A stretch of DNA of 64,000 nucleotides from assembly GCA_023014335.1 (NCBI GenBank), contig JAECYW010000013.1, forward strand, positions 186,001 through 250,000. Reading direction: 5' to 3'. A program made the position numbers and the translations under genes. Shown here piece after piece: positions 1 to 64,000 of the stretch. How positions within the stretch are numbered: the stretch's first letter is position 1; every line of letters starts with the position of its first letter. This DNA is from Galerina marginata (Eukaryota > Basidiomycota > Agaricomycetes > Agaricales > Galerinaceae). The notes beneath the pieces were generated by a model, which saw nothing but the letters and a program-made list of their open reading frames with translations, was not told where the DNA came from and searched no databases.

Positions 1-1006
1 GGCTGAGATACAGAAACCATGCAGGGTCACTATAGCAGTGGGAGAATTTCCAACCATTGCGTTAGGAATGTTTTCTGCCTGCTATGCAGGCCGGAAAACA
101 AGTTCTTTTACTACGTAAGAACTTGTAACAAGATTAATTAATTGACTACAATAAGAACTTGTAATAAGATTAGTTCATACGTCACTTAGTTTTTATCAGA
201 TTTCCTTGAAATAAAGTGTGTAATTATCAGAAAAATCAGGGCTAAAAGATGGTGTCACATGCGTATTGTCACATCTTTATGTGACTTACCAAATGCGGAA
301 TATTGTTGAAAACACAGTAAATAAGCTAAATTGAGAGATTTTAAAGACATTAAAATAAAATAAAAATACTGATAATGTTTTTTTTATCTAAGAGATGGTC
401 TGTGCACACATATCACATGACATATCCCTGAGAATATTTTGGTCCAAGTTGGTGCATTACCAAATCCAAGGCAATTGCACAAAGTCCTGCTGTGAGTTTG
501 ATTATGTAAGCTTCTAGAACATTATTTCCATGTTATTTGGTCATGTTTTGCAATGTTTGGTGTGCCTTTTATGGGTTATCCAGTCAGTTTAACACCAATT
601 TTCACCAAGTTGAGCTGACTGTTTGCCTGATTTGGACACCATGACATCATTGCAAAACATATGTAAATATTTGTACATTATTCTAGATTGGTCTGGGCAA
701 CACATTTTAGCATATCTAGCTCATTGAAACCTGTTTTAAGTGTAAATTCACACAAATTTGCGCTTTTTGGGTCGTGTGAACAGGTCACATGACCTAATCA
801 ACCCTGGATACACATGCCACATGAAAGCCCTGATTTTTACGATTTTTTTGATGCCAAGATCATAAAAATTGGCCCAGTAATGGCTGAGATACAGAAATCA
901 TGCAGGGTCACTATAGCAGTGGGAGAATTTCCAACCATTGCGTTAGAAACCATTTCCTTCTGCTATCAAGTGTAGAAAACAAGTTCTTTTACTACGTAAG
1001 AACTTG
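1..1006 (+). mobile_element. TIR-family element, copy A (left end outside the window)
   Basis: AT-rich non-coding DNA that matches 14681-15728 over nearly its whole length. Both copies carry the same roughly 190 bp block twice in direct orientation, here at 1-125 (partial) and 814-1006. Each block ends in the near-palindrome ACAAGTTCTT...AAGAACTTGT and is followed by TA. By comparison with the other copy, the left boundary should lie about 40 bp before the window. No transposase is visible, so it looks non-autonomous. The TA next to the end would fit a Tc1/mariner-like target duplication, but the palindromic end makes the exact edge ambiguous. Confidence 0.65.
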
Positions 1007-3733
1007 TAACTGAAGTCCTAAGGTATAATTACAAGTCCTTAAATATAAGAGCGGAGTTATTCCCAACCCCGCAACTCCGAAACTCGGGAAGACCTCGGTA
1101 AGATGTGCTGCGGAAAGAAGCCTCGGGGCCTGATCCTTACCAACATGAGGATAACATGAGGATCGTGTGGGAAGGGGTGAACGATTCCGAGAAGTGGAAA
1201 GGAGAGTATCCGTCCGCATTCCGGTCGGAATGACGGACATTTCGGAATCGGAACCGCGGAAGCGAGGGACTTAGAATTGGATCGTGACAGTTTTGACCGA
1301 AATCACCACGCTCAGAGGTCCATACTTGCACCATATGGTTAACGGCTCAATGTACCCACCGGACACTCAAAAATACGTTGGTATGTTAATCATAAATACA
1401 TTCTGCTATTAATTTGTTAACCTAATGTACGTGTTACTGTCGTCCGAGACGTCTTCGACGACAACGAGCCTCGACGGATTGGTCGGCCCGTTCGAGGTTG
1501 CCAATAAGAGTAATTGCCGAAAAGGCCGAACGCCAGACCAACCGCCATCAACCCCACGTTGATCTTGCTTTCCACCACCACCACCAACCTCCCTCTCTCC
1601 CTCCTGGCCCGTTTCGCCCCTCAACGCCTCAAGAATATGTTTGGTAAGTGATATTATTAAATTTTACTGCTATATCACCTATATTATTAAATAACAGGTA
1701 TTCTACTGCACAAACAACATCGTGCCACGCGTCGCGAGCCCCCCCTCACGTCGAGGGCTGTGGGCCGACGTTCCAACAAACTAGGGTGGGAATCGGGTGA
1801 AAAATAATGAGGGGAGACCCTGGAAAGGGAGACCCGCCCGGTACGTCGTGAGACGAGTCAAAATATGACTCGTCTCACTTTCCTTTCTATCCCCACGTCC
1901 ACAGCTCATTCGCGCCACGATAGGCCAGATTGGAGCCCGCTGCCGTTGCCTACACGGATACCGACCCCGCCTACGCCAAGACAACCCGGGGCCGCCGTCG
2001 CCTCTTGCTCACATGTTGCACCCACGGCTAGCAGAAGGAGCAGCAGCAGTCGTCTGCTGCTGCTCCTATGACACGAACACTCCGGAGTTAGCAGCAGCAG
2101 CAGCAACACCAACACTGCTGTTGCTCTGCTACGGTGGTGAGGACGGCATGACGTGGAGGCAACGATATCCGTTGCCTCCTCAGTTTTACCTCTCGAACCA
2201 CCTTATCCCTCGCGCTCGTGTCCAGCCCATTCACCACTCACCCCCTTACGACGATCACAGGCAAACACGTACGGCAACGAACACCGAAGAACGAACGCGA
2301 ACGCCATCACGTTCGCGTTTGTTGCCCCTTTGGCCCCCCACCCACTCTCCGCCCACTCCCCCACCTCGCGACATCTCCCAGCACGCAGACCACGTCACAC
2401 GTGAGCTGCGATGGGAGATGACGTTTAATGTCCACCTGATTGCTACTCGTCGCAATAAGACGGCATGGGTGAGACGGGCGAGCTAGAGGATGGCGCCAAC
2501 GTCCAACGCGACGGCCCTGCGAGCCGACGGCAGGACACGTCGACGGAGGTTGATGTTGGAGAAGGTTTGGTAGCAGTTGAGGGCTGTAGGCACCCCGACG
2601 AGCAGGACAAACAGGTTGAATAGGCAGGAAGGTTCTGCCGTTCTACCGTTAACGAGTAAGTATCGAGACAAAACACAGTTGTGGTCTCCTCGCCGTACAT
2701 ATGTAGATATATATAATGTTCTACATAGTGTGATATTAACATAATTTGATCATTCTACATAACTTGTCAACAAGGCCTTTCCCTGGGTGTTAGCCTACAA
2801 AATTAATATCATTATGTTCAGAATTGCCTGTAGATTCCAGCTATGTCTACACAAGTGAAGGGAAAGGCATACTGAGGTCAGGATAGGGCAAAAACGGTAG
2901 ACATTTTGTAGAAATCTATTTATAACACTCATCCTATGGTACCCGTAGGAATTATTCATTTGTTTGATCACTTCCAGTACACATTTTGCAATAAAAATTA
3001 TACCATTAGGTTCGTATCTACAAGGGCATTACGAATATGCATGGAGAAGTGAGGGGACGGAAATATTGAAAGGAATATTGCACGAAAACTACACAAATCT
3101 ATTTTTATCGCTCATCCAAAAGGAGCCGAAAAGGCGCGGGACGCGTCCGAAAATGGAACTAGGACCCCGTCGGGACTCATGGCATCCGTTTGCAGATTCG
3201 AGTTAGGCGTGTCGCGCCTCCCCGACGGGGTGACCAACATCCCAGATGGTATGTGGGGGCTAATATATACTGCCTGGCGCTTTTTCAGCCCCGAAACCCG
3301 CCCCCCAATGACGAGCAGCAGCCAATTTTAATTGCTATCAATATTTAGAGACCCTGCATGATTTATTCCCGCGCCTAAAGGCGCCCAAAAGCGCCCAAAT
3401 GATGAGCAGCACCCATTAGACAGTGCCCGACGTCATGGGGGGCATTGTTTATATGTATTTACTATCCCCCGCTACCCTAGAGCACCCATAGACCCATCCC
3501 CGGCACGCCTAACCACCCTAGAGGAGTATAATACATGGGGACTGCCTAAAGGCAGTACTGGTTAAACACACTCTGGATGTATGAGGCCCAACTGCCTAAA
3601 CACAGTGTTTCATACATGAGCATGGCTGCTACAGGTGGCGTAACATCAAAAGTTTTTCTGATACTTGTCTGATCCCAAATGCCTGAGCCGCGAACATACA
3701 AAGGAGGATGGTAAACTGGAATTAGAACTACCA
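1007..3733. other. Intergenic, no gene recognised
   Basis: 2.7 kb without a convincing gene. 1010-1640 and 1730-2700 are GC-richer and contain a CAG/CTG-rich simple-sequence tract near 2030-2110 and several short overlapping open frames on both strands, which is typical of low-complexity DNA. 2700-3120 is AT-rich. 3120-3540 contains short GC-rich runs with repeated CCC/GGGG tracts. Nothing resembles a known protein, RNA or transposon end. Confidence 0.5.
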
Positions 3734-4480
3734 ATGGCAACCGACCCGTCCTTTGCAGTCTTTCCTGGTGTTCCTTCTTGCGCTGAGCTCTATGTTGCCT
3801 TGGCACAGAGGACCGCGTACGACCAAGACTACGCGAACGTAATCCAGGACCTTGTAGAAGAGGCACTTGTCGCTCGTACAATATTCTGTGCCCACGTGCG
3901 CATTACTCGTTACCCGACGGGAGGAATATATCAACCCCCGATGGAAGAGCTGATGGACTGGACCCAAGCTTTCGTTTGTAATCTTTCAAATCCGCATTTT
4001 GCTAATTTTTCTGATAATTCTTAACCTGCTCAGGTGCACTTTCCGAAGGAACAAATCGTGTACGGGACACCAGTGGCGCTCGAATACATCGCCCTCTCGT
4101 CTCAGTGGCTAACAGTCCTTAGACACCGTCCCGATAATCGGACCGCGGGCAGTGATTTAATCAATCAGTACGGCGGGATTGTTAAGAACATGTTAGACCT
4201 TATGGCGGCCCCCCATATCCCCGCTTTCCCAACTCGTCTGTCGGTGCGTTTGTCCGGTTTATCTTTCCTAAAGTAGGCGCTAACAAAAATCTATCAGACC
4301 CTTCATTCCACATGGGCTTATGGCAACGGCGCGGTAGAGGATGATCATACTAGAGGCTTCACCAGCCTCCTTGAAGTTGCCGAATTTAATCATTTACATG
4401 CTCTGGAATGGGCAATGATCGAACAAGAGACCCATCCTGGTGGCCCACTTCCACCTGCTCTTCTTTGTAGAACCCCATAG
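3734..4480 (+). CDS. Unknown protein, three exons, paralogue of the gene at 4610
   Basis: I do not recognise the family. The model is exons 3734-3973, 4034-4243 and 4298-4480, all joined in phase 0 by introns of 60 and 54 nt with GT...AG ends, giving 210 residues. The protein starts MATDPSF and ends LLCRTP. The start is the first ATG of the open frame. No signal peptide, transmembrane helix or known motif is visible. The last exon (TLHSTWAYG, then AEFNHLHALEWA) resembles the last exon of the neighbouring gene at 4610 (QLSTIWLTS, then KEWHRLERALK), so the two are probably tandem duplicates. Both lie in a transposon-rich stretch, so they could be transposon passengers or fast-evolving lineage-specific genes. 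Confidence 0.6.
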
Positions 4481-4562
4481 ACTCTGTTGTTGACTGTAGT
4501 TTCCCAGAAAATATACTTGTCTTCCTCTGTGATTTTTATCTAAATCATGCTTGAGCAAAATC

Positions 4563-4568
4563 TATAAA
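4563..4568 (+). promoter_or_regulatory. TATA box of the 4610 gene
   Basis: TATAAA 47 bp upstream of the ATG at 4610. The gene at 7540 has the same arrangement (TATAAAAG, ATG about 50 bp downstream). Assignment rests on position and sequence only. Confidence 0.4.
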
Positions 4569-5103
4569 GCCAGGCCTAGTAGGGACGCGTCTTTCAGCAA
4601 GTTCCCGTTATGGCGGCTATTGATATCTTTGTGTTAGACCCTCCTTCCGCGTCGCTACGCATACAACTCGCCACCGCCAATGCAGCGTTTGAGGATGCTG
4701 TTGCCTACACTGGCTTGGGTCCCGCGAATATTCCATTGGAGGAATTGTTAACGCTTTCCGCAATATTGGTACGCGGTCAATTGCTGACCATTTTGCTCCC
4801 GTCCTTACTAATAAATTGATAGGTCGAATACAACCCAGATTTTATCACATATGAATCTCTTGTCGGGACCATATACATTAAAGTTTTTCAAGTCTGGCAC
4901 GATGCCACGGTGAATCACCCAGGAGCGGCCCTTATTCCGGGGCGCTTCCAGCAACTCATGCGCAGGCCTGATGTGCCGAATCTTTCTGCTTCGTACGGGG
5001 TAAGCAACAGGCCCCGTCCCCTTCTAATTAATCTTTACATAACAATATCTGATCATTATTCAGCAATTGTCCACCATATGGTTGACTAGCAAATTCGAGG
5101 TTT

Positions 5104-7160
5104 ACAAGTTCTTATGTAGTAAAAGAACTTGTTTTCTACACTTGATAGCAGAAGGAAATGGTTTCTAACGCAATGGTTGGAAATTCTCCCACTGCTATAG
5201 TGACCCTGCATGATTTCTGTATCTCAGCCATTACTGGGCCAATTTTTATGATCTTGGCATCAAAAAAATCGTAAAAATCAGGGCCTTCCTGGTTACATGA
5301 CCAGGCCGTTTTAGGCTTGTTAGAACCGCCTCATTTTTCTGCTTTTTTTGAGTATAAGATCATCCCAATAGCTTCAGAACTGAGCGGACTATGCATTATT
5401 TACTTATTTAACCTTTATTTATAGTCGGACTCACCTTAAAAGTAAGAACTTGTTTTTGCCATGCACAGCAATGGCCTCTGACCAAGTGTGGCTGAGATGG
5501 CCCGCACACCCATACCCGACTTGTGAAGCAGCCATTGCTGCACATGGCAAATACGAGTTCTTTATGTTTTTATTGTCTAAATAAGTTCATGACTATCAAA
5601 TACCCAGCTATTGATTATAATTTTTAGACTAAATAAAAACCTCATAAAATATTTAAAGACTCAAAGAAAAATCACACAATTCCTCAGCATTTACAATTAG
5701 TAATGAAATCATTCATTTGAATAATAAATTGAAGTATTTAAGGAATGGTGCAAATATTTGTCAATATTTGTGAGCATAAATATACTCAGCAGATAACCCA
5801 GAATTTTGCAAATTTTATGATACAAAGTTCATGATATTTGAACAAGAATCCAGAAAGCTATGATATTATAATATATTTAATCTCTTATCTTGGGCATTTG
5901 CTTGACAATTAAGTTATCAGATTGCATGGTATAAATATATTTGGACTCAGAAAGAATTTCTCTTATTTTACAGACTTTTTTTGCTTTCCACAACTTTCCC
6001 ACGCTTGGATGAAAAATGCTTATTTCTTGAATAATACAAACAGAGCCAAATATTTGCAAATAATTATCCACCTATTTTATTGCCCTGAATTTTCTGGATT
6101 TTCTGATATTAAATTTATGCAATTTGAGTCAGAACTGAGCATGTTAGAGCCTGATTACTGATTTGTAGACTCGCGTCCAAAAGTCATTTCTCAATGAGGA
6201 AATTACCTGGTCACATGATTTTAATATATTTGTAATCAGAAAAATTCAGGCTATTTTTCAATATTTTTTCCGGATTTATTACATAACATTCTCACCCGCA
6301 GATCAGATCTGCATGCTAAAAGCCTAATAATTCGATCATGATCGACATTGTGCACAGCATGACGCACGCCGAGGTCAAAAATGACTATAGTCGACCCACT
6401 TTTGACCTCGGCGTGCGTCATCAGTCAATTAAGGATCGTGATGGCATTAATGTGCAATATTCATACACATAAGTACTTATTTTAGGCGTATCTCTATCAA
6501 TTCTTCACGGATTTCGATGAAATAAATTGTAAAATATTTAGAAAATTTAGGGCTATAAATCATACTAAATGTGCGTTGCAGAAATCGGACTATTTGGTGA
6601 CGTATAGGCGTTATAAGAGTCGTTGACGGCATATCAGAGTATTGCATCATTGGTTACCAAGGGAAGTGATGGATCTGATGTCATAAATATAGCAATGTGA
6701 TGTAATTGATCCCATCAATCAATCAAGCTAAATTTAGAATGTGTTACTTTAAGCAACCAATACTGAGAATTGATGTATTTTATGCTATTCTGCACCAATT
6801 TTCCTGAAAAAAAAAAGATATTACTTGGAAAATTAATGGGATCAGTTTTTATTAAGAAGGTTTAGCAGTTGCACAATTGAATGATGTATTATTTTGGGAA
6901 TCAATCACATTGGCAACGTGCAACAGATGGTTACTAGGGAAAATGATGCATCACCAATCAATCAAACTTGTGATCAAATGTGTTCTCACGACTTCATTTT
7001 TTGAATTAAAAGACTACAAACATTTGTAGCAACTAGGAACAAAGACTACAAAAAAAGTGAAGCCGTGAGAGAAAATGAATGAAAAATGTGGTCGCACTGC
7101 AAGCAAATTAGCGGAAAGTCAGAATAAGAACGAGTTCTTTTACTAACGTAAGAACTCGTA
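5104..7160. mobile_element. TIR-family DNA transposon, about 2.06 kb, non-autonomous
   Basis: The left end reads ACAAGTTCTTATG and the reverse complement of the right end reads TACGAGTTCTTACG, so the roughly 30 bp termini are inverted repeats and each is itself nearly palindromic. The first 190 bp match the conserved end block of the copies at 1, 13621 and 14681. A second partial inverted pair, built on GCCATTGCTG and CAGCAATGGC, lies at 5440-5570. The interior is AT-rich, with no coding region beyond short random frames. The element interrupts the gene at 4610. Superfamily uncertain; flanking TA would fit Tc1/mariner. Confidence 0.65.
6359..6421. repeat. Perfect 22 bp inverted repeat (hairpin)
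   Basis: Positions 6359-6380 are the exact reverse complement of 6400-6421, with a 19 nt spacer. The arms (ATGACGCACGCCGAGGTCAA plus AA) are GC-rich inside an AT-rich element, which makes the structure stand out. It could be a fold-back in the transposon interior or a nested insertion scar. Confidence 0.75.
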
Positions 7161-7488
7161 ATGGTGAATTGTTCCGTCTGAATCTGATCAGGATGAAAGA
7201 ATGGCATCGTTTGGAACGCGCTCTGAAGCCAATAGTCGAGTTTGGTACAGCTATTGTGGCCTTTGAATAGGTAGAGATTTAGTGAATGCATGATCACAAC
7301 TCCTACTACGCCCAGAATAGAATCTCGGAGTGTGGACGCGCCGTGATGCCAAGACCGACGATCTTTTCAGGTGACAGAATCAAAGTATATTTCCCCATTG
7401 AGGTATTTCGTCATAGAGCCTACCATTCGGCGCGCTAAGTAGTAGACGCGTCGGTAGGTCGTTACTTCGTTGCGCAGGACGCTCAAGC

Positions 7489-7496
7489 TATAAAAG
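7489..7496 (+). promoter_or_regulatory. TATA box of the 7540 gene
   Basis: TATAAAAG ends 44 bp upstream of the ATG at 7540, a normal fungal spacing. Upstream (7430-7480) are several ACG/CGT-rich motifs of unknown meaning. Confidence 0.4.
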
Positions 7497-7539
7497 AAGC
7501 GACCAAACTGTCGGTCAAGCCCCACTCATCTCTTTGAAA

Positions 7540-8856
7540 ATGTGCGCTGTACTCGATCCCTCTGTTGAGGACGCTGTCCGACAAACTTTTTACATTATGC
7601 ATCATACGACTCCCGAGTCCCCGCATGATAGTCGTTCCGTTGTTTCCTTGTGGAACGGGTTGATTGACGCGGCCAAGTTCATTGTATGTTGCATTTCTCT
7701 ATCAATCCTATTTATCTGAATATTAAACTGATCTTCTGCGACCCCTTCATCTAGTCGGGTTGGGTCGAACACCCTCAACTTGTCCAAGACGCGGGCAAGA
7801 CCGCTCGGGACATCCCCTTCGGTATTCGTCGTGCCTTCCAGGACTACATGAAGGCATATCCTGGCAAGTTCCAAGAGTACCCTCAAGAATACCGCGCCAT
7901 CGCACGGCTGTGCAGGTGTATTCAAGAACTTCGCGAGAAAACCGCAGGTCGTGTACGTCCCTGTGCTGTTTTCTGTCTTTAAACACCTTTATTAACATCC
8001 CGTCTGATCTTTAGGGTTCAAAGCAAGGTAGTCATTCTGGCCGGGGCCGAGCTGACAATCAGGAAGACGATCAGGTACGTTGGCCCGCGTCGCACCGACC
8101 TTTTAAAACCTTACTTATTTTCCTATATCCAATTCAGGAGGACACTGAGGAGGTAAGGATACGTCTTAGCCGTCCTTTTGTTACAGGGTTTTTAACTCGG
8201 GCATTCAAGGCTATGGTTGTGGATGACGAGGGGGGGCCTAGCAGTAGCCAAGCTCCTGCCGCTCCCCAAGCACCTACCGCGCCCGCTGCCAATCGCGTTC
8301 TTCGCTTTAAGAAGAAACCCACTCCAGCCAAGGTACGCGTGCCCTCGTCTTCCAAGAGCAAGAAACCTAAGCCTGGAATTGTCCCGAAAGCCTGTGGAGA
8401 AGCGTGCAGACGTAAGTTCAGCTTAACCACTCCATTTTCTGGTTTTATTTCTTAATCTGTTATCTTAGACCACCAGGTCGTCTTCTGTACCAGTCCCCCC
8501 CATCAACAAGCGGGCGAGGCCGAACCATCCGTCCCCCGACGGTATGTATTTATCCTGTCTGTTGCTTTTTCCTTGTCTTGACCAAGTGTTCTCTTTCTCT
8601 AGGGGCTCCTTCTGAGCTTCCCGCCGGGTCGCTCCAGGAGGCTCTTGAGATAGCGGCTTCCCCTTCTATTCCGTCGGATGTGGAAGGTATCGACAGACAG
8701 ATTAATATGCTGAGTGGAGATTTAAGTGATTACAACTATCAAATTGCTTATAATCTCCGCCAACGTGAATCTGTTCTGACTGAAATTGCGAAACTCAAAG
8801 AAGCTCGATCTAGTCTGGACGCCCCTGCAGAAGCCGATGAGGAACTTGATGTTTAA
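7540..8856 (+). CDS. Unknown eight-exon protein with C-terminal coiled coil
   Basis: The model is exons 7540-7683, 7755-7952, 8015-8074, 8138-8152, 8210-8332, 8391-8411, 8469-8541 and 8603-8856, giving 295 residues. All junctions are GT-AG and keep frame. The 15 nt and 21 nt exons are the least certain calls. The first 110 residues look like a folded helical domain (starts MCAVLDPS). Next come acidic and Ala/Pro/Ser-rich linkers with basic KKKP- and KSKKPK-like patches. The end is a coiled coil around DIQINML-like and LRQRESVLTEIAKL heptads, ending EELDV. I do not recognise the family. It is convergent with, and only about 105 bp from, the retroelement integrase. It may be a cargo or antisense gene of that element, or an independent orphan gene. 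Confidence 0.55.
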
Positions 8857-8961
8857 TATGTACGCATACTGGTAGATTTTCAGGTTTTTCCCTTAGTAGT
8901 TCGTTCATCTACCTTAGGCACTTTTCCCTGAAATACCAATTCATTTGTCCGCGTCACACTA

Positions 8962-10500
8962 TCAATCTGTGTCTTCATCATCAGAGTCCGCGCCTAATTG
9001 AACTTTTTCCAATGCGTAGTCTCGTCCCTTGAAGTCTTCTACTTCTTCTGGCATACTCAATATCTTTTCTAGTCCTTCTCTTGTGATGTCAATTAAGTCT
9101 AAAATGTCGCCGGGTACCTCGATCTTTTCACGAGCATAGTACGGGATTACTCTGAATGCTCCGACTTTATGTTGCCAGACGGCCCCGTTCATCTCCGCCA
9201 CCACGTATGAACCTCCAATGGTTCGTCTAATGACAATCATAGGCCCTAAGTACTGCGGCTTCATTTTTCTGTCTAAGTTATCTTCAACTGTAGTGTTTCG
9301 GACCAGTACTAAACTGCCTGGTTGGAAATCATAATCTTTGATGACCGCGCGATTATCTGTCTCATATCGCAGTAATCGCTCATATTTCTGTTGGTCAATA
9401 CGTTCTCTCATCTCTTCTACATGCAGACGGTGCTTTGCCAACGCTTGTGCGCGGAACGCGATTAATTCTTCGTCAGTCATTACCCCAGTTGGAGGTTTGA
9501 CTAACCAAGTTGCTTCCTTCACATCTAGCGGTAGTATTGGATTTGCACCTGTGATCATAAAAAATGGGGAACACCCCATCCGTCGGCGAATAGTAATGCG
9601 ATCTGCCCATATTACATAGGGTAAGAACCAGAACCATTTGTGGATATTCTTTCCTCCAAGTAACTTGTAAAGCATCTGTCTTACATCCCAATGAGGACGC
9701 TCCACTGCCCCGTTAGCTTGGGAATTATAAGGTGATATCCTAATGCCTTGAATACCATATTTCTGCTCTAACCATTTGACCGCGGCCAGGAAAGATGGGC
9801 CATTATCAGTCACAAATTCAACTAGACATGCCCATCGACAAATGATATCTTCCCATATCCACATGCCAATAGACCGTCCATCATTCTTTCTAAGGGCGCG
9901 GCCTTCCATCCATGAAGTCATCGCACACCGTCCGTGAGCTATGTATCCGCACTGGTTAGACGCGGGCGTCATATGCATTACATCTGCATGTAAGGTCTGA
10001 AATATGGATGGGGTATGCGTTATTACTGGCTTTATCTTGATCATTGTCTTCTGTCTTTCTTGGCATACATGACAAGTCTTCACAAACCAATTGACATCCT
10101 TTTCCATTTCAGGCCACCAAAACCTCTGTATTAGAAGTTGGTTGGTCGCATAAAACCCTCTATGTCCACCGTGATCATGGGCCGCGGTTAACATGTACAT
10201 GTGTCTCTCTTTCTCAACGTATAGTCTGTGCTTAGCTCCTTGCCCTCTATGATATAAGCGTCCTTCATAAATAATGAAGCGATTCGCGAAGCGTAAGAAC
10301 TGTTTATATTCCTTTTCTTTAAGACCCGGCGGTCTAAATCTCTTGTTCTGAAACCATTGTAATACCCATGGTATCCTTTTATCTTGGTTGCGAGCACTAT
10401 CCGTTCTATGTTTCTCTGGATACGGACCCGTCTTTTTCTTAAACTGTTCTTCATCTGGTAAGGCGAGCACGTTAACTAATTGTTGTACTGTTAAAGTTGT
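8962..10500 (-). pseudogene. Ty3-like integrase region
   Basis: The domain order is clear. A zinc-binding HHCC motif comes first (HDHGGHRG, then TCHVC about 27 residues on). The catalytic core follows, with Asp in TLHADVMH, Asp in VTDNGPS and Glu in NGAVERPHWD (D,D-35-E type). A chromo/SH3-like C-terminal part contains GSLVLVRN and LGPMIVIRR. The frame ends in an acidic tail, DSDDEDTD. It is open from the tRNA-like insert to the stop. It catalysed insertion of element cDNA. Upstream fusion to RNase H is broken by a stop near 10680, so it is probably not made as part of a full polyprotein. Confidence 0.85.
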
Positions 10501-10506
10501 AAAAGT

Positions 10507-10578
10507 GACCAGACTGGGAATTGAACCCAGGACCTTCTGGACATATACCAAATGCTCTGCCAACTGAGCTATCCGGCC
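10507..10578 (-). tRNA. tRNA-like gene, apparent anticodon UAU, atypical loop
   Basis: The reverse complement folds into a complete 72 nt cloverleaf. A 7 bp acceptor stem pairs GGCCGGA with TCTGGTC, including two G-T wobbles. The D arm has A14, G18, G19 and A21. The 5 bp anticodon stem pairs TTTGG with CCAGA. A five-base variable loop and a T arm with loop TTCAATT follow. An A is at the discriminator position, and TTTT (10504-10501) follows as a Pol III terminator. The anticodon loop reads TATATGT, which puts TAT (Ile) at 34-36 but A rather than the nearly universal T at 33. It may therefore be a tRNA pseudogene or a tRNA-derived SINE head. It lies inside the retroelement pol region. Confidence 0.6.
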
Positions 10579-10679
10579 GTACCAGTAGAACCAACTATCT
10601 AACTGATACCCTAAACCCTGGGAGATATACTCCGTGCAAGACTTATGCCACCTTTGGCTGCTTAGGTTGAGGTGCATGC

Positions 10680-11639
10680 CTAGCTAGTTGACCAGCCAGT
10701 CCTGCAAGATTCTGTTCTCAGATTACAAATTCCAACATGTACTACATCACATTGCTCTGGTCCTAGCTTCTCTTTATTTGTCGCTAAGTAGCTTTGTAGA
10801 TGCGTCAGCTCTTGCAAACGAAATATATCTGCTTCCTCTAGTTCTTGTGCGAAACAGTCTACTGTCCGCGCTATGCCTTTGAGATGTCCTTGGTCGGGCT
10901 CGATCAAGTCTACAAACTCAGAGATTGGTGCGGGACGCGTCTCATTAGGATCAGCTAACATAATTGCCGGCCCTACGCCTTCTTGCACAAAGACCTCGTC
11001 CACTACTTGCTGCGTGAAGCCTTTTCGGTTATCAATCTGATCAAAGAACTCTTTAATTGGCCTCAAAGGTGGATCGTCAGGGTCCGCGATCACTATTTTG
11101 ACAGGCCCGTCAGGGTCACCGCCCTCCGGTTCTGTTACCGGCGGCTCAGGGTCATTAGGTTGTCTATGACGTCTTGATAGACCGTCAGGTCCGAAGGTCT
11201 TCCCTGCTTTATGACGTAGTGTGAAGTGATACATTCCGATCTGTTCTATCCATCTATTAATTACTGCGTTAGGCATCATGTCGGGATTGTGCAACATTCC
11301 GCCTATAAACTGAGCATCAGTTTCCACTATTAGCTTTCGTACACCAATCAACCACTTTTTATTTTCTTCTAAAGCTCTTTTTAACCCATACAACTCCCGT
11401 TTCGGTTGTGAGTAGCGAGCTTCTTGTTCATTTAAAGTGATGGATCCAAACTTAGCAAAGTAGTGCTTTTTCGGGTTATCTTTATCTTCTTGATAGATAT
11501 AATAGCCTACCGCGATATATGAAGTGTCAACTGCTAATACCACGGCACCTTGGCCTTCATAATCTATTGGTTTCAAAGAGTACGCGTTCCGTACCCCGTC
11601 CTTGAGCATTCCATACTCTTTTCTTGATCTGGTCCCCAC
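10680..11639 (-). pseudogene. Ty3-like RNase H region
   Basis: A frame of about 320 codons. It starts in the RT connection (EYGMLKDG, then YSLKPIDY) and enters an RNase H fold: Asp in AVDTSY, Glu in the ARYSQPKRELYGL segment, Asp in IVETDAQF, then the LRHKAGK and GPDGLSRR end motif. This enzyme degrades RNA in RNA:DNA hybrids during reverse transcription. The C-terminal linker is acidic and proline-rich. The frame stops at 10680 next to the region holding the tRNA-like gene. Its start overlaps the end of the RT frame, consistent with one lost base near 11630. Confidence 0.85.
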
Positions 11640-13093
11640 TCAAAAGGATTATTTAGCTGCGTCAATTTTTGTAAATGACAGGCCCGTACAGCGAAGTTCA
11701 AAATGTAGGATCTGAGTACACCGACCATGCCTAAGAAGGCCCGGACGTCCGATAGGTCCTTACAAGGGCCCCAGTCCTCTATCACTTTAATGCGTTCAGT
11801 AGTCGGTTTCCGTCCTTCTGTTGTGCATAAGTGTCCTACAACAACGATCTCGTCCGCGCAGATGGTGGACTTGGTTCCTGAAAAGGTACCTCCACAATAT
11901 TTCATACGCTGTACTATCCTGTTTACATTTTGTACGTGCTCCCATACAAATCTTCTAATTCCATCATTTTCTGGTATAGTCTCATAGGACCCGTCCTCTT
12001 TCTCATACCTCGACGCTGGGCCGCGTACAGGCACATCATCAATGTACGGAATAGTATAAGCAGGAATTTCGGGTTGCAGGATGAACGTAACGTCGTCATG
12101 AAAGATTGGAACTGAATTAGTCCAACCCATAGGCAGGGTTACTAACCTCATGGCTCCGTACGGGGTTTGGAAAGTAGTGAGATCCCGGCTGGACTCGTCC
12201 AACTGCCTTTCGTCATATCCGACGTAGAGATCAAACATTCCCCTGCATGCTCTTCCTGCAAAATGCGTAGCTAGGTCCTCTGTAGCAGGTGGTACTCCTG
12301 AATGAGCAATGGTGACCACGTTCAAAGGCTCTAAACTATGTACTATCCTGAGACTCTTTCCATCTTTCTTAAGTACGGTGAACCATTTAGATCGGAAGGA
12401 CGAGTTAGACGGCTCATATACGCCTGACTCTCTTTTTGATCTAATAATTTTGCATACCTCGTCGTACAGGCCTGGGGGAATTGGAATATTCTTATATACC
12501 CAAGGCGTGTGCTCGACGGTGGGGATGACGACGGGAGGGAAGAAGTCTTCCCTAAATTGGCCCCGTTCACTGTCTTCCCAAGCAAACGCACCATTCTGTT
12601 CCATCATAAGGTGATGTACTAATTTCCTTTCCTTGGGTAAGAGGAATTCTCCACTGTGAACTTTATCAAACGCTTTCTGTCTTTCAGCCGTGTACCGTCC
12701 CGTCGGTACAAAATCAGGGGGACTCGTGCTTAACTTGGGCATATCTGCTAATGGATCTCCCAATATCTCTCTCTTTATCCTAAATTTTTCTGGTAGTTCT
12801 GCATATACAGGCTTTACCTTCAACGCGACCGGTTTATATTTCTTTCCTACAAATACAGACGCGGCCGGTTCTGTAGCAGGTATGCTTTCTCCTTGTTGGA
12901 AGAAGGCTTGTACCTTCTTCTTATCTGATATTTCAACTTTTTCTTCTTGTATGGCTGCCGATAAAAAGGCATTCCTTACTCCTTCTGTTGTAAACTTGTC
13001 TTCTTTAGACAGGGCGTACCCGGCCATTGATAATGTCTGGTTTTCTTCATTCAGTTCAAATAGAACTGCTACCTCTCCTTGATCCGGGATCAA
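11573..13093 (-). pseudogene. Ty3-like reverse transcriptase region
   Basis: Characteristic RT motifs appear in order: SSFRSKWFTVLKKDGK, LRIVHSLEPLN, MFDLYVGYDER, FQTPYGAMRLVTLPMGWTNS, and the catalytic YIDD in AYTIPYIDDV, followed by the thumb segment IEDWGPCKDLSDVRAFLGM. It copied element RNA into DNA. The N-terminal 200 residues before the palm are a basic/acidic linker. The frame ends just past the thumb because of an apparent one-base loss; the correct continuation is in the overlapping RNase H frame. Confidence 0.9.
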
Positions 13094-13107
13094 TTCCTCA
13101 AGGTTGT

Positions 13108-13620
13108 CTAAAAAGCCTGGGCTTTCTGACGTTGTAAGACATCGGGACTCTTGCCGGGTCGGTAAGTGGGTAACACCGCCCGTCGCTTGCTATTTGGATC
13201 GGTAATAACAATCCGTTGGTCCCCATCCTCACTGTTCTGTACGGTACTGCTGGTTAGGACATCAAATGGTCGGCCCAATAGTACTCGATAAGCTGGGTTA
13301 CGGATAATGTGTACTTGTAAGTAGACAGTTACCCCACCAAAGGAGAACGCGACGTTTTCCGCAAGTCCTAGACTTTTCTCGACCGCCCCGTTTGCGCTTT
13401 GCATGTTGATGGTAATATTTGGATTCCAAGTTAAACCCATTTCAACAGCAACTGATTCAGCCATAGAGACAATTTGTGACCCACTGTCTACTATAGATTC
13501 TTCTTGCGCTATGTTATTGATCCGGGGGTACAAGGAACGTAACGCGTACGTATCGCGCGCCACATATACTTCTTTTGGCACTGCCCTGTCATGGGTCTGC
13601 GCAAACTGTAAGTACAGGTT
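13108..13620 (-). pseudogene. Retroviral-type aspartic protease region
   Basis: A frame of about 170 codons containing the protease active site SIVDSGSQIV (D-S-G) and the later hydrophobic motif YRVLLGRPFDVL (flap and second-half signature of retropepsins). It would cleave the element polyprotein. The frame ends after KAQAF at a GCTTTTTAG sequence. A -1 shift on the T run would enter the RT frame (LDNLEELIP). The upstream end is cut at 13621 by a TIR-family insertion; the frame across that insertion matches the gag-like part (RRN joined to LYLQFAQ). Confidence 0.8.
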
Positions 13621-14031
13621 ACAAGTTCTTATGTAGTAAAAGAACTTGTTTTCCGGCCTGCATAGCAGGCAGAAAACATTCCTAACGCAATGGTTCGAAA
13701 TTCTCCCACTCATACTGTGACCCTGCATGGTTTCTGTATCTCAGCCATTACTGGGCCAATTTTTATGATCTTGGTATCAAAAAATTTGTAAAAATCAGGG
13801 CCTTCCTGGTCATGTGACCAGGCTGTTTTAGGCTTGTTAGAACGCCCTCATTTTTCTGCTTTTTTTGAGTATAAGAACATCCCAATCGGTTCAGATTTGA
13901 GCGGACTACATATTATTTACGTTTTTAAGATGTATTTATTTAATAACAGTGTAAGTCTTCAGGCACTGCCTCACCCCAAAGTAAGAACTTGTTTTTGCCA
14001 TGCGCAGCAATGGCCTCTGAACAAGTTTCTG
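13621..14031. mobile_element. TIR-family MITE of about 410 bp
   Basis: The plus strand starts ACAAGTTCTTATG and shares its first 190 bp with the block at 5104. The following 200 bp also match 5290-5500, including AAGAACTTGTTTTTGCCATG. It separates the protease frame from the gag-like frame. GTT is present at both edges, so the duplication may be 3 bp here. It has no coding capacity. The exact right boundary (CTGAACAA) is inferred from where the gag-like frame resumes. Confidence 0.6.
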
Positions 14032-15871
14032 CGTCCTGCTGGGCTTGGAATGGAGAGGGACCGGGGGAGGGGGCCTCTGGAAGGGAACAACCTCCCTGAC
14101 CTTGGCAGGCCGGGGCTGCGGTTGTTTCGGATGATCGGCGTTGCCCTTTCCCTTATCGCGCTTGGCTGGGGGAGGGGGACGTCGGGAGGTGCTGCTCTCT
14201 CCGGAGGGAAGAGGGCCGCAGGAGGTGGACACACGGGGCGGCGGATGGTCTGATCAACCTCCATCGAATCCGGGATCTGAATGAACAGCAGGATGGCCTC
14301 AGAGAGGCCAACGTGGTCGTGGGCGGGACCGGTGGATGCATCGATCCACCCGGTGTTCTTGAGAGCTGCGACAAAGTTGACAGTGGAGGAGGCGAGTCTA
14401 TGGGACCCGGGAAGAGAAGCGTTGATGCTAGGCCTCCCCCTAAGGAGAGATCTAGTAGCCGACTCAAGGATGGCTGCGATGGACGAGGCGGAATCACTCC
14501 CTCCTGTGTCCGCCTCATCGCCAGCCGATCTGTCCGACGGAGTCAATGGCTCGTAATTGGCCATTTCTGAGTCGGAGGCAGGTGGTCCGGGCGCAGAGCC
14601 TGTAACCGTGGAAGTGGACGCCCTGGAGGGCGGCCTGGACGGTCCTCGATGTTCCTGAGCAGGGATGTCGGGGGTATAACATGCCACATGAAAGCCCTGA
14701 TTTTTACGATTTTTTTGATACCAAGATCATCAAAATTGGCCCAGTAATGGCTGAGATACAGAAACCATGCAGGGTCACTATAGCAGTGGGAGAATTTCGA
14801 ACGATCGCGTTAGGAACCATTTCTGCCTGCTATGCAGGCCGGAAAACAAGTTTTTTTACTACATAAGAACTTGTAACAAGATTAATTCATACGTCGCTTA
14901 GTTTTTATCGGATTGCCTTGAAATAAAGTGTGTAATTATCAAAAAAATCAGGGCTATAAAATGGTGTTACATATGTATTGTCACATTTTCATGTGACTTA
15001 CCAAATGCGGAATATTGTTTGAAATACACAGTAAATAAGCCATTTTAAGAGATTTTAAAGGCATTAAAATAAAATAAAAATACAGATGATGTTTTTTTTA
15101 CCTAAGAGATGGTCTGTGCACACATATCACATGACATATCCCTGAGAATATTTTTGTCCAAGTTGGTGCATTACCAAATCCAAGGCAATTGCACAAAGTT
15201 CTGCTGTGAGTTTGATTATGTAAGCTTCTAGAACATTATATTCAAGTCATTTGGTCATGTTTTGCAATGTTTGGTGTGTCTTTCATGGGTTATCCAGTCA
15301 GTTTAACACTAATTTTGCGATTTTTACTGAGTTAAGCTGGCTGTTTGCCAGATTTGGACACCATGACATCATTGCAAAACATATGTAAATATTTGTACAT
15401 TATTCTAGATTGGTCTGGGTAACATATTTTAGTATATCTAGCTCACTGAAATCTGTTTTAAGTGTAAATTCACACAAATTTGCGCTTTTTGGGTCGTGTG
15501 AACAGGTCACATGACCTAATCAACCATGGATACACATGCCACATGAAAGCCCTGATTTTTACGAATTTTTTGATACCAAGATCATCAAAATTGGCCCAGT
15601 AATGGCTGAGATACAGAAACCATGCAGGGTCACTATAGCAGTGGGAGAATTTCGAACGATCGTGTTAGGAACCATTTCTGCCTGCTATGCAGGCCGGAAA
15701 ACAAGTTCTTTTACTACGTAAGAACTTGTAACGAGCTCTAGCTGCAGAAGATGCAGTAGAACCGGAAGATCTAACCGCAGGAGCTGCAGTAAAGACCGGA
15801 GTGGGGGGGGCTCTTGTCTGGCCCAGATCTTGGGCGCTCGACGAGCGCTCGGTCCCAGGCTTGGGAGACAT
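14032..15871 (-). pseudogene. Gag-like N-terminal region, interrupted by an insertion
   Basis: The first ATG (15871-15869) begins MSPKPGTERSSSAQDL. The frame is Ser/Pro/Ala-rich, runs to ARARY at 15733, is interrupted by the element at 14681-15728, and resumes in frame as TPDIPAQEHRGP. It then runs to SPAGRRN at 14032. That makes about 265 residues before the next insertion. I see no CCHC zinc knuckle or clear capsid fold, so gag is inferred from position ahead of the protease and from composition. A host gene interrupted by the retroelement is less likely, because the frame continues cleanly into the protease. Confidence 0.5.
14681..15728 (+). mobile_element. TIR-family element, copy B, 1,048 bp
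   Basis: The same unit as 1-1006: a direct pair of roughly 190 bp end blocks (14681-14873 and 15536-15728) around 660 bp of AT-rich DNA. It starts ATGCCACATGAAAG and ends GTAAGAACTTG. TAAC occurs immediately outside both edges (14677-14680 and 15729-15732), suggesting a 2-4 bp target duplication. It sits inside the gag-like frame of the retroelement and is therefore younger than it. No protein is encoded. Confidence 0.7.
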
Positions 15872-16273
15872 GACGAATGGGGTGCTGTGAGGTGGTGTAC
15901 CAAGTTTCGAGTAGATCAAACGAGTGGTTAAGGTGTGATGAACGAGTTAAACGACGAGCAGATATTCTCACGCTGACTACCAATATGGTAAAAGGCAAGA
16001 AGGGTTGTGTAGTCCTGGATCTCAGATCCCGTATCTGCCCCCACCAACCCTGCCTTGTGTATCCTGAGCCTGCCCTCACAACACCAAGAACCTCCAAGTC
16101 CACAATCACACAGGGTATGCTGATATGCCTTGCTCTTCTTTGCTCTCCATTGTTTTTGTCCCTTGCACTCCTGGTCCTCAGGTTCACAGCCACACACAAC
16201 TCTGCCTGCATACATTAGCCTATCATCCAGGCTGATAATGACTTCCAAACTAGGGCTGCACACTGATGCTGTA
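15872..16273. other. Upstream region of the retroelement, no LTR seen
   Basis: 400 bp between the gag-like start and the MITE. It contains short open frames on both strands with no recognisable product. A leader or 5' LTR of the retroelement would be expected here (minus strand). I found no sequence repeated near the 3' side of the integrase (8857-8961), so no LTR is called. Confidence 0.35.
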
Positions 16274-16870
16274 AGGTAGGGGCCACCAGGAACTGGCCAC
16301 CTTATGTAAGCACTTACATAAGCGGCAAAATGTTGGGTCGGGGAAAAAAATAAATTTTTTCAGTGGTATTTTCACTGATATCATAGGGAAAAGACAGTTA
16401 TTTTTTTTTTTTTGCATGTCAACTTATACTGAAGACATTGAGACCTTTGTTAACTGCCCCATGACTCGTTATTTGATTTCAAGAGGATATGGTGCACAGG
16501 TGGGGAAGTTGCGGAGAAGTCGGGAGACAATGCTGGTCGGTCTGGTGGTAAGATACCTATCTAATATAGTAACTTACGTAATACCCTAACCCTAAAGTCG
16601 CAGCAAAATCTTGGGGTCAAAAATTCGAAAAGTTGCAGAACAAACTGGAAAGCCTGAAAAAACACTTAGAAAAAAAATTGGATTTTTTGGAAAATGGCTA
16701 ATATCTCTCTCAAAAGTTTATCAATTTGAAATCTGTTTCCAACAAGTTGTAAGGATGGTCAATAGCTTCATTTCTATGGTCTTTGAAATGTGAGAAAGGT
16801 GGTGGTGGTTGAGGTATATCGTGCTCGTCATTGCTTACATAAGGTGGCCGGTTCCTGGTGGCCCCTACCT
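16274..16870. mobile_element. MITE, 597 bp, 39 bp TIRs, TA target duplication
   Basis: 16274-16312 and the reverse complement of 16832-16870 agree at 38 of 39 bases (start AGGTAGGGGCCACC, end CCTTATGTAAGCA). TA lies directly outside each end. The interior is AT-rich without coding capacity. Length, TIRs and TA duplication fit a Tc1/mariner-derived (Stowaway-like) miniature element. Confidence 0.85.
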
Positions 16871-19734
16871 TATTTACAGCTTACAGCTGCCGACATACGG
16901 CCACTGTCACTGTACCATGAGCCTCAAGGAAGGATGATTTATGGTATGGAATAGTACAGTAAACCACCATTTCCACCATAAGAATACAGTGGTTAATGGC
17001 TGTTTACGGCGATATGGTAAGCCTTAGGCCAATGAGCCCAATTTGGTGGTTTTATACTCAATTTTGTGAGCTAATTTGAATGATCCACTGCAGAGAAGTA
17101 ACCAAACTCATTTTGACACAAGTTTATGCAGATAAAGTTGCTGAAAGCATGGACCATGGAGGCAATACCTGTAGTCACCTACTGATGCCGGCTGATTACT
17201 TCTCTAGATTCACATATTTTAGGCTGTTGAGCCCAGAGTAAGGGGTAAAATTAGTAACTGGCTTTGATTAAATTAATCAATATAGTGTTTTTTCAGTAGG
17301 ATCAGCATGTTTGAATAACTTAGTCTAGCACAAGTGCAATACCACTGTATACAGCCTTTTTTTGCCGTTTTTCCACCATACCGTACCATCAAGCATCTGG
17401 TTGAGTGTTTTATGGAACGGCTATGGCAGTTCTGTCACCGTAGGACACCCATAACCTTACAGCCATAAGCCATTATGGTACAGTGTACACCACTATTCCA
17501 AACACTCTAGAACACCCCAATGCATCTCTCCACATGATGCCACATCCATCATACCTCCTCTGATCTCAACTTGGTTTGTGCGCCAATGCAAGCATGGCAT
17601 ATACGAGTCTTTCTCATTGTCCTTAGTACTCTATGAGATCACTGGCCTGCGGGCCAACACTGCGTGTGGCATATAGTCGACCCCTTTTCTTGGTGCCGCA
17701 GACAGCTTGAGTTTCCTCTAAAAGTACTCAGGCGCCAATCAAAGACTTTTCAACCAATAATATTGGCCTAGAACTAACTGTACATAGCCAGCACATGAAT
17801 TAGTATTGCGGAACAACCGAATAGTTTGACGCGCAAGATGAGATCCAAGAACGGCTCTACAATCAAGTTGCTGGATGGTGGTGGTTCCATTCAAAGATCT
17901 GCTTGGAGACTGCTCCTCATTTGACCAGAAAAACGAGACGGTCATGTGTGCGCCCTCAAATTTCTTCAGGATGATTTTAATTTTTCAGTCATGGCAATTT
18001 GCATTCAATTTAGAAATTCTGTAAGGGTCACTATTAGGTATAAGAATACCTAAGATATCTAATTACAACAGTACAAGCGATAATGGAAAACGAAAACAAG
18101 CCGACAGTGCAGGTGTTACACCAGTGACAGAAGTGCATTCAAGCTAAAGAGAAGGTGCTACCGCCCTCCGATATCCACATGCCGAAGAATATAGCCATAG
18201 CCCACCGAGAATGATTACTGACCGCATAGAAAGAGTGGGTTCGATGTGTGATGTATGTTGAATATGAAGATTGAAGTAAGCAAGATGAAAGAAATGCTAA
18301 CCCTTCCCTGATGATATTGATGTCGTTGGATCCCTACAAGCTGTGAGCAAGTTTAATTGAAGAGGAAAGAAATGATAAACTTGCCTAAAGCTTATTGGGA
18401 ACCTTGATATTAGACCCTGCAGGTCGCTCAGCAACGACCCGAAGTCCATACTCCCATCACATGGCCTCCCGCGGCTCGAGCTGCAGCTGCCAAACTAACG
18501 AACAAAGGGAACGGTAACGACAAGCAGAGGCAACGGCAACGGCAACGGGAAGCGGTCAAGATCACAGGTTGGCGGACAGTGATGCAACAATTGCAAGACG
18601 GGAGTTGAGGAGTGGGCGGGCAGGTGATGGTGAGGTACTGGGTGTTGACATTGAGACGTCGAAGTCACGAGCTCGAGGTGCTGGAAAGAAGGTAAGTAAT
18701 GATTTGACGACGAATTGAAGGGTTACTCACTTAGGGTTACTCACTTGGGTATCACGAAAGGCTCCCTAATGGTTGTTTGATTTGACACATGCGACTGCGA
18801 AGCGTTGAGGGTCTGTGGTTTGGATGCCTAGTCGGGATGCAAAGGGAGAAGGTGCGTTATCGTATACTCATCAGATCTGTAGGTCTAAAGGCATTCCAAT
18901 TGGATTCTAGTTACGAGGTTAAGTAAGTTTTCGAGCTTTAAACAAACTATTACTTACCTGTGGCAGCGGCGCCCTCGACAACGAAGTTTGCATCTGTCAA
19001 GTCGATATCACGCTGGGGAACGCAAAACGAGCGAGGCTGGGGTGGACATATAGTACAAAGGGATGGAGATGATTCATCAAGTTCGTAGGTGGGAAAGGAG
19101 GTGCGGAGCCATTGTATGCACCATGGGCGGTGTGCTGGGATGCCCTTGGTGGGATTCAAGGGCCATTATCGAATTGGGTGAGCGACTAACGAGGGCAAGG
19201 GTACAGTGAGCTCAATGGGCAGACCACAATTGAAAGGAGCTCTGAAAGGAGGAAGAGGGATGGTGTTAATGCTTCATGGTGGCTAAAGAGGCGTACGCGG
19301 GCTCAGGTTCTCTGTAAATGGCGACACCTGGTGCGAGTTTTCATGCAACGGCCGTTGCATTGAACGATGGCGGATGGGGTTGCCCACCATCCGGCTGTCC
19401 TTACTGTGATGTGGCAGCAACCACGGTGTGTGATGGGGGTGATAACATACTGACGGGCACTGGGTTGTGGTGAGGTTTGGCCGAGTTGCACAGCAGGGGT
19501 CAGTTTTTACAACGTACCTGGTGTATTCCTTTAACCAAGATCCTTCGTCAACCTCAATGCGGCCCACATACCTCATTGGAGGGGAGGGGCAATCGGAATG
19601 GTCCTTGGCATTGTTTTTGGGCGTGTTATATGAGGCTGGTGAGACGGCAGACAGACAGTGGATGGAGCTGGAGAGACGAAGGGTGGGAGGTGGTTGAAGC
19701 CGACGACGACGGAAATAGAAGGTGCGGAAATAAA
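16871..19734. other. Intergenic repeats and low-complexity DNA
   Basis: No supported gene. 16880-17510 holds repeated short words such as ATGGTA, CCACCATA and GGAATAGT in both orientations, possibly an old element. 18510-18550 is a GGCAAC simple repeat. 18600-19700 is GC-richer with short overlapping frames on both strands. None has recognisable protein character or a consistent intron pattern. Confidence 0.45.
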
Positions 19735-20200
19735 AGTGCAGCGGGCCGGCGGGCCGGCTCATATAGCATGACAAAAATCCTGGTGGGACCCAAGGATAAA
19801 AGAACGAGCCCTATAAATAGGACTCGTAACTAATTCCTTCCCCCAGCAATTGAACACACTTGCAACAAAGCCTGCTGATCTGCTGCAGCTTCATCTACTT
19901 CATATTTGTTGGCACATCCAGATGAATGAAAGTACATCCAGCCTTTCTTGTTGGAATTTCAGGGAAATTTTTATATGGTTGAGATTGCACAAGCTAGAGG
20001 ATTAAGAATATGTAAAAATAAAGTGACATTGTCCAAGAGAATGAAATACAAAAAATAAGACAATGCGCAAAGACTAGATCAGAAGACAGAAAATGGCAGG
20101 CTGGCAGGCCGACTTGTATAGCGTGACAAAACCCCCAAAAAAACCTGGGTCCCAAATGATAAAAGAATGAGCCTTATAAATAGGACTTGTAATATATAAC
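19735..20200. repeat. Diverged direct repeat pair with TATAAATAG boxes
   Basis: About 100 bp at 19735-19835 recurs in the same orientation at 20090-20200 with roughly 20% differences. Shared words include GGCCG, ATAGC(A/G)TGACAAAA, GATAAAAGAA, TATAAATAGGACT and GTAA. The 255 bp between them are non-coding. It could be a miniature LTR element (TRIM) or a tandem duplication of a promoter-like segment. I did not find a clear target duplication. Confidence 0.45.
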
Positions 20201-20531
20201 ATACAATGGATTGTCTATTCCAACAAGAAATGACCATTTTGGCAGGGCTCTCTGCTATATTTTTATTCCTCAGCATTCCTCAGGAATGGGTGAATTCCAA
20301 CAGGAATGCAGAGAGGAGTGATAAGTGCTCAGGTAAAGTAGGGTGAAATTCACTAAAATACCCTTAAGTTGGTTGCAGAGACAAAAAGTTGATGGATTTT
20401 TTTTTTTTGTACAGAAATAACACCATAGTCTAGATGTCACCAGTATAGATTTCTACATGCCACAATTTTGCTATATACTGTAAAGCTCTATCTGGATAGT
20501 TATAACAAAAATACCAGTATACTTAAAATTT

Positions 20532-26611
<6,080 letters not shown>

Positions 26612-26716
26612 TGGGATGAGCGTTGAGTTCAACTGTTAGTCGCGTCCGATCGGTTCGCGTTCCGAGCCAAATACGTAATTCGACAAAAGGAGCTATTTTT
26701 ATATCGCGTAAGCTAT

Positions 26717-27461
26717 CTAATCGTCCAGTGGGGGAAGGGTATCGCCAGCTAGCTCTCGTCCTTGGGCAACAACTTTAAATAGCTCGTATGCCCGATCTAA
26801 TTCATCGTTCACGATCACCAGGTCATGCGCACTTTCTTTCGCAAACTGGATCTCACTCAGAGCGGTGGCCAGGCGCTTTTGAACAGAGCTCTCCGTCTCT
26901 GTTCCTCGTTGCTGAAGACGGCTGCGAAGAGCGGACAACGACGGTGGAGAGATGAAGAGGTAGACTGGGTTAAGGTCCGTATTCTTTATTTGACGTACAC
27001 CCTGTGCGTTTGCTGTTTAGCTCCATGCAATGACCGAACAAGGCGTCTGTTACCTGTGCTTCGATGTCGAGGATACATCGTCGACCCTGCTGCTGGACCT
27101 GCCGCACAGTCTCAAAGCTGGTGCCATATAAATTGCCAGAGAATTCGGCATGCTCGATGAAGGCGCCTTGCTCGATAAGCTCCTTGAAATTCTCAAGGGT
27201 GGTGAAGTGGTACTGTATACCGTCAACCTCGCCTGGACGAGGTCGTCGAGTGGTATCTGCGATAGGCCTCGGTCACAAGGTCAAGAATAGGGATAATAGA
27301 TAGACCGCACGGGAAACACTGAACCCAAATTTCTGTGGAAATTCTGCAAAAAGCCGCTGAAGAAGAGTGCTCTTGCCGACGCCAGATGGCCCAGAAAGAA
27401 CCAATGGACGAAGGAAATCCCTGGCGGCAATCGACAGAGCGTCTTCCGTCGTCGTGTCCAT
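26717..27461 (-). CDS. GUK1: Guanylate kinase
   Basis: Exons 27461-27311, 27256-27054 and 27001-26717 (minus) give 212 residues. It phosphorylates GMP to GDP with ATP in the cytosol, an essential step of guanine nucleotide supply. Visible motifs: P-loop [11 protein letters not shown] at residues 22-32, the [15 protein letters not shown]-binding segment formed across the first intron, and the [13 protein letters not shown] motif. Length is close to the roughly 190-200 residue family norm, with a 15-residue N-terminal extension. The A of its ATG is also the last base of a TAA in the tyrosyl-tRNA synthetase frame, and in the spliced synthetase frame there is no stop before this ATG. Protein may be made alone or as a fusion (see findings). 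Confidence 0.93.
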
Positions 27462-29043
27462 TACTGTCGGCGGCAGCGTAGGTACAACTTGAGTACTCTT
27501 GCCTTTGCCTGGTGGTGGAGGGTGGTATACCTTTTCCTATGAAAACAATCAAAGGACTCCGCCCGAAAACCACGACATATCTTACCCACCTTCTTCTTCT
27601 TACCCACTTTCGCATTCGGGTCTGGGTAAGCAAGCTTCTCTATTTTCTGCCATTCTTCGTTCGCCTCAAACGCTGCCCGTACAGGAGCCAGGAGGCGAAT
27701 GATCCCATCCGTCACACTGGCTTTCAGGTCCTTCGGGTGCAGCTGCTTGCTAGCAAAGTCCACCTTGACCTCCTCAAAGGATTTGTAGTGGGTCGACCCA
27801 CCGAACTTGGCATCCCTCTCGACGCTGAAAATTGTGGCCTCCGGCGCGTCGTCTGAGATGAATGGACACTGGTCGCCAAGGCCCGGCTCGAGGAGCGTTG
27901 TTGTACCGGCCGCGCGTCGCTCGAGCCGCAGCTGGCTAATCGGTATCAACACCGCTTCGACGAATGCGAGCACCCCGTTGCCCTCGACGTTGCCCTCCTC
28001 GCAAAAGGCTGATTTAAGTTTCTTGCGGATAGCCTCGGGCGTGTCGAGGAAGTCGATCTTGGAATTGGGGTCCGAGGCGGACATTTTTCCACCCGCAAGG
28101 CCAGGCACCATTGCGTTCATGAGATGTGCACGCTTGGCGTAGCCTAGCTTGGGAAGGTAGAGCTCGGCGAAGGTAAATATTTTTCGCTGCGAGGGCAAGC
28201 TGTGAATGGTTAATAGTGGAACATAACCGAAACGCACCTGATCAACACCTCCAAACTGGAAGTCTACATCAAGGTATTGTTCATCTAGGGCCTGGAGGCC
28301 GGGGTATAAAAGGCCACTGAGCAGTGGACTTTCGACCTGTTTCACGACCTCCGCGCCGGCCTTCTTTGCATCGTGCTCGGACACGGTCGCGCAGAGTTTA
28401 TAGTTGTCAAGATTGTATTCCTTGGTCAGCTGGTAGGATGAGCCTTCGATGAAGCGGAGAGAGGAAATGGGGATGCCGAGTGACTTGAAGACCGCGGTTA
28501 GGAGGAATTCGTAGTACTTTGTGCGGTAGGCGACAAGCTCTAGGGGTGCTTTGAGGTTGTCGAGGAATGCATGAACGTCTGAAAGGTGGTTGTTGGAAGT
28601 TGTGGTCTGGAACAACGATGGCCAGTAGTAGTGACTAACCTGCCAGCAGAATAGTGACCTGTCAATTAAACCATGTGCCAGACCGTGAATATGGCGAAAT
28701 ATAAGCGAAGGATGAGGCAATCCCACATACGTGCACGCCCGCTCGCAAAAAATCAGCGATCTTGGTCAATGGCACAAAGTATCCAATGTGAGCTGGAGAG
28801 TTAGCAGCACGTCAGAAGAAGGACATTTAGAGAAGGAGAAGACAAATAATGCACGTCTTCCAGTAGGCGCGGTCCCTGAGGCGAGTACTCAGCAGCGGCC
28901 GAAAAGAGAGTGAATGGATTGTACGCGCCCCAGTAACATTTCGGCTGCCGACCCTCTGCTAGAATGGTCTTGATGGAGTCCCCACCCAAGACTTCCTGCA
29001 ACCTTCGGGTAATGAGTTCGTATTTTTCGTCTGGAGTCGCCAT
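27461..29043 (-). CDS. TYS1: Cytosolic tyrosyl-tRNA synthetase
   Basis: Exons 29043-28929, 28875-28855, 28792-28731, 28658-28640, 28578-28238, 28186-27590 and a 3' exon from 27536. It attaches tyrosine to tRNA-Tyr. Class I motifs: HIGH-like RPHIGY at about residue 45-50 and KMSKS-like GGKMSASD at about 218-225. The tyrosine-pocket segments ([19 protein letters not shown]) are intact. Intron 1 appears to use a GC-AG donor, because only that junction rebuilds the conserved WGTAPTGRPHIGY. The catalytic core ends near residue 385 in a Lys-rich tail. The 3' end is unresolved: one splice form reads [13 protein letters not shown] and then runs into guanylate kinase, while another gives a TAA at 27463-27461. 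Confidence 0.92.
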
Positions 29044-29667
29044 GGATGAAAGGGCGACAAACGGAAGATCGAAAATCTTATCTCCCTCGGCAATTGCCGG
29101 TGAACTTGGAACTCTGTTAATGGGACTGAAGCTTAAGAGGCAAGGGATATTCGAAGAGGTCCATGCTTCAGCGTTTTATGCCCAATTTGTTGTTATCCTC
29201 TTGTCTTGATCATTCTTTGATTATTCGACGAGCGAAAGGCCAAGAAAAGAAAGGCTAGCAAATGAACCTTCATACCCACCATGCAACGTGATGGGCTGCC
29301 TGTTCGATACCTGTTCATCGAGGTCCATGACATTGTAACCTGGAATAATTAAATGCACAGACGAGTCCTGCATGAGAGTTAGGGAGAGGAATTAATAATT
29401 TGGTAGCCGGGTGACAGGTGTGTGACAACATCAAGGTCCCGTCACCAGTCTGCTGGTTGTTCCTCTCCAATTTGTCCCTTCAACGCCGACGACGACCTCG
29501 AGCAACGTTTTTCTTCTTTTCCTTCTCAGATACCCCTCCTTCAGGATATCCAAGAAGTCCTTCTCGCTCCTGCTAAATCCACTCTTTTGATCTGGCTACA
29601 GCCTATCCCCCAACTATACCACGGTTCCTTTCCCCTATATCCCCACCAACGACCGTAACGACTTATA
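29044..29667. promoter_or_regulatory. Divergent promoter region, TYS1 and STK32-like kinase
   Basis: 624 bp between two start codons pointing apart. The kinase-proximal part (29450-29660) is strongly pyrimidine-rich (CTTCTTTTCCTTCTC-type tracts), a common feature of fungal promoters. No TATA box or specific operator is evident. Confidence 0.45.
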
Positions 29668-31538
29668 ATGGGCGCAGTCTGCTGTCGACCGCAGGTATGC
29701 ATCCCTTTCCTCGCCCATATCTATGTCTTATCTCACCTGGCTGTCCTGCAGCCCATTGACTTTGATGGCGAAGTCAATCTATTCCACTTCATGCTCCTCA
29801 GATGTGTGGGGAAAGGTGCTTTTGGAAAGGTCTGTGGACTGTGGTTCTCTTGATCTCAATTTCGTCTTTTACTGATATGAGTGTTGCCATCAACCAGGTC
29901 CGGGTTGTTCAGCATAAACAAACTCGTGATTTGTATGCTCTCAAGTACATCAATAAGACCAAGTGTGTAAAGATGAAGGCTGTACCAAATGTTATACAAG
30001 AACGACGTCTTCTGGAAGAGGTCCGTTGAGTTCGATCACTGCGGTCATTCAACTCACCTTGGATTGCATCTTAGGTCGACCATCCCTTCATCGTCAATTT
30101 GCGATACGCTTTTCAAGATGACGAAAACTGTTTCTTTGTCTTGGACCTTATGCTCGGAGGAGACCTCCGCTGTAAGTTCCCGCCTTTCGTCGTCTTGCCA
30201 CTTCTTTTCTTAACTCTGTACGCAGTCCACCTTGAGCGGCTGGGGTCAATGTCAGAAGAAACTGTTCGCTTCTACCTCGCACAACTGTCTTCAGCTCTGT
30301 CTTTTTTGCACGAAATGGGCATAATGCATCGGTACTGCTCATTCTCCCTTCTTCTACTTTGGGTCAAGTCTTTGTGATTCCAGTCCGCCTTGCTCACCAC
30401 ATCTTTCCTCAGGGACCTGAAACCTGACAACATCCTCCTTGATGAGCGAGGAAACGCCCACTTGACCGATTTTAATATCGCTGTTCACTTTGGTGAACGT
30501 AAGCTAACAGGAGTAGCGGGTTCAATGGCATACATGGCACCAGAGTACGTTTGTCACCGTGTCTTACCATATGGGTTTAACTCTCCAATAGGATCCTATT
30601 GAAGCGAGGATACACATACTGCATCGACTGGTGGTCCCTCGGTGTTTGTGCCTACGAATTGATTTTTGGTCGCCGGCCATTCAGAGGTCGATCAAACAGT
30701 GACCTTACCTACAGCATCTCAAGAGATCCGTTGAAATGGCCCGATGATGCGGACAAGAAATGTAGCCGGAATGGAATCCAGGTTTTAAAGGGGGTACGAA
30801 TGCTTTCTACTTACTCTTATTCGCACCTCACATTGTTGTTGGTAGCTTCTCGACCGGGATCCTTCAAAACGTTTCGGTTGTAAACCGAATGGAGAGGGAT
30901 TCCAAGAGCTGCGAAGACATCCATGGTTCAAACCTATCGACTGGGACACATTAGAAACCAAGGAACAGACCCCACCCTTTACTCCTGACGTATGTCCACA
31001 TTATTAGCCACCTTCCTTTTGATGCTAACACCTTTGTTATATTTTAGGCGAAAAAAGCCAACTTTGATGCCTCCCACGAGCTCGAGGAGTTGCTTTTGGA
31101 GGATAACCCCCTTAAAGCAAAGGCCCGAAAGGCCAATCAGGATAATCTCAGTGTTGAGATGAGACAAATGGAAGACCAGTTCGTCGATCTTGTCAACAGT
31201 CTTTGAGTTTACGTTGCTCATTTCTTCTCCATAGGTTTACCTCCTACGACTTCAAGAAAATGCAGCGGCGTTCGTACTATCCTCACAATCAGCATCTTAT
31301 CTCCACTGCGACCGCTACGTCCTCAGGGTTAGCGTCATCAAGGCCTGGCACCCCTGCTAATGACTTGCGAGTGGAAAATAGCGGCCTCCGTGTCGTCGAC
31401 GGCAATGACACGCGAATGGATGGTGGAATAACCTACAGTGGCACCGCTCTGGAAATAAACGGCGCCGATGAAATCACGACCAAGGAGAGAGACACCATGC
31501 GGGTGGACAAACTGCAACTTGAAAAAGAGTATTCATAG
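29668..31538 (+). CDS. AGC-type Ser/Thr kinase, STK32/YANK-like, predicted lipid-anchored
   Basis: Ten exons: 29668-29694, 29752-29829, 29898-30020, 30075-30171, 30226-30331, 30413-30544, 30592-30793, 30846-30989, 31048-31178 and 31235-31538. They give 447 residues. The first residues MGAVCCRP fit N-myristoylation plus palmitoylation, so membrane attachment is likely. Kinase motifs: GKGAFGKV, the VAIK-type lysine in [19 protein letters not shown] (MAPE), and DFN (LTDFNIA) in place of DFG. DFNIA and the N-terminal lipid signal are hallmarks of the YANK/STK32 family. The C-terminus after the AGC extension (FTSYDFKK) is unique and Ser/Thr-rich. Substrates in fungi are unknown to me. Confidence 0.88.
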
Positions 31539-32032
31539 GCAATCTGACTGCGTCCCTCCTTTTCTCTCTCTCCTACCTACTGACTGACGTGTTTTATTCG
31601 CTTTCTTCCCTCTCATCGGGTGGTTTACAGGGCGGATGCCATCCTTCCGTCATGATATACTTTTATTTAGTCCTTTCTGACCTATATCCCCAGCTTATTG
31701 CTTCATTCATTGTTGCACGGGTCGCTTTCGGTTCTTTCGCAATGGTTATATCCCTATGCCCCTCGCTTTTCAGTACTTAACTTTAACTTTACACTTAATA
31801 TGGTTCCTACCCTGTATCAACGAATTATCTGGACTGGCGAAGTTTGAATAGTCCCCGAGATGCTGCTGACTAATGTTGATTTCTGTTGACGCGAATCTAC
31901 CATGGTCCTCGCGTTTTGATTGTTTTTGTAACGATCGCGTTTGAGCAATCACGTCCATCTTCATGCATGGGGACTCTGCGCAAAACGCGGGAATCCCATT
32001 CTCATTGTTAGTGGCTCATCGCTTCCTTTGTC
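31539..32032. other. Intergenic, kinase 3' UTR and ligase promoter
   Basis: About 495 bp, pyrimidine-rich near 31560-31760 and otherwise without features. No gene, RNA or repeat is recognised. Confidence 0.4.
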
Positions 32033-35000
32033 ATGGTTATTGATTACATACCTCCCAACAATTTAGCTTTTGCTCTCTTGTCCGTGCAATATCCAACATA
32101 AATCCAAAGCCGCCCAGGACCCGTCCCAAACAGCCCTCTCCACAATTCGAATATCCTGCACTTCAGATTTTCTCCAAATGGGTCAATGAACTTCGACGAA
32201 GGTTTAGCCCTCTTCCACCCAACACAACCGCTATCTGCTTTCGAATGCTATTTCCAGAGGAGGATATACGCCGAAAATACGACATCCAGGAGACCAGGAT
32301 GACACAATTGCTCGAGCAATGCTTTGGTATAGACCGCAACGCTTTCGAAAAATGGAGTTTGGAGAACGCCTCTGGATGCCTTGGACAAGAGCTGAAGGTT
32401 GTCTTGGAACGGTCATGTCCAGTGAGCCCCGCTATTTAATGCAATGCTCCTCTGAACTGAATCTTTGACATCAGCATTTGGATGGCTTTATTAGCCCTTT
32501 GACTATAGCGGATGTAGACGAACTTCTAGACGAGCTTGCATCGAAATCCGGCTACTCCCACCAATCTGTTCGATCCAAATATCCTCAAGAACAGAGTCGC
32601 TCACGCGCAGATATTATTCGCTGCCTGTTCCGGCCACTGTCACCAGAAGATGCTGCCGCTCTTAGTCAGATAATACTGAAGGACTTGAAACCGCTCATGT
32701 ATCCTCTGACTGAATTTCATTATACCACTGCCTTGACGAAGTTTAACTCAGAGTCTGTCAAAATGCTCAGAATAGACCATGCCATGAATGCTTGGGATCA
32801 CTCAAAAACATTCTCAGGATTCTACCGTATGCGGGCTTCTCTTGATGCAGCAGCCGCCTATGCAGATGAGCCCTCAAATTCAAGATGTGATATTGAACCT
32901 GCCATGAATGTTCCCGTCGCAGTACGGTCTTTGTTCAATGTCCCGTTCACTACAACTCACGTTTTACATAGATACCAAAATCAGAAAAAGGTCAAGGTTG
33001 CCAGCATGCTCTGGACTTCCTCCAAGGCTCCTCCAGAGTTTGGGCCGAAACCAAGTACGACGGAGAGCGAGCCCAGATCCACGTAGAAATACGTGCAGAT
33101 AACTCTTCGCGTATCACCATTTTCAGCAAAAGCAAAAGAGACTCTACTCACGATAGGCATGCTGTGCATAGTATCATTCGGAGCGCACTGGGTCTTGGCT
33201 CATCTCATCAAAGGGATAATGGGAAAACCATCGTCCGGAAAAATGTCATATTAGACGCTGAAATGGTGGCCTTCCGAGGCGGAAAAGTAGATGGTAGAGT
33301 GTTTATTACTGGCCTTTCCTCCTCTGCTAACAACATTATTCAGAATTTTGGCGCATCCGAGAGTTAATTGACAGTACTGCTCATGGAGTACGGGGGAGTC
33401 GAAAAGGCTCCCGAAGCGTAGTTGCCTATGAGTGAGCTGCTTGGCATTGTGCTCATATATATATCCAATTTTAAAGTTCGACTAGGCACGAATCTATGGA
33501 CAGTGAAGCCAACGAGGGCATCAACTTGGGCCTCGTGTTCTTTGACGTCATTTATCTAGATTCTATTACATTGCACTCCCGCCCTTACGCATGTCGACGC
33601 GTAATTCTTGAGTCCCTCATCCAACCGGAATTCGGAAAGGCCATGCTAGCGGATCGTTACTTGATCGACATGTCAACTCATCCACATGAGACTTTACGCA
33701 AAATCTTCTCCGAACATATTGCCTCTCACGAGGAAGGACTGGTTATCAAAGCAGAAGATTCTCGTTACAATGACTATCGAAAACCTTGGGTGAAATTGAA
33801 GAAGGATTACATTCCTGACTTTGGCGACAATCTCACCCTGGTTATTCTTGGAGCAAGTTGGGAAAAGGTCCGTGGCCGAAGTTTGCGAGGTGAGAAACTT
33901 GAATTTCGTCATGGCCGAAAACCTGCTGAATCACCCTTTCTTCAAGTCCCACCAACAACGTACACGACATTTTATATAGGTGCCTTGGATAAACAGAGTG
34001 TGGGTCTTGGTCGTTTTATAGGATTATACATTCACTAACTTTGGTAATGCAACAGACTTTCATCCTTCCAAAATTCCATATATATTTCACTGCGTCATAT
34101 GGATTGAATCGAGAGAAATTGGAAGAAGTTAACTTCCTCATCAAGAGCTCGAATCCGATCCCATACTCGGTACGTACGAGACCTTTCCCGCAATTCCTAG
34201 CTCATTAATTTGGGCACATCGTAGGCCAGCAACGACCTTCCATTCAAATTTACAGTTTTTCAAGGTCTCAATCTTCCCCCAACGGTCATATTACGAACGC
34301 CTTTGGCTGTTGATATCTTCGGTGCCGGCTTTACCAAAGCCGCTAAAAGTCAGGTATGTGCAAGGCCTTCCGGCATGCCAACAAACTTTAAAAGTGAACT
34401 TGCAGCATTACGAACTTCGTTTCCCGCGAATAACAAAAATTTACCGTCCAAGCGAGCGCAGCTGGAAGGAGAGCCTCAACCTTGAAGATCTCCATAGGAA
34501 AGCGTGTAATTCAGTTGGCCGCGACAGGTCCGACAAGGACCTTTATGATTTTTGTAAGCAAGCATTCGGCAAGCCGTCCTCACCAAGCGTAAATTCTCCG
34601 CGTAAACGAAAGGCAAGGGCTGCTTCATGGGACAGAAAGTTGGATGAATTGGAAAGAAGGATTCTTCGACACGACACGCCTTCGTCTATCATTGACCTTA
34701 CATGCAGCCCGTCCCAGTCGGCCCAGAAAAAAGTGCGCGGGGACTCAAAACCATTAACACCTAGAACCAATGTTATTGGGCAGCCATCCACCAATGCAGA
34801 GCCTATCAGGTCAAGGCCTTGCCCATACTTGACGCCGCCAAGGAAGCAGGTGCCAAATCGCTTAAAATCTTCGAAAGTTGGAACTGCAACACCAAATGCT
34901 CTTCCCAGCTTGGAAGGTACTCTCGCATGGTTCGCTCTGTCTGCGAGCAAGAAGTGTGCAAAGTGCGCGTCATGGAAGAAAAGAATCCCGCCTGAAGGAA

Positions 35001-35203
35001 GGATACATTCTCTCCAAGCGTTACTTGTTGGGTGTGGGTGGACAGGCACACAAGGCAACTCTGGGGTGAAACGGGGTGTGATTATTATCGACGAAAGTGA
35101 TGAAGATGGAGAGAAGTGCAAAGACAGTATTTTAGACATGCTGCACGAAATCCCGTACAGGAAGCGGGTTGAAATAGAAGTGGTGGGATGCCGGTCTGAG
35201 TAG
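32033..35203 (+). CDS. ATP-dependent DNA ligase (LIG4-like, no visible BRCT)
   Basis: Nine exons: 32033-32083, 32134-32421, 32475-32921, 32972-33293, 33344-33431, 33486-33999, 34056-34169, 34225-34353 and 34406-35203. They give 916 residues. The protein has an N-terminal DNA-binding domain (ALQIFSKWVNELRRRFSP, FPEED), then the adenylation domain. Motif I is ETKYDGERAQIH with catalytic Lys about 290; further motifs are DAEMVAF, EGLVIKAEDSRY and WVKLKKDYI. It seals DNA nicks through an AMP intermediate. After the OB fold the last exon encodes a low-complexity Ser/Lys/Pro tail. I see no BRCT repeats, so it may be an additional ligase of the type annotated adl1 in fission yeast rather than true LIG4. 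Exon 1 is the least certain. The 3' end is 54 bp from ETR1. Confidence 0.85.
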
Positions 35204-35257
35204 TTTGTAAATTACAAATGATATCATTCCCATGAATTTTCTTCCCATGTTTTCCAA

Positions 35258-36750
35258 ATGTTTTCTCTCCTCCGCTCGTCATCTCTACGCCGTTTCTCGT
35301 CTTCTGCCATACGCGCAGGTCGTGCTGTTGTCTACGCGCAAAATGGAGATCCTTCTCAGGTCTTGACTGTTCTTACATACCCAAATCTCCCGCAACCCCC
35401 ACCAAATTCTGTTAATGTCCAATTTCTGCTTTCCCCCATCAACCCAGCTGACATCAACGTCGTGGAAGGGGTCTATCCCACAAAACCTACCAAGGCAGAT
35501 GCGTTGATCGCGCCAGGAAAGAACGGAGAAAGCCAGTTCTTCGTAGGCGGTAACGAAGGGCTGGCTCGTGTAACCGCTTTAGGGGCTGGTGTTCGCTCGC
35601 TCGCTGTTGGCGACTGGGTTATCATGCTCAAGCAGCAAGCAGGAACATGGACTACAGACCGAAACGTATCTGCAACCGACATTTTGAAAGTCCCAAACTC
35701 GGAAGTTCTCACTGAGGCTCAGGCCGCAACGTTAACTGTAAATATTTCTCTCCTTTCCGTGGCCTTTTCGCTGATGGCTTTGCAGGTGAATCCCCCAACA
35801 GCTTATAACATGCTATCTGATTTTGTCACCCTGCAATCCGGGGACTGGGTAGTTCAAAACGGTGCTAACAGTGCTGTGAGCACTTCTCTCTCGTCTGCCG
35901 GGTCTACCCATACCAACGCGTGAATGGTTGGTTCTTCAGGTAGGACAGGCCGTCATTCAGATAGCCGCCGCCAAGGGGCTCAAAACTATCAATCTCATTC
36001 GTGATAGGTCGGCCATTTTCCTTTACTAGCCGGCTCTTGGGATTCCTTTCTTATGCCAGCGCTAGGCCAGATCTCGAACAACTAGTACAAAAACTAGAGA
36101 ACCTTGGGGCCACCCATGTTCTCACCTATGACCAGTTATCGGACAAGTCCGTGAGAGAGAAGGTCAAGGAATGGACTGGTGGAAAGGTAATCTTCAAAAA
36201 TATATCTTGCTATCGTTATTGTAACTCGTGCCATTGCAGGCCATTCGGCTGGGCTTGAATTGTGTGGGTAAGGGGTATTTTGTGTCGGAATGATTTCAGT
36301 ATTCACCGTGTTTAACAGGAGGAAAAGACACGACCGCCATGGCAAGATTGCTCGGGGAAGACGGACATTTAGTATCCTACGGAGCCATGGCAAAGCAACC
36401 GTTATCGCTCCCGATTTCTTTGTTCATCTTCAAGAACTTGGCGTGCCATGGCTTTTGGCAAAGCCGTTGGTATTCCCAGAGGTCCCTGGGTGAACGAGAG
36501 ACCTTGATGAAGAATCTAGTCAACTTGATGACGGAAAAGATGGTAAGTGCCATGACGGTAAAATGACTTTTGGTGGTTATTATTTATGTTTCTGCGACTC
36601 TTTTAGCTCGACACACCAGAGCACGAGATCATCGTTGTAAAAACGGATGAGTCCGACGAACAAGCGACTCAAAAGGTTAGGGCGACACTGCAGGCCATTT
36701 CGGGAGGCCGATATGGGAAGAAGGTTCTATTGAAGATAGAGAGCACTTAA
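35258..36750 (+). CDS. ETR1: Mitochondrial 2-enoyl thioester reductase
   Basis: Seven exons: 35258-35737, 35786-35875, 35940-36007, 36066-36186, 36240-36267, 36319-36542 and 36607-36750. They give 384 residues, the length of yeast Etr1. It performs the NADPH-dependent last step of mitochondrial fatty acid synthesis, which supplies lipoic acid. The N-terminus MFSLLRSSSLRRFSSS is an Arg/Ser-rich amphipathic mitochondrial presequence. MDR-family features: INPADINVVEG, VGGNEGLA, VGDWVI, and the NPPTAYNML stretch with its cofactor-domain context. A 28 nt exon encodes AIRLGLNCVG. It is convergent with the p24 gene, 81 bp away. Confidence 0.93.
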
Positions 36751-36831
36751 GGTCCAGGATTCTGGAATGCCATGACTGATTTTCGTATACCCTGACAAGT
36801 ATGGTCATTATGTGAAGATTAATTACAGGTG

Positions 36832-37623
36832 CTACCGCATCTTCCTGTCTTCAAAAAAGCGCTGAAAGTAATGGTGAATTTACAAACCCAAGATAATATG
36901 GTACCGATAGACGAACCTTCAGGTGCCGTAACTGCCACGCACAGGTCGCGACTAAGACTGTAATCTGAGCAATGCTATACCAAACAGCGCGCGAGTTTGT
37001 AGCCTCGCTTAGATCTCGATAGTCCTCCTCACGCTCTCGCTGGTACTGCTGTTCTCTTCTAATGTCCTCGAGCTTCTGGTTAAGGTCGCGAACCTTGGTG
37101 GCGAGTTCAGATATATGGGATCTGTCGTGTTCGACGTCGGGTTTAGTTGAGCCGACGACAATGTCGAGGTAGAGACGTATGTGAGTATGGCTGAACCAGG
37201 AGGTGTAATTTGTGGAGAGACAGATGGAATGGTCGCCTGCTTCATGAGATGTGAAGGTGAATTTGCCGTCAAGAGGGCCAACGGTTTTCACGACAGTGTG
37301 GCCGGAAGGTTCCTCCTACCAAAGGTGTAAGACAGAAAGCATGGTGCGAAAGCAAGGAAAACACACCTGGACTTGGACAATTATGCCCAGCTCTGGGTTG
37401 TCGGTATACTTTTGCTCGTGTTCTGACCACTCGAGCGCGCGGTAATGGCCTGGAAGGACATTTAGAAAGATAACAAGAGTGAGATCATTGACAGACCTTC
37501 TACGACGGTGTCTGTGGGTATTTCTTCAATAAAACAGCGTTTTTGGTTCGCATCGAGGTAGAAATGAAGGGCATTAACAGAGCAAACAAGAAATAAAAAA
37601 ATTGAAAACAACGGCCGATGCAT
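36832..37623 (-). CDS. p24/TMED cargo receptor, alpha-like
   Basis: Exons 37623-37497, 37449-37367, 37315-36917 and 36861-36832 give 212 residues. p24 proteins cycle between ER and Golgi in COPI/COPII vesicles and sort cargo such as GPI-anchored proteins. Layout: signal peptide MHRPLFSIFLFLVCSVNA, GOLD domain with the conserved Cys pair (RCFIEEIP and HSICLSTN), coiled coil ELATKVRDLNQKLEDIRREQ, membrane helix around WYSIAQITVLVATCAW, and cytosolic tail RHLKRFFEDRKMR. The tail has the FF signal used for COPII export and basic residues for COPI. The last exon (30 nt) supplies the tail. The CFIEEIP start of the GOLD domain suits the TMED9/Erp branch. Confidence 0.92.
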
Positions 37624-37787
37624 GTCAGTTCAAGGAGCGAACGTGGCAGAGTATAACTGTGAGCTGTGTGACGTCACACCAAAACTCCTTCTGTCCTCCT
37701 CCTCCTATTATCCTTCTACTAGCATGTCACATAAGGCTGTACCTTTCAAATACACAAGAAGCCGGTCTTTCGATTTGCCAAACCCTC

Positions 37788-39169
37788 ATGGCTGATCCTG
37801 ATACTCTCAGCAGTAACGAGACACTCATCTGCAATGAAGACACTTTCATTGTCAGTGAGGTTGGGTACCTCATCAATGGCCGATGGTGTGTGCGCCAACT
37901 CGATCCCATTACAGTCACCAAGAAATCATTCGACTCCAATGAAGTGGTAAGTGCCACTGTTTTTTTGCAAGCTTCAGCCATTTATCCGCCTCAAAGGTTG
38001 TCTTCAGCGGCAAGCGCTTCCGTGCAACGCCTATTAGGGTAAGCCACATCAATACCATTCTTTACGTTTCCAAGTATAACATTGCTCATTAGGCCATACT
38101 GCACCAGCTCCAACGCTGGCAAGAGTTGGACAACCACGACAATTTGATTCGTATCCGAGGCATCCATACAACCCTGGATATTCCCCGCCTAATTTTGGTT
38201 TCTGACTATCCATACCCTACAATTCTCGAATTTTTACAGGACGTGGAACATCTACATTCACCTGAAGATAATACAACGGATTGTACATCAGTAAGCCATG
38301 TCAGATCTTTAACAGGCCCATCTAATACCCGTTCTCTTAGTGTACTCAAATTGCAGATTTCCGCTATACCAGTGTAAGAGACAAAAAATCCTGCATTTAG
38401 CGGCACCTTTTAAGACCTGTTTTCTCTCCAGTGCGTTCAAGTCGCTGATGGGCTACAGTTTTTGCACTCTAAACACATAGTTCACGGTGCGATCAGAGGG
38501 GTACGACCTTGTTGTTTGTTCTTATCGACTTGGGCTTACATGCAACATCTAATAGTCCAATGTACTGGTCAAGCCTGATGGAATATGTTGTCTGGGTGAG
38601 TTCTCTGAAGAACGCGGACCCTCAGAAGCAACTCTCAATCGCTACGCCAACTGGATGGCTCCTGAACTTGTGGATCTTCATAAATTTCTTAAACTACACG
38701 TTCCCCACTATGAATTACAGGATAATCCACCGTATTTAGGAACGTACCGAAAGCCAAGTGACGTCTTTGCCTTAGGCTGTACCTGTATTGAAGTCGGTAC
38801 TCTAATACCTTGACCGAAAAGCGCATTTTACCTATTTTACAGATATACACTGGCGCGCCACCGGCTGTCCTATATATCGATTATGAAAAGGTCAATTCGG
38901 ACTCTGGCTTGGTCCAAAAAGTCTATACGTGGCTTCATCGCCAACCGACTGAAGAAGAGAAGGACAAGATCCCAGAAAAGATACTGTCCGTTATCAATGC
39001 TTATCTCTTGAGATATATTCCTAGTGTCCGCTCAGATGCTGAGCGTGCCCACAAATTGTTGAAGTACCTTGAAGCATACAGGATACGAACGGAACTCGAT
39101 GGTTTCAATGCAAGAGCTGAGGCCAGGAAAGTTTTTTTCAAGTGGCTGTTGGGTGAAAGGTGTATTTAA
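37788..39169 (+). CDS. Degenerate protein kinase-like protein (probable pseudokinase)
   Basis: Seven exons: 37788-37946, 37997-38038, 38093-38290, 38341-38373, 38432-38500, 38556-38792 and 38843-39169. They give 354 residues. The C-lobe layout is recognisable: LQFLHSKHIVHGAIRGSNVL in place of HRDLKxxN, CCLGEF where DFG should be, WMAPE as the APE motif, and PSDVFALGCTCIEI as the DxWSxG region. Lys is present in the N-lobe but no glycine loop is obvious. The HRD Asp and the DFG Asp are both absent, so phosphotransfer is unlikely. Function unknown; it is fungal-kinome-like and divergent from p24 with 164 bp between starts. Confidence 0.75.
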
Positions 39170-39307
39170 TTTCATTGAATACGTTACTTAGTTAACCGTT
39201 TTTCTTATTATCTCATGAAGAATTTAACGAACTGCCAATGAGTAGGATAAGTATATGGATAAAATTACAACAAATATAGTGATACAACTCGATTCTACTA
39301 CCCGAAC

Positions 39308-40507
39308 CTATGATAGACGCATTGCCTGATTTCCTGCGGTCAAGCTTGTGCTCCTATTCACTAATCCACCCATTGAACCGATGCCACCTGGTGTTCCAGT
39401 TCCGCCTCCGCTTCCAAGTGCATTTAGTAATAGATCTCGACAACACCGGGCTCGTTCTCGGCGTTGAATAAACCAGCTGCTGGCGTCGCAGGGAACAGCC
39501 AACGGTACACCGATTACACCGTTCTCCTTCGCGGTTCTGACACTCCTGATGAGGTCCTCGACTTCAACTTCCGAGTCCAAGTCGTCCAAATCTTCTGATA
39601 CATCCTCGCGTAGTTCCTCGGCCAAGCGTTGCTGAGCTGCCGCTGCCGCTGCAGCCTTTTTACCGACTTTCTTGGACGTCGAGGTTGCCCCTGGTTTCTT
39701 GCCAATAGAAGCGGGGTCGACGCCCATGGCGGCAGCAGCCTCGCCTGCCAACCTCTTCTTCTCCAATTTCTCCTTCTCCCTTTTCTCCTTCTTCTCGGCC
39801 TTCGTTTCTCGCTTTACCGGCTCCACAAAGTTGGGGTTGTGTGCGCGCTGCCATTCAAGCAACAACTCGTCGTAGTTACGTGATCGACCTTCCACTCCCC
39901 GTTTAGCGCCCATGGAGTGGGATTTGCAGGTAAGAGACCTAGAGCATGGGAGGCCTTTGTCGTTAATTACGCCACATTGCCTGTCGTAGTCCACTGGACC
40001 CTTCATGCGGCCTTTCGTAACCTTGGGGGCTGCTTTAGGCTTCTTCTTGTCTGGTTCATCTGGCGAGGGTGAGGCTTTGCGCTTTTTGGAGCCCTTCTTG
40101 GCATCTAATTTACTGAAATAGTAAGTAAGAGGGATAACCACGAGTTGAATAAAAGCTTACCTTCCGCATCAACTTTGCCCTTGGCACCTTTCTTCCCTCC
40201 ACTTCGAATTAAAGCACAGTTTTCTGTGGCAATCGATACTTAATAAGCAAGATAGAAAAAAAGAAGTATACAAACCTGCATGTTCTACCATGCAGCTTCG
40301 CAGGACAGGCTTTCCACAATCTATGCACTTGACAAGACCAATATCGGATGTCGAAGTGAGGGGTCGTGCCCCAAATATCTTCATATCGCGAGCTGGGAGC
40401 CATGAGGTCGGTGGCGATGGTGGAACATCCGAGCTCGTCGATGGGCTCGGTATGTCCCAAGAGAAAGGCGAAGGAGGAGCAGGAGAGGGCTTCAGTTTCA
40501 GAGTCAT
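39308..40507 (-). CDS. SGF73: SAGA deubiquitinase-module subunit Sgf73 (ataxin-7-like)
   Basis: Exons 40507-40276, 40223-40161 and 40104-39308 give 363 residues. It anchors the deubiquitinating module (Ubp8-Sgf11-Sus1) to SAGA, acting on ubiquitinated H2B in the nucleus. The N-terminal zinc finger [17 protein letters not shown] is formed across intron 1. The central SCA7 domain reads [20 protein letters not shown] and continues with [20 protein letters not shown] Lys/Glu-rich coiled segment and an Ala run follow, ending AMRLS. Intron 2 uses the inner acceptor at TTAG, because the outer one creates a stop. The SCA7 motif makes the call firm. Confidence 0.92.
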
Positions 40508-40619
40508 GATGTGAGTGAGTGAACCAAAGGGCACAGGTCGCTGTCACGCTTCACAGATCCGTGATGGCTCTGTCACAGCCGTTCCGAAGAAAATCTGCTT
40601 GTCTTCGTCGACCATTCCG
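40508..40619. promoter_or_regulatory. Short divergent promoter, SGF73 and ADE2
   Basis: Only 112 bp separate two start codons pointing apart, so the genes must share or overlap promoter elements. No TATA box is seen; the sequence is GC-balanced with a TCACAG/CTGTCAC pair. Confidence 0.5.
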
Positions 40620-42579
40620 ATGTCTGAAAAAATCGTAGGAATCCTCGGTGGGCGTGAGTGCCATCGCTTTTTGATATCGTATAAATCCTAACGACTTTCT
40701 AGTATTTTCACCTCCCGTTTTATCGAAATGAATTTCAATATATTTGAGCAGGAGGCGGCCAGCTCGGACGCATGCTCGCGGCTTCAGCTTCGCTTTTAAA
40801 CGTCAATGTCATCATTCTCGATGCTGGGGAGAATGGCCCTGCAAAGCAACTCCTCGCACCATTAGCACCCCATCTGGCACATATTGACGGATCATTCGCT
40901 GACCCGGACAAGATTCGCGAGCTTGCGAGCAGAGTAGATGTCCTCACCGTCGAGATCGAACATGTGGACGCACTTACACTCGAAGAAATACGGGTAGCGA
41001 CTGAAGGAAAACTCGTTGTCCATCCCAGCCCATCTACTATCCAGATCATCCAGGACAAATACCGACAGAAGGAACATCTCGCCTCTCACAGCTTGCCAGT
41101 GTCAGATTTTGTGTCTGTTGAGTCCTCGATTGAGTCGATATCTGAAGTCGCTCAGAAGTTGGGTTTACCACTCATGCTGAAAAGTCGTACGCTGGCATAT
41201 GATGGACGAGGCAACTTTGTCCTCCACGATCTTCACCAAGCCCAAGATGCCATCTCCGCCCTCGGTAATCGACCTCTCTACGCTGAGAAGTGGGTTCCTT
41301 TTTCAAAGGAAATTGCAGTTATGGTCGTGAGGACAGTAGATGATCAAGTGCATTCATACCCAGTCGTCGAAACCGTTCACAAGGATAACATTTGCCACCT
41401 CGTCTTTTCACCACTGCATAGTAGAGACCCTTCACTCTCGCAGAGAGCTAGGTCCATAGCTGAGGACGCTATCAGGTCTTTCTCTGGTGCTGGTATTTTT
41501 GGTGTAGAAATGTTCCTGATGCCTAATGGTGCGGTTGTTTTACATGTTATCTCCGGTTCCGGCACTGAAAAAAAGTCCACCAGGAAAAATCTTCATAAAC
41601 GAAATAGCGCCGCGGCCACACAACTCGGGTCATTACACCATTGAAGCTTGTGAAACTTCGCAATATGAAAACCATCTGCGTGCGATACTCTCACTCCCAC
41701 TTGGGTCAACAGCTATGAAAGTCCCGTCGGCTGCTATGCTGAACCTAATTGGCTACTCGTCTTCCATGACCGAAATTAAGGCCACAACGGATGTCGCGTT
41801 AAAGATTCCTGGCGTGTCAGTGCACCTCTACGGAAAATCTGAATGTCGTAAAGGTCGAAAAATGGGGCACATCACCATCGTGGCAGACTCGGACACACAA
41901 CTGAGGGCGCGACTACGACCTCTTCTAGAGTCTCTGCCGTCGAGCTCGGTAGAAGAAATCGATCGATATGCTGCTCTTCCACCTAAACCTGGATTTTCCG
42001 ATCCTAACCCATTAGTCGGTGTAATCATGGGTTCCGACTCTGACCTCCCAGTCATGCTTCCGGCAGCTCGAATTCTTGATCACTTCAAGATTCCTTATGA
42101 GCTCACAATTGTCTCCGCTCACCGTACGCCTGATCATCTTGTTGAATATGCTCGATCTGCCTCCACAAGAGGTCTACGGACTATCATTGCCGGGGCAGGT
42201 GGAGCTGCTCATCTTCCAGGGATGGTGGCATCCATGACTGCGCTCCCAGTCATCGGTGTTCCAGTGAAAGGAAGCACGCTTGACGGAGTAGATTCTTTGC
42301 ATAGCATTGTTCAGATGCCTGTTAGTGGTTTCATATATTTCATGCCCCAAATTCTGACTTTCCTGGTTTTAGCGAGGCATACCTGTTGCAACAGTTGCTA
42401 TCAATAATGGAATGAATGCCGGTTTATTGGCAGTGCGGATACTCTCAGCAGGCATTCCAGGCTTGATTGACGCCATGGGCCAGTACATGAAAACTATGGA
42501 ACAAGAGGTGCTGGGAAAAGTCGAAAAGCTGAAAGATGTCGGATGGGAGGACTATCAAGTGAAGAAACATAACATATAA
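40620..42579 (+). CDS. ADE2: Phosphoribosylaminoimidazole carboxylase (bifunctional)
   Basis: Exons 40620-40647, 40752-41528, 41584-42320 and 42373-42579 give 582 residues, similar to yeast Ade2 (571). It carboxylates AIR to CAIR in de novo purine synthesis. The N-terminal PurK-like ATP-grasp part begins [16 protein letters not shown], formed across intron 1, and contains [16 protein letters not shown] and [15 protein letters not shown]. The C-terminal PurE-like part contains [13 protein letters not shown] and VSAHRTPD. Intron 2 (55 nt) must be removed to join MPNG to [11 protein letters not shown]; the unspliced frame diverges. Loss of this gene classically gives red adenine auxotrophs in yeast. 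Confidence 0.96.
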
Positions 42580-42838
42580 ACCATGTCAATAGAGTGTTTT
42601 TCTTTGTCGTTTGGGCACCACAATTTTTTATTTTAAACAGCTTACAACTTCATTAAGTTAGCATGCAAACGACATCATTCTCGAGGACATCTCAATAATC
42701 AATTACAAAAATGGAGTTTATACGATATACAATGGTGACTTCGGCTATTCATTACCAAGAAGGGTAGACGACAATAATTGCTGGACAAGGATAGAGATTT
42801 TACAGGTATGAAAAATACGAGTGATAGGCGGTGCCTAT

Positions 42839-43512
42839 TTAGATATAGTACTCGGGCTTTCGAGAACTAATTCCATATTCTGCCAGTGCTGCGCTCAGAT
42901 CATCCATGGTCAAGGTGGTCCTCGTCTTGTCCTGTAAACTATGAGTAGATGCCCTAGAGACATACACACCAGGCGCACCTTTGCCGAACCAGGCCCAGTT
43001 AAGGGTTGGTTAACGCGAGCGCGACCGCCAGTTGCATTGGTGCGAATACGCGCATGTTGGTATGCATCCGCCGCAATATCAGATACAAATTTCTGGGCAG
43101 CGAGAGACAACAATCTCTTCCTAGATAGGTTCTATGTCAGGTCGTTGGATGAAACGGAACACAATAGTTGACCGACAGGCGAACATCTTCACAGTCAAAT
43201 CCAACGCGTTGGAGGTAGTAGTCGGTCACTTCATTTGGAATCTTCGTCTTCCATCAGCGTACAATTCGTTTGCAACAACACTCAACATACCAGTGGTTCA
43301 TACTCGTCGAGCATGAGCATGAACTCTGCCAAGGTCCGGTCTTTTCGCGCCTCCTCGGCTGCTTGACGCGACTGCGTGGGCTGAGTCGAAGTGGAACCAG
43401 AGGTGGAAGCAGCAGTGAGCTGACTCTGTTGAGCCTGTGTCGACGACTCAGAGGTCGCTGGAGTATACTGAGAAGATACGGGATATGCAAATCCAGAGCC
43501 TGCCTGTGACAT
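42839..43512 (-). CDS. TAF10: Transcription initiation factor TFIID/SAGA subunit TAF10
   Basis: Exons 43512-43291, 43241-43177, 43120-42979 and 42931-42839 give 173 residues. It has a histone-fold and is shared by TFIID and SAGA. The first 50 residues are Ser/Thr/Gln-rich. The conserved core runs [59 protein letters not shown], ending [18 protein letters not shown] and KPEYYI. Every intron junction falls where the family sequence needs it. Convergent with ADE2, 259 bp apart. Confidence 0.95.
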
Positions 43513-43701
43513 GGTTGTTGCACTCAAACCCCTGACCCGATACCGGAGCGGCGATTCGGAGTTGGCGGAGTTTAAACTTCACGACATATAAGCGAAACTT
43601 TTTCGTTGATATTTTCGTTGTCCTTTGACCTCCTACAACGACCTCCACAACAGTGAGCATCCTTTCTTCGCTTCTTGCAGCAGTTCTCACTTGTTCTGCA
43701 C

Positions 43702-43935
43702 ATGATGTTTGAGGCATTTGGCTTTACGCAGGAGCGCACCCTGCCCTGCAGAAAATCAACTCAGCTACCTTCGGAAGGGGCTGCTTTGGCAGTCCTTGTC
43801 CGTTATTCTGATTTTTTACTCGATTCTACGTTTCGCCGAATCAACAAGCTCATCTCTTCTTTCCCAGATTTCGTCTATTCGTTCAGCTTGGAATTGGGGT
43901 GTTTAGCTGCGAAAGATGTTGCTGCTGCTCTTTAG
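43702..43935 (+). CDS. Small ORF of 77 codons, doubtful
   Basis: The only ATG-initiated frame in the 630 bp between TAF10 and RPC53. It starts MMFEAFGFTQ and ends KDVAAAL. Another frame of the same stretch has a convincing hydrophobic helix (LLWQSLSVILIFYSILRF) but no ATG. A GTGAGC...ACGCAG pair at 43652-43731 could be an intron, in which case the ATG here would be spliced out. This could be a small membrane protein, a non-coding transcript, or nothing. Confidence 0.25.
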   Translation: MMFEAFGFTQERTLPCRKSTQLPSEGAALAVLVRYSDFLLDSTFRRINKLISSFPDFVYSFSLELGCLAAKDVAAAL

Positions 43936-44141
43936 ACGTCGTTCCTTTTCGTTTGCTGTCAGTTGGCTGTCAGTTGTAGTCGTAATGTTATAACAAATGT
44001 GTTGCTGGCCCTTTCTACTTTGATAGATGAGCTTGGAATGACACCCAATGATTCGCAATGTGCAATGTCGACCGCTGGTCAATGATACAGTAGTTGGATT
44101 TTCTTATTATCAAGTAACTGATGAGTAGCCTGTAGGATCGC

Positions 44142-45693
44142 TCAAACTTTAAGCAATGTCTCTTCCCCTTCTAGAATTAAGTTGTTCTCCTGTTCACTCT
44201 CCAAGGCATTCAAAAGAGCGTCAACATTAGGGGATACAACAAATTGTTTGTTGACTTCGCCTAGAACAATTAATTGTTTATCCGCCTTGTTCAGGTGAAC
44301 GGCTTGTTGCAGGAAAGCGGGTTGCGTCGCAGCATTGACCTAGACCCAGTGAGGACAAAAAGTCGATAGAAAGAGAAGTTAGCCACACATACATCGAGTA
44401 ACATGCCATTCGTCAGCCTGATTTTAACGGCGCCACTTCTGTAAACTTCAAGTTGGCCTATAACACCATCAATGGGTCCAGTCTTTTTAGGCTCTACCGG
44501 TGCGGCTGAAGGGGTTCTTGAAGTACTTGGAGTAAGATCTGGTTTAACGTCTGGAGCAAATGATACTTTTTTCCCTAATTGTACGGCATCAGGCACTTGG
44601 TCAATGTCCATTGCAGTGTCTTTTTTCAAAGTGAATTCAGGGAAAGGGGCCGGGAACTGAAAGAAATAAAGCCTTTCCTCTCGTATAGATTCGTCCTTTA
44701 TTAACAATAAGTAAGGAAAGAGAATGAGGAAATGCAACTTACCGAGTCCATTATGGTTTGGGTCGCAAAATCTTCGATGATGTCCTCCAACTCTTCCTCT
44801 TCTTCGCTTTCGCTAAGGTTGACTGCATTGCTTAAATTTACGTCACCTATCATAGTAAATTTCATGTCTTAGAGGTTGAAACCATGTAGGAAAGGAATAA
44901 AACCGCACCAAGATCGTCGAGTTTTTCTTCCTTCTTTACCTTCTTCGCGTTCTGACGCTCTTTGCGTAGAGTTTCCGGCGCCATCCAATCCATCTGGCGG
45001 ACGTTTTCCATGTCTATGATCTCGACACCTTCATCGGGATCAGAATAGACCTCCTCATCTTCCGTCTTAACGACACCGTTTTTTAGGTTTCCGTCTTTCC
45101 TCAGTGATGAAGGGGTATATTCCGAGAGATTGTTCCCAATGCTGGAGGACGTGCCTTCCGTTGGCACACTAGGCACGAAGTTTGAACGGGGGGTAGACCG
45201 GCGCGTGCTGCTACCAGCCATAGCTGGGCCCATGGCGAAAGGTCCGCTGGCAGTCATTTCAATAACAGGACCAGGACCTCCCCCTCGACCCCTGCCTCTG
45301 GCATCTCCACGGCCGCGTCCCCGACCGCGACCTCGATCGCTTTGTGAAGCAGAAGGCACAGCAGCCGCAGTGGGTTCCTGGTGAGATTTGAAAAGTTGCC
45401 CATTGGAAACAGTTCCACAACTATAAACGTAGTTTACGAACCGGTTTAACATCCCTGAATCCGTCAAATAAGCATCTACATTTCCAGCAAGAAAATGAAC
45501 ACATACTCCTTCTTTCTTCGTTGAGGAAGGGTCGGCACAAACTTGAGCTTTTGGGTTCCCTGTCTAGTTACATCGCTCTGCTTTTTCGCAAGACTGCCAA
45601 TAGCTTTTGGGGCAGGTGTACTAGGCGAAGGATCTGGTAGTGGTGGTAAGTAGCCAATGGAATGGGGGAGAGGTCAGATTTCTGACCGGTCAT
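44142..45693 (-). CDS. RPC53: RNA polymerase III subunit Rpc53 (RPC4)
   Basis: Exons 45693-45687, 45633-45507, 45454-45442, 45377-44909, 44846-44743, 44656-44393 and 44339-44142 give 393 residues. It pairs with Rpc37 in the Pol III TFIIF-like module that acts in initiation and termination. The N-terminal half is low-complexity, with Arg/Gly repeats (RGRGRGRGDARGRG) and Lys/Glu stretches. The C-terminal RPC4 domain is conserved: GQLEVYRSGAVKIRLTNG, LLDV, AATQPAFLQQAV, KQLIVLGEVNKQFVVSPN, VDALL. Exons 1 (7 nt) and 3 (13 nt) are tiny but required to keep frame. The start codon is now only 56 bp from an 8.4 kb transposon. Confidence 0.93.
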
Positions 45694-45749
45694 GATTCCT
45701 GGTTCGAAGTCGGGATCAAAAGAGGAAATATCACACGTTTGTTTTCTGT

Positions 45750-46960
45750 CACTGCTGGCACGGGACTATTTCAAAGTAGCTAAAATCCGAGTAAAATAGT
45801 ATCTAGCTTGTTAAAATTTTAGACGCTTTTTCTTCTCCGTGAAATGTCCATAAAATGTCAAATATTTCGGCAGGTAAGGGATACAAAAAGGAAAATACAT
45901 ATTGTCAATTTTAGGCGAGGTAAAAAGATTCATTTGACACAAGTCTATTTCTACGTGAGATTCTCCTTAAATGTTTCATTCTGTCGAAATTTTCAGCCTT
46001 CACATATTTTAAATTTCCCTGAATAAGAAAAGAGAACAAAAGACAAAGTTGATACATTTTTTTCAATATGATAGAATGCAAACTTTATCCAAAAAAATTA
46101 GATTGTCTAAAATATTTCTTAAATGTAAGACTGTACGGAAAAGAAAATGTATCGCCCCACGTGTACCCCACCAATCGGGTAGTGGAGACAGTCGACAAGT
46201 AGTGTACACACAGAGAAACTCTGGCAGTGCCAGCCCCATACTCCCCTGGTGCACTCGCGATGTGCAGTCGCAATCGCCACGGCCGAAAAAGAGTGTGAGA
46301 GTGAGGCGGGAGTTGTGAACGACGAAAGCAACCGAGACTCCGAGAGCGAAGTATCGAGAATCGAGATAATAGGACGAGCCTTGGAAACTAAACTGGTCGT
46401 GCAATTGACAGGAGATATCAGAGTGGTTTAAATAGCATAAATACGTCGGAATTTGAAGTAAAAAAGCGAAAGGAAGACGAGGGGAAGTGGACAATAAAAA
46501 TTCGAATAAGGAAATAAAAATGCATCGAAATGAGTCAGAGAGTTGGGGAGGGTGAAAGAGAATGAAGAATGAAGCACTTAACAATAAGAAATAGGGTTCG
46601 TGAGAGGTGAAACAATTGCCTTAATTCTGTGAAATAAAATACAGTGGGAGGTTGAGGCGATTTATCCCGGCGATGCACAATGGTCCCGGACTGACGAGAT
46701 GTCAGGTTGGAAGTAAATGTCAGATACAGCGAACAATGTGAAATTGAGCTGAAAAATGGCGCGCAATGGATGGGGGAATGGATTTATTGGTCGTCAGGCT
46801 GAGTAGTCGTCAGGCTGAGTAGTCGTCAGGCTGAGTCGTTTGCGGAATGGGCTCCGGTAGTATGCGCTGTGGCTAGCCTAAAAGATGTGAAACGCTGGAT
46901 GCACGCCTAACGTGTGCAGTCAGTAAAATCTGAGGATAGAGCGCACAGAGATTCGTGACA
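45750..46960 (+). repeat. Left inverted arm of the 8.4 kb element
   Basis: Matches the reverse complement of about 53070-54156. Closest matches are 45750-46320 (long runs of identity by eye, with conserved short open frames in both arms). Agreement declines through 46320-46960, where small indels accumulate. The arm contains a triple tandem of GTCGTCAGGCTGAGTA near 46793-46840 that the right arm lacks. Confidence 0.8.
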
Positions 46961-46999
46961 GTTCGGAAATTTGAGGACAAGGCAGATTCCAAACCGTGC

Positions 47000-49110
47000 A
47001 TTGGGAAACCAGGGCATGGTTGGAGATAACTTAGGACTGAGGGCAAACTGAGGGAGAATAATAATGACTCGTCGGGCTGACAAACAAAATGGATGATTAT
47101 GTCAAACAACCACAAAGCCACTTTGGCACTTTCCACTTTCCACTTCGACAATATTGCGAGTCCTTCCGTAAACAGGTGAGCAATAGCCCATATTGTCTTC
47201 AAACCTAAATTCACTCCGTTTCCAGTCCACCTCGAACTCGCGACTCGCCGCTAGGACGTCAACTTGGACGCCCCACCGCCCAATTCGCGATTACTTCCAT
47301 CTGTCCCCATCACCCCCACCGGCTCTCGCTCTTGCTTGCAGCACCGTCTGCTGTCCCGCGATCTCAAATTCCTGCATTCGCCGTCGTCGATGTCACCGCC
47401 GCAGCACCCCCTCCTTGTTTCTTTGTTCGTATGTTTAATCGCTAGTGCCGCAGCTGCAGGAGGACATGGCTTGCGAGCCGTTCGAAGTAAATAGGTGAGG
47501 AATAGTTTTTATTGGGGTCATATCCGTACTCACCTCGTTTCCAGCCTCCTTAACAACACCACCTACCCTTGTTCATTCATTTGACGGCTGGCGCCGCAGC
47601 CGCGGGATGGCATGACTTGCAGATTCGGGTCTGGGTTTTAGGTCGTGACCCGAGAGGAACTTTGAGTCGGAGGAGAAGGGGAGTGGGGTGAGGAGGCAAC
47701 ATCACCCCTCCCGCTTACGCGCTTGCTGGCGACTCTCTTTGCCTCCCGACTTCCTGCAGTCGTCGGTGCTCTCGCTGCCCATCGTCGCCCGGCATCGTTA
47801 CCCCTACCCCCCTCCCCTCGTTTGTTTGGTCATTTGCTTGGTTTGGGGCCACGGGAGGGGGTGGGGGTGCATACTCGAAGAGCATTACGACACGGGCAGG
47901 CATTAGCTACGCAGCGCATGCTAGATGAGGAAGAGGAGGACGTACCGGAGCATGCACCCCCCCCCCCTGTGCGACGACCCCATCGTCGTCGTTGTACTTC
48001 GTCGTCGTCGTCGTCCACCTCCTCCTTGTATTTGCCGCGCCCTGGGTCGTGGGTCAAGTCAGCCGGTGCCTGCGTGCGCCTGTTCGGGAAGACGAAGACG
48101 AAGAAGGGCCTACAACGTCAGCAGCATCTCGGAAATCTGCGGGGGCTTTCAAGACGAGTCGCGGGAGGTGGAGGGCAGGAGGGTGGAAGTCAAGGGCGGA
48201 AGTACCGAGACCACTGCCATTTCACAGACAGCGGTCTCGACTATTTCCAGTCGCCGCCGCCGTCGTCGTTTGCTTTGCGAAGTGGCGTGGGCATTGGGGC
48301 GCGGGAGGGGAGAAAGAGGAAGGAGGGGCTGCGGGATGGGAGACACGGGCCAGGGCAAAGGCGACGGCGAGGGTGTAGGAGGAGAGGCAAAGCGGAAGTG
48401 CCAACGAGACGGGAGGGTGCTGCAGATGGACAAAGGCGAAGGAAAGGGTGCCCGTGCAGGATGAGATCGATGAGAGTTTGTCAGACACAGCGCGGATGAC
48501 GAGAGGAGGGGAATACGTACCTGCTTTCGAGCAGGGCGGATGCGTACCTCTCCTTCGACGAGCGCCATCGCTAGTTCGCTCTAAGCCGGCCTGGAATTGT
48601 GGAGTACGACCCCGCTGCTCAAAGACGGGTCAGGAACTTGCAGAAGAAACCCTCAACGAACCAGAACTGACCTAGTGACCCTCCATCCTCTACTCCTCCT
48701 CTCCTCCTTCTAACCCAGCCATAGAACAGGGACATATGATGGACACCCGCCCTCCGCGCCAGCCTCTTCTTCGAGATTCGCCCGTACCCGCATTTCACCA
48801 CTCTGGACCTCCGCACCTCTCTCCCCAACCAACCCAAGCTGCCGAACATATGAAAGACAGGCGAGCCCGCGATATTGAGAAGCAACGACGACAACAACAG
48901 CGACAACTTCTGAAGACACTGCTGAAAGTAATCGAGCCTGCCGTCCGACCATTGTTGATGGTACTCGCAGGTGCGCTCCAACGAGTTGGGTTTGCTTTGG
49001 AGCCGCAGGCGCAGAAGCAGAAGCAGGCGCAGGGTGGAAGAGAATGAGCGAGTGGAAGGGGAGGGGTTACACCGAAAATAAGTTATAAGTGCATTGATTG
49101 AACTTGGAAT
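47000..49110. other. GC-rich interior of the 8.4 kb element, no gene recognised
   Basis: 47200-49050 is GC-rich with CGTCGTCGT simple repeats (47985-48025), poly-C, and many overlapping open frames on both strands. The longest, 47723-48499 plus, is an Arg/Gly-rich random-looking translation. Parts (about 47380-48050) are the inverted counterpart of about 50290-50670. No transposase motif was seen, so the frames are treated as composition artefacts or highly decayed coding DNA. Confidence 0.4.
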
Positions 49111-49120
49111 ATTAAATTTA

Positions 49121-49667
49121 CAGGGTTTCCAGAAATCCTTGAGAATTCGTGAAATTTTTTTTCACGTCACGATTTCACCTTGAGCTGGATTATCACCAAA
49201 TTAGGAAATTTCCTGCATGGCTCGTAATTCACCTTTCTTCGCCGTTCTAAAGAGATATAAGCTGTATTTCCGAACAAAAATGCCTTTGTATGAATCATTA
49301 AAAACTTTGAAGCCTTTCTGCTGATTTATTTGACGTCTTTGCCTTGTTGTAGGCTTCAGTTATTGGAAATACGAGTTCTTCAGCAGGAGCAGGCGGTCCG
49401 GCGCCGGTGGTACACATAAATTGGCACATGGGGGTAATTGTACGGTACAGCTGTCCCCTAATACATGGTAACTCTTGAAATCAATATTAAATTGCATTTA
49501 AGAACCGTTATGCAAAATTATAGCGGGCGTGAACACCAAAAATACGAAGGAACTATGGAATTCAAGAAGGCATAGAAAATTTCCTAATTTAGTGATAATT
49601 GAGCCCAAGGCGAAATCGTGACGTGAAAAAAAATTTCACGAATTCTCAAGGATTTCTGGAAACCCTG
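49121..49667. mobile_element. MITE, 547 bp, about 95 bp TIRs, TA duplication
   Basis: The left end CAGGGTTTCCAGAAATCCTT is repeated in inverse at the right end (reverse complement of 49648-49667). Similarity extends about 95 bp with a few mismatches. TA directly flanks both ends (49119-49120 and 49668-49669). The interior is AT-rich and non-coding. It fits a Tc1/mariner-derived miniature element and is nested inside the 8.4 kb transposon. Confidence 0.88.
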
Positions 49668-50671
49668 TAACAATGCGAAAACAATTTTCGGCGGTCGTAT
49701 ATCCTACATATTTGTAAAGTTCTATGTAATACAAATCTAGTGAAATGTAAAAGATTGTCACGGTCTTCACTGTCACAACTTACTAACGCGATTTATAAAG
49801 AATCTGTTGGGATGTTAAGACGGCTTGAGAGGATCGTCGAACAGGTCCTGAAGGAGGGGGGGAAGGGGATGATTGTCGAGTGGAAAGTGCCCAAGTGCCT
49901 TGGCAATGGCTATTGTTGGCGATAGCCCCGAATTATATTTGTGATTGTTTACTTCGTCATCCACTTCAGTCAAGGTTTTGAGATTCGAACTCAGATTATC
50001 CCAACACCAACACCCTCTCTAGACCGGTAACCGTTCGGAGAATGAGGAGAGGATGGAGAGTCCTCGATTCTCCGAGGACTTCCCATCCTCACTCATTCGA
50101 CGGATGGTTACGAGCCTACACCCTCTCTTGATCGGCTCACTACATATTATTGTCTCAGAGTCACAATTCTCTGACCGTGCCCTGGTTTCCCAATGCACGG
50201 CTTAGAATCCTCCTTGTCCTCAGAACTCAAACATCAAGTTTCCTACTGTTTCTAGGATGCTATAGGGATCCTGCGTCTTTGGATCACTACATTGATGGCC
50301 GCGAATACGAGAAGGAGGAGGACGAGGGCAAGGAAGTACGAAGGACGAATAGGTCTTCGCACGCGGAGGGTGTGTACGACGGTGCGTCCTCCCCCTCCCC
50401 TCTTCTCGTGTGGGCCGCGTAGCTAACACCCGCCCTTGTCGTAGTGCTCCTCTTCGAGCGTGCTGCGGGCGACGGCGATAGGCTGCGGGAAGTCCGCGAG
50501 TTCGATCGACTGGAAAGCAGGTGGGCAAGGGTTTGAAGACTCAATATGAACTGTCCCTCACCTGTTTACTTGGAAAGGTTCGCGACGAAGAGGGGGTGCA
50601 GCGGTGACGACGTCAACGTTGACGACTGCAGGAATTCGAGAACCGGTGGGGTGATGTTGGGAGGGCACGCC

Positions 50672-50823
50672 TGTAGACAAGCGGAGCAGGGAGACGAGAC
50701 ACGCGGGCAGTGCGAATGGATTGAGCGATAGAGACGACGAGTACAGAGTGACTACGTATATACGAGGAGGCGTGACCGTGGCCGGAAACCACCGAGGTCG
50801 TCACCACAGGACTAAGTCCAACA
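50672..50823 (-). repeat. 3' LTR (152 bp)
   Basis: The plus strand runs TGTAGACAAG ... GTCCAACA. It is identical by eye to 52840-52991. On the minus strand it is the 3' LTR, preceded by G-rich tract ATGGGGGTG. Confidence 0.88.
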
Positions 50824-51002
50824 CACCCCCATGACTACCGAGGGCAGAAAAAGGACAGAGGGAAAGCGAAAGACACCCCCATAAAAAGGAGGGAAAAAGG
50901 GCCAGTGCTAGCAGAGCACCCCCATACACATATGAAGTTAATAACAACAAAATTAACAATGAAATCAGCATAAGGGTGAAAGGAGGGTGAAAGCACCCCC
51001 AT
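50824..51002 (-). repeat. Four G-rich ATGGGGGTG motifs (polypurine-tract-like)
   Basis: CACCCCCAT on the plus strand occurs at 50824-50832, 50874-50882, 50917-50925 and 50994-51002. The first directly abuts the 3' LTR, where the plus-strand primer (polypurine tract) belongs. The others repeat it upstream between short unrelated AT-rich spacers. Confidence 0.6.
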
Positions 51003-51018
51003 GCAAAGAAGATATACT

Positions 51019-52098
51019 CTAGGGGGGATGGTCAAAAATAAGGAAGTGGTTGAAAAGAACAGCAAGGCGTGGTAAGAGGTCTAATCCCAAATTTGAATGT
51101 TGAAGGGAAGAAATGGCAGGGGAGGAAAGAGAAGAGGCAAGATACCAAGAAAGCGGAGGAAGATAGGTTGAATTTAATGATAGAAGTTCAAAGGAATTAG
51201 ACAATGGGATTTGAGGAGAACATATTTTGGGTAGTGGAGGATGTTCAGAAAGCGAAATTGGAAGTGGAGGTAAAAGAGCTGCAGAGGGAATTGAAGTAGA
51301 AGTAGAAACAACACTAGAAGCTAACAAAGAAAGGGGGCCAAGTAAAGGAGAATGCTGGGATGGAGGCGAGGCAGAAGGTGATTGACTGATTGACAATGAC
51401 ATCGATTGTGGAGGTAATGGTAAGAATTCAGATGAAATAAAAGGGTTTGAAGGAAGCGGAGAGTGTGAAACCGGAAACGAGGTCGTATTAACAGAATGCG
51501 GATTAAAAGAGAGGCCAGAAAATGGTCGAGAGAACGGAGCATGCAAAGAAAACGGCGGCATTGCGGCTGGTTGTATGCCAGACGCTTCGACAGGGATTTG
51601 AAAATTGAGGACAAAATGACCACCATCTCGTGCAAATGGAACATACTTCGGCAGTCGAGGTTCGGCGAGACGATCTTTGTGGGCGTAGATCATCCTAGGG
51701 GTACGACCAGCAAGCATGATTTGTTTCCCTTGAGAGATTGCCTTCGCGCATGAGAAAAAATGGTAAGGAGAGGATGGAACATGCCAACAGTCCCGGAGCC
51801 GGAAAACAATTGACGTTCCACCCGCAAAAGTACGAATATGCACGTCGCCGTAGCCTTCAACAAGAATATCATTACCGAAGGTTGTCCGATGCAGTTTGCG
51901 AGATGGTGTGTAGGTTGCAAAGAGAGTGCGGTCGTTGACTACGTGCGAAGGGAGGGACAGGTCGACGACAAGATATTGAGGTGCCGTACGTGCTGTTCCA
52001 GCCAGAGGTGGGTTCTCTTGAACTTTGCGACGAGATGATGGTGCCTTAGGCTCCGGTTTGGTGGCCAGAGATTTTGTTGATAATCGTTTGGACGGCAT
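51019..52098 (-). CDS. Copia-type protease-like protein, active site lost
   Basis: 359 residues from the first in-frame ATG (MPSKRLSTKS). After a basic, Pro-rich N-terminus comes a stretch with the layout of the copia polyprotein around its aspartic protease: YLVVDLSLPSHVVNDRTLF, YTPSRKLHRTTFGND, VEGYGDVHI, FRLRDCWHVPSSPYHFFS, AISQGKQIML. In active copia proteases the first segment carries D-S-G-A; here the residues are D-L-S-L, so catalysis is unlikely. The C-terminal half is a Ser/Pro/Leu-rich low-complexity tail. No gag zinc knuckle was found. It is probably the single product of this non-autonomous element, possibly a structural or regulatory derivative. Family assignment is by layout only. 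Confidence 0.6.
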   Translation of the reverse strand: MPSKRLSTKSLATKPEPKAPSSRRKVQENPPLAGTARTAPQYLVVDLSLPSHVVNDRTLFATYTPSRKLHRTTFGNDILVEGYGDVHIRTFAGGTSIVFRLRDCWHVPSSPYHFFSCAKAISQGKQIMLAGRTPRMIYAHKDRLAEPRLPKYVPFARDGGHFVLNFQIPVEASGIQPAAMPPFSLHAPFSRPFSGLSFNPHSVNTTSFPVSHSPLPSNPFISSEFLPLPPQSMSLSISQSPSASPPSQHSPLLGPLSLLASSVVSTSTSIPSAALLPPLPISLSEHPPLPKICSPQIPLSNSFELLSLNSTYLPPLSWYLASSLSSPAISSLQHSNLGLDLLPRLAVLFNHFLIFDHPP

Positions 52099-52827
52099 AG
52101 CTAAAGGAATGGGGCGAGGTTGATGAAATTCAGACAGAAGAAAGTGGAATATATGCGCGTAAACAATAGAAACAAGAGAAAATTTGTGTTTGCGAATGCG
52201 AGGGAAAAACAAAATGGTCAAAAATGTTTGGTATGGATGAATGTATGCACCGGAAATACAGCAGGAAACTGCAAAGGCGCGAAAGAGGCAAAGTTTGTGG
52301 GGGGAGAAAGGCGAAGCGACAGAGATGTGACCAACGGAATGGCACAGAGTCGATGATTACGGTTGGCCCTTAGCAACCCGACTGCGTGAAAGCAGGAATT
52401 TGAAGAGGTGGTGCGCTCCTCGATTGCGAGATTGCGGTTTGCGCCCAGAACCCGACTGCAGATGCAGGAATGGAAGAAAAAGATTACGGTCGATGAGAGA
52501 ATCAACCCGACTGCACTTCTGAAAGGCAGGAGCACGACGAAAGTACGGGAATGAGGCCGCAGGGTCGGCAAGTGATAAGATAAGGTCGGTACGCTTCTCG
52601 GATGATGGTGAGATTGCGGTTTTGCGTCCAAAACCCGATTGCAAATGCAAGGAAGTTGAATAATTACGGTCGACAAAGAAGTCAACCCGACTGCGCTGTG
52701 GAAGGCAGGAGTGCACGACGAAGATACAGGAAAACGGTGCTGCAAGGTCGGCAAAAGTGAAAGCTGTCAAGGTCCAGAAGACGCGTAGATGCGCGTTGAA
52801 AAAATCGTCTATGCTGTAGTCGCGTCG

Positions 52828-52839
52828 GGGCCCATAACC
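52828..52839 (-). other. Primer-binding site, initiator tRNA-Met half
   Basis: Directly inside the 5' LTR. On the plus strand the 12 bases read GGGCCCATAACC, close to the anticodon stem-loop of initiator tRNA-Met (GGGCUCAUAACC in yeast). Annealing to that internal tRNA half, rather than to its 3' end, is known in Drosophila copia and yeast Ty5. Confidence 0.75.
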
Positions 52840-52991
52840 TGTAGACAAGCGGAGCAGGGAGACGAGACACGCGGGCAGTGCGAATGGATTGAGCGATAGA
52901 GACGACGAGTACAGAGTGACTACGTATATACGAGGAGGCGTGACCGTGGCCGGAAACCACCGAGGTCGTCACCACAGGACTAAGTCCAACA
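52840..52991 (-). repeat. 5' LTR (152 bp)
   Basis: The identical partner of 50672-50823. On the minus strand it starts TGTTGGACTTAGTCC and ends CTTGTCTACA. It should hold the element promoter. No clear TATA box was noted beyond TATATACG on the plus strand near 52925. Confidence 0.88.
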
Positions 52992-53069
52992 ACGCCGGCG
53001 CCGAGGTCTTTGGGCTGCCTGTAGAGCTCCGTGAGGACGTAGATGGCGGCTTGGCCGAGGGCGATATGC

Positions 53070-54156
53070 GTCGGCAATCTCTGTGCGCTCTATCCTCAGA
53101 TTGTACCGACTGCACATGTTAGGCACGTCCCGTGTTTCATGCGTTTTGGGCTGGCTACAGCGGATCGCGTTCTACCGGAGCCCATTTCGAAAACGACTGA
53201 GCTAAGCTGACGACGGATAAATCCATTCCCCCATCTCGCGTCGCCTTGACAAATCGCCTCAAACTCCCACTGTAATTTATTTTACAGAGTTAAGACAGTC
53301 GTTTCACTCACGGACCCTGTTTCTTATTGTTAAGTTCTTCATTCTTCATTCTCTTTCACCTCTCCCCAACTCTCTGACTCATTTCAATGCATTTTCATTT
53401 CCTTATTCGATTTTTTTGTTCTCCACTTCCCCTCCTCTTCCTTTCACATTTGTTCTTCAAATTCCGATGTATTTACACTATTTAAATCCCCCTGTATCGT
53501 CGTCTACCTCCGGTCAATTGCACTCCCAGATTAACCTCCAAAAACTCGTCCAATTATCTCGATCCTTTGCTCTCGGTTGTCTTTGTTGTTTGCATCACCT
53601 GCCCCGGCTCTCACTTTTTTCGGCCGTGGCGATTGCGACTGCACATCGCGAGTGCACCAGGGGAGTATGGGGCTGGCACTGCCAGAGTTTCTCTGTGTGT
53701 ACACTACTTGTCGACTGTCTCCACTACCCGATTGGTGGGGTACACGTGGGGCGATACATTTTCTTTTCCGTACAGTCTTACATTTAAGAAATATTTTAGA
53801 CAATCTAATTTTTTTGGATAAAGTTTGCATTCTATCATATTGAAAAAAATGTATCAACTTTGTCTTTTGTTCTCTTTTCTTATTCAGGGAAATTTAAAAT
53901 ATGTGAAGGCTGAAAATTTCGACAGAATGAAACATTTAAGGAGAATCTCACGTAGAAATAGACTTGTGTCAAATGAATCTTTTTACCTCGCCTAAAATTG
54001 ACAATATGTATTTTCCTTTTTGTATCCCTTACCTGCCGAAATATTTGACATTTTATGGACATTTCACGGAGAAGAAAAAGCGTCTAAAATTTTAACAAGC
54101 TAGATACTATTTTACTCGGATTTTAGCTACTTTGAAATAGTCCCGTGCCAGCAGTG
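53070..54156 (-). repeat. Right inverted arm of the 8.4 kb element
   Basis: The reverse complement of about 45750-46960. The outer 500 bp are almost unchanged between arms, including the ATTTGACATTTTATGG and GGTACACGTGGGGCGATAC segments. The inner part has indels. Transcription through both arms would give a long hairpin RNA. Confidence 0.8.
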
Positions 54157-54215
54157 TGTTTGAAAACGACAGTCATTGATCGTTATCTTTATATCTATTT
54201 TCAACTTCTACCACC
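54157..54215 (+). promoter_or_regulatory. HPT1: Remnant of the RPC53/HPT1 divergent promoter
   Basis: Only 59 bp lie between the transposon end and the HPT1 ATG, and 56 bp (45694-45749) between the other end and the RPC53 ATG. The ancestral intergenic region was therefore about 112 bp after removing one TGT. It contains an AT-rich TCTTTATATCTATTTTC stretch 22-38 bp before the ATG and a good Kozak-like context CCACCATGGC. Confidence 0.6.
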
Positions 54216-55315
54216 ATGGCCAACGAAGTCCAGTACTGGCATGTCACCTACAACGATATCCACAACCTCATTCGCCAATCTACTCCGAAAATTGCCACAG
54301 AATTCAACCCTGACTTGCTAATTGCGATTGGTGTGTTCTAAAATCTATCGTTGAATTACCCACCTAAACTCTTCGATCTAGGTGGAGGGTCAGTCCTATA
54401 GCCCTGCATATCATTCATTAATTCAAGGCTGCATATATATCAACCTAGTGGATTCTTCCCTGCTCGCGTGATGGTGACTTGCCTTCGTAGATCTCTTTCT
54501 AAGTACTCAACGATGGTGCTTAAAGCGAACTTTCTTGCGTGAACAAACCCTGAACAAGAGTCTTCAAATTCAAGCAATTGGCCTCTCCCTTTACGAGCCG
54601 GTTGAAGGGGCGACTGCAGAACAGCTTGGTAATGAAGTCATTCGAACGCAGTGGCTGTGATTATTTTTTATGCATTCCTCGCGTATTTTTCTGACCTTTT
54701 TTCAAAATTAGCGGCCCAGATTCGGGAAAGCTACTACTCGGCAAGCGCAACCTGATTGTTGTGGGTGGCTCTTACATATTTTTTAAAATCATTTTCGTCA
54801 GATTTTCTAGGATGAAGTTGATGATACTCGCAAAACCTTACAGTATGTATCTTCCACCTCAGTCGACATCGTGGAAGGCCTAAACTAATTTTTATCAGCT
54901 ATGCGTTGTCTGAATTGAAAAAGGACGTCGAAACAGAACTCTTATCTTATCCTGAAGAACAACGTGAAGCGTTGCGTTCTGCAACTCATTTTGGGATTTT
55001 TGTTGTCCACAACAAATTAAAATCAAAGCTGGCTGAACTACCCTCTGGCACGCCGTATGTTCTTCTCCCTTTATGATTCTCCTATAGCTAAAACCACCAA
55101 TAGCTATTTCGCTGGGGAAGAGGTTGGGGATGTCTGGTAAAGTTTTCTAAAATGACAAACCTCCCAACCTCTAATCCCTTCTAGGTTGAACTACCCCTGG
55201 GAAGCAATGTAAGCACCTGTAGATCTTTACCTTAGTTACTATTGACCTTCTTCTCTAAAGAGATATTGGGCATCATGACATCCGCGCGGCAGCTGATAGA
55301 CAAAACGCCCAATAA
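54216..55315 (+). CDS. HPT1: Purine (hypoxanthine/xanthine-guanine) phosphoribosyltransferase
   Basis: Ten exons: 54216-54330, 54382-54388, 54449-54473, 54526-54656, 54712-54760, 54811-54842, 54899-55054, 55104-55136, 55185-55208 and 55261-55315. They give 208 residues. It salvages purine bases with PRPP. Matches to the yeast Hpt1/Xpt1 layout: YNDIHNLIRQ, DLLIAIGGGGFFPARV, IGLSLYEP, EVIRTQW, the PRPP loop VDEVDDTRKTLHYALSEL, FGIFVVHNK and YPWEA. Exon 2 is a 7 nt micro-exon, without which the GGGG run is lost. I cannot say from sequence whether hypoxanthine or xanthine is preferred. An 8.4 kb transposon begins 59 bp upstream. Confidence 0.92.
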
Positions 55316-56327
55316 TGTAGAACATTTACAATAAGATCTTGATTACCGACCACAATAGAAAGTAAGAATCCATTTGCTTCTTGCTTCTTTTTTTCTTCTC
55401 TCGTGTACTGATACTGATTTGCAGATGTTTTAATCCAATAATGACCGGATTTCAGTGTACAAGACAGAATTATATCTGTATTATCTGTATTAAAAGAAAA
55501 AAAAACAGAGGTCATATGGTGCCAATTTCAATGACTCAGGCTATCACTCCGTCCATGAAACTCCAAGTCCCTTGAAAGTTCATATTGCTTACAGGTTTGA
55601 TTTTCTCGCTGCTTTATTTATATGTTGATTACTTTTGCACAGATAATCTATGGGGAGTTGGTCTATTTCCAATCACTTCGGCATCGTGTCCCATTTATAA
55701 ATGTATTTTTTCCACCTCGGTGCACACTCCCCGCTTCGCTGGCACCCAGGCAGCTCATTTTTGAAATGGAACCAGCGTAGGTTCTTCAGAAACACCAGCT
55801 GCAGGCCGATGTGAGTCGCTTACACGACACTTGAAGTGTTTAAGCTTACTCGTCGTAAATCTCATCCATTCATGTAGTCCATCGAAATGGTGATGACGGT
55901 AATCTTTGTGTCAATAAATCGGTACGTAAAACAGCAACGCCATTTCTTCCATTCTGCCCTGCTTTCAATTGGAGTCGGATATGAGTTCAGTTCAATCCTG
56001 AACCAGATCCATGGAAAGGCAAGCAACACCTTCCTATCTAGTTTCACCAACACATGTGATATGAGCTAGGAATATCGAAAACACGAACCTCTAGCCCCGA
56101 TAGACAGGTTGATGTAGTGATCGATTTTGAGGGAAATATCTTCTACCTATATCGATCTAAACAGTGTCGCTTGCAGGGTGGCTCGTGCACGAGCGCTTAA
56201 TTTGAGTTTTGGTAGGCGTGGGTACTGCTCAGTCATTACGGCCGTCGCCGCTGTTAATCATAGGCGCGATAAGGTAGATCCCTTCTTAACTTTTACCCCC
56301 CGTTACTTACTGAAGGCTCCTGAAGCA
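55316..56327. other. Intergenic or possible 5' exons of the giant ATPase gene
   Basis: About 1 kb, mixed composition. An acceptor-like CTTGCAG ends at 56176, and the following frame is open into the giant gene without an ATG until 56328, so an upstream coding exon is possible. I could not identify one. No RNA gene or repeat seen. Confidence 0.4.
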
Positions 56328-59300
56328 ATGGACCGCGACAAAGTTCGAACAGCCAGGCTGAACAAAGTTTTCTCCATGATTCTGTCGGGTACTACTCTCA
56401 TAAATCCTCACAATGGTCCGCTCTTCCTCGAGGCTTTGTATACACATCCGACCCCTGTCGATTGCATTGGCAGAATGGCAGCGAGCGACATCGGGTTGTC
56501 CGCATTCAAGAGCGCCATACGTTATGACCTTTCTATCAAATTCATGAATACCCATGCATCCGCAGTCCTTCAGTATCTTCAAGCCCCAGATCTGAAAGCC
56601 ATCAACAACGGGGATTTTCTCAACAGTGTTTTGATGAATATCGTTGACCCTCCCATTTTCTGGATGGAGTTTAGGAAAGCCTTTCTGAGGGGTCAGCTGG
56701 AGGAAAGTGCAACCTTATCGTTTGGGTGGCTTTTGCTGCATCTTTGCAGCCTGTCATCCGATCAAGCCAGTTTATATCGAGAAGACAATGATATGACTAT
56801 AATCCTAAACACTTTGCTTTCTTCTCCCAACCCCAAACTCCAAGGATTCGGTACGAAAATCAAGGAAGTTCTTGACACAGCCCTGCCCGATACCAACATA
56901 GCCGTCCCCGGTGCTGGACCAGGTGGCAGACACGACAACGATTTCCCTGACTTCCGCAAGATTTCCATCCTTCCCACAGGAGAAGAATTGGGATCGAAGG
57001 ACCCTCCTTTCTTGAGACCCTCGAATGTGTTGGAAGATCCAGCAAACGAATCTTCCCGTGTCGCTATTCATTTAGATAACCAATTCCGACTTCTTCGTGA
57101 GGACATGATCTATGAAATGAGGGAGGAGCTACAAATAGCTACTGGCACAAAGAAGGGGCGTCACAAAGGAACGAAGATCAAAGGCTTGAAATTGCAGGAT
57201 TTCGACTGCGGTGACGACAGGAAGCGTCCGATGTTCGGCTTGGTCTGCGTGTGCAGCGAAGACTTTCAAGAAATGAAGAAGATAACAGAGCATCAACGTC
57301 GAAAAGTCTATCTCGAATCCAATAAACGTCAGTTTTTTAAGCATCAGTCAATGGCCTGCCTCTTCGCTGGTAAGGAGATCATAGGATTTCCCACCATTAA
57401 CCGTGACGAAGATCGGTTGGCCAAGAATCCGCCCGAAATCGTACTCCAATTTGAGAATGCGGAGAGCACGCAGATAGCCCTTCGCAGACTCAAGGCGGAG
57501 GAGGATATCGTGCTCATTCAAATTGACACTGCTGTTTATGCATACGAGCCCGTTCTGAAAGGACTTCAGCAGGCGACCACACTTCCTTTATCCTCCGAGC
57601 TGTTGCTTTGGAAAGCAGGCGACATACTAGAAGAAATATCTGAAGGAATCCCGTCGGTGGTACACACTCTACGTAATAATCCGCAAGCCAATTTGAAGAA
57701 TGTTTTGGGCACTGCGATTGACATCAAACTGGACACATCACAAGCTGCATCCCTTGTTTCTGGCCTTACCCAGAAAGTGTCCTTGATTCAAGGTCCACCT
57801 GGTATGTTGCACTTGCGTCGCATTTTTAGACACTTATGCATCTCCCATCTTCCAGGCACGGGGAAATCTTTCATTGGTGCTCTAATAGCGAAGGCTATCC
57901 ATGATCTTACACAGCGGACAATCCTTGTTGTCTGTTATACAAACCATGCTTTAGACGACATCCTAACTGGTCTCCTGGATATTGGCATCCCTGAAACAAG
58001 TATGTTGCGTCTGGGTGGCAAGTCCACGACCCGAACCGAGCCATTAACGATTTCAAATCAACCCAGAGGGCCTTCTCGCAGCCAAACCGAATGGTCTATC
58101 ATCGATGAATTAAAGGGACAATTGGCAAGTCTGCGTCGCAACGTGGAGCATTCGTTTAAACGATACATGGCATCATCCAAAGCACCTTTATCAGATATTC
58201 TCGATTATCTCGAAATAGAAGGACCGGAATATTTTGATGCGTTTCGCTTACCCGAGAGCGAAGACGGGATGTCTTTTGTGGGAGAAAATGGGAAGGCGGC
58301 GGGACCAGATTACCTCATCAATCGATGGGCTCGTGGAGGAGACGCTGGTAGCTTTGCAGAAGCTTTCACGTCTTCCGATATATGGAAGCTCACCCCCAAG
58401 GACCGGACTCTCCATTGGAACAGCTGGAAAGAGGCGTTACTTCAGGAGGCTATTCAAGAAGTTTCTGCCAATGCCGAGGAATACAACCGCTGCTGTCAGA
58501 GGCTTAACCGTGCCTTTAGTTCTGCCACGGCAAACATCCTTCGAAGTAAGCGTATCGTAGGTTGCACAACAACCGCTGCTGCAAAGTATCGTGAAGAAAT
58601 CCAAGTTTTCAACCCCGATGTTCTGCTGGTTGAAGAGGCAGGTGAAATACTTGAAAGTCATGTCCTGACTTCGTTGGGCCCAGAAACGTCGCAGATGATT
58701 TTGATTGGCGACCACAAGTAGGTGAACTGTGTGTTTTTTCTCCATTTATTCATACTTTCTTCTTCAGGCAACTTCGACCAAAAGTCAACCATTACCTCCT
58801 AACGGTCGAAAAAGGCGATGGATATGACCTGAACCGTTCGCTCTTTGAACGGTTAATCCTGAAGGACTACCCCCACACCAGTCTATCTCAACAGCATCGC
58901 ATGCGCCCTGAAATATCTTCTTTGATACGACATCTTACCTATCCAGAGCTCATCGACGCTCCAAAAACCAAGAACCGCCCTAATCTTCTAGGTGTGCAGG
59001 ACAACATTGTTTTCATCCATCACGAACACCTGGAGGACGAGGACACACATCTGGCTGAGCGACGTGAAATGGCGTCGACATCTTCGAAACAAAATTCTTT
59101 CGAAGTACATATGATTTTGAAGATAGTCAAATATCTCGCACAGCAAGGATATGGGACCAACCAGCTAGTCGTATTGACACCTTACCTCGGCCAACTGCAC
59201 AAGCTGCGAGAGATTTTAAGGGAAGATACTGACCCTGTTTTAAATGATCTCGACTCCTATGAATTAGTTCGAGCTGGTTTGCTTAGCCCTATTGATGCGA

Positions 59301-62300
59301 AGCTCGCTCGGAAACCGCTTCGCCTAGCTACCATAGGTATGCTCCATTCTTGGATGTTGCCACTCAAAGTCTCACATCTTGATAACTCCATCTATGGCAT
59401 CTTATTCTAGACAACTATCAGGGAGAAGAAAGCGACATCGTCATTGTTTCTCTTACCAGGAGTAACGCGAAATGCGACATAGGCTTTATGTTCGCACCAG
59501 AACGACTTAATGTTTTGCTCTCTCGTGCTCGAAATGCTCTTATCATGTTGGGCAATGCGACCACGTTTAAAAACGCTCGAAAAGGGAAAGAACTTTGGGG
59601 AAGTCTCTTTGATTTATTGGGGCACGAAAATCATATATACCAAGGGTTTCCAGTAAAATGCGAGCGACATCCTCATACGAAGGCCATTCTTTCACAAGCA
59701 GTTGATTTTGACTCGATGTGTCCAGATGGAGGTTGCACAGTATCCTGGTAATTATGTTACATCACCCGTCTTCTTTGCATGAGCTCATTAATCACCAGCG
59801 GAACTCTTCTTTCATGTGGCCTACATGTCTGCCCATCCCGATGCCACCAGTTAGCCGATCACTCTAAAATACCGTGCAAGGAAATGATGCCTTCCAAATG
59901 CCCTGATGGACATCCACAGAGTTGGATGTGTAGCAAAGGTCCTCCTATGACATGTAATAAATGTGAACGTACGAAGAAGCTCGCAAAACAAAAACAGCAA
60001 GAAGACCTAGCAGCCCAGGCACGGCGCGATGCAGAGCAAAAGGCACACCTGGATCGTATGGATGCTCTGAATGCTCAGATAGTTGAAGCAGCGCGTTTAC
60101 AGCAGGATGCTCGGCTATCCCAAGAGCGAGCAAATGCAATCAAGCAAAAGGAAAACGATCTCGCATTTTTAAGAGCATCTCAGTCCGCATTTTCTACCCA
60201 TCATCTTCCACCAGTTTCCATCGGCCCCGACCCCAGCTTAATAGATGGAAGTAATACTTTAAACACTCCTTTAGGAGGCCAGATTGCACCAGGACTAGCT
60301 GTGACTGGCGGAAGTGTCCAAGCTGCAGGCGGCCAGAGCGTTACGGCCACCTTGAATTCCTCTAAACCTTCCTTACTGAGCAAGATGTGGGATGCCGTTG
60401 CTACGATCAACCCGTTGGCCAGTTTACAGAAGCCAGTCAATCAGCAGCAAGCGACTGGCAAACCTCTCAAGAAGCTGGAACAATCGCCGTCTCAACTGGA
60501 ATGGAAACGTCAGAAAAACATCGAGGGTGCGCAAAATGACGCCATCGACGCCATTATGGAAATGACTGGACTCGAAATTGTGAAGAATCAAGTCCTCGGT
60601 ATCAAGGCGAAGATAGACACAAGCATTCGACAGAATGCTTCCCTCAAACGCGAACGGTTCAATGTAGTTTTGCTCGGAAATCCTGGAACAGGTATGTCCG
60701 CAGCCTTTATACTTTGATTACTTTAACGAGGCCACGTTCAGGAAAAACCACCATCGCCCGACAGTACGCAAAATTTCTAGCGTCTGTAAATGCCATACCA
60801 GGAAATACATTTGTGGAGACGACTGGTGCACGACTGGCGCAAGGCTCCGTCAGCTCCGCGGAAAAGCTTCTGGAGGGTGTGATCAAAGTGGGGGGCGGTG
60901 CCATTTTTATTGACGAGGCTTACCAACTCACGAGTGGGAACAACCCTGGAGGTCCCGCAGTCCTTGACTTTCTTCTCGCAGAAATGGAGAATAACATTGG
61001 AACCCTTGTTTTCGTCTTAGCCGGCTACAACAAGGAAATGGAGAAATTCTTCGAGCATAATCCAGGTCTCAAGAGTCGCGTTCCTTATCAGTTTCAATTC
61101 GCGGATTACGAAGACGAAGAACTAATGTGTATGTTCGAAGACATGATCAAAAAAGCATTCCAAGGGAGAATGAAGGTCGACAGTGGTGTCAGCGGATTAT
61201 ATGGCCGAATAGTCATTCGTCGTCTGGGCAGGCGGCGAGGACTTCCCGGGTTCGGCAATGCAAGAGATCTTGAAACTGTTTTTGCTCGAATCAGAGAGCG
61301 ACAAGCTGTCAGATTGACCAAAGAGCTCAAGGAAGGAAAGCAGGCCGATGATTTCTTCATGACTAGAGAGGATTTCATCGGACCAGATCCTTCCACTGCT
61401 GTTCGAGAGAGCAAGGAGTGGACCGCCCTCAAGGAATTGACTGGGCTTAAGATGGTCAAAGATTCTATCCAAAGTCTCTTCGACCTAATCGAAGAAAACT
61501 TTCAGCGAGAATTACGTGAAGAGCGTCCGATGGACCTATCGTTGAATCGAGTTTTCCTCGGTTCTCCTGGGACTGGAAAAACAACTGTAGCAAAGCTGTA
61601 CGGCAAAATTCTCGCGGACATGGGCCTCCTCAGTAACGGCGAGGGTAAACTTAATTATCCTGGTCATAGATGCCGCTAAATATTATTCCTTTTAGTGGTT
61701 GTGAAAAATCCGTCTGACTTTGTTGGAGCTGTTATTGGCGCATCAGAGGCCAATACAAAAGCAATCCTGGCTAACACTGTCGGAAAAGTTTTGATCATCG
61801 ATGAGGTACATCCTTCACGCATGTCATGTAATTCTCACTAAAGGAAGATACAAGGCATATATGCTCTATGGCGGTGGAACGGGAAATGACCATGGTTCTG
61901 GGTCTAATCAGTTCAAAACCTCGGTAATTGATACCATCGTCGCTGAAGTTCAAAACGTTCCTGGCGAAGATCGTTGCGTGCTTCTTCTTGGATACAAAAG
62001 CCAGATGTTGGAAATGTTCCAGGTGTGTGAACTCTCTGACGTTGGTTTTCGCTTGCATGCTGAATTGAGTCATTATTCCAAAGAATGTCAATCCTGGATT
62101 ATCAAGACGGTTTAAAATTGAAGAAGCTTTCACCTTTGAGGACTTCAGCGACTCCGAATTGCTCACAATTCTGGAACTCAAGCTAACACAACAAGACCTC
62201 GATGCTACGGTTCCAGCCAAAAAAATTGCGATAGGATGCCTCACTCGAATGAGAAATCGCCCAAATTTTGGCAACGCAGGTGAAGTTGAGAATCTTATCA

Positions 62301-64000
62301 CACAGGCGAAGATGCGTTGTGTCGCGCGAAGGACGAAACTCCCTGCATCCGAAAGGACTTCTAACATCGTGTTTCAGCCGGAGGATTTCGATCCAGAATG
62401 GGACCGGAGCGCCAAAGCATCTGCAGATCTCGTCAAACTCTTTGCTGATATCGTCGGGTGTGAAGATATTGTGAAACGGCTCCAGAATTATTTGGAAATC
62501 GTGGATGTATGCAAAATCAGAGATATGGACCCCCGCGAGCAGATTGCAACGAATTTTGTATTTACTGGTCCACCTGGTGCGCTTTTTGCTATACCAAGGA
62601 ATTATGTTGACCCAATTCTGTATAGGCACAGGGAAGACAACAGTTGCTCGCAAGATAGGGCAAGCATTTTATAACATGGGAATCTTGGCATCTGCGGACG
62701 TTATCGAGTGTTCAGCGTCAGACCTAGTGGGCCAATACGTGGGACAAACTGGCCCGAAGACAAAGAAGCTGTTTGAGAAAGCCCTTGGCAAAGTACTTTT
62801 CGTCGACGAAGCATACCGTCTTAGCGAAGGACATTTCGCTCAAGAGGCCATAGACGAACTGGTCGGACTTCTGACGCATCCTGATTTCAAGTCAAGACTT
62901 ATCGTCATTCTCGCCGGATATGAAAAAGATATGAATCGGCTCATGTCCGTCAATACTGGGCTATCTAGTCGATTCCCGGATCAGGTCGTTTTCCAGAACC
63001 TAGATGCTGATAGTTGCTTGCGAGTGATCAGACATGAGTTGCAGAAGAAAGGTGTTCAGATCGACGGCTGGACTAGCGACTCTTTTGACATCAACGTCGA
63101 GATGAAGGAGCTGATCCGCGATATGTCTGAATTAGCAGATTGGGGTAACGCTCGCGATATGGTTACTGCGTCGAAAGAGATGGTCAATCGAGCCTTGAGA
63201 TCGCTTAAAAATGCGGATCCCAGTATGGCGCCAACACTATCCGGTGAAGAAGCCTTGGATGTGTTGAGAAATATGGTTTCCGAGAGACAGAGAAGATCAA
63301 AAGTCTCAACCAATTCTCGCCGTGCCACGAGGTTACCTGAACAATCATTCATCCCTGATCCTCAACCACCTCCTTCAATGACCACATCAACATCGCAAGC
63401 AACCAGCAAACCTCCTGCCCCACCCACAGAAGTACAGAATTCACCACAGCCGCCCACCCCTGTTTCACCATCTACTCGCAACCGCGGAGGTCCTGGTGGT
63501 CGTGCCCGGGGTCGCGGCCGTGGTGGCAACCAGCGAGGCGGCGGAAATGTTCCCCAAGAACGCGCCCAAAGGCAGGCAAACCCCCAGGCAAGCCCTCAAG
63601 GAAATGCTCAGCGAGACCCAGGTGTTTCTGATGCTATCTGGCGTCAAATGGGTGCAGCGAAACGCGCGGCCAACGAGATCGAGAGGAACGCTAGAAATGA
63701 GATCAAAAACCTGGAACGGGAAGCAGAGGCGCAGAAAAGGGAGGAACAAGAGCAGAAGAAACGCGTCAGCGACTTGCAAAACGCAGAAGCCGCAGAAAGA
63801 GAGGCTTCTCAGAGGCTTGAATTGCAACGCCAGAGGGAAGAGGCGCGACTCAAAGCACTTGCTGCTCGGGCAGCTAAAGAGAAGGCCACAGCTGACCTCC
63901 GAGCGAGGAAAGAAGCTGAACGACAGCGCCAGGAGAAGGAGGCGAAAGTCCAACAAAAACTGCGTGAGATGGGGGTTTGTCCTGTAGGCTATCATTGGAT
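56328..64000 (+). CDS. Giant SF1 helicase, NFX1 zinc finger, triple AAA ATPase (3' end missing)
   Basis: Exons 56328-57801, 57856-58717, 58768-59336, 59411-59747, 59799-60691, 60742-61644, 61696-61805, 61855-62022, 62084-62576 and 62626 to beyond the window encode about 2,394 residues so far. An all-helical N-terminus is followed by an Upf1/ZNFX1-like SF1 helicase: Walker A GPPGTGKS at about 490, VEEAGE, GDHKQLRP, QQHRMRPEI, DNYQGEESDIV, ERLNVLLSRAR. Cys/His NFX1-type fingers lie at about 1080-1130, then a coiled coil. Three CbxX/CfqX (SpoVK)-type AAA modules follow: GNPGTGKTT with IFIDEAYQL, GSPGTGKTT with LIIDEAYML, GPPGTGKTT with LFVDEAYRL. A Pro-rich linker, an RG-rich patch and a long charged coiled coil end the visible part. 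Role unknown; ZNFX1 relatives bind RNA in small-RNA and antiviral pathways. Start uncertain. Confidence 0.88.

Follow-up and report, generated by a model that had tools for sequence, protein, structure and literature searches.

The RPC53-HPT1 locus

In the analysed window (the whole stretch of 64,000 nucleotides, to which all positions refer), the genes RPC53 (RPC4) and HPT1 are divergent, with start codons at 45693 (minus strand) and 54216 (plus strand), respectively, and a transposon of 8407 bp, hereafter C5, lies between them (approximately 5.4 kb without its nested insertions). The element ends with CACTGCTGGCACGGGA on each side and is flanked on both sides by TGT, and the distances from its borders to the start codons are 56 bp for RPC53 and 59 bp for HPT1. 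Once the flanks are rejoined with a single TGT, the gap between the 2 genes is 112 bp.

45687..45693, minus strand: first exon of RPC53 (RPC4), ATGACCG, with an intron of 53 nt to about 45634
45747..45749: target site duplication (TSD) TGT, left
45750..54156: whole non-autonomous CACTA element, CACTGCTGGCACGGGA ends, TSD TGT, one of 4 long copies, besides 1 short copy
54157..54159: TSD TGT, right
54216..54330, plus strand: first exon of HPT1 (MANEVQYWHVTYNDIHN...), 3' end placed by eye at GT

The TGT flanks, the 2 distances, and the residual gap were all recomputed and agree with the original prediction. The interval 45694-54215, which had been given as the element, is the full start-to-start gap, but the size of about 8.4 kb holds. 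Both start codons are supported. The first exon of RPC53 is only 7 nt long, and the protein begins with MTDPSPST compared to MADPSPST in RPC4 of Galerina marginata; the hand-spliced protein matches the Pfam family RNA_pol_Rpc4. The first exons of HPT1 gave no Pfam match, and its identity was settled via solved structures, with the spliced exons aligning with hypoxanthine-guanine phosphoribosyltransferases from residue 2. Each flank has one match in the assembly, so that an empty allele from a second haplotype was not found there. Because a 3-bp duplication is present at all 5 family copies in the genome, the TSD and the insertion are not due to chance. The perfect TSD, those of the other copies, the supported start codons, and the single-match flanks thus bear out the predicted insertion into a compact divergent gap: the element was inserted into the 112 bp between RPC53 and HPT1.

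Family membership and related elements

The family set consists of 4 long copies (C5, C8, C23, and C7) and 1 short copy, all 5 with CACTG..CAGTG termini (5'-CAC..GTG-3' type) and 3-bp TSDs (TGT, TTA, TTA, TCA, and CTT). CACTA/EnSpm elements carry repeated subterminal transposase-binding motifs, and the ends of plant CACTA elements are short, far shorter than the arms of C5, which are perfect over 0.54 kb and reach approximately 1.1-1.2 kb in total. The same type of ends and a 3-bp TSD are described for fungal EnSpm (PMC12730594), and C5 shares both; relatives with a similar end encode a tnp2-type transposase (PF02992). By contrast, no transposase was found in C5: none of 72 Transposase_21 matches falls inside the 4 long copies, and therefore the element is only possible as a non-autonomous member; nor do any of 124 matches to Plavaka (PF18759), for which 123 of 134 candidates were scored. 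Judging from its ends and TSD, C5 is a non-autonomous member of CACTA/EnSpm, a family already known.

Five related elements with the end CACTGCTGGAAGGGGA were retrieved, each with a 3-bp TSD. Three of them, C10a, C4, and C29 (16.4-17.3 kb), have one Transposase_21 match apiece and ends similar to those of C5, which they resemble in the terminal 16 bp and the length of the TSD; they differ in the presence of Transposase_21 and in their subterminal sequence, and have terminal inverted repeats (TIRs) of their own of 437-458 bp. Overall, the similarity of the CACTGCTGGAAGGGGA-type relatives to the family of C5 is confined to roughly the terminal 16 bp, where there are 2 differences, and no autonomous partner with the family's own subterminal sequence was found among the 10 of 16 CACTGCTGGAAGGGGA sites that were fetched. 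The end pattern with up to 2 mismatches occurs at 62 places, compared to 30 for a reversed control pattern. One end, at C34:927935, lies 9 kb from a degenerate Plavaka match and belongs to the C10a type, but no matching right end was located. Another element of the same genome, C10b (5038 bp), also follows a palindromic plan, with arms of 1998 bp that are 99.8% alike and extend past the 450-520 bp common to the ends of C10a and C4, but it has another end type and represents a separate palindrome.

Long arms and a palindromic plan are also what would be expected of Foldback, Galileo, or Mutator-type elements with long TIRs. Mutator (MULE) elements combine long TIRs with a TSD of about 9 bp. Galileo, a Drosophila element of the P superfamily, has a 7-bp TSD, and the TIRs of 2 copies are >99% identical within a copy and about 7% divergent between copies (PMC2775673). 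The likeness of C5 to Galileo is in behaviour only, namely within-copy TIR identity, with a TSD of 3 rather than 7 bp. Within the 9-bp flanks GTTTTCTGT and TGTTTGAAA no repeat is longer than 3 bp, which matches neither the Galileo nor the Mutator duplication. Given the 3-bp TSD, the CACTG..CAGTG ends, and Transposase_21 in relatives with similar ends, assignment to any of these 3 groups is extremely improbable.

Arms and nested insertions

The arms of C5 are composed of an identical outer and a diverged inner part.

45750..46290, plus strand: outer left arm, 541 bp, proposed conversion tract
46291..46953, plus strand: inner left arm, diverged, grouping with the left arms of C23 and C7 in trees
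53065..53077: junction common to C5 and C8, from C23/C7 right-end sequence to inverted left end, with approximately 10 bp of filler
53076..53615, minus strand: inner right arm, inverted relative to the left arm and diverged from it; its inner part groups with the left arm of C8
53616..54156, minus strand: outer right arm, identical to the left

The outer 541 bp are perfectly identical in inverted orientation, the first difference being at position 542, and are followed by pieces of 73-95% complementarity up to about 46953/53076. Thus, the description of the element as palindromic, with inverted copies as arms, is accurate for the outer 541 bp but not further in, where the diverged arms fall into 2 clades. 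Additional short inverted pieces are present further inside, the shortest of which may be due to chance.

In the other 3 long copies, the left and right ends differ by 9-15% over the outer stretch. At their mismatch rates, and assuming that sites are independent, the probability of 541 identical bases is 4e-23, 5e-36, and 9e-38. In the tree of the outer 480 columns, the left and right arms of C5 (C5_L and C5_R) are the same and adjoin C8_L (95/91). In alignment columns 865-1080, C5_R and C8_L are grouped against C5_L, C8_R, C23_L, and C7_L (100/100), whereas in columns 566-865 C8_L is joined by C8_R (98/97) and C5_L by C23_L and C7_L (99/96), with C5_R separate. The 2 inner blocks were treed separately to keep apart a 264-bp identical inter-arm tract of C8, located elsewhere than that of C5; the conclusion is unchanged compared to the undivided inner tree. 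Among 30 sites in the 541-bp tract that separate the arm types, 20 are left-type and 10 right-type, mixed along the tract.

This pattern fits gene conversion between the arms as the probable source of their identity in C5. A young element, the ends of which were born identical without any conversion, would equally display 541 bp at 100%, but the inner arms of C5 belong to different clades, each with an arm of another copy, and the ends of the other long copies are diverged, which makes such an origin very improbable. The arms might conceivably be misassembled, but the other copies, the TSDs, and the sharp border of the tract speak against this. In the lineage of C5 and C8, an older event appears to have replaced the right end with a left end in inverted orientation, or else the reverse took place in C23/C7; the former is the direction that we infer.

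The spacer between the arms carries 3 unrelated insertions nested inside the element, namely, an LTR retrotransposon, a TA-flanked MITE, and a small repeat.

49121..49667: TA-flanked MITE, 547 bp, Tc1/mariner-like by the TA duplication only; C8 is contiguous without it
50009..50114: third insertion, approximately 106 bp with approximate borders, absent in C23, C7, and C8, with pieces elsewhere in the genome
50672..52991, minus strand: short LTR retrotransposon of 2320 bp, with TSD ACGCC and 152-bp LTRs that are identical
51019..52098, minus strand: ORF of the LTR element, 359 aa, Pol_BBD (Pol polyprotein beta-barrel), E 1.2e-07

The LTR retrotransposon is absent from the same point in C23, C7, and C8. 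Pfam scans gave no matches at E 0.1 in 10 of the 34 listed stop-to-stop frames of the uninterrupted copy C8 and none at E 1 in 2 frames of the C5 interior. Searches with interior DNA yielded 64 and 37 matches, corresponding to family copies, pieces, and repeats of the small nested insertion; among the non-family matches the longest, on C2, spans 276 bp at 71%. The arms show no CpG depletion (observed/expected 1.00), and methylation-driven decay was rejected on this basis.

The insertion with its TSD, the family ends, the arm trees, and the nested insertions are observed directly, and the history that we propose to connect them, that of a trans-mobilised non-autonomous CACTA element, is as a whole highly probable. 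A CACTA transposase acting in trans would have cut and pasted the element into the RPC53-HPT1 gap of a fungus close to Galerina marginata. In an ancestor, the left end would have been copied over the right end, producing longer arms, most simply through break repair primed in the terminal repeat of approximately 460 bp and closed by end joining. In C5, the outer 541 bp would have been homogenised again through conversion between the arms, and the LTR retrotransposon, the TA-type MITE, and the small repeat were inserted into the element. Regardless of any promoter function, the 4 long copies preserve stages in the lengthening and homogenisation of CACTA ends towards palindromic, foldback-like derivatives.

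Upstream sequences of the 2 genes

The claim that RPC53 and HPT1 now share their new upstream sequence is exact over 541 bp, from -57 to -597 for RPC53 and from -60 to -600 for HPT1. Neither 600-bp upstream stretch contains a TATAWA match. Each arm has one ATTGG (-482/-485) and one CACGTG (-470/-473), at near-equal distances from both genes.

46158..46163: CACGTG, left arm; C8, C23, and C7 have one base different here in all 6 of their arms
53743..53748: CACGTG, right arm

The DNA of RPC53 has a single match in the assembly, and yeast cannot live without this gene; on these grounds, the odds are about even that each gene now starts its transcription within the residual 56-59 bp or the adjoining arm, under upstream control derived from the transposon. 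Co-option of the arms as promoters is plausible.

The arms might be transcriptionally neutral, in which case both core promoters would be contained in the 56 and 59 bp that remain, the 5' UTRs would be short, and expression would be unchanged. An ancestral gap of just 112 bp implies that the core elements of both genes were already near the start codons, and the lack of TATAWA points the same way, but any element used in the other gene's half of the gap is now 8.4 kb away; we place neutrality somewhat short of an even chance. Alternatively, the arms could serve both genes as newly acquired promoters or upstream activating sequences, identical on the 2 sides and kept alike by conversion. The 541 identical bases, the spacing of CACGTG and ATTGG, the restriction of CACGTG to the 2 arms of C5 (0 of 6 others), and the likewise gene-proximal position of C8 favour such a role; however, motif matches are weak evidence, conversion explains the identity without selection, and adjacency to a gene start is established for at most 2 of the 4 long copies (not for C23 and C7). 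Arm-made promoters are accordingly a serious possibility that we nevertheless put slightly under one half. Should the arms drive transcription, the locus would naturally test how far native DNA can be reduced in a Pol II promoter and whether 2 promoters can be locked together when the ends of a transposon undergo gene conversion. That one compact bidirectional promoter was split into twin arm-made promoters, with conversion keeping both identical and a shared input (e.g., CACGTG) evolving in concert, is unlikely.

The insertion may also be a recent allele, perhaps specific to a strain or nucleus, with reduced expression and bound to be removed by selection. The perfect TSD, the identical LTRs of the nested element, and the undepleted CpG of the arms are in line with recency, but 3 nested insertions have gathered, unless carried in with the element, and the flanks match once with no empty allele seen, leaving this reading rather doubtful. 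Outside the studied locus, a SAICAR synthetase frame has its first ATG about 180 bp from the end of C8, and gene-proximal placement is therefore not unique to C5.

Insertion site and flanking genes

In the assembly holding the window (69.3 Mb, 43 contigs), the geometry proposed in the original prediction was borne out: 56 and 59 bp separate the element from the start codons of RPC53 (RPC4) and HPT1, respectively, and rejoining the flanks with a single TGT leaves 112 bp between these divergent genes. Each flank has one match in the whole assembly.

Features of the window
10505-10578, minus: predicted tRNA-Ile, anticodon TAT
45693, minus: RPC53 start codon
45750-54156: element, 8407 bp, TGT at both borders
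46158-46163: CACGTG, left arm
50672-52991, minus: short LTR retrotransposon, 2320 bp, identical 152-bp LTRs, target site duplication (TSD) ACGCC
53065-53077: junction of interior and inverted left end, common to copy C8
53743-53748: CACGTG, right arm
54216, plus: HPT1 start codon

The RPC53 start was checked because the frame opened by the ATG at 45693 meets a stop. Splicing a 7-nt first exon (ATGACCG) across a 53-nt intron gives MTDPSPSTPAPKAIGSLAKK, the G. marginata counterpart of this N-terminus being MADPSPSTPAPKAIGSLAKK, and in 7/7 relatives fetched the RPC4 start Met lies 7-13 residues ahead of KAIGSLAK. The hand-spliced protein matched RNA_pol_Rpc4 at 1.2e-25; the closest RPC4 among 120 listed of 346 matches, from Galerina marginata CBS 339.88, is identical at 372 of 388 aligned positions, a count including gaps that stem from hand splicing; this would place the fungus in or near Galerina. 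With a cut-off of E 0.1, the spliced first exons of HPT1 matched 5 chains, of which the top 3 (1.6e-19 to 1.7e-19, match beginning at query residue 2) are named hypoxanthine-guanine phosphoribosyltransferase.

Beyond the 56 bp (RPC53) and 59 bp (HPT1) of old DNA left upstream, each gene faces 541 identical bp of transposon. The expectation that both share the same new upstream DNA, the arms being inverted copies, holds for these 541 bp; further in, the arms diverge into separate clades. Since RPC53 is essential in yeast and its DNA has a single match in the assembly, its transcription must, judging from sequence, start in the old residue or in transposon sequence. No TATAWA occurs in either upstream stretch, and ATTGG and CACGTG occur once each, at -482 and -470 from RPC53 and at -485 and -473 from HPT1. 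The base creating CACGTG is present in both arms of the window copy and in 0/6 arms of the other long copies, which read CGCGTG; the arm CACGTG is a lead, as a candidate regulatory motif. Copy C8 ends ~180 bp (L012:8446-8626) ahead of the predicted start, the first ATG, of a frame for SAICAR synthetase; this neighbour belongs to purine synthesis and HPT1 to purine salvage, probably a coincidence. The two frames scanned in the flanks of copy C7 gave no Pfam match.

Family membership and class

The outer arm, used as query, found 11 places genome-wide, namely both ends of 4 long copies and 3 pieces of a 457-bp copy. Perfect 3-bp duplications flank 5/5 family copies, whose termini are CACTGCTGGCACGGGA, with 1 change at one C7 end and 1 or 2 at the C42 ends.

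Family copies and CACTA relatives of another end type
C5 (window copy): 8407 bp, TSD TGT
C8: 6886 bp, TSD TTA
C23: 9804 bp, TSD TTA
C7: 9597 bp, TSD TCA
C42: 457 bp, TSD CTT
C10a, C10:820470-836938: CACTA element of the 16.4-17.3 kb class, Transposase_21 match
C4, C4:803923-821184: same class, Transposase_21 match
C29, C29:77117-93505: same class, Transposase_21 match
C10b, C10:1019292-1024329: 5038 bp, TSD TGG, arms of 1998 bp, 99.8% identical

These ends and duplications follow the pattern of fungal EnSpm elements, CAC..GTG ends with a 3-bp duplication, as given in the available text of PMC12730594. Five related elements fetched (10 of the 16 sites of their end type) have ends CACTGCTGGAAGGGGA, with 3-bp duplications in 5/5; C10a, C4 and C29 have terminal repeats of 437-458 bp and one Transposase_21 match apiece. 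None of the 72 Transposase_21 matches in the genome (66 above cut-off), and none of the 124 to Plavaka, falls in the four long copies, and 10 frames scanned of 34 listed in C8, the uninterrupted copy, gave no Pfam match. Given the CAC..GTG/3-bp pattern, Transposase_21 in the relatives and none found in the long copies, the window element most likely belongs to the CACTA group as a non-autonomous member, although the transposase-bearing relatives share with its family only the terminal ~16 bp, with 2 differences, and not the subterminal sequence. An element of this type close to the start of a gene is nothing unusual in kind; more unusual are the site in a 112-bp divergent gap, identical tracts placed differently in different copies, and the long arms, usual CACTA ends being much shorter.

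C10a also has an 873-aa frame without a Pfam match. Five Plavaka matches at C23:2780865-2859399 (4 at 226.1 bits, 1 at 214.6), spaced ~19.45 kb apart, suggest that a unit bearing Plavaka is repeated there in tandem. C23 and C7 are ~99% identical and differ in TSDs and nested insertions (~2.2 kb in C23, 2.0 kb in C7), i.e., apparently recent transposition followed by separate insertions. In the window copy, the ORF of the LTR element has Pol_BBD as its sole recognised domain, and CACCCCCAT occurs four times next to one LTR (50824, 50874, 50917 and 50994). The other nested insertions are a TA-flanked MITE (547 bp) and a repeat (~106 bp); sequence broken by the three is contiguous in other copies, and without them C5 measures ~5.4 kb.

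Arm identity and a proposed end replacement

The C5 arms agree perfectly along 541 bp, whereas, within the initial 480 columns of the alignment, left differs from right at 43/472 positions in C8, 67/480 in C23 and 70/480 in C7; at these rates the chance of 541 identical bases is 4e-23, 5e-36 and 9e-38, respectively, with sites taken as independent. In the outer-column tree, the left (L) and right (R) arms of C5 are one sequence adjoining C8_L (95/91). At columns 865-1080, by contrast, C5_R groups with C8_L, and C5_L with C8_R, C23_L and C7_L (100/100), likeness being 164/172 for C5_R-C8_L and 166/171 for C5_L-C23_L versus 132/175 between the C5 arms. Thus, arm types distinct in several copies became identical at the outside of C5. 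C8 has its own identical tract, 264 bases from arm position 520; at columns 566-865 its two arms fall together (98/97; 243/245 alike), C5_L joins C23_L and C7_L (99/96) and C5_R stands apart. The simplest cause of such tracts would be gene conversion between arms. At 30 sites separating the arm types, the C5 tract has 20 left-type and 10 right-type states intermixed along its length, so its identity may have been built from more than one conversion tract. Terminal repeats identical within and divergent between copies are already known in Galileo (PMC2775673, available text), and homogenisation has been suggested for the TIR repeats of Tetris (TIR, terminal inverted repeat; PMC4079207, available text).

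The right end of C23 and C7 matches the left end over ~461 bp only. C5 and C8 have the neighbouring interior GGCGGCTTGGCCGAGGGCGAT in common, followed by ~10 bp of filler and an inverted left end of ~1.1 kb. An older event in which one end served as template for the other, with priming in the terminal repeat and closure through end joining, would produce this arrangement; the opposite polarity, with C23 and C7 having acquired a new right end, is a possible alternative. C10b is, from its sequence, a palindromic CACTA derivative in its own right. The likeness of its ends to those of C10a and C4 extends over 450-520 bp only, a length its arms far exceed, and palindrome growth may therefore recur among CACTA elements here.
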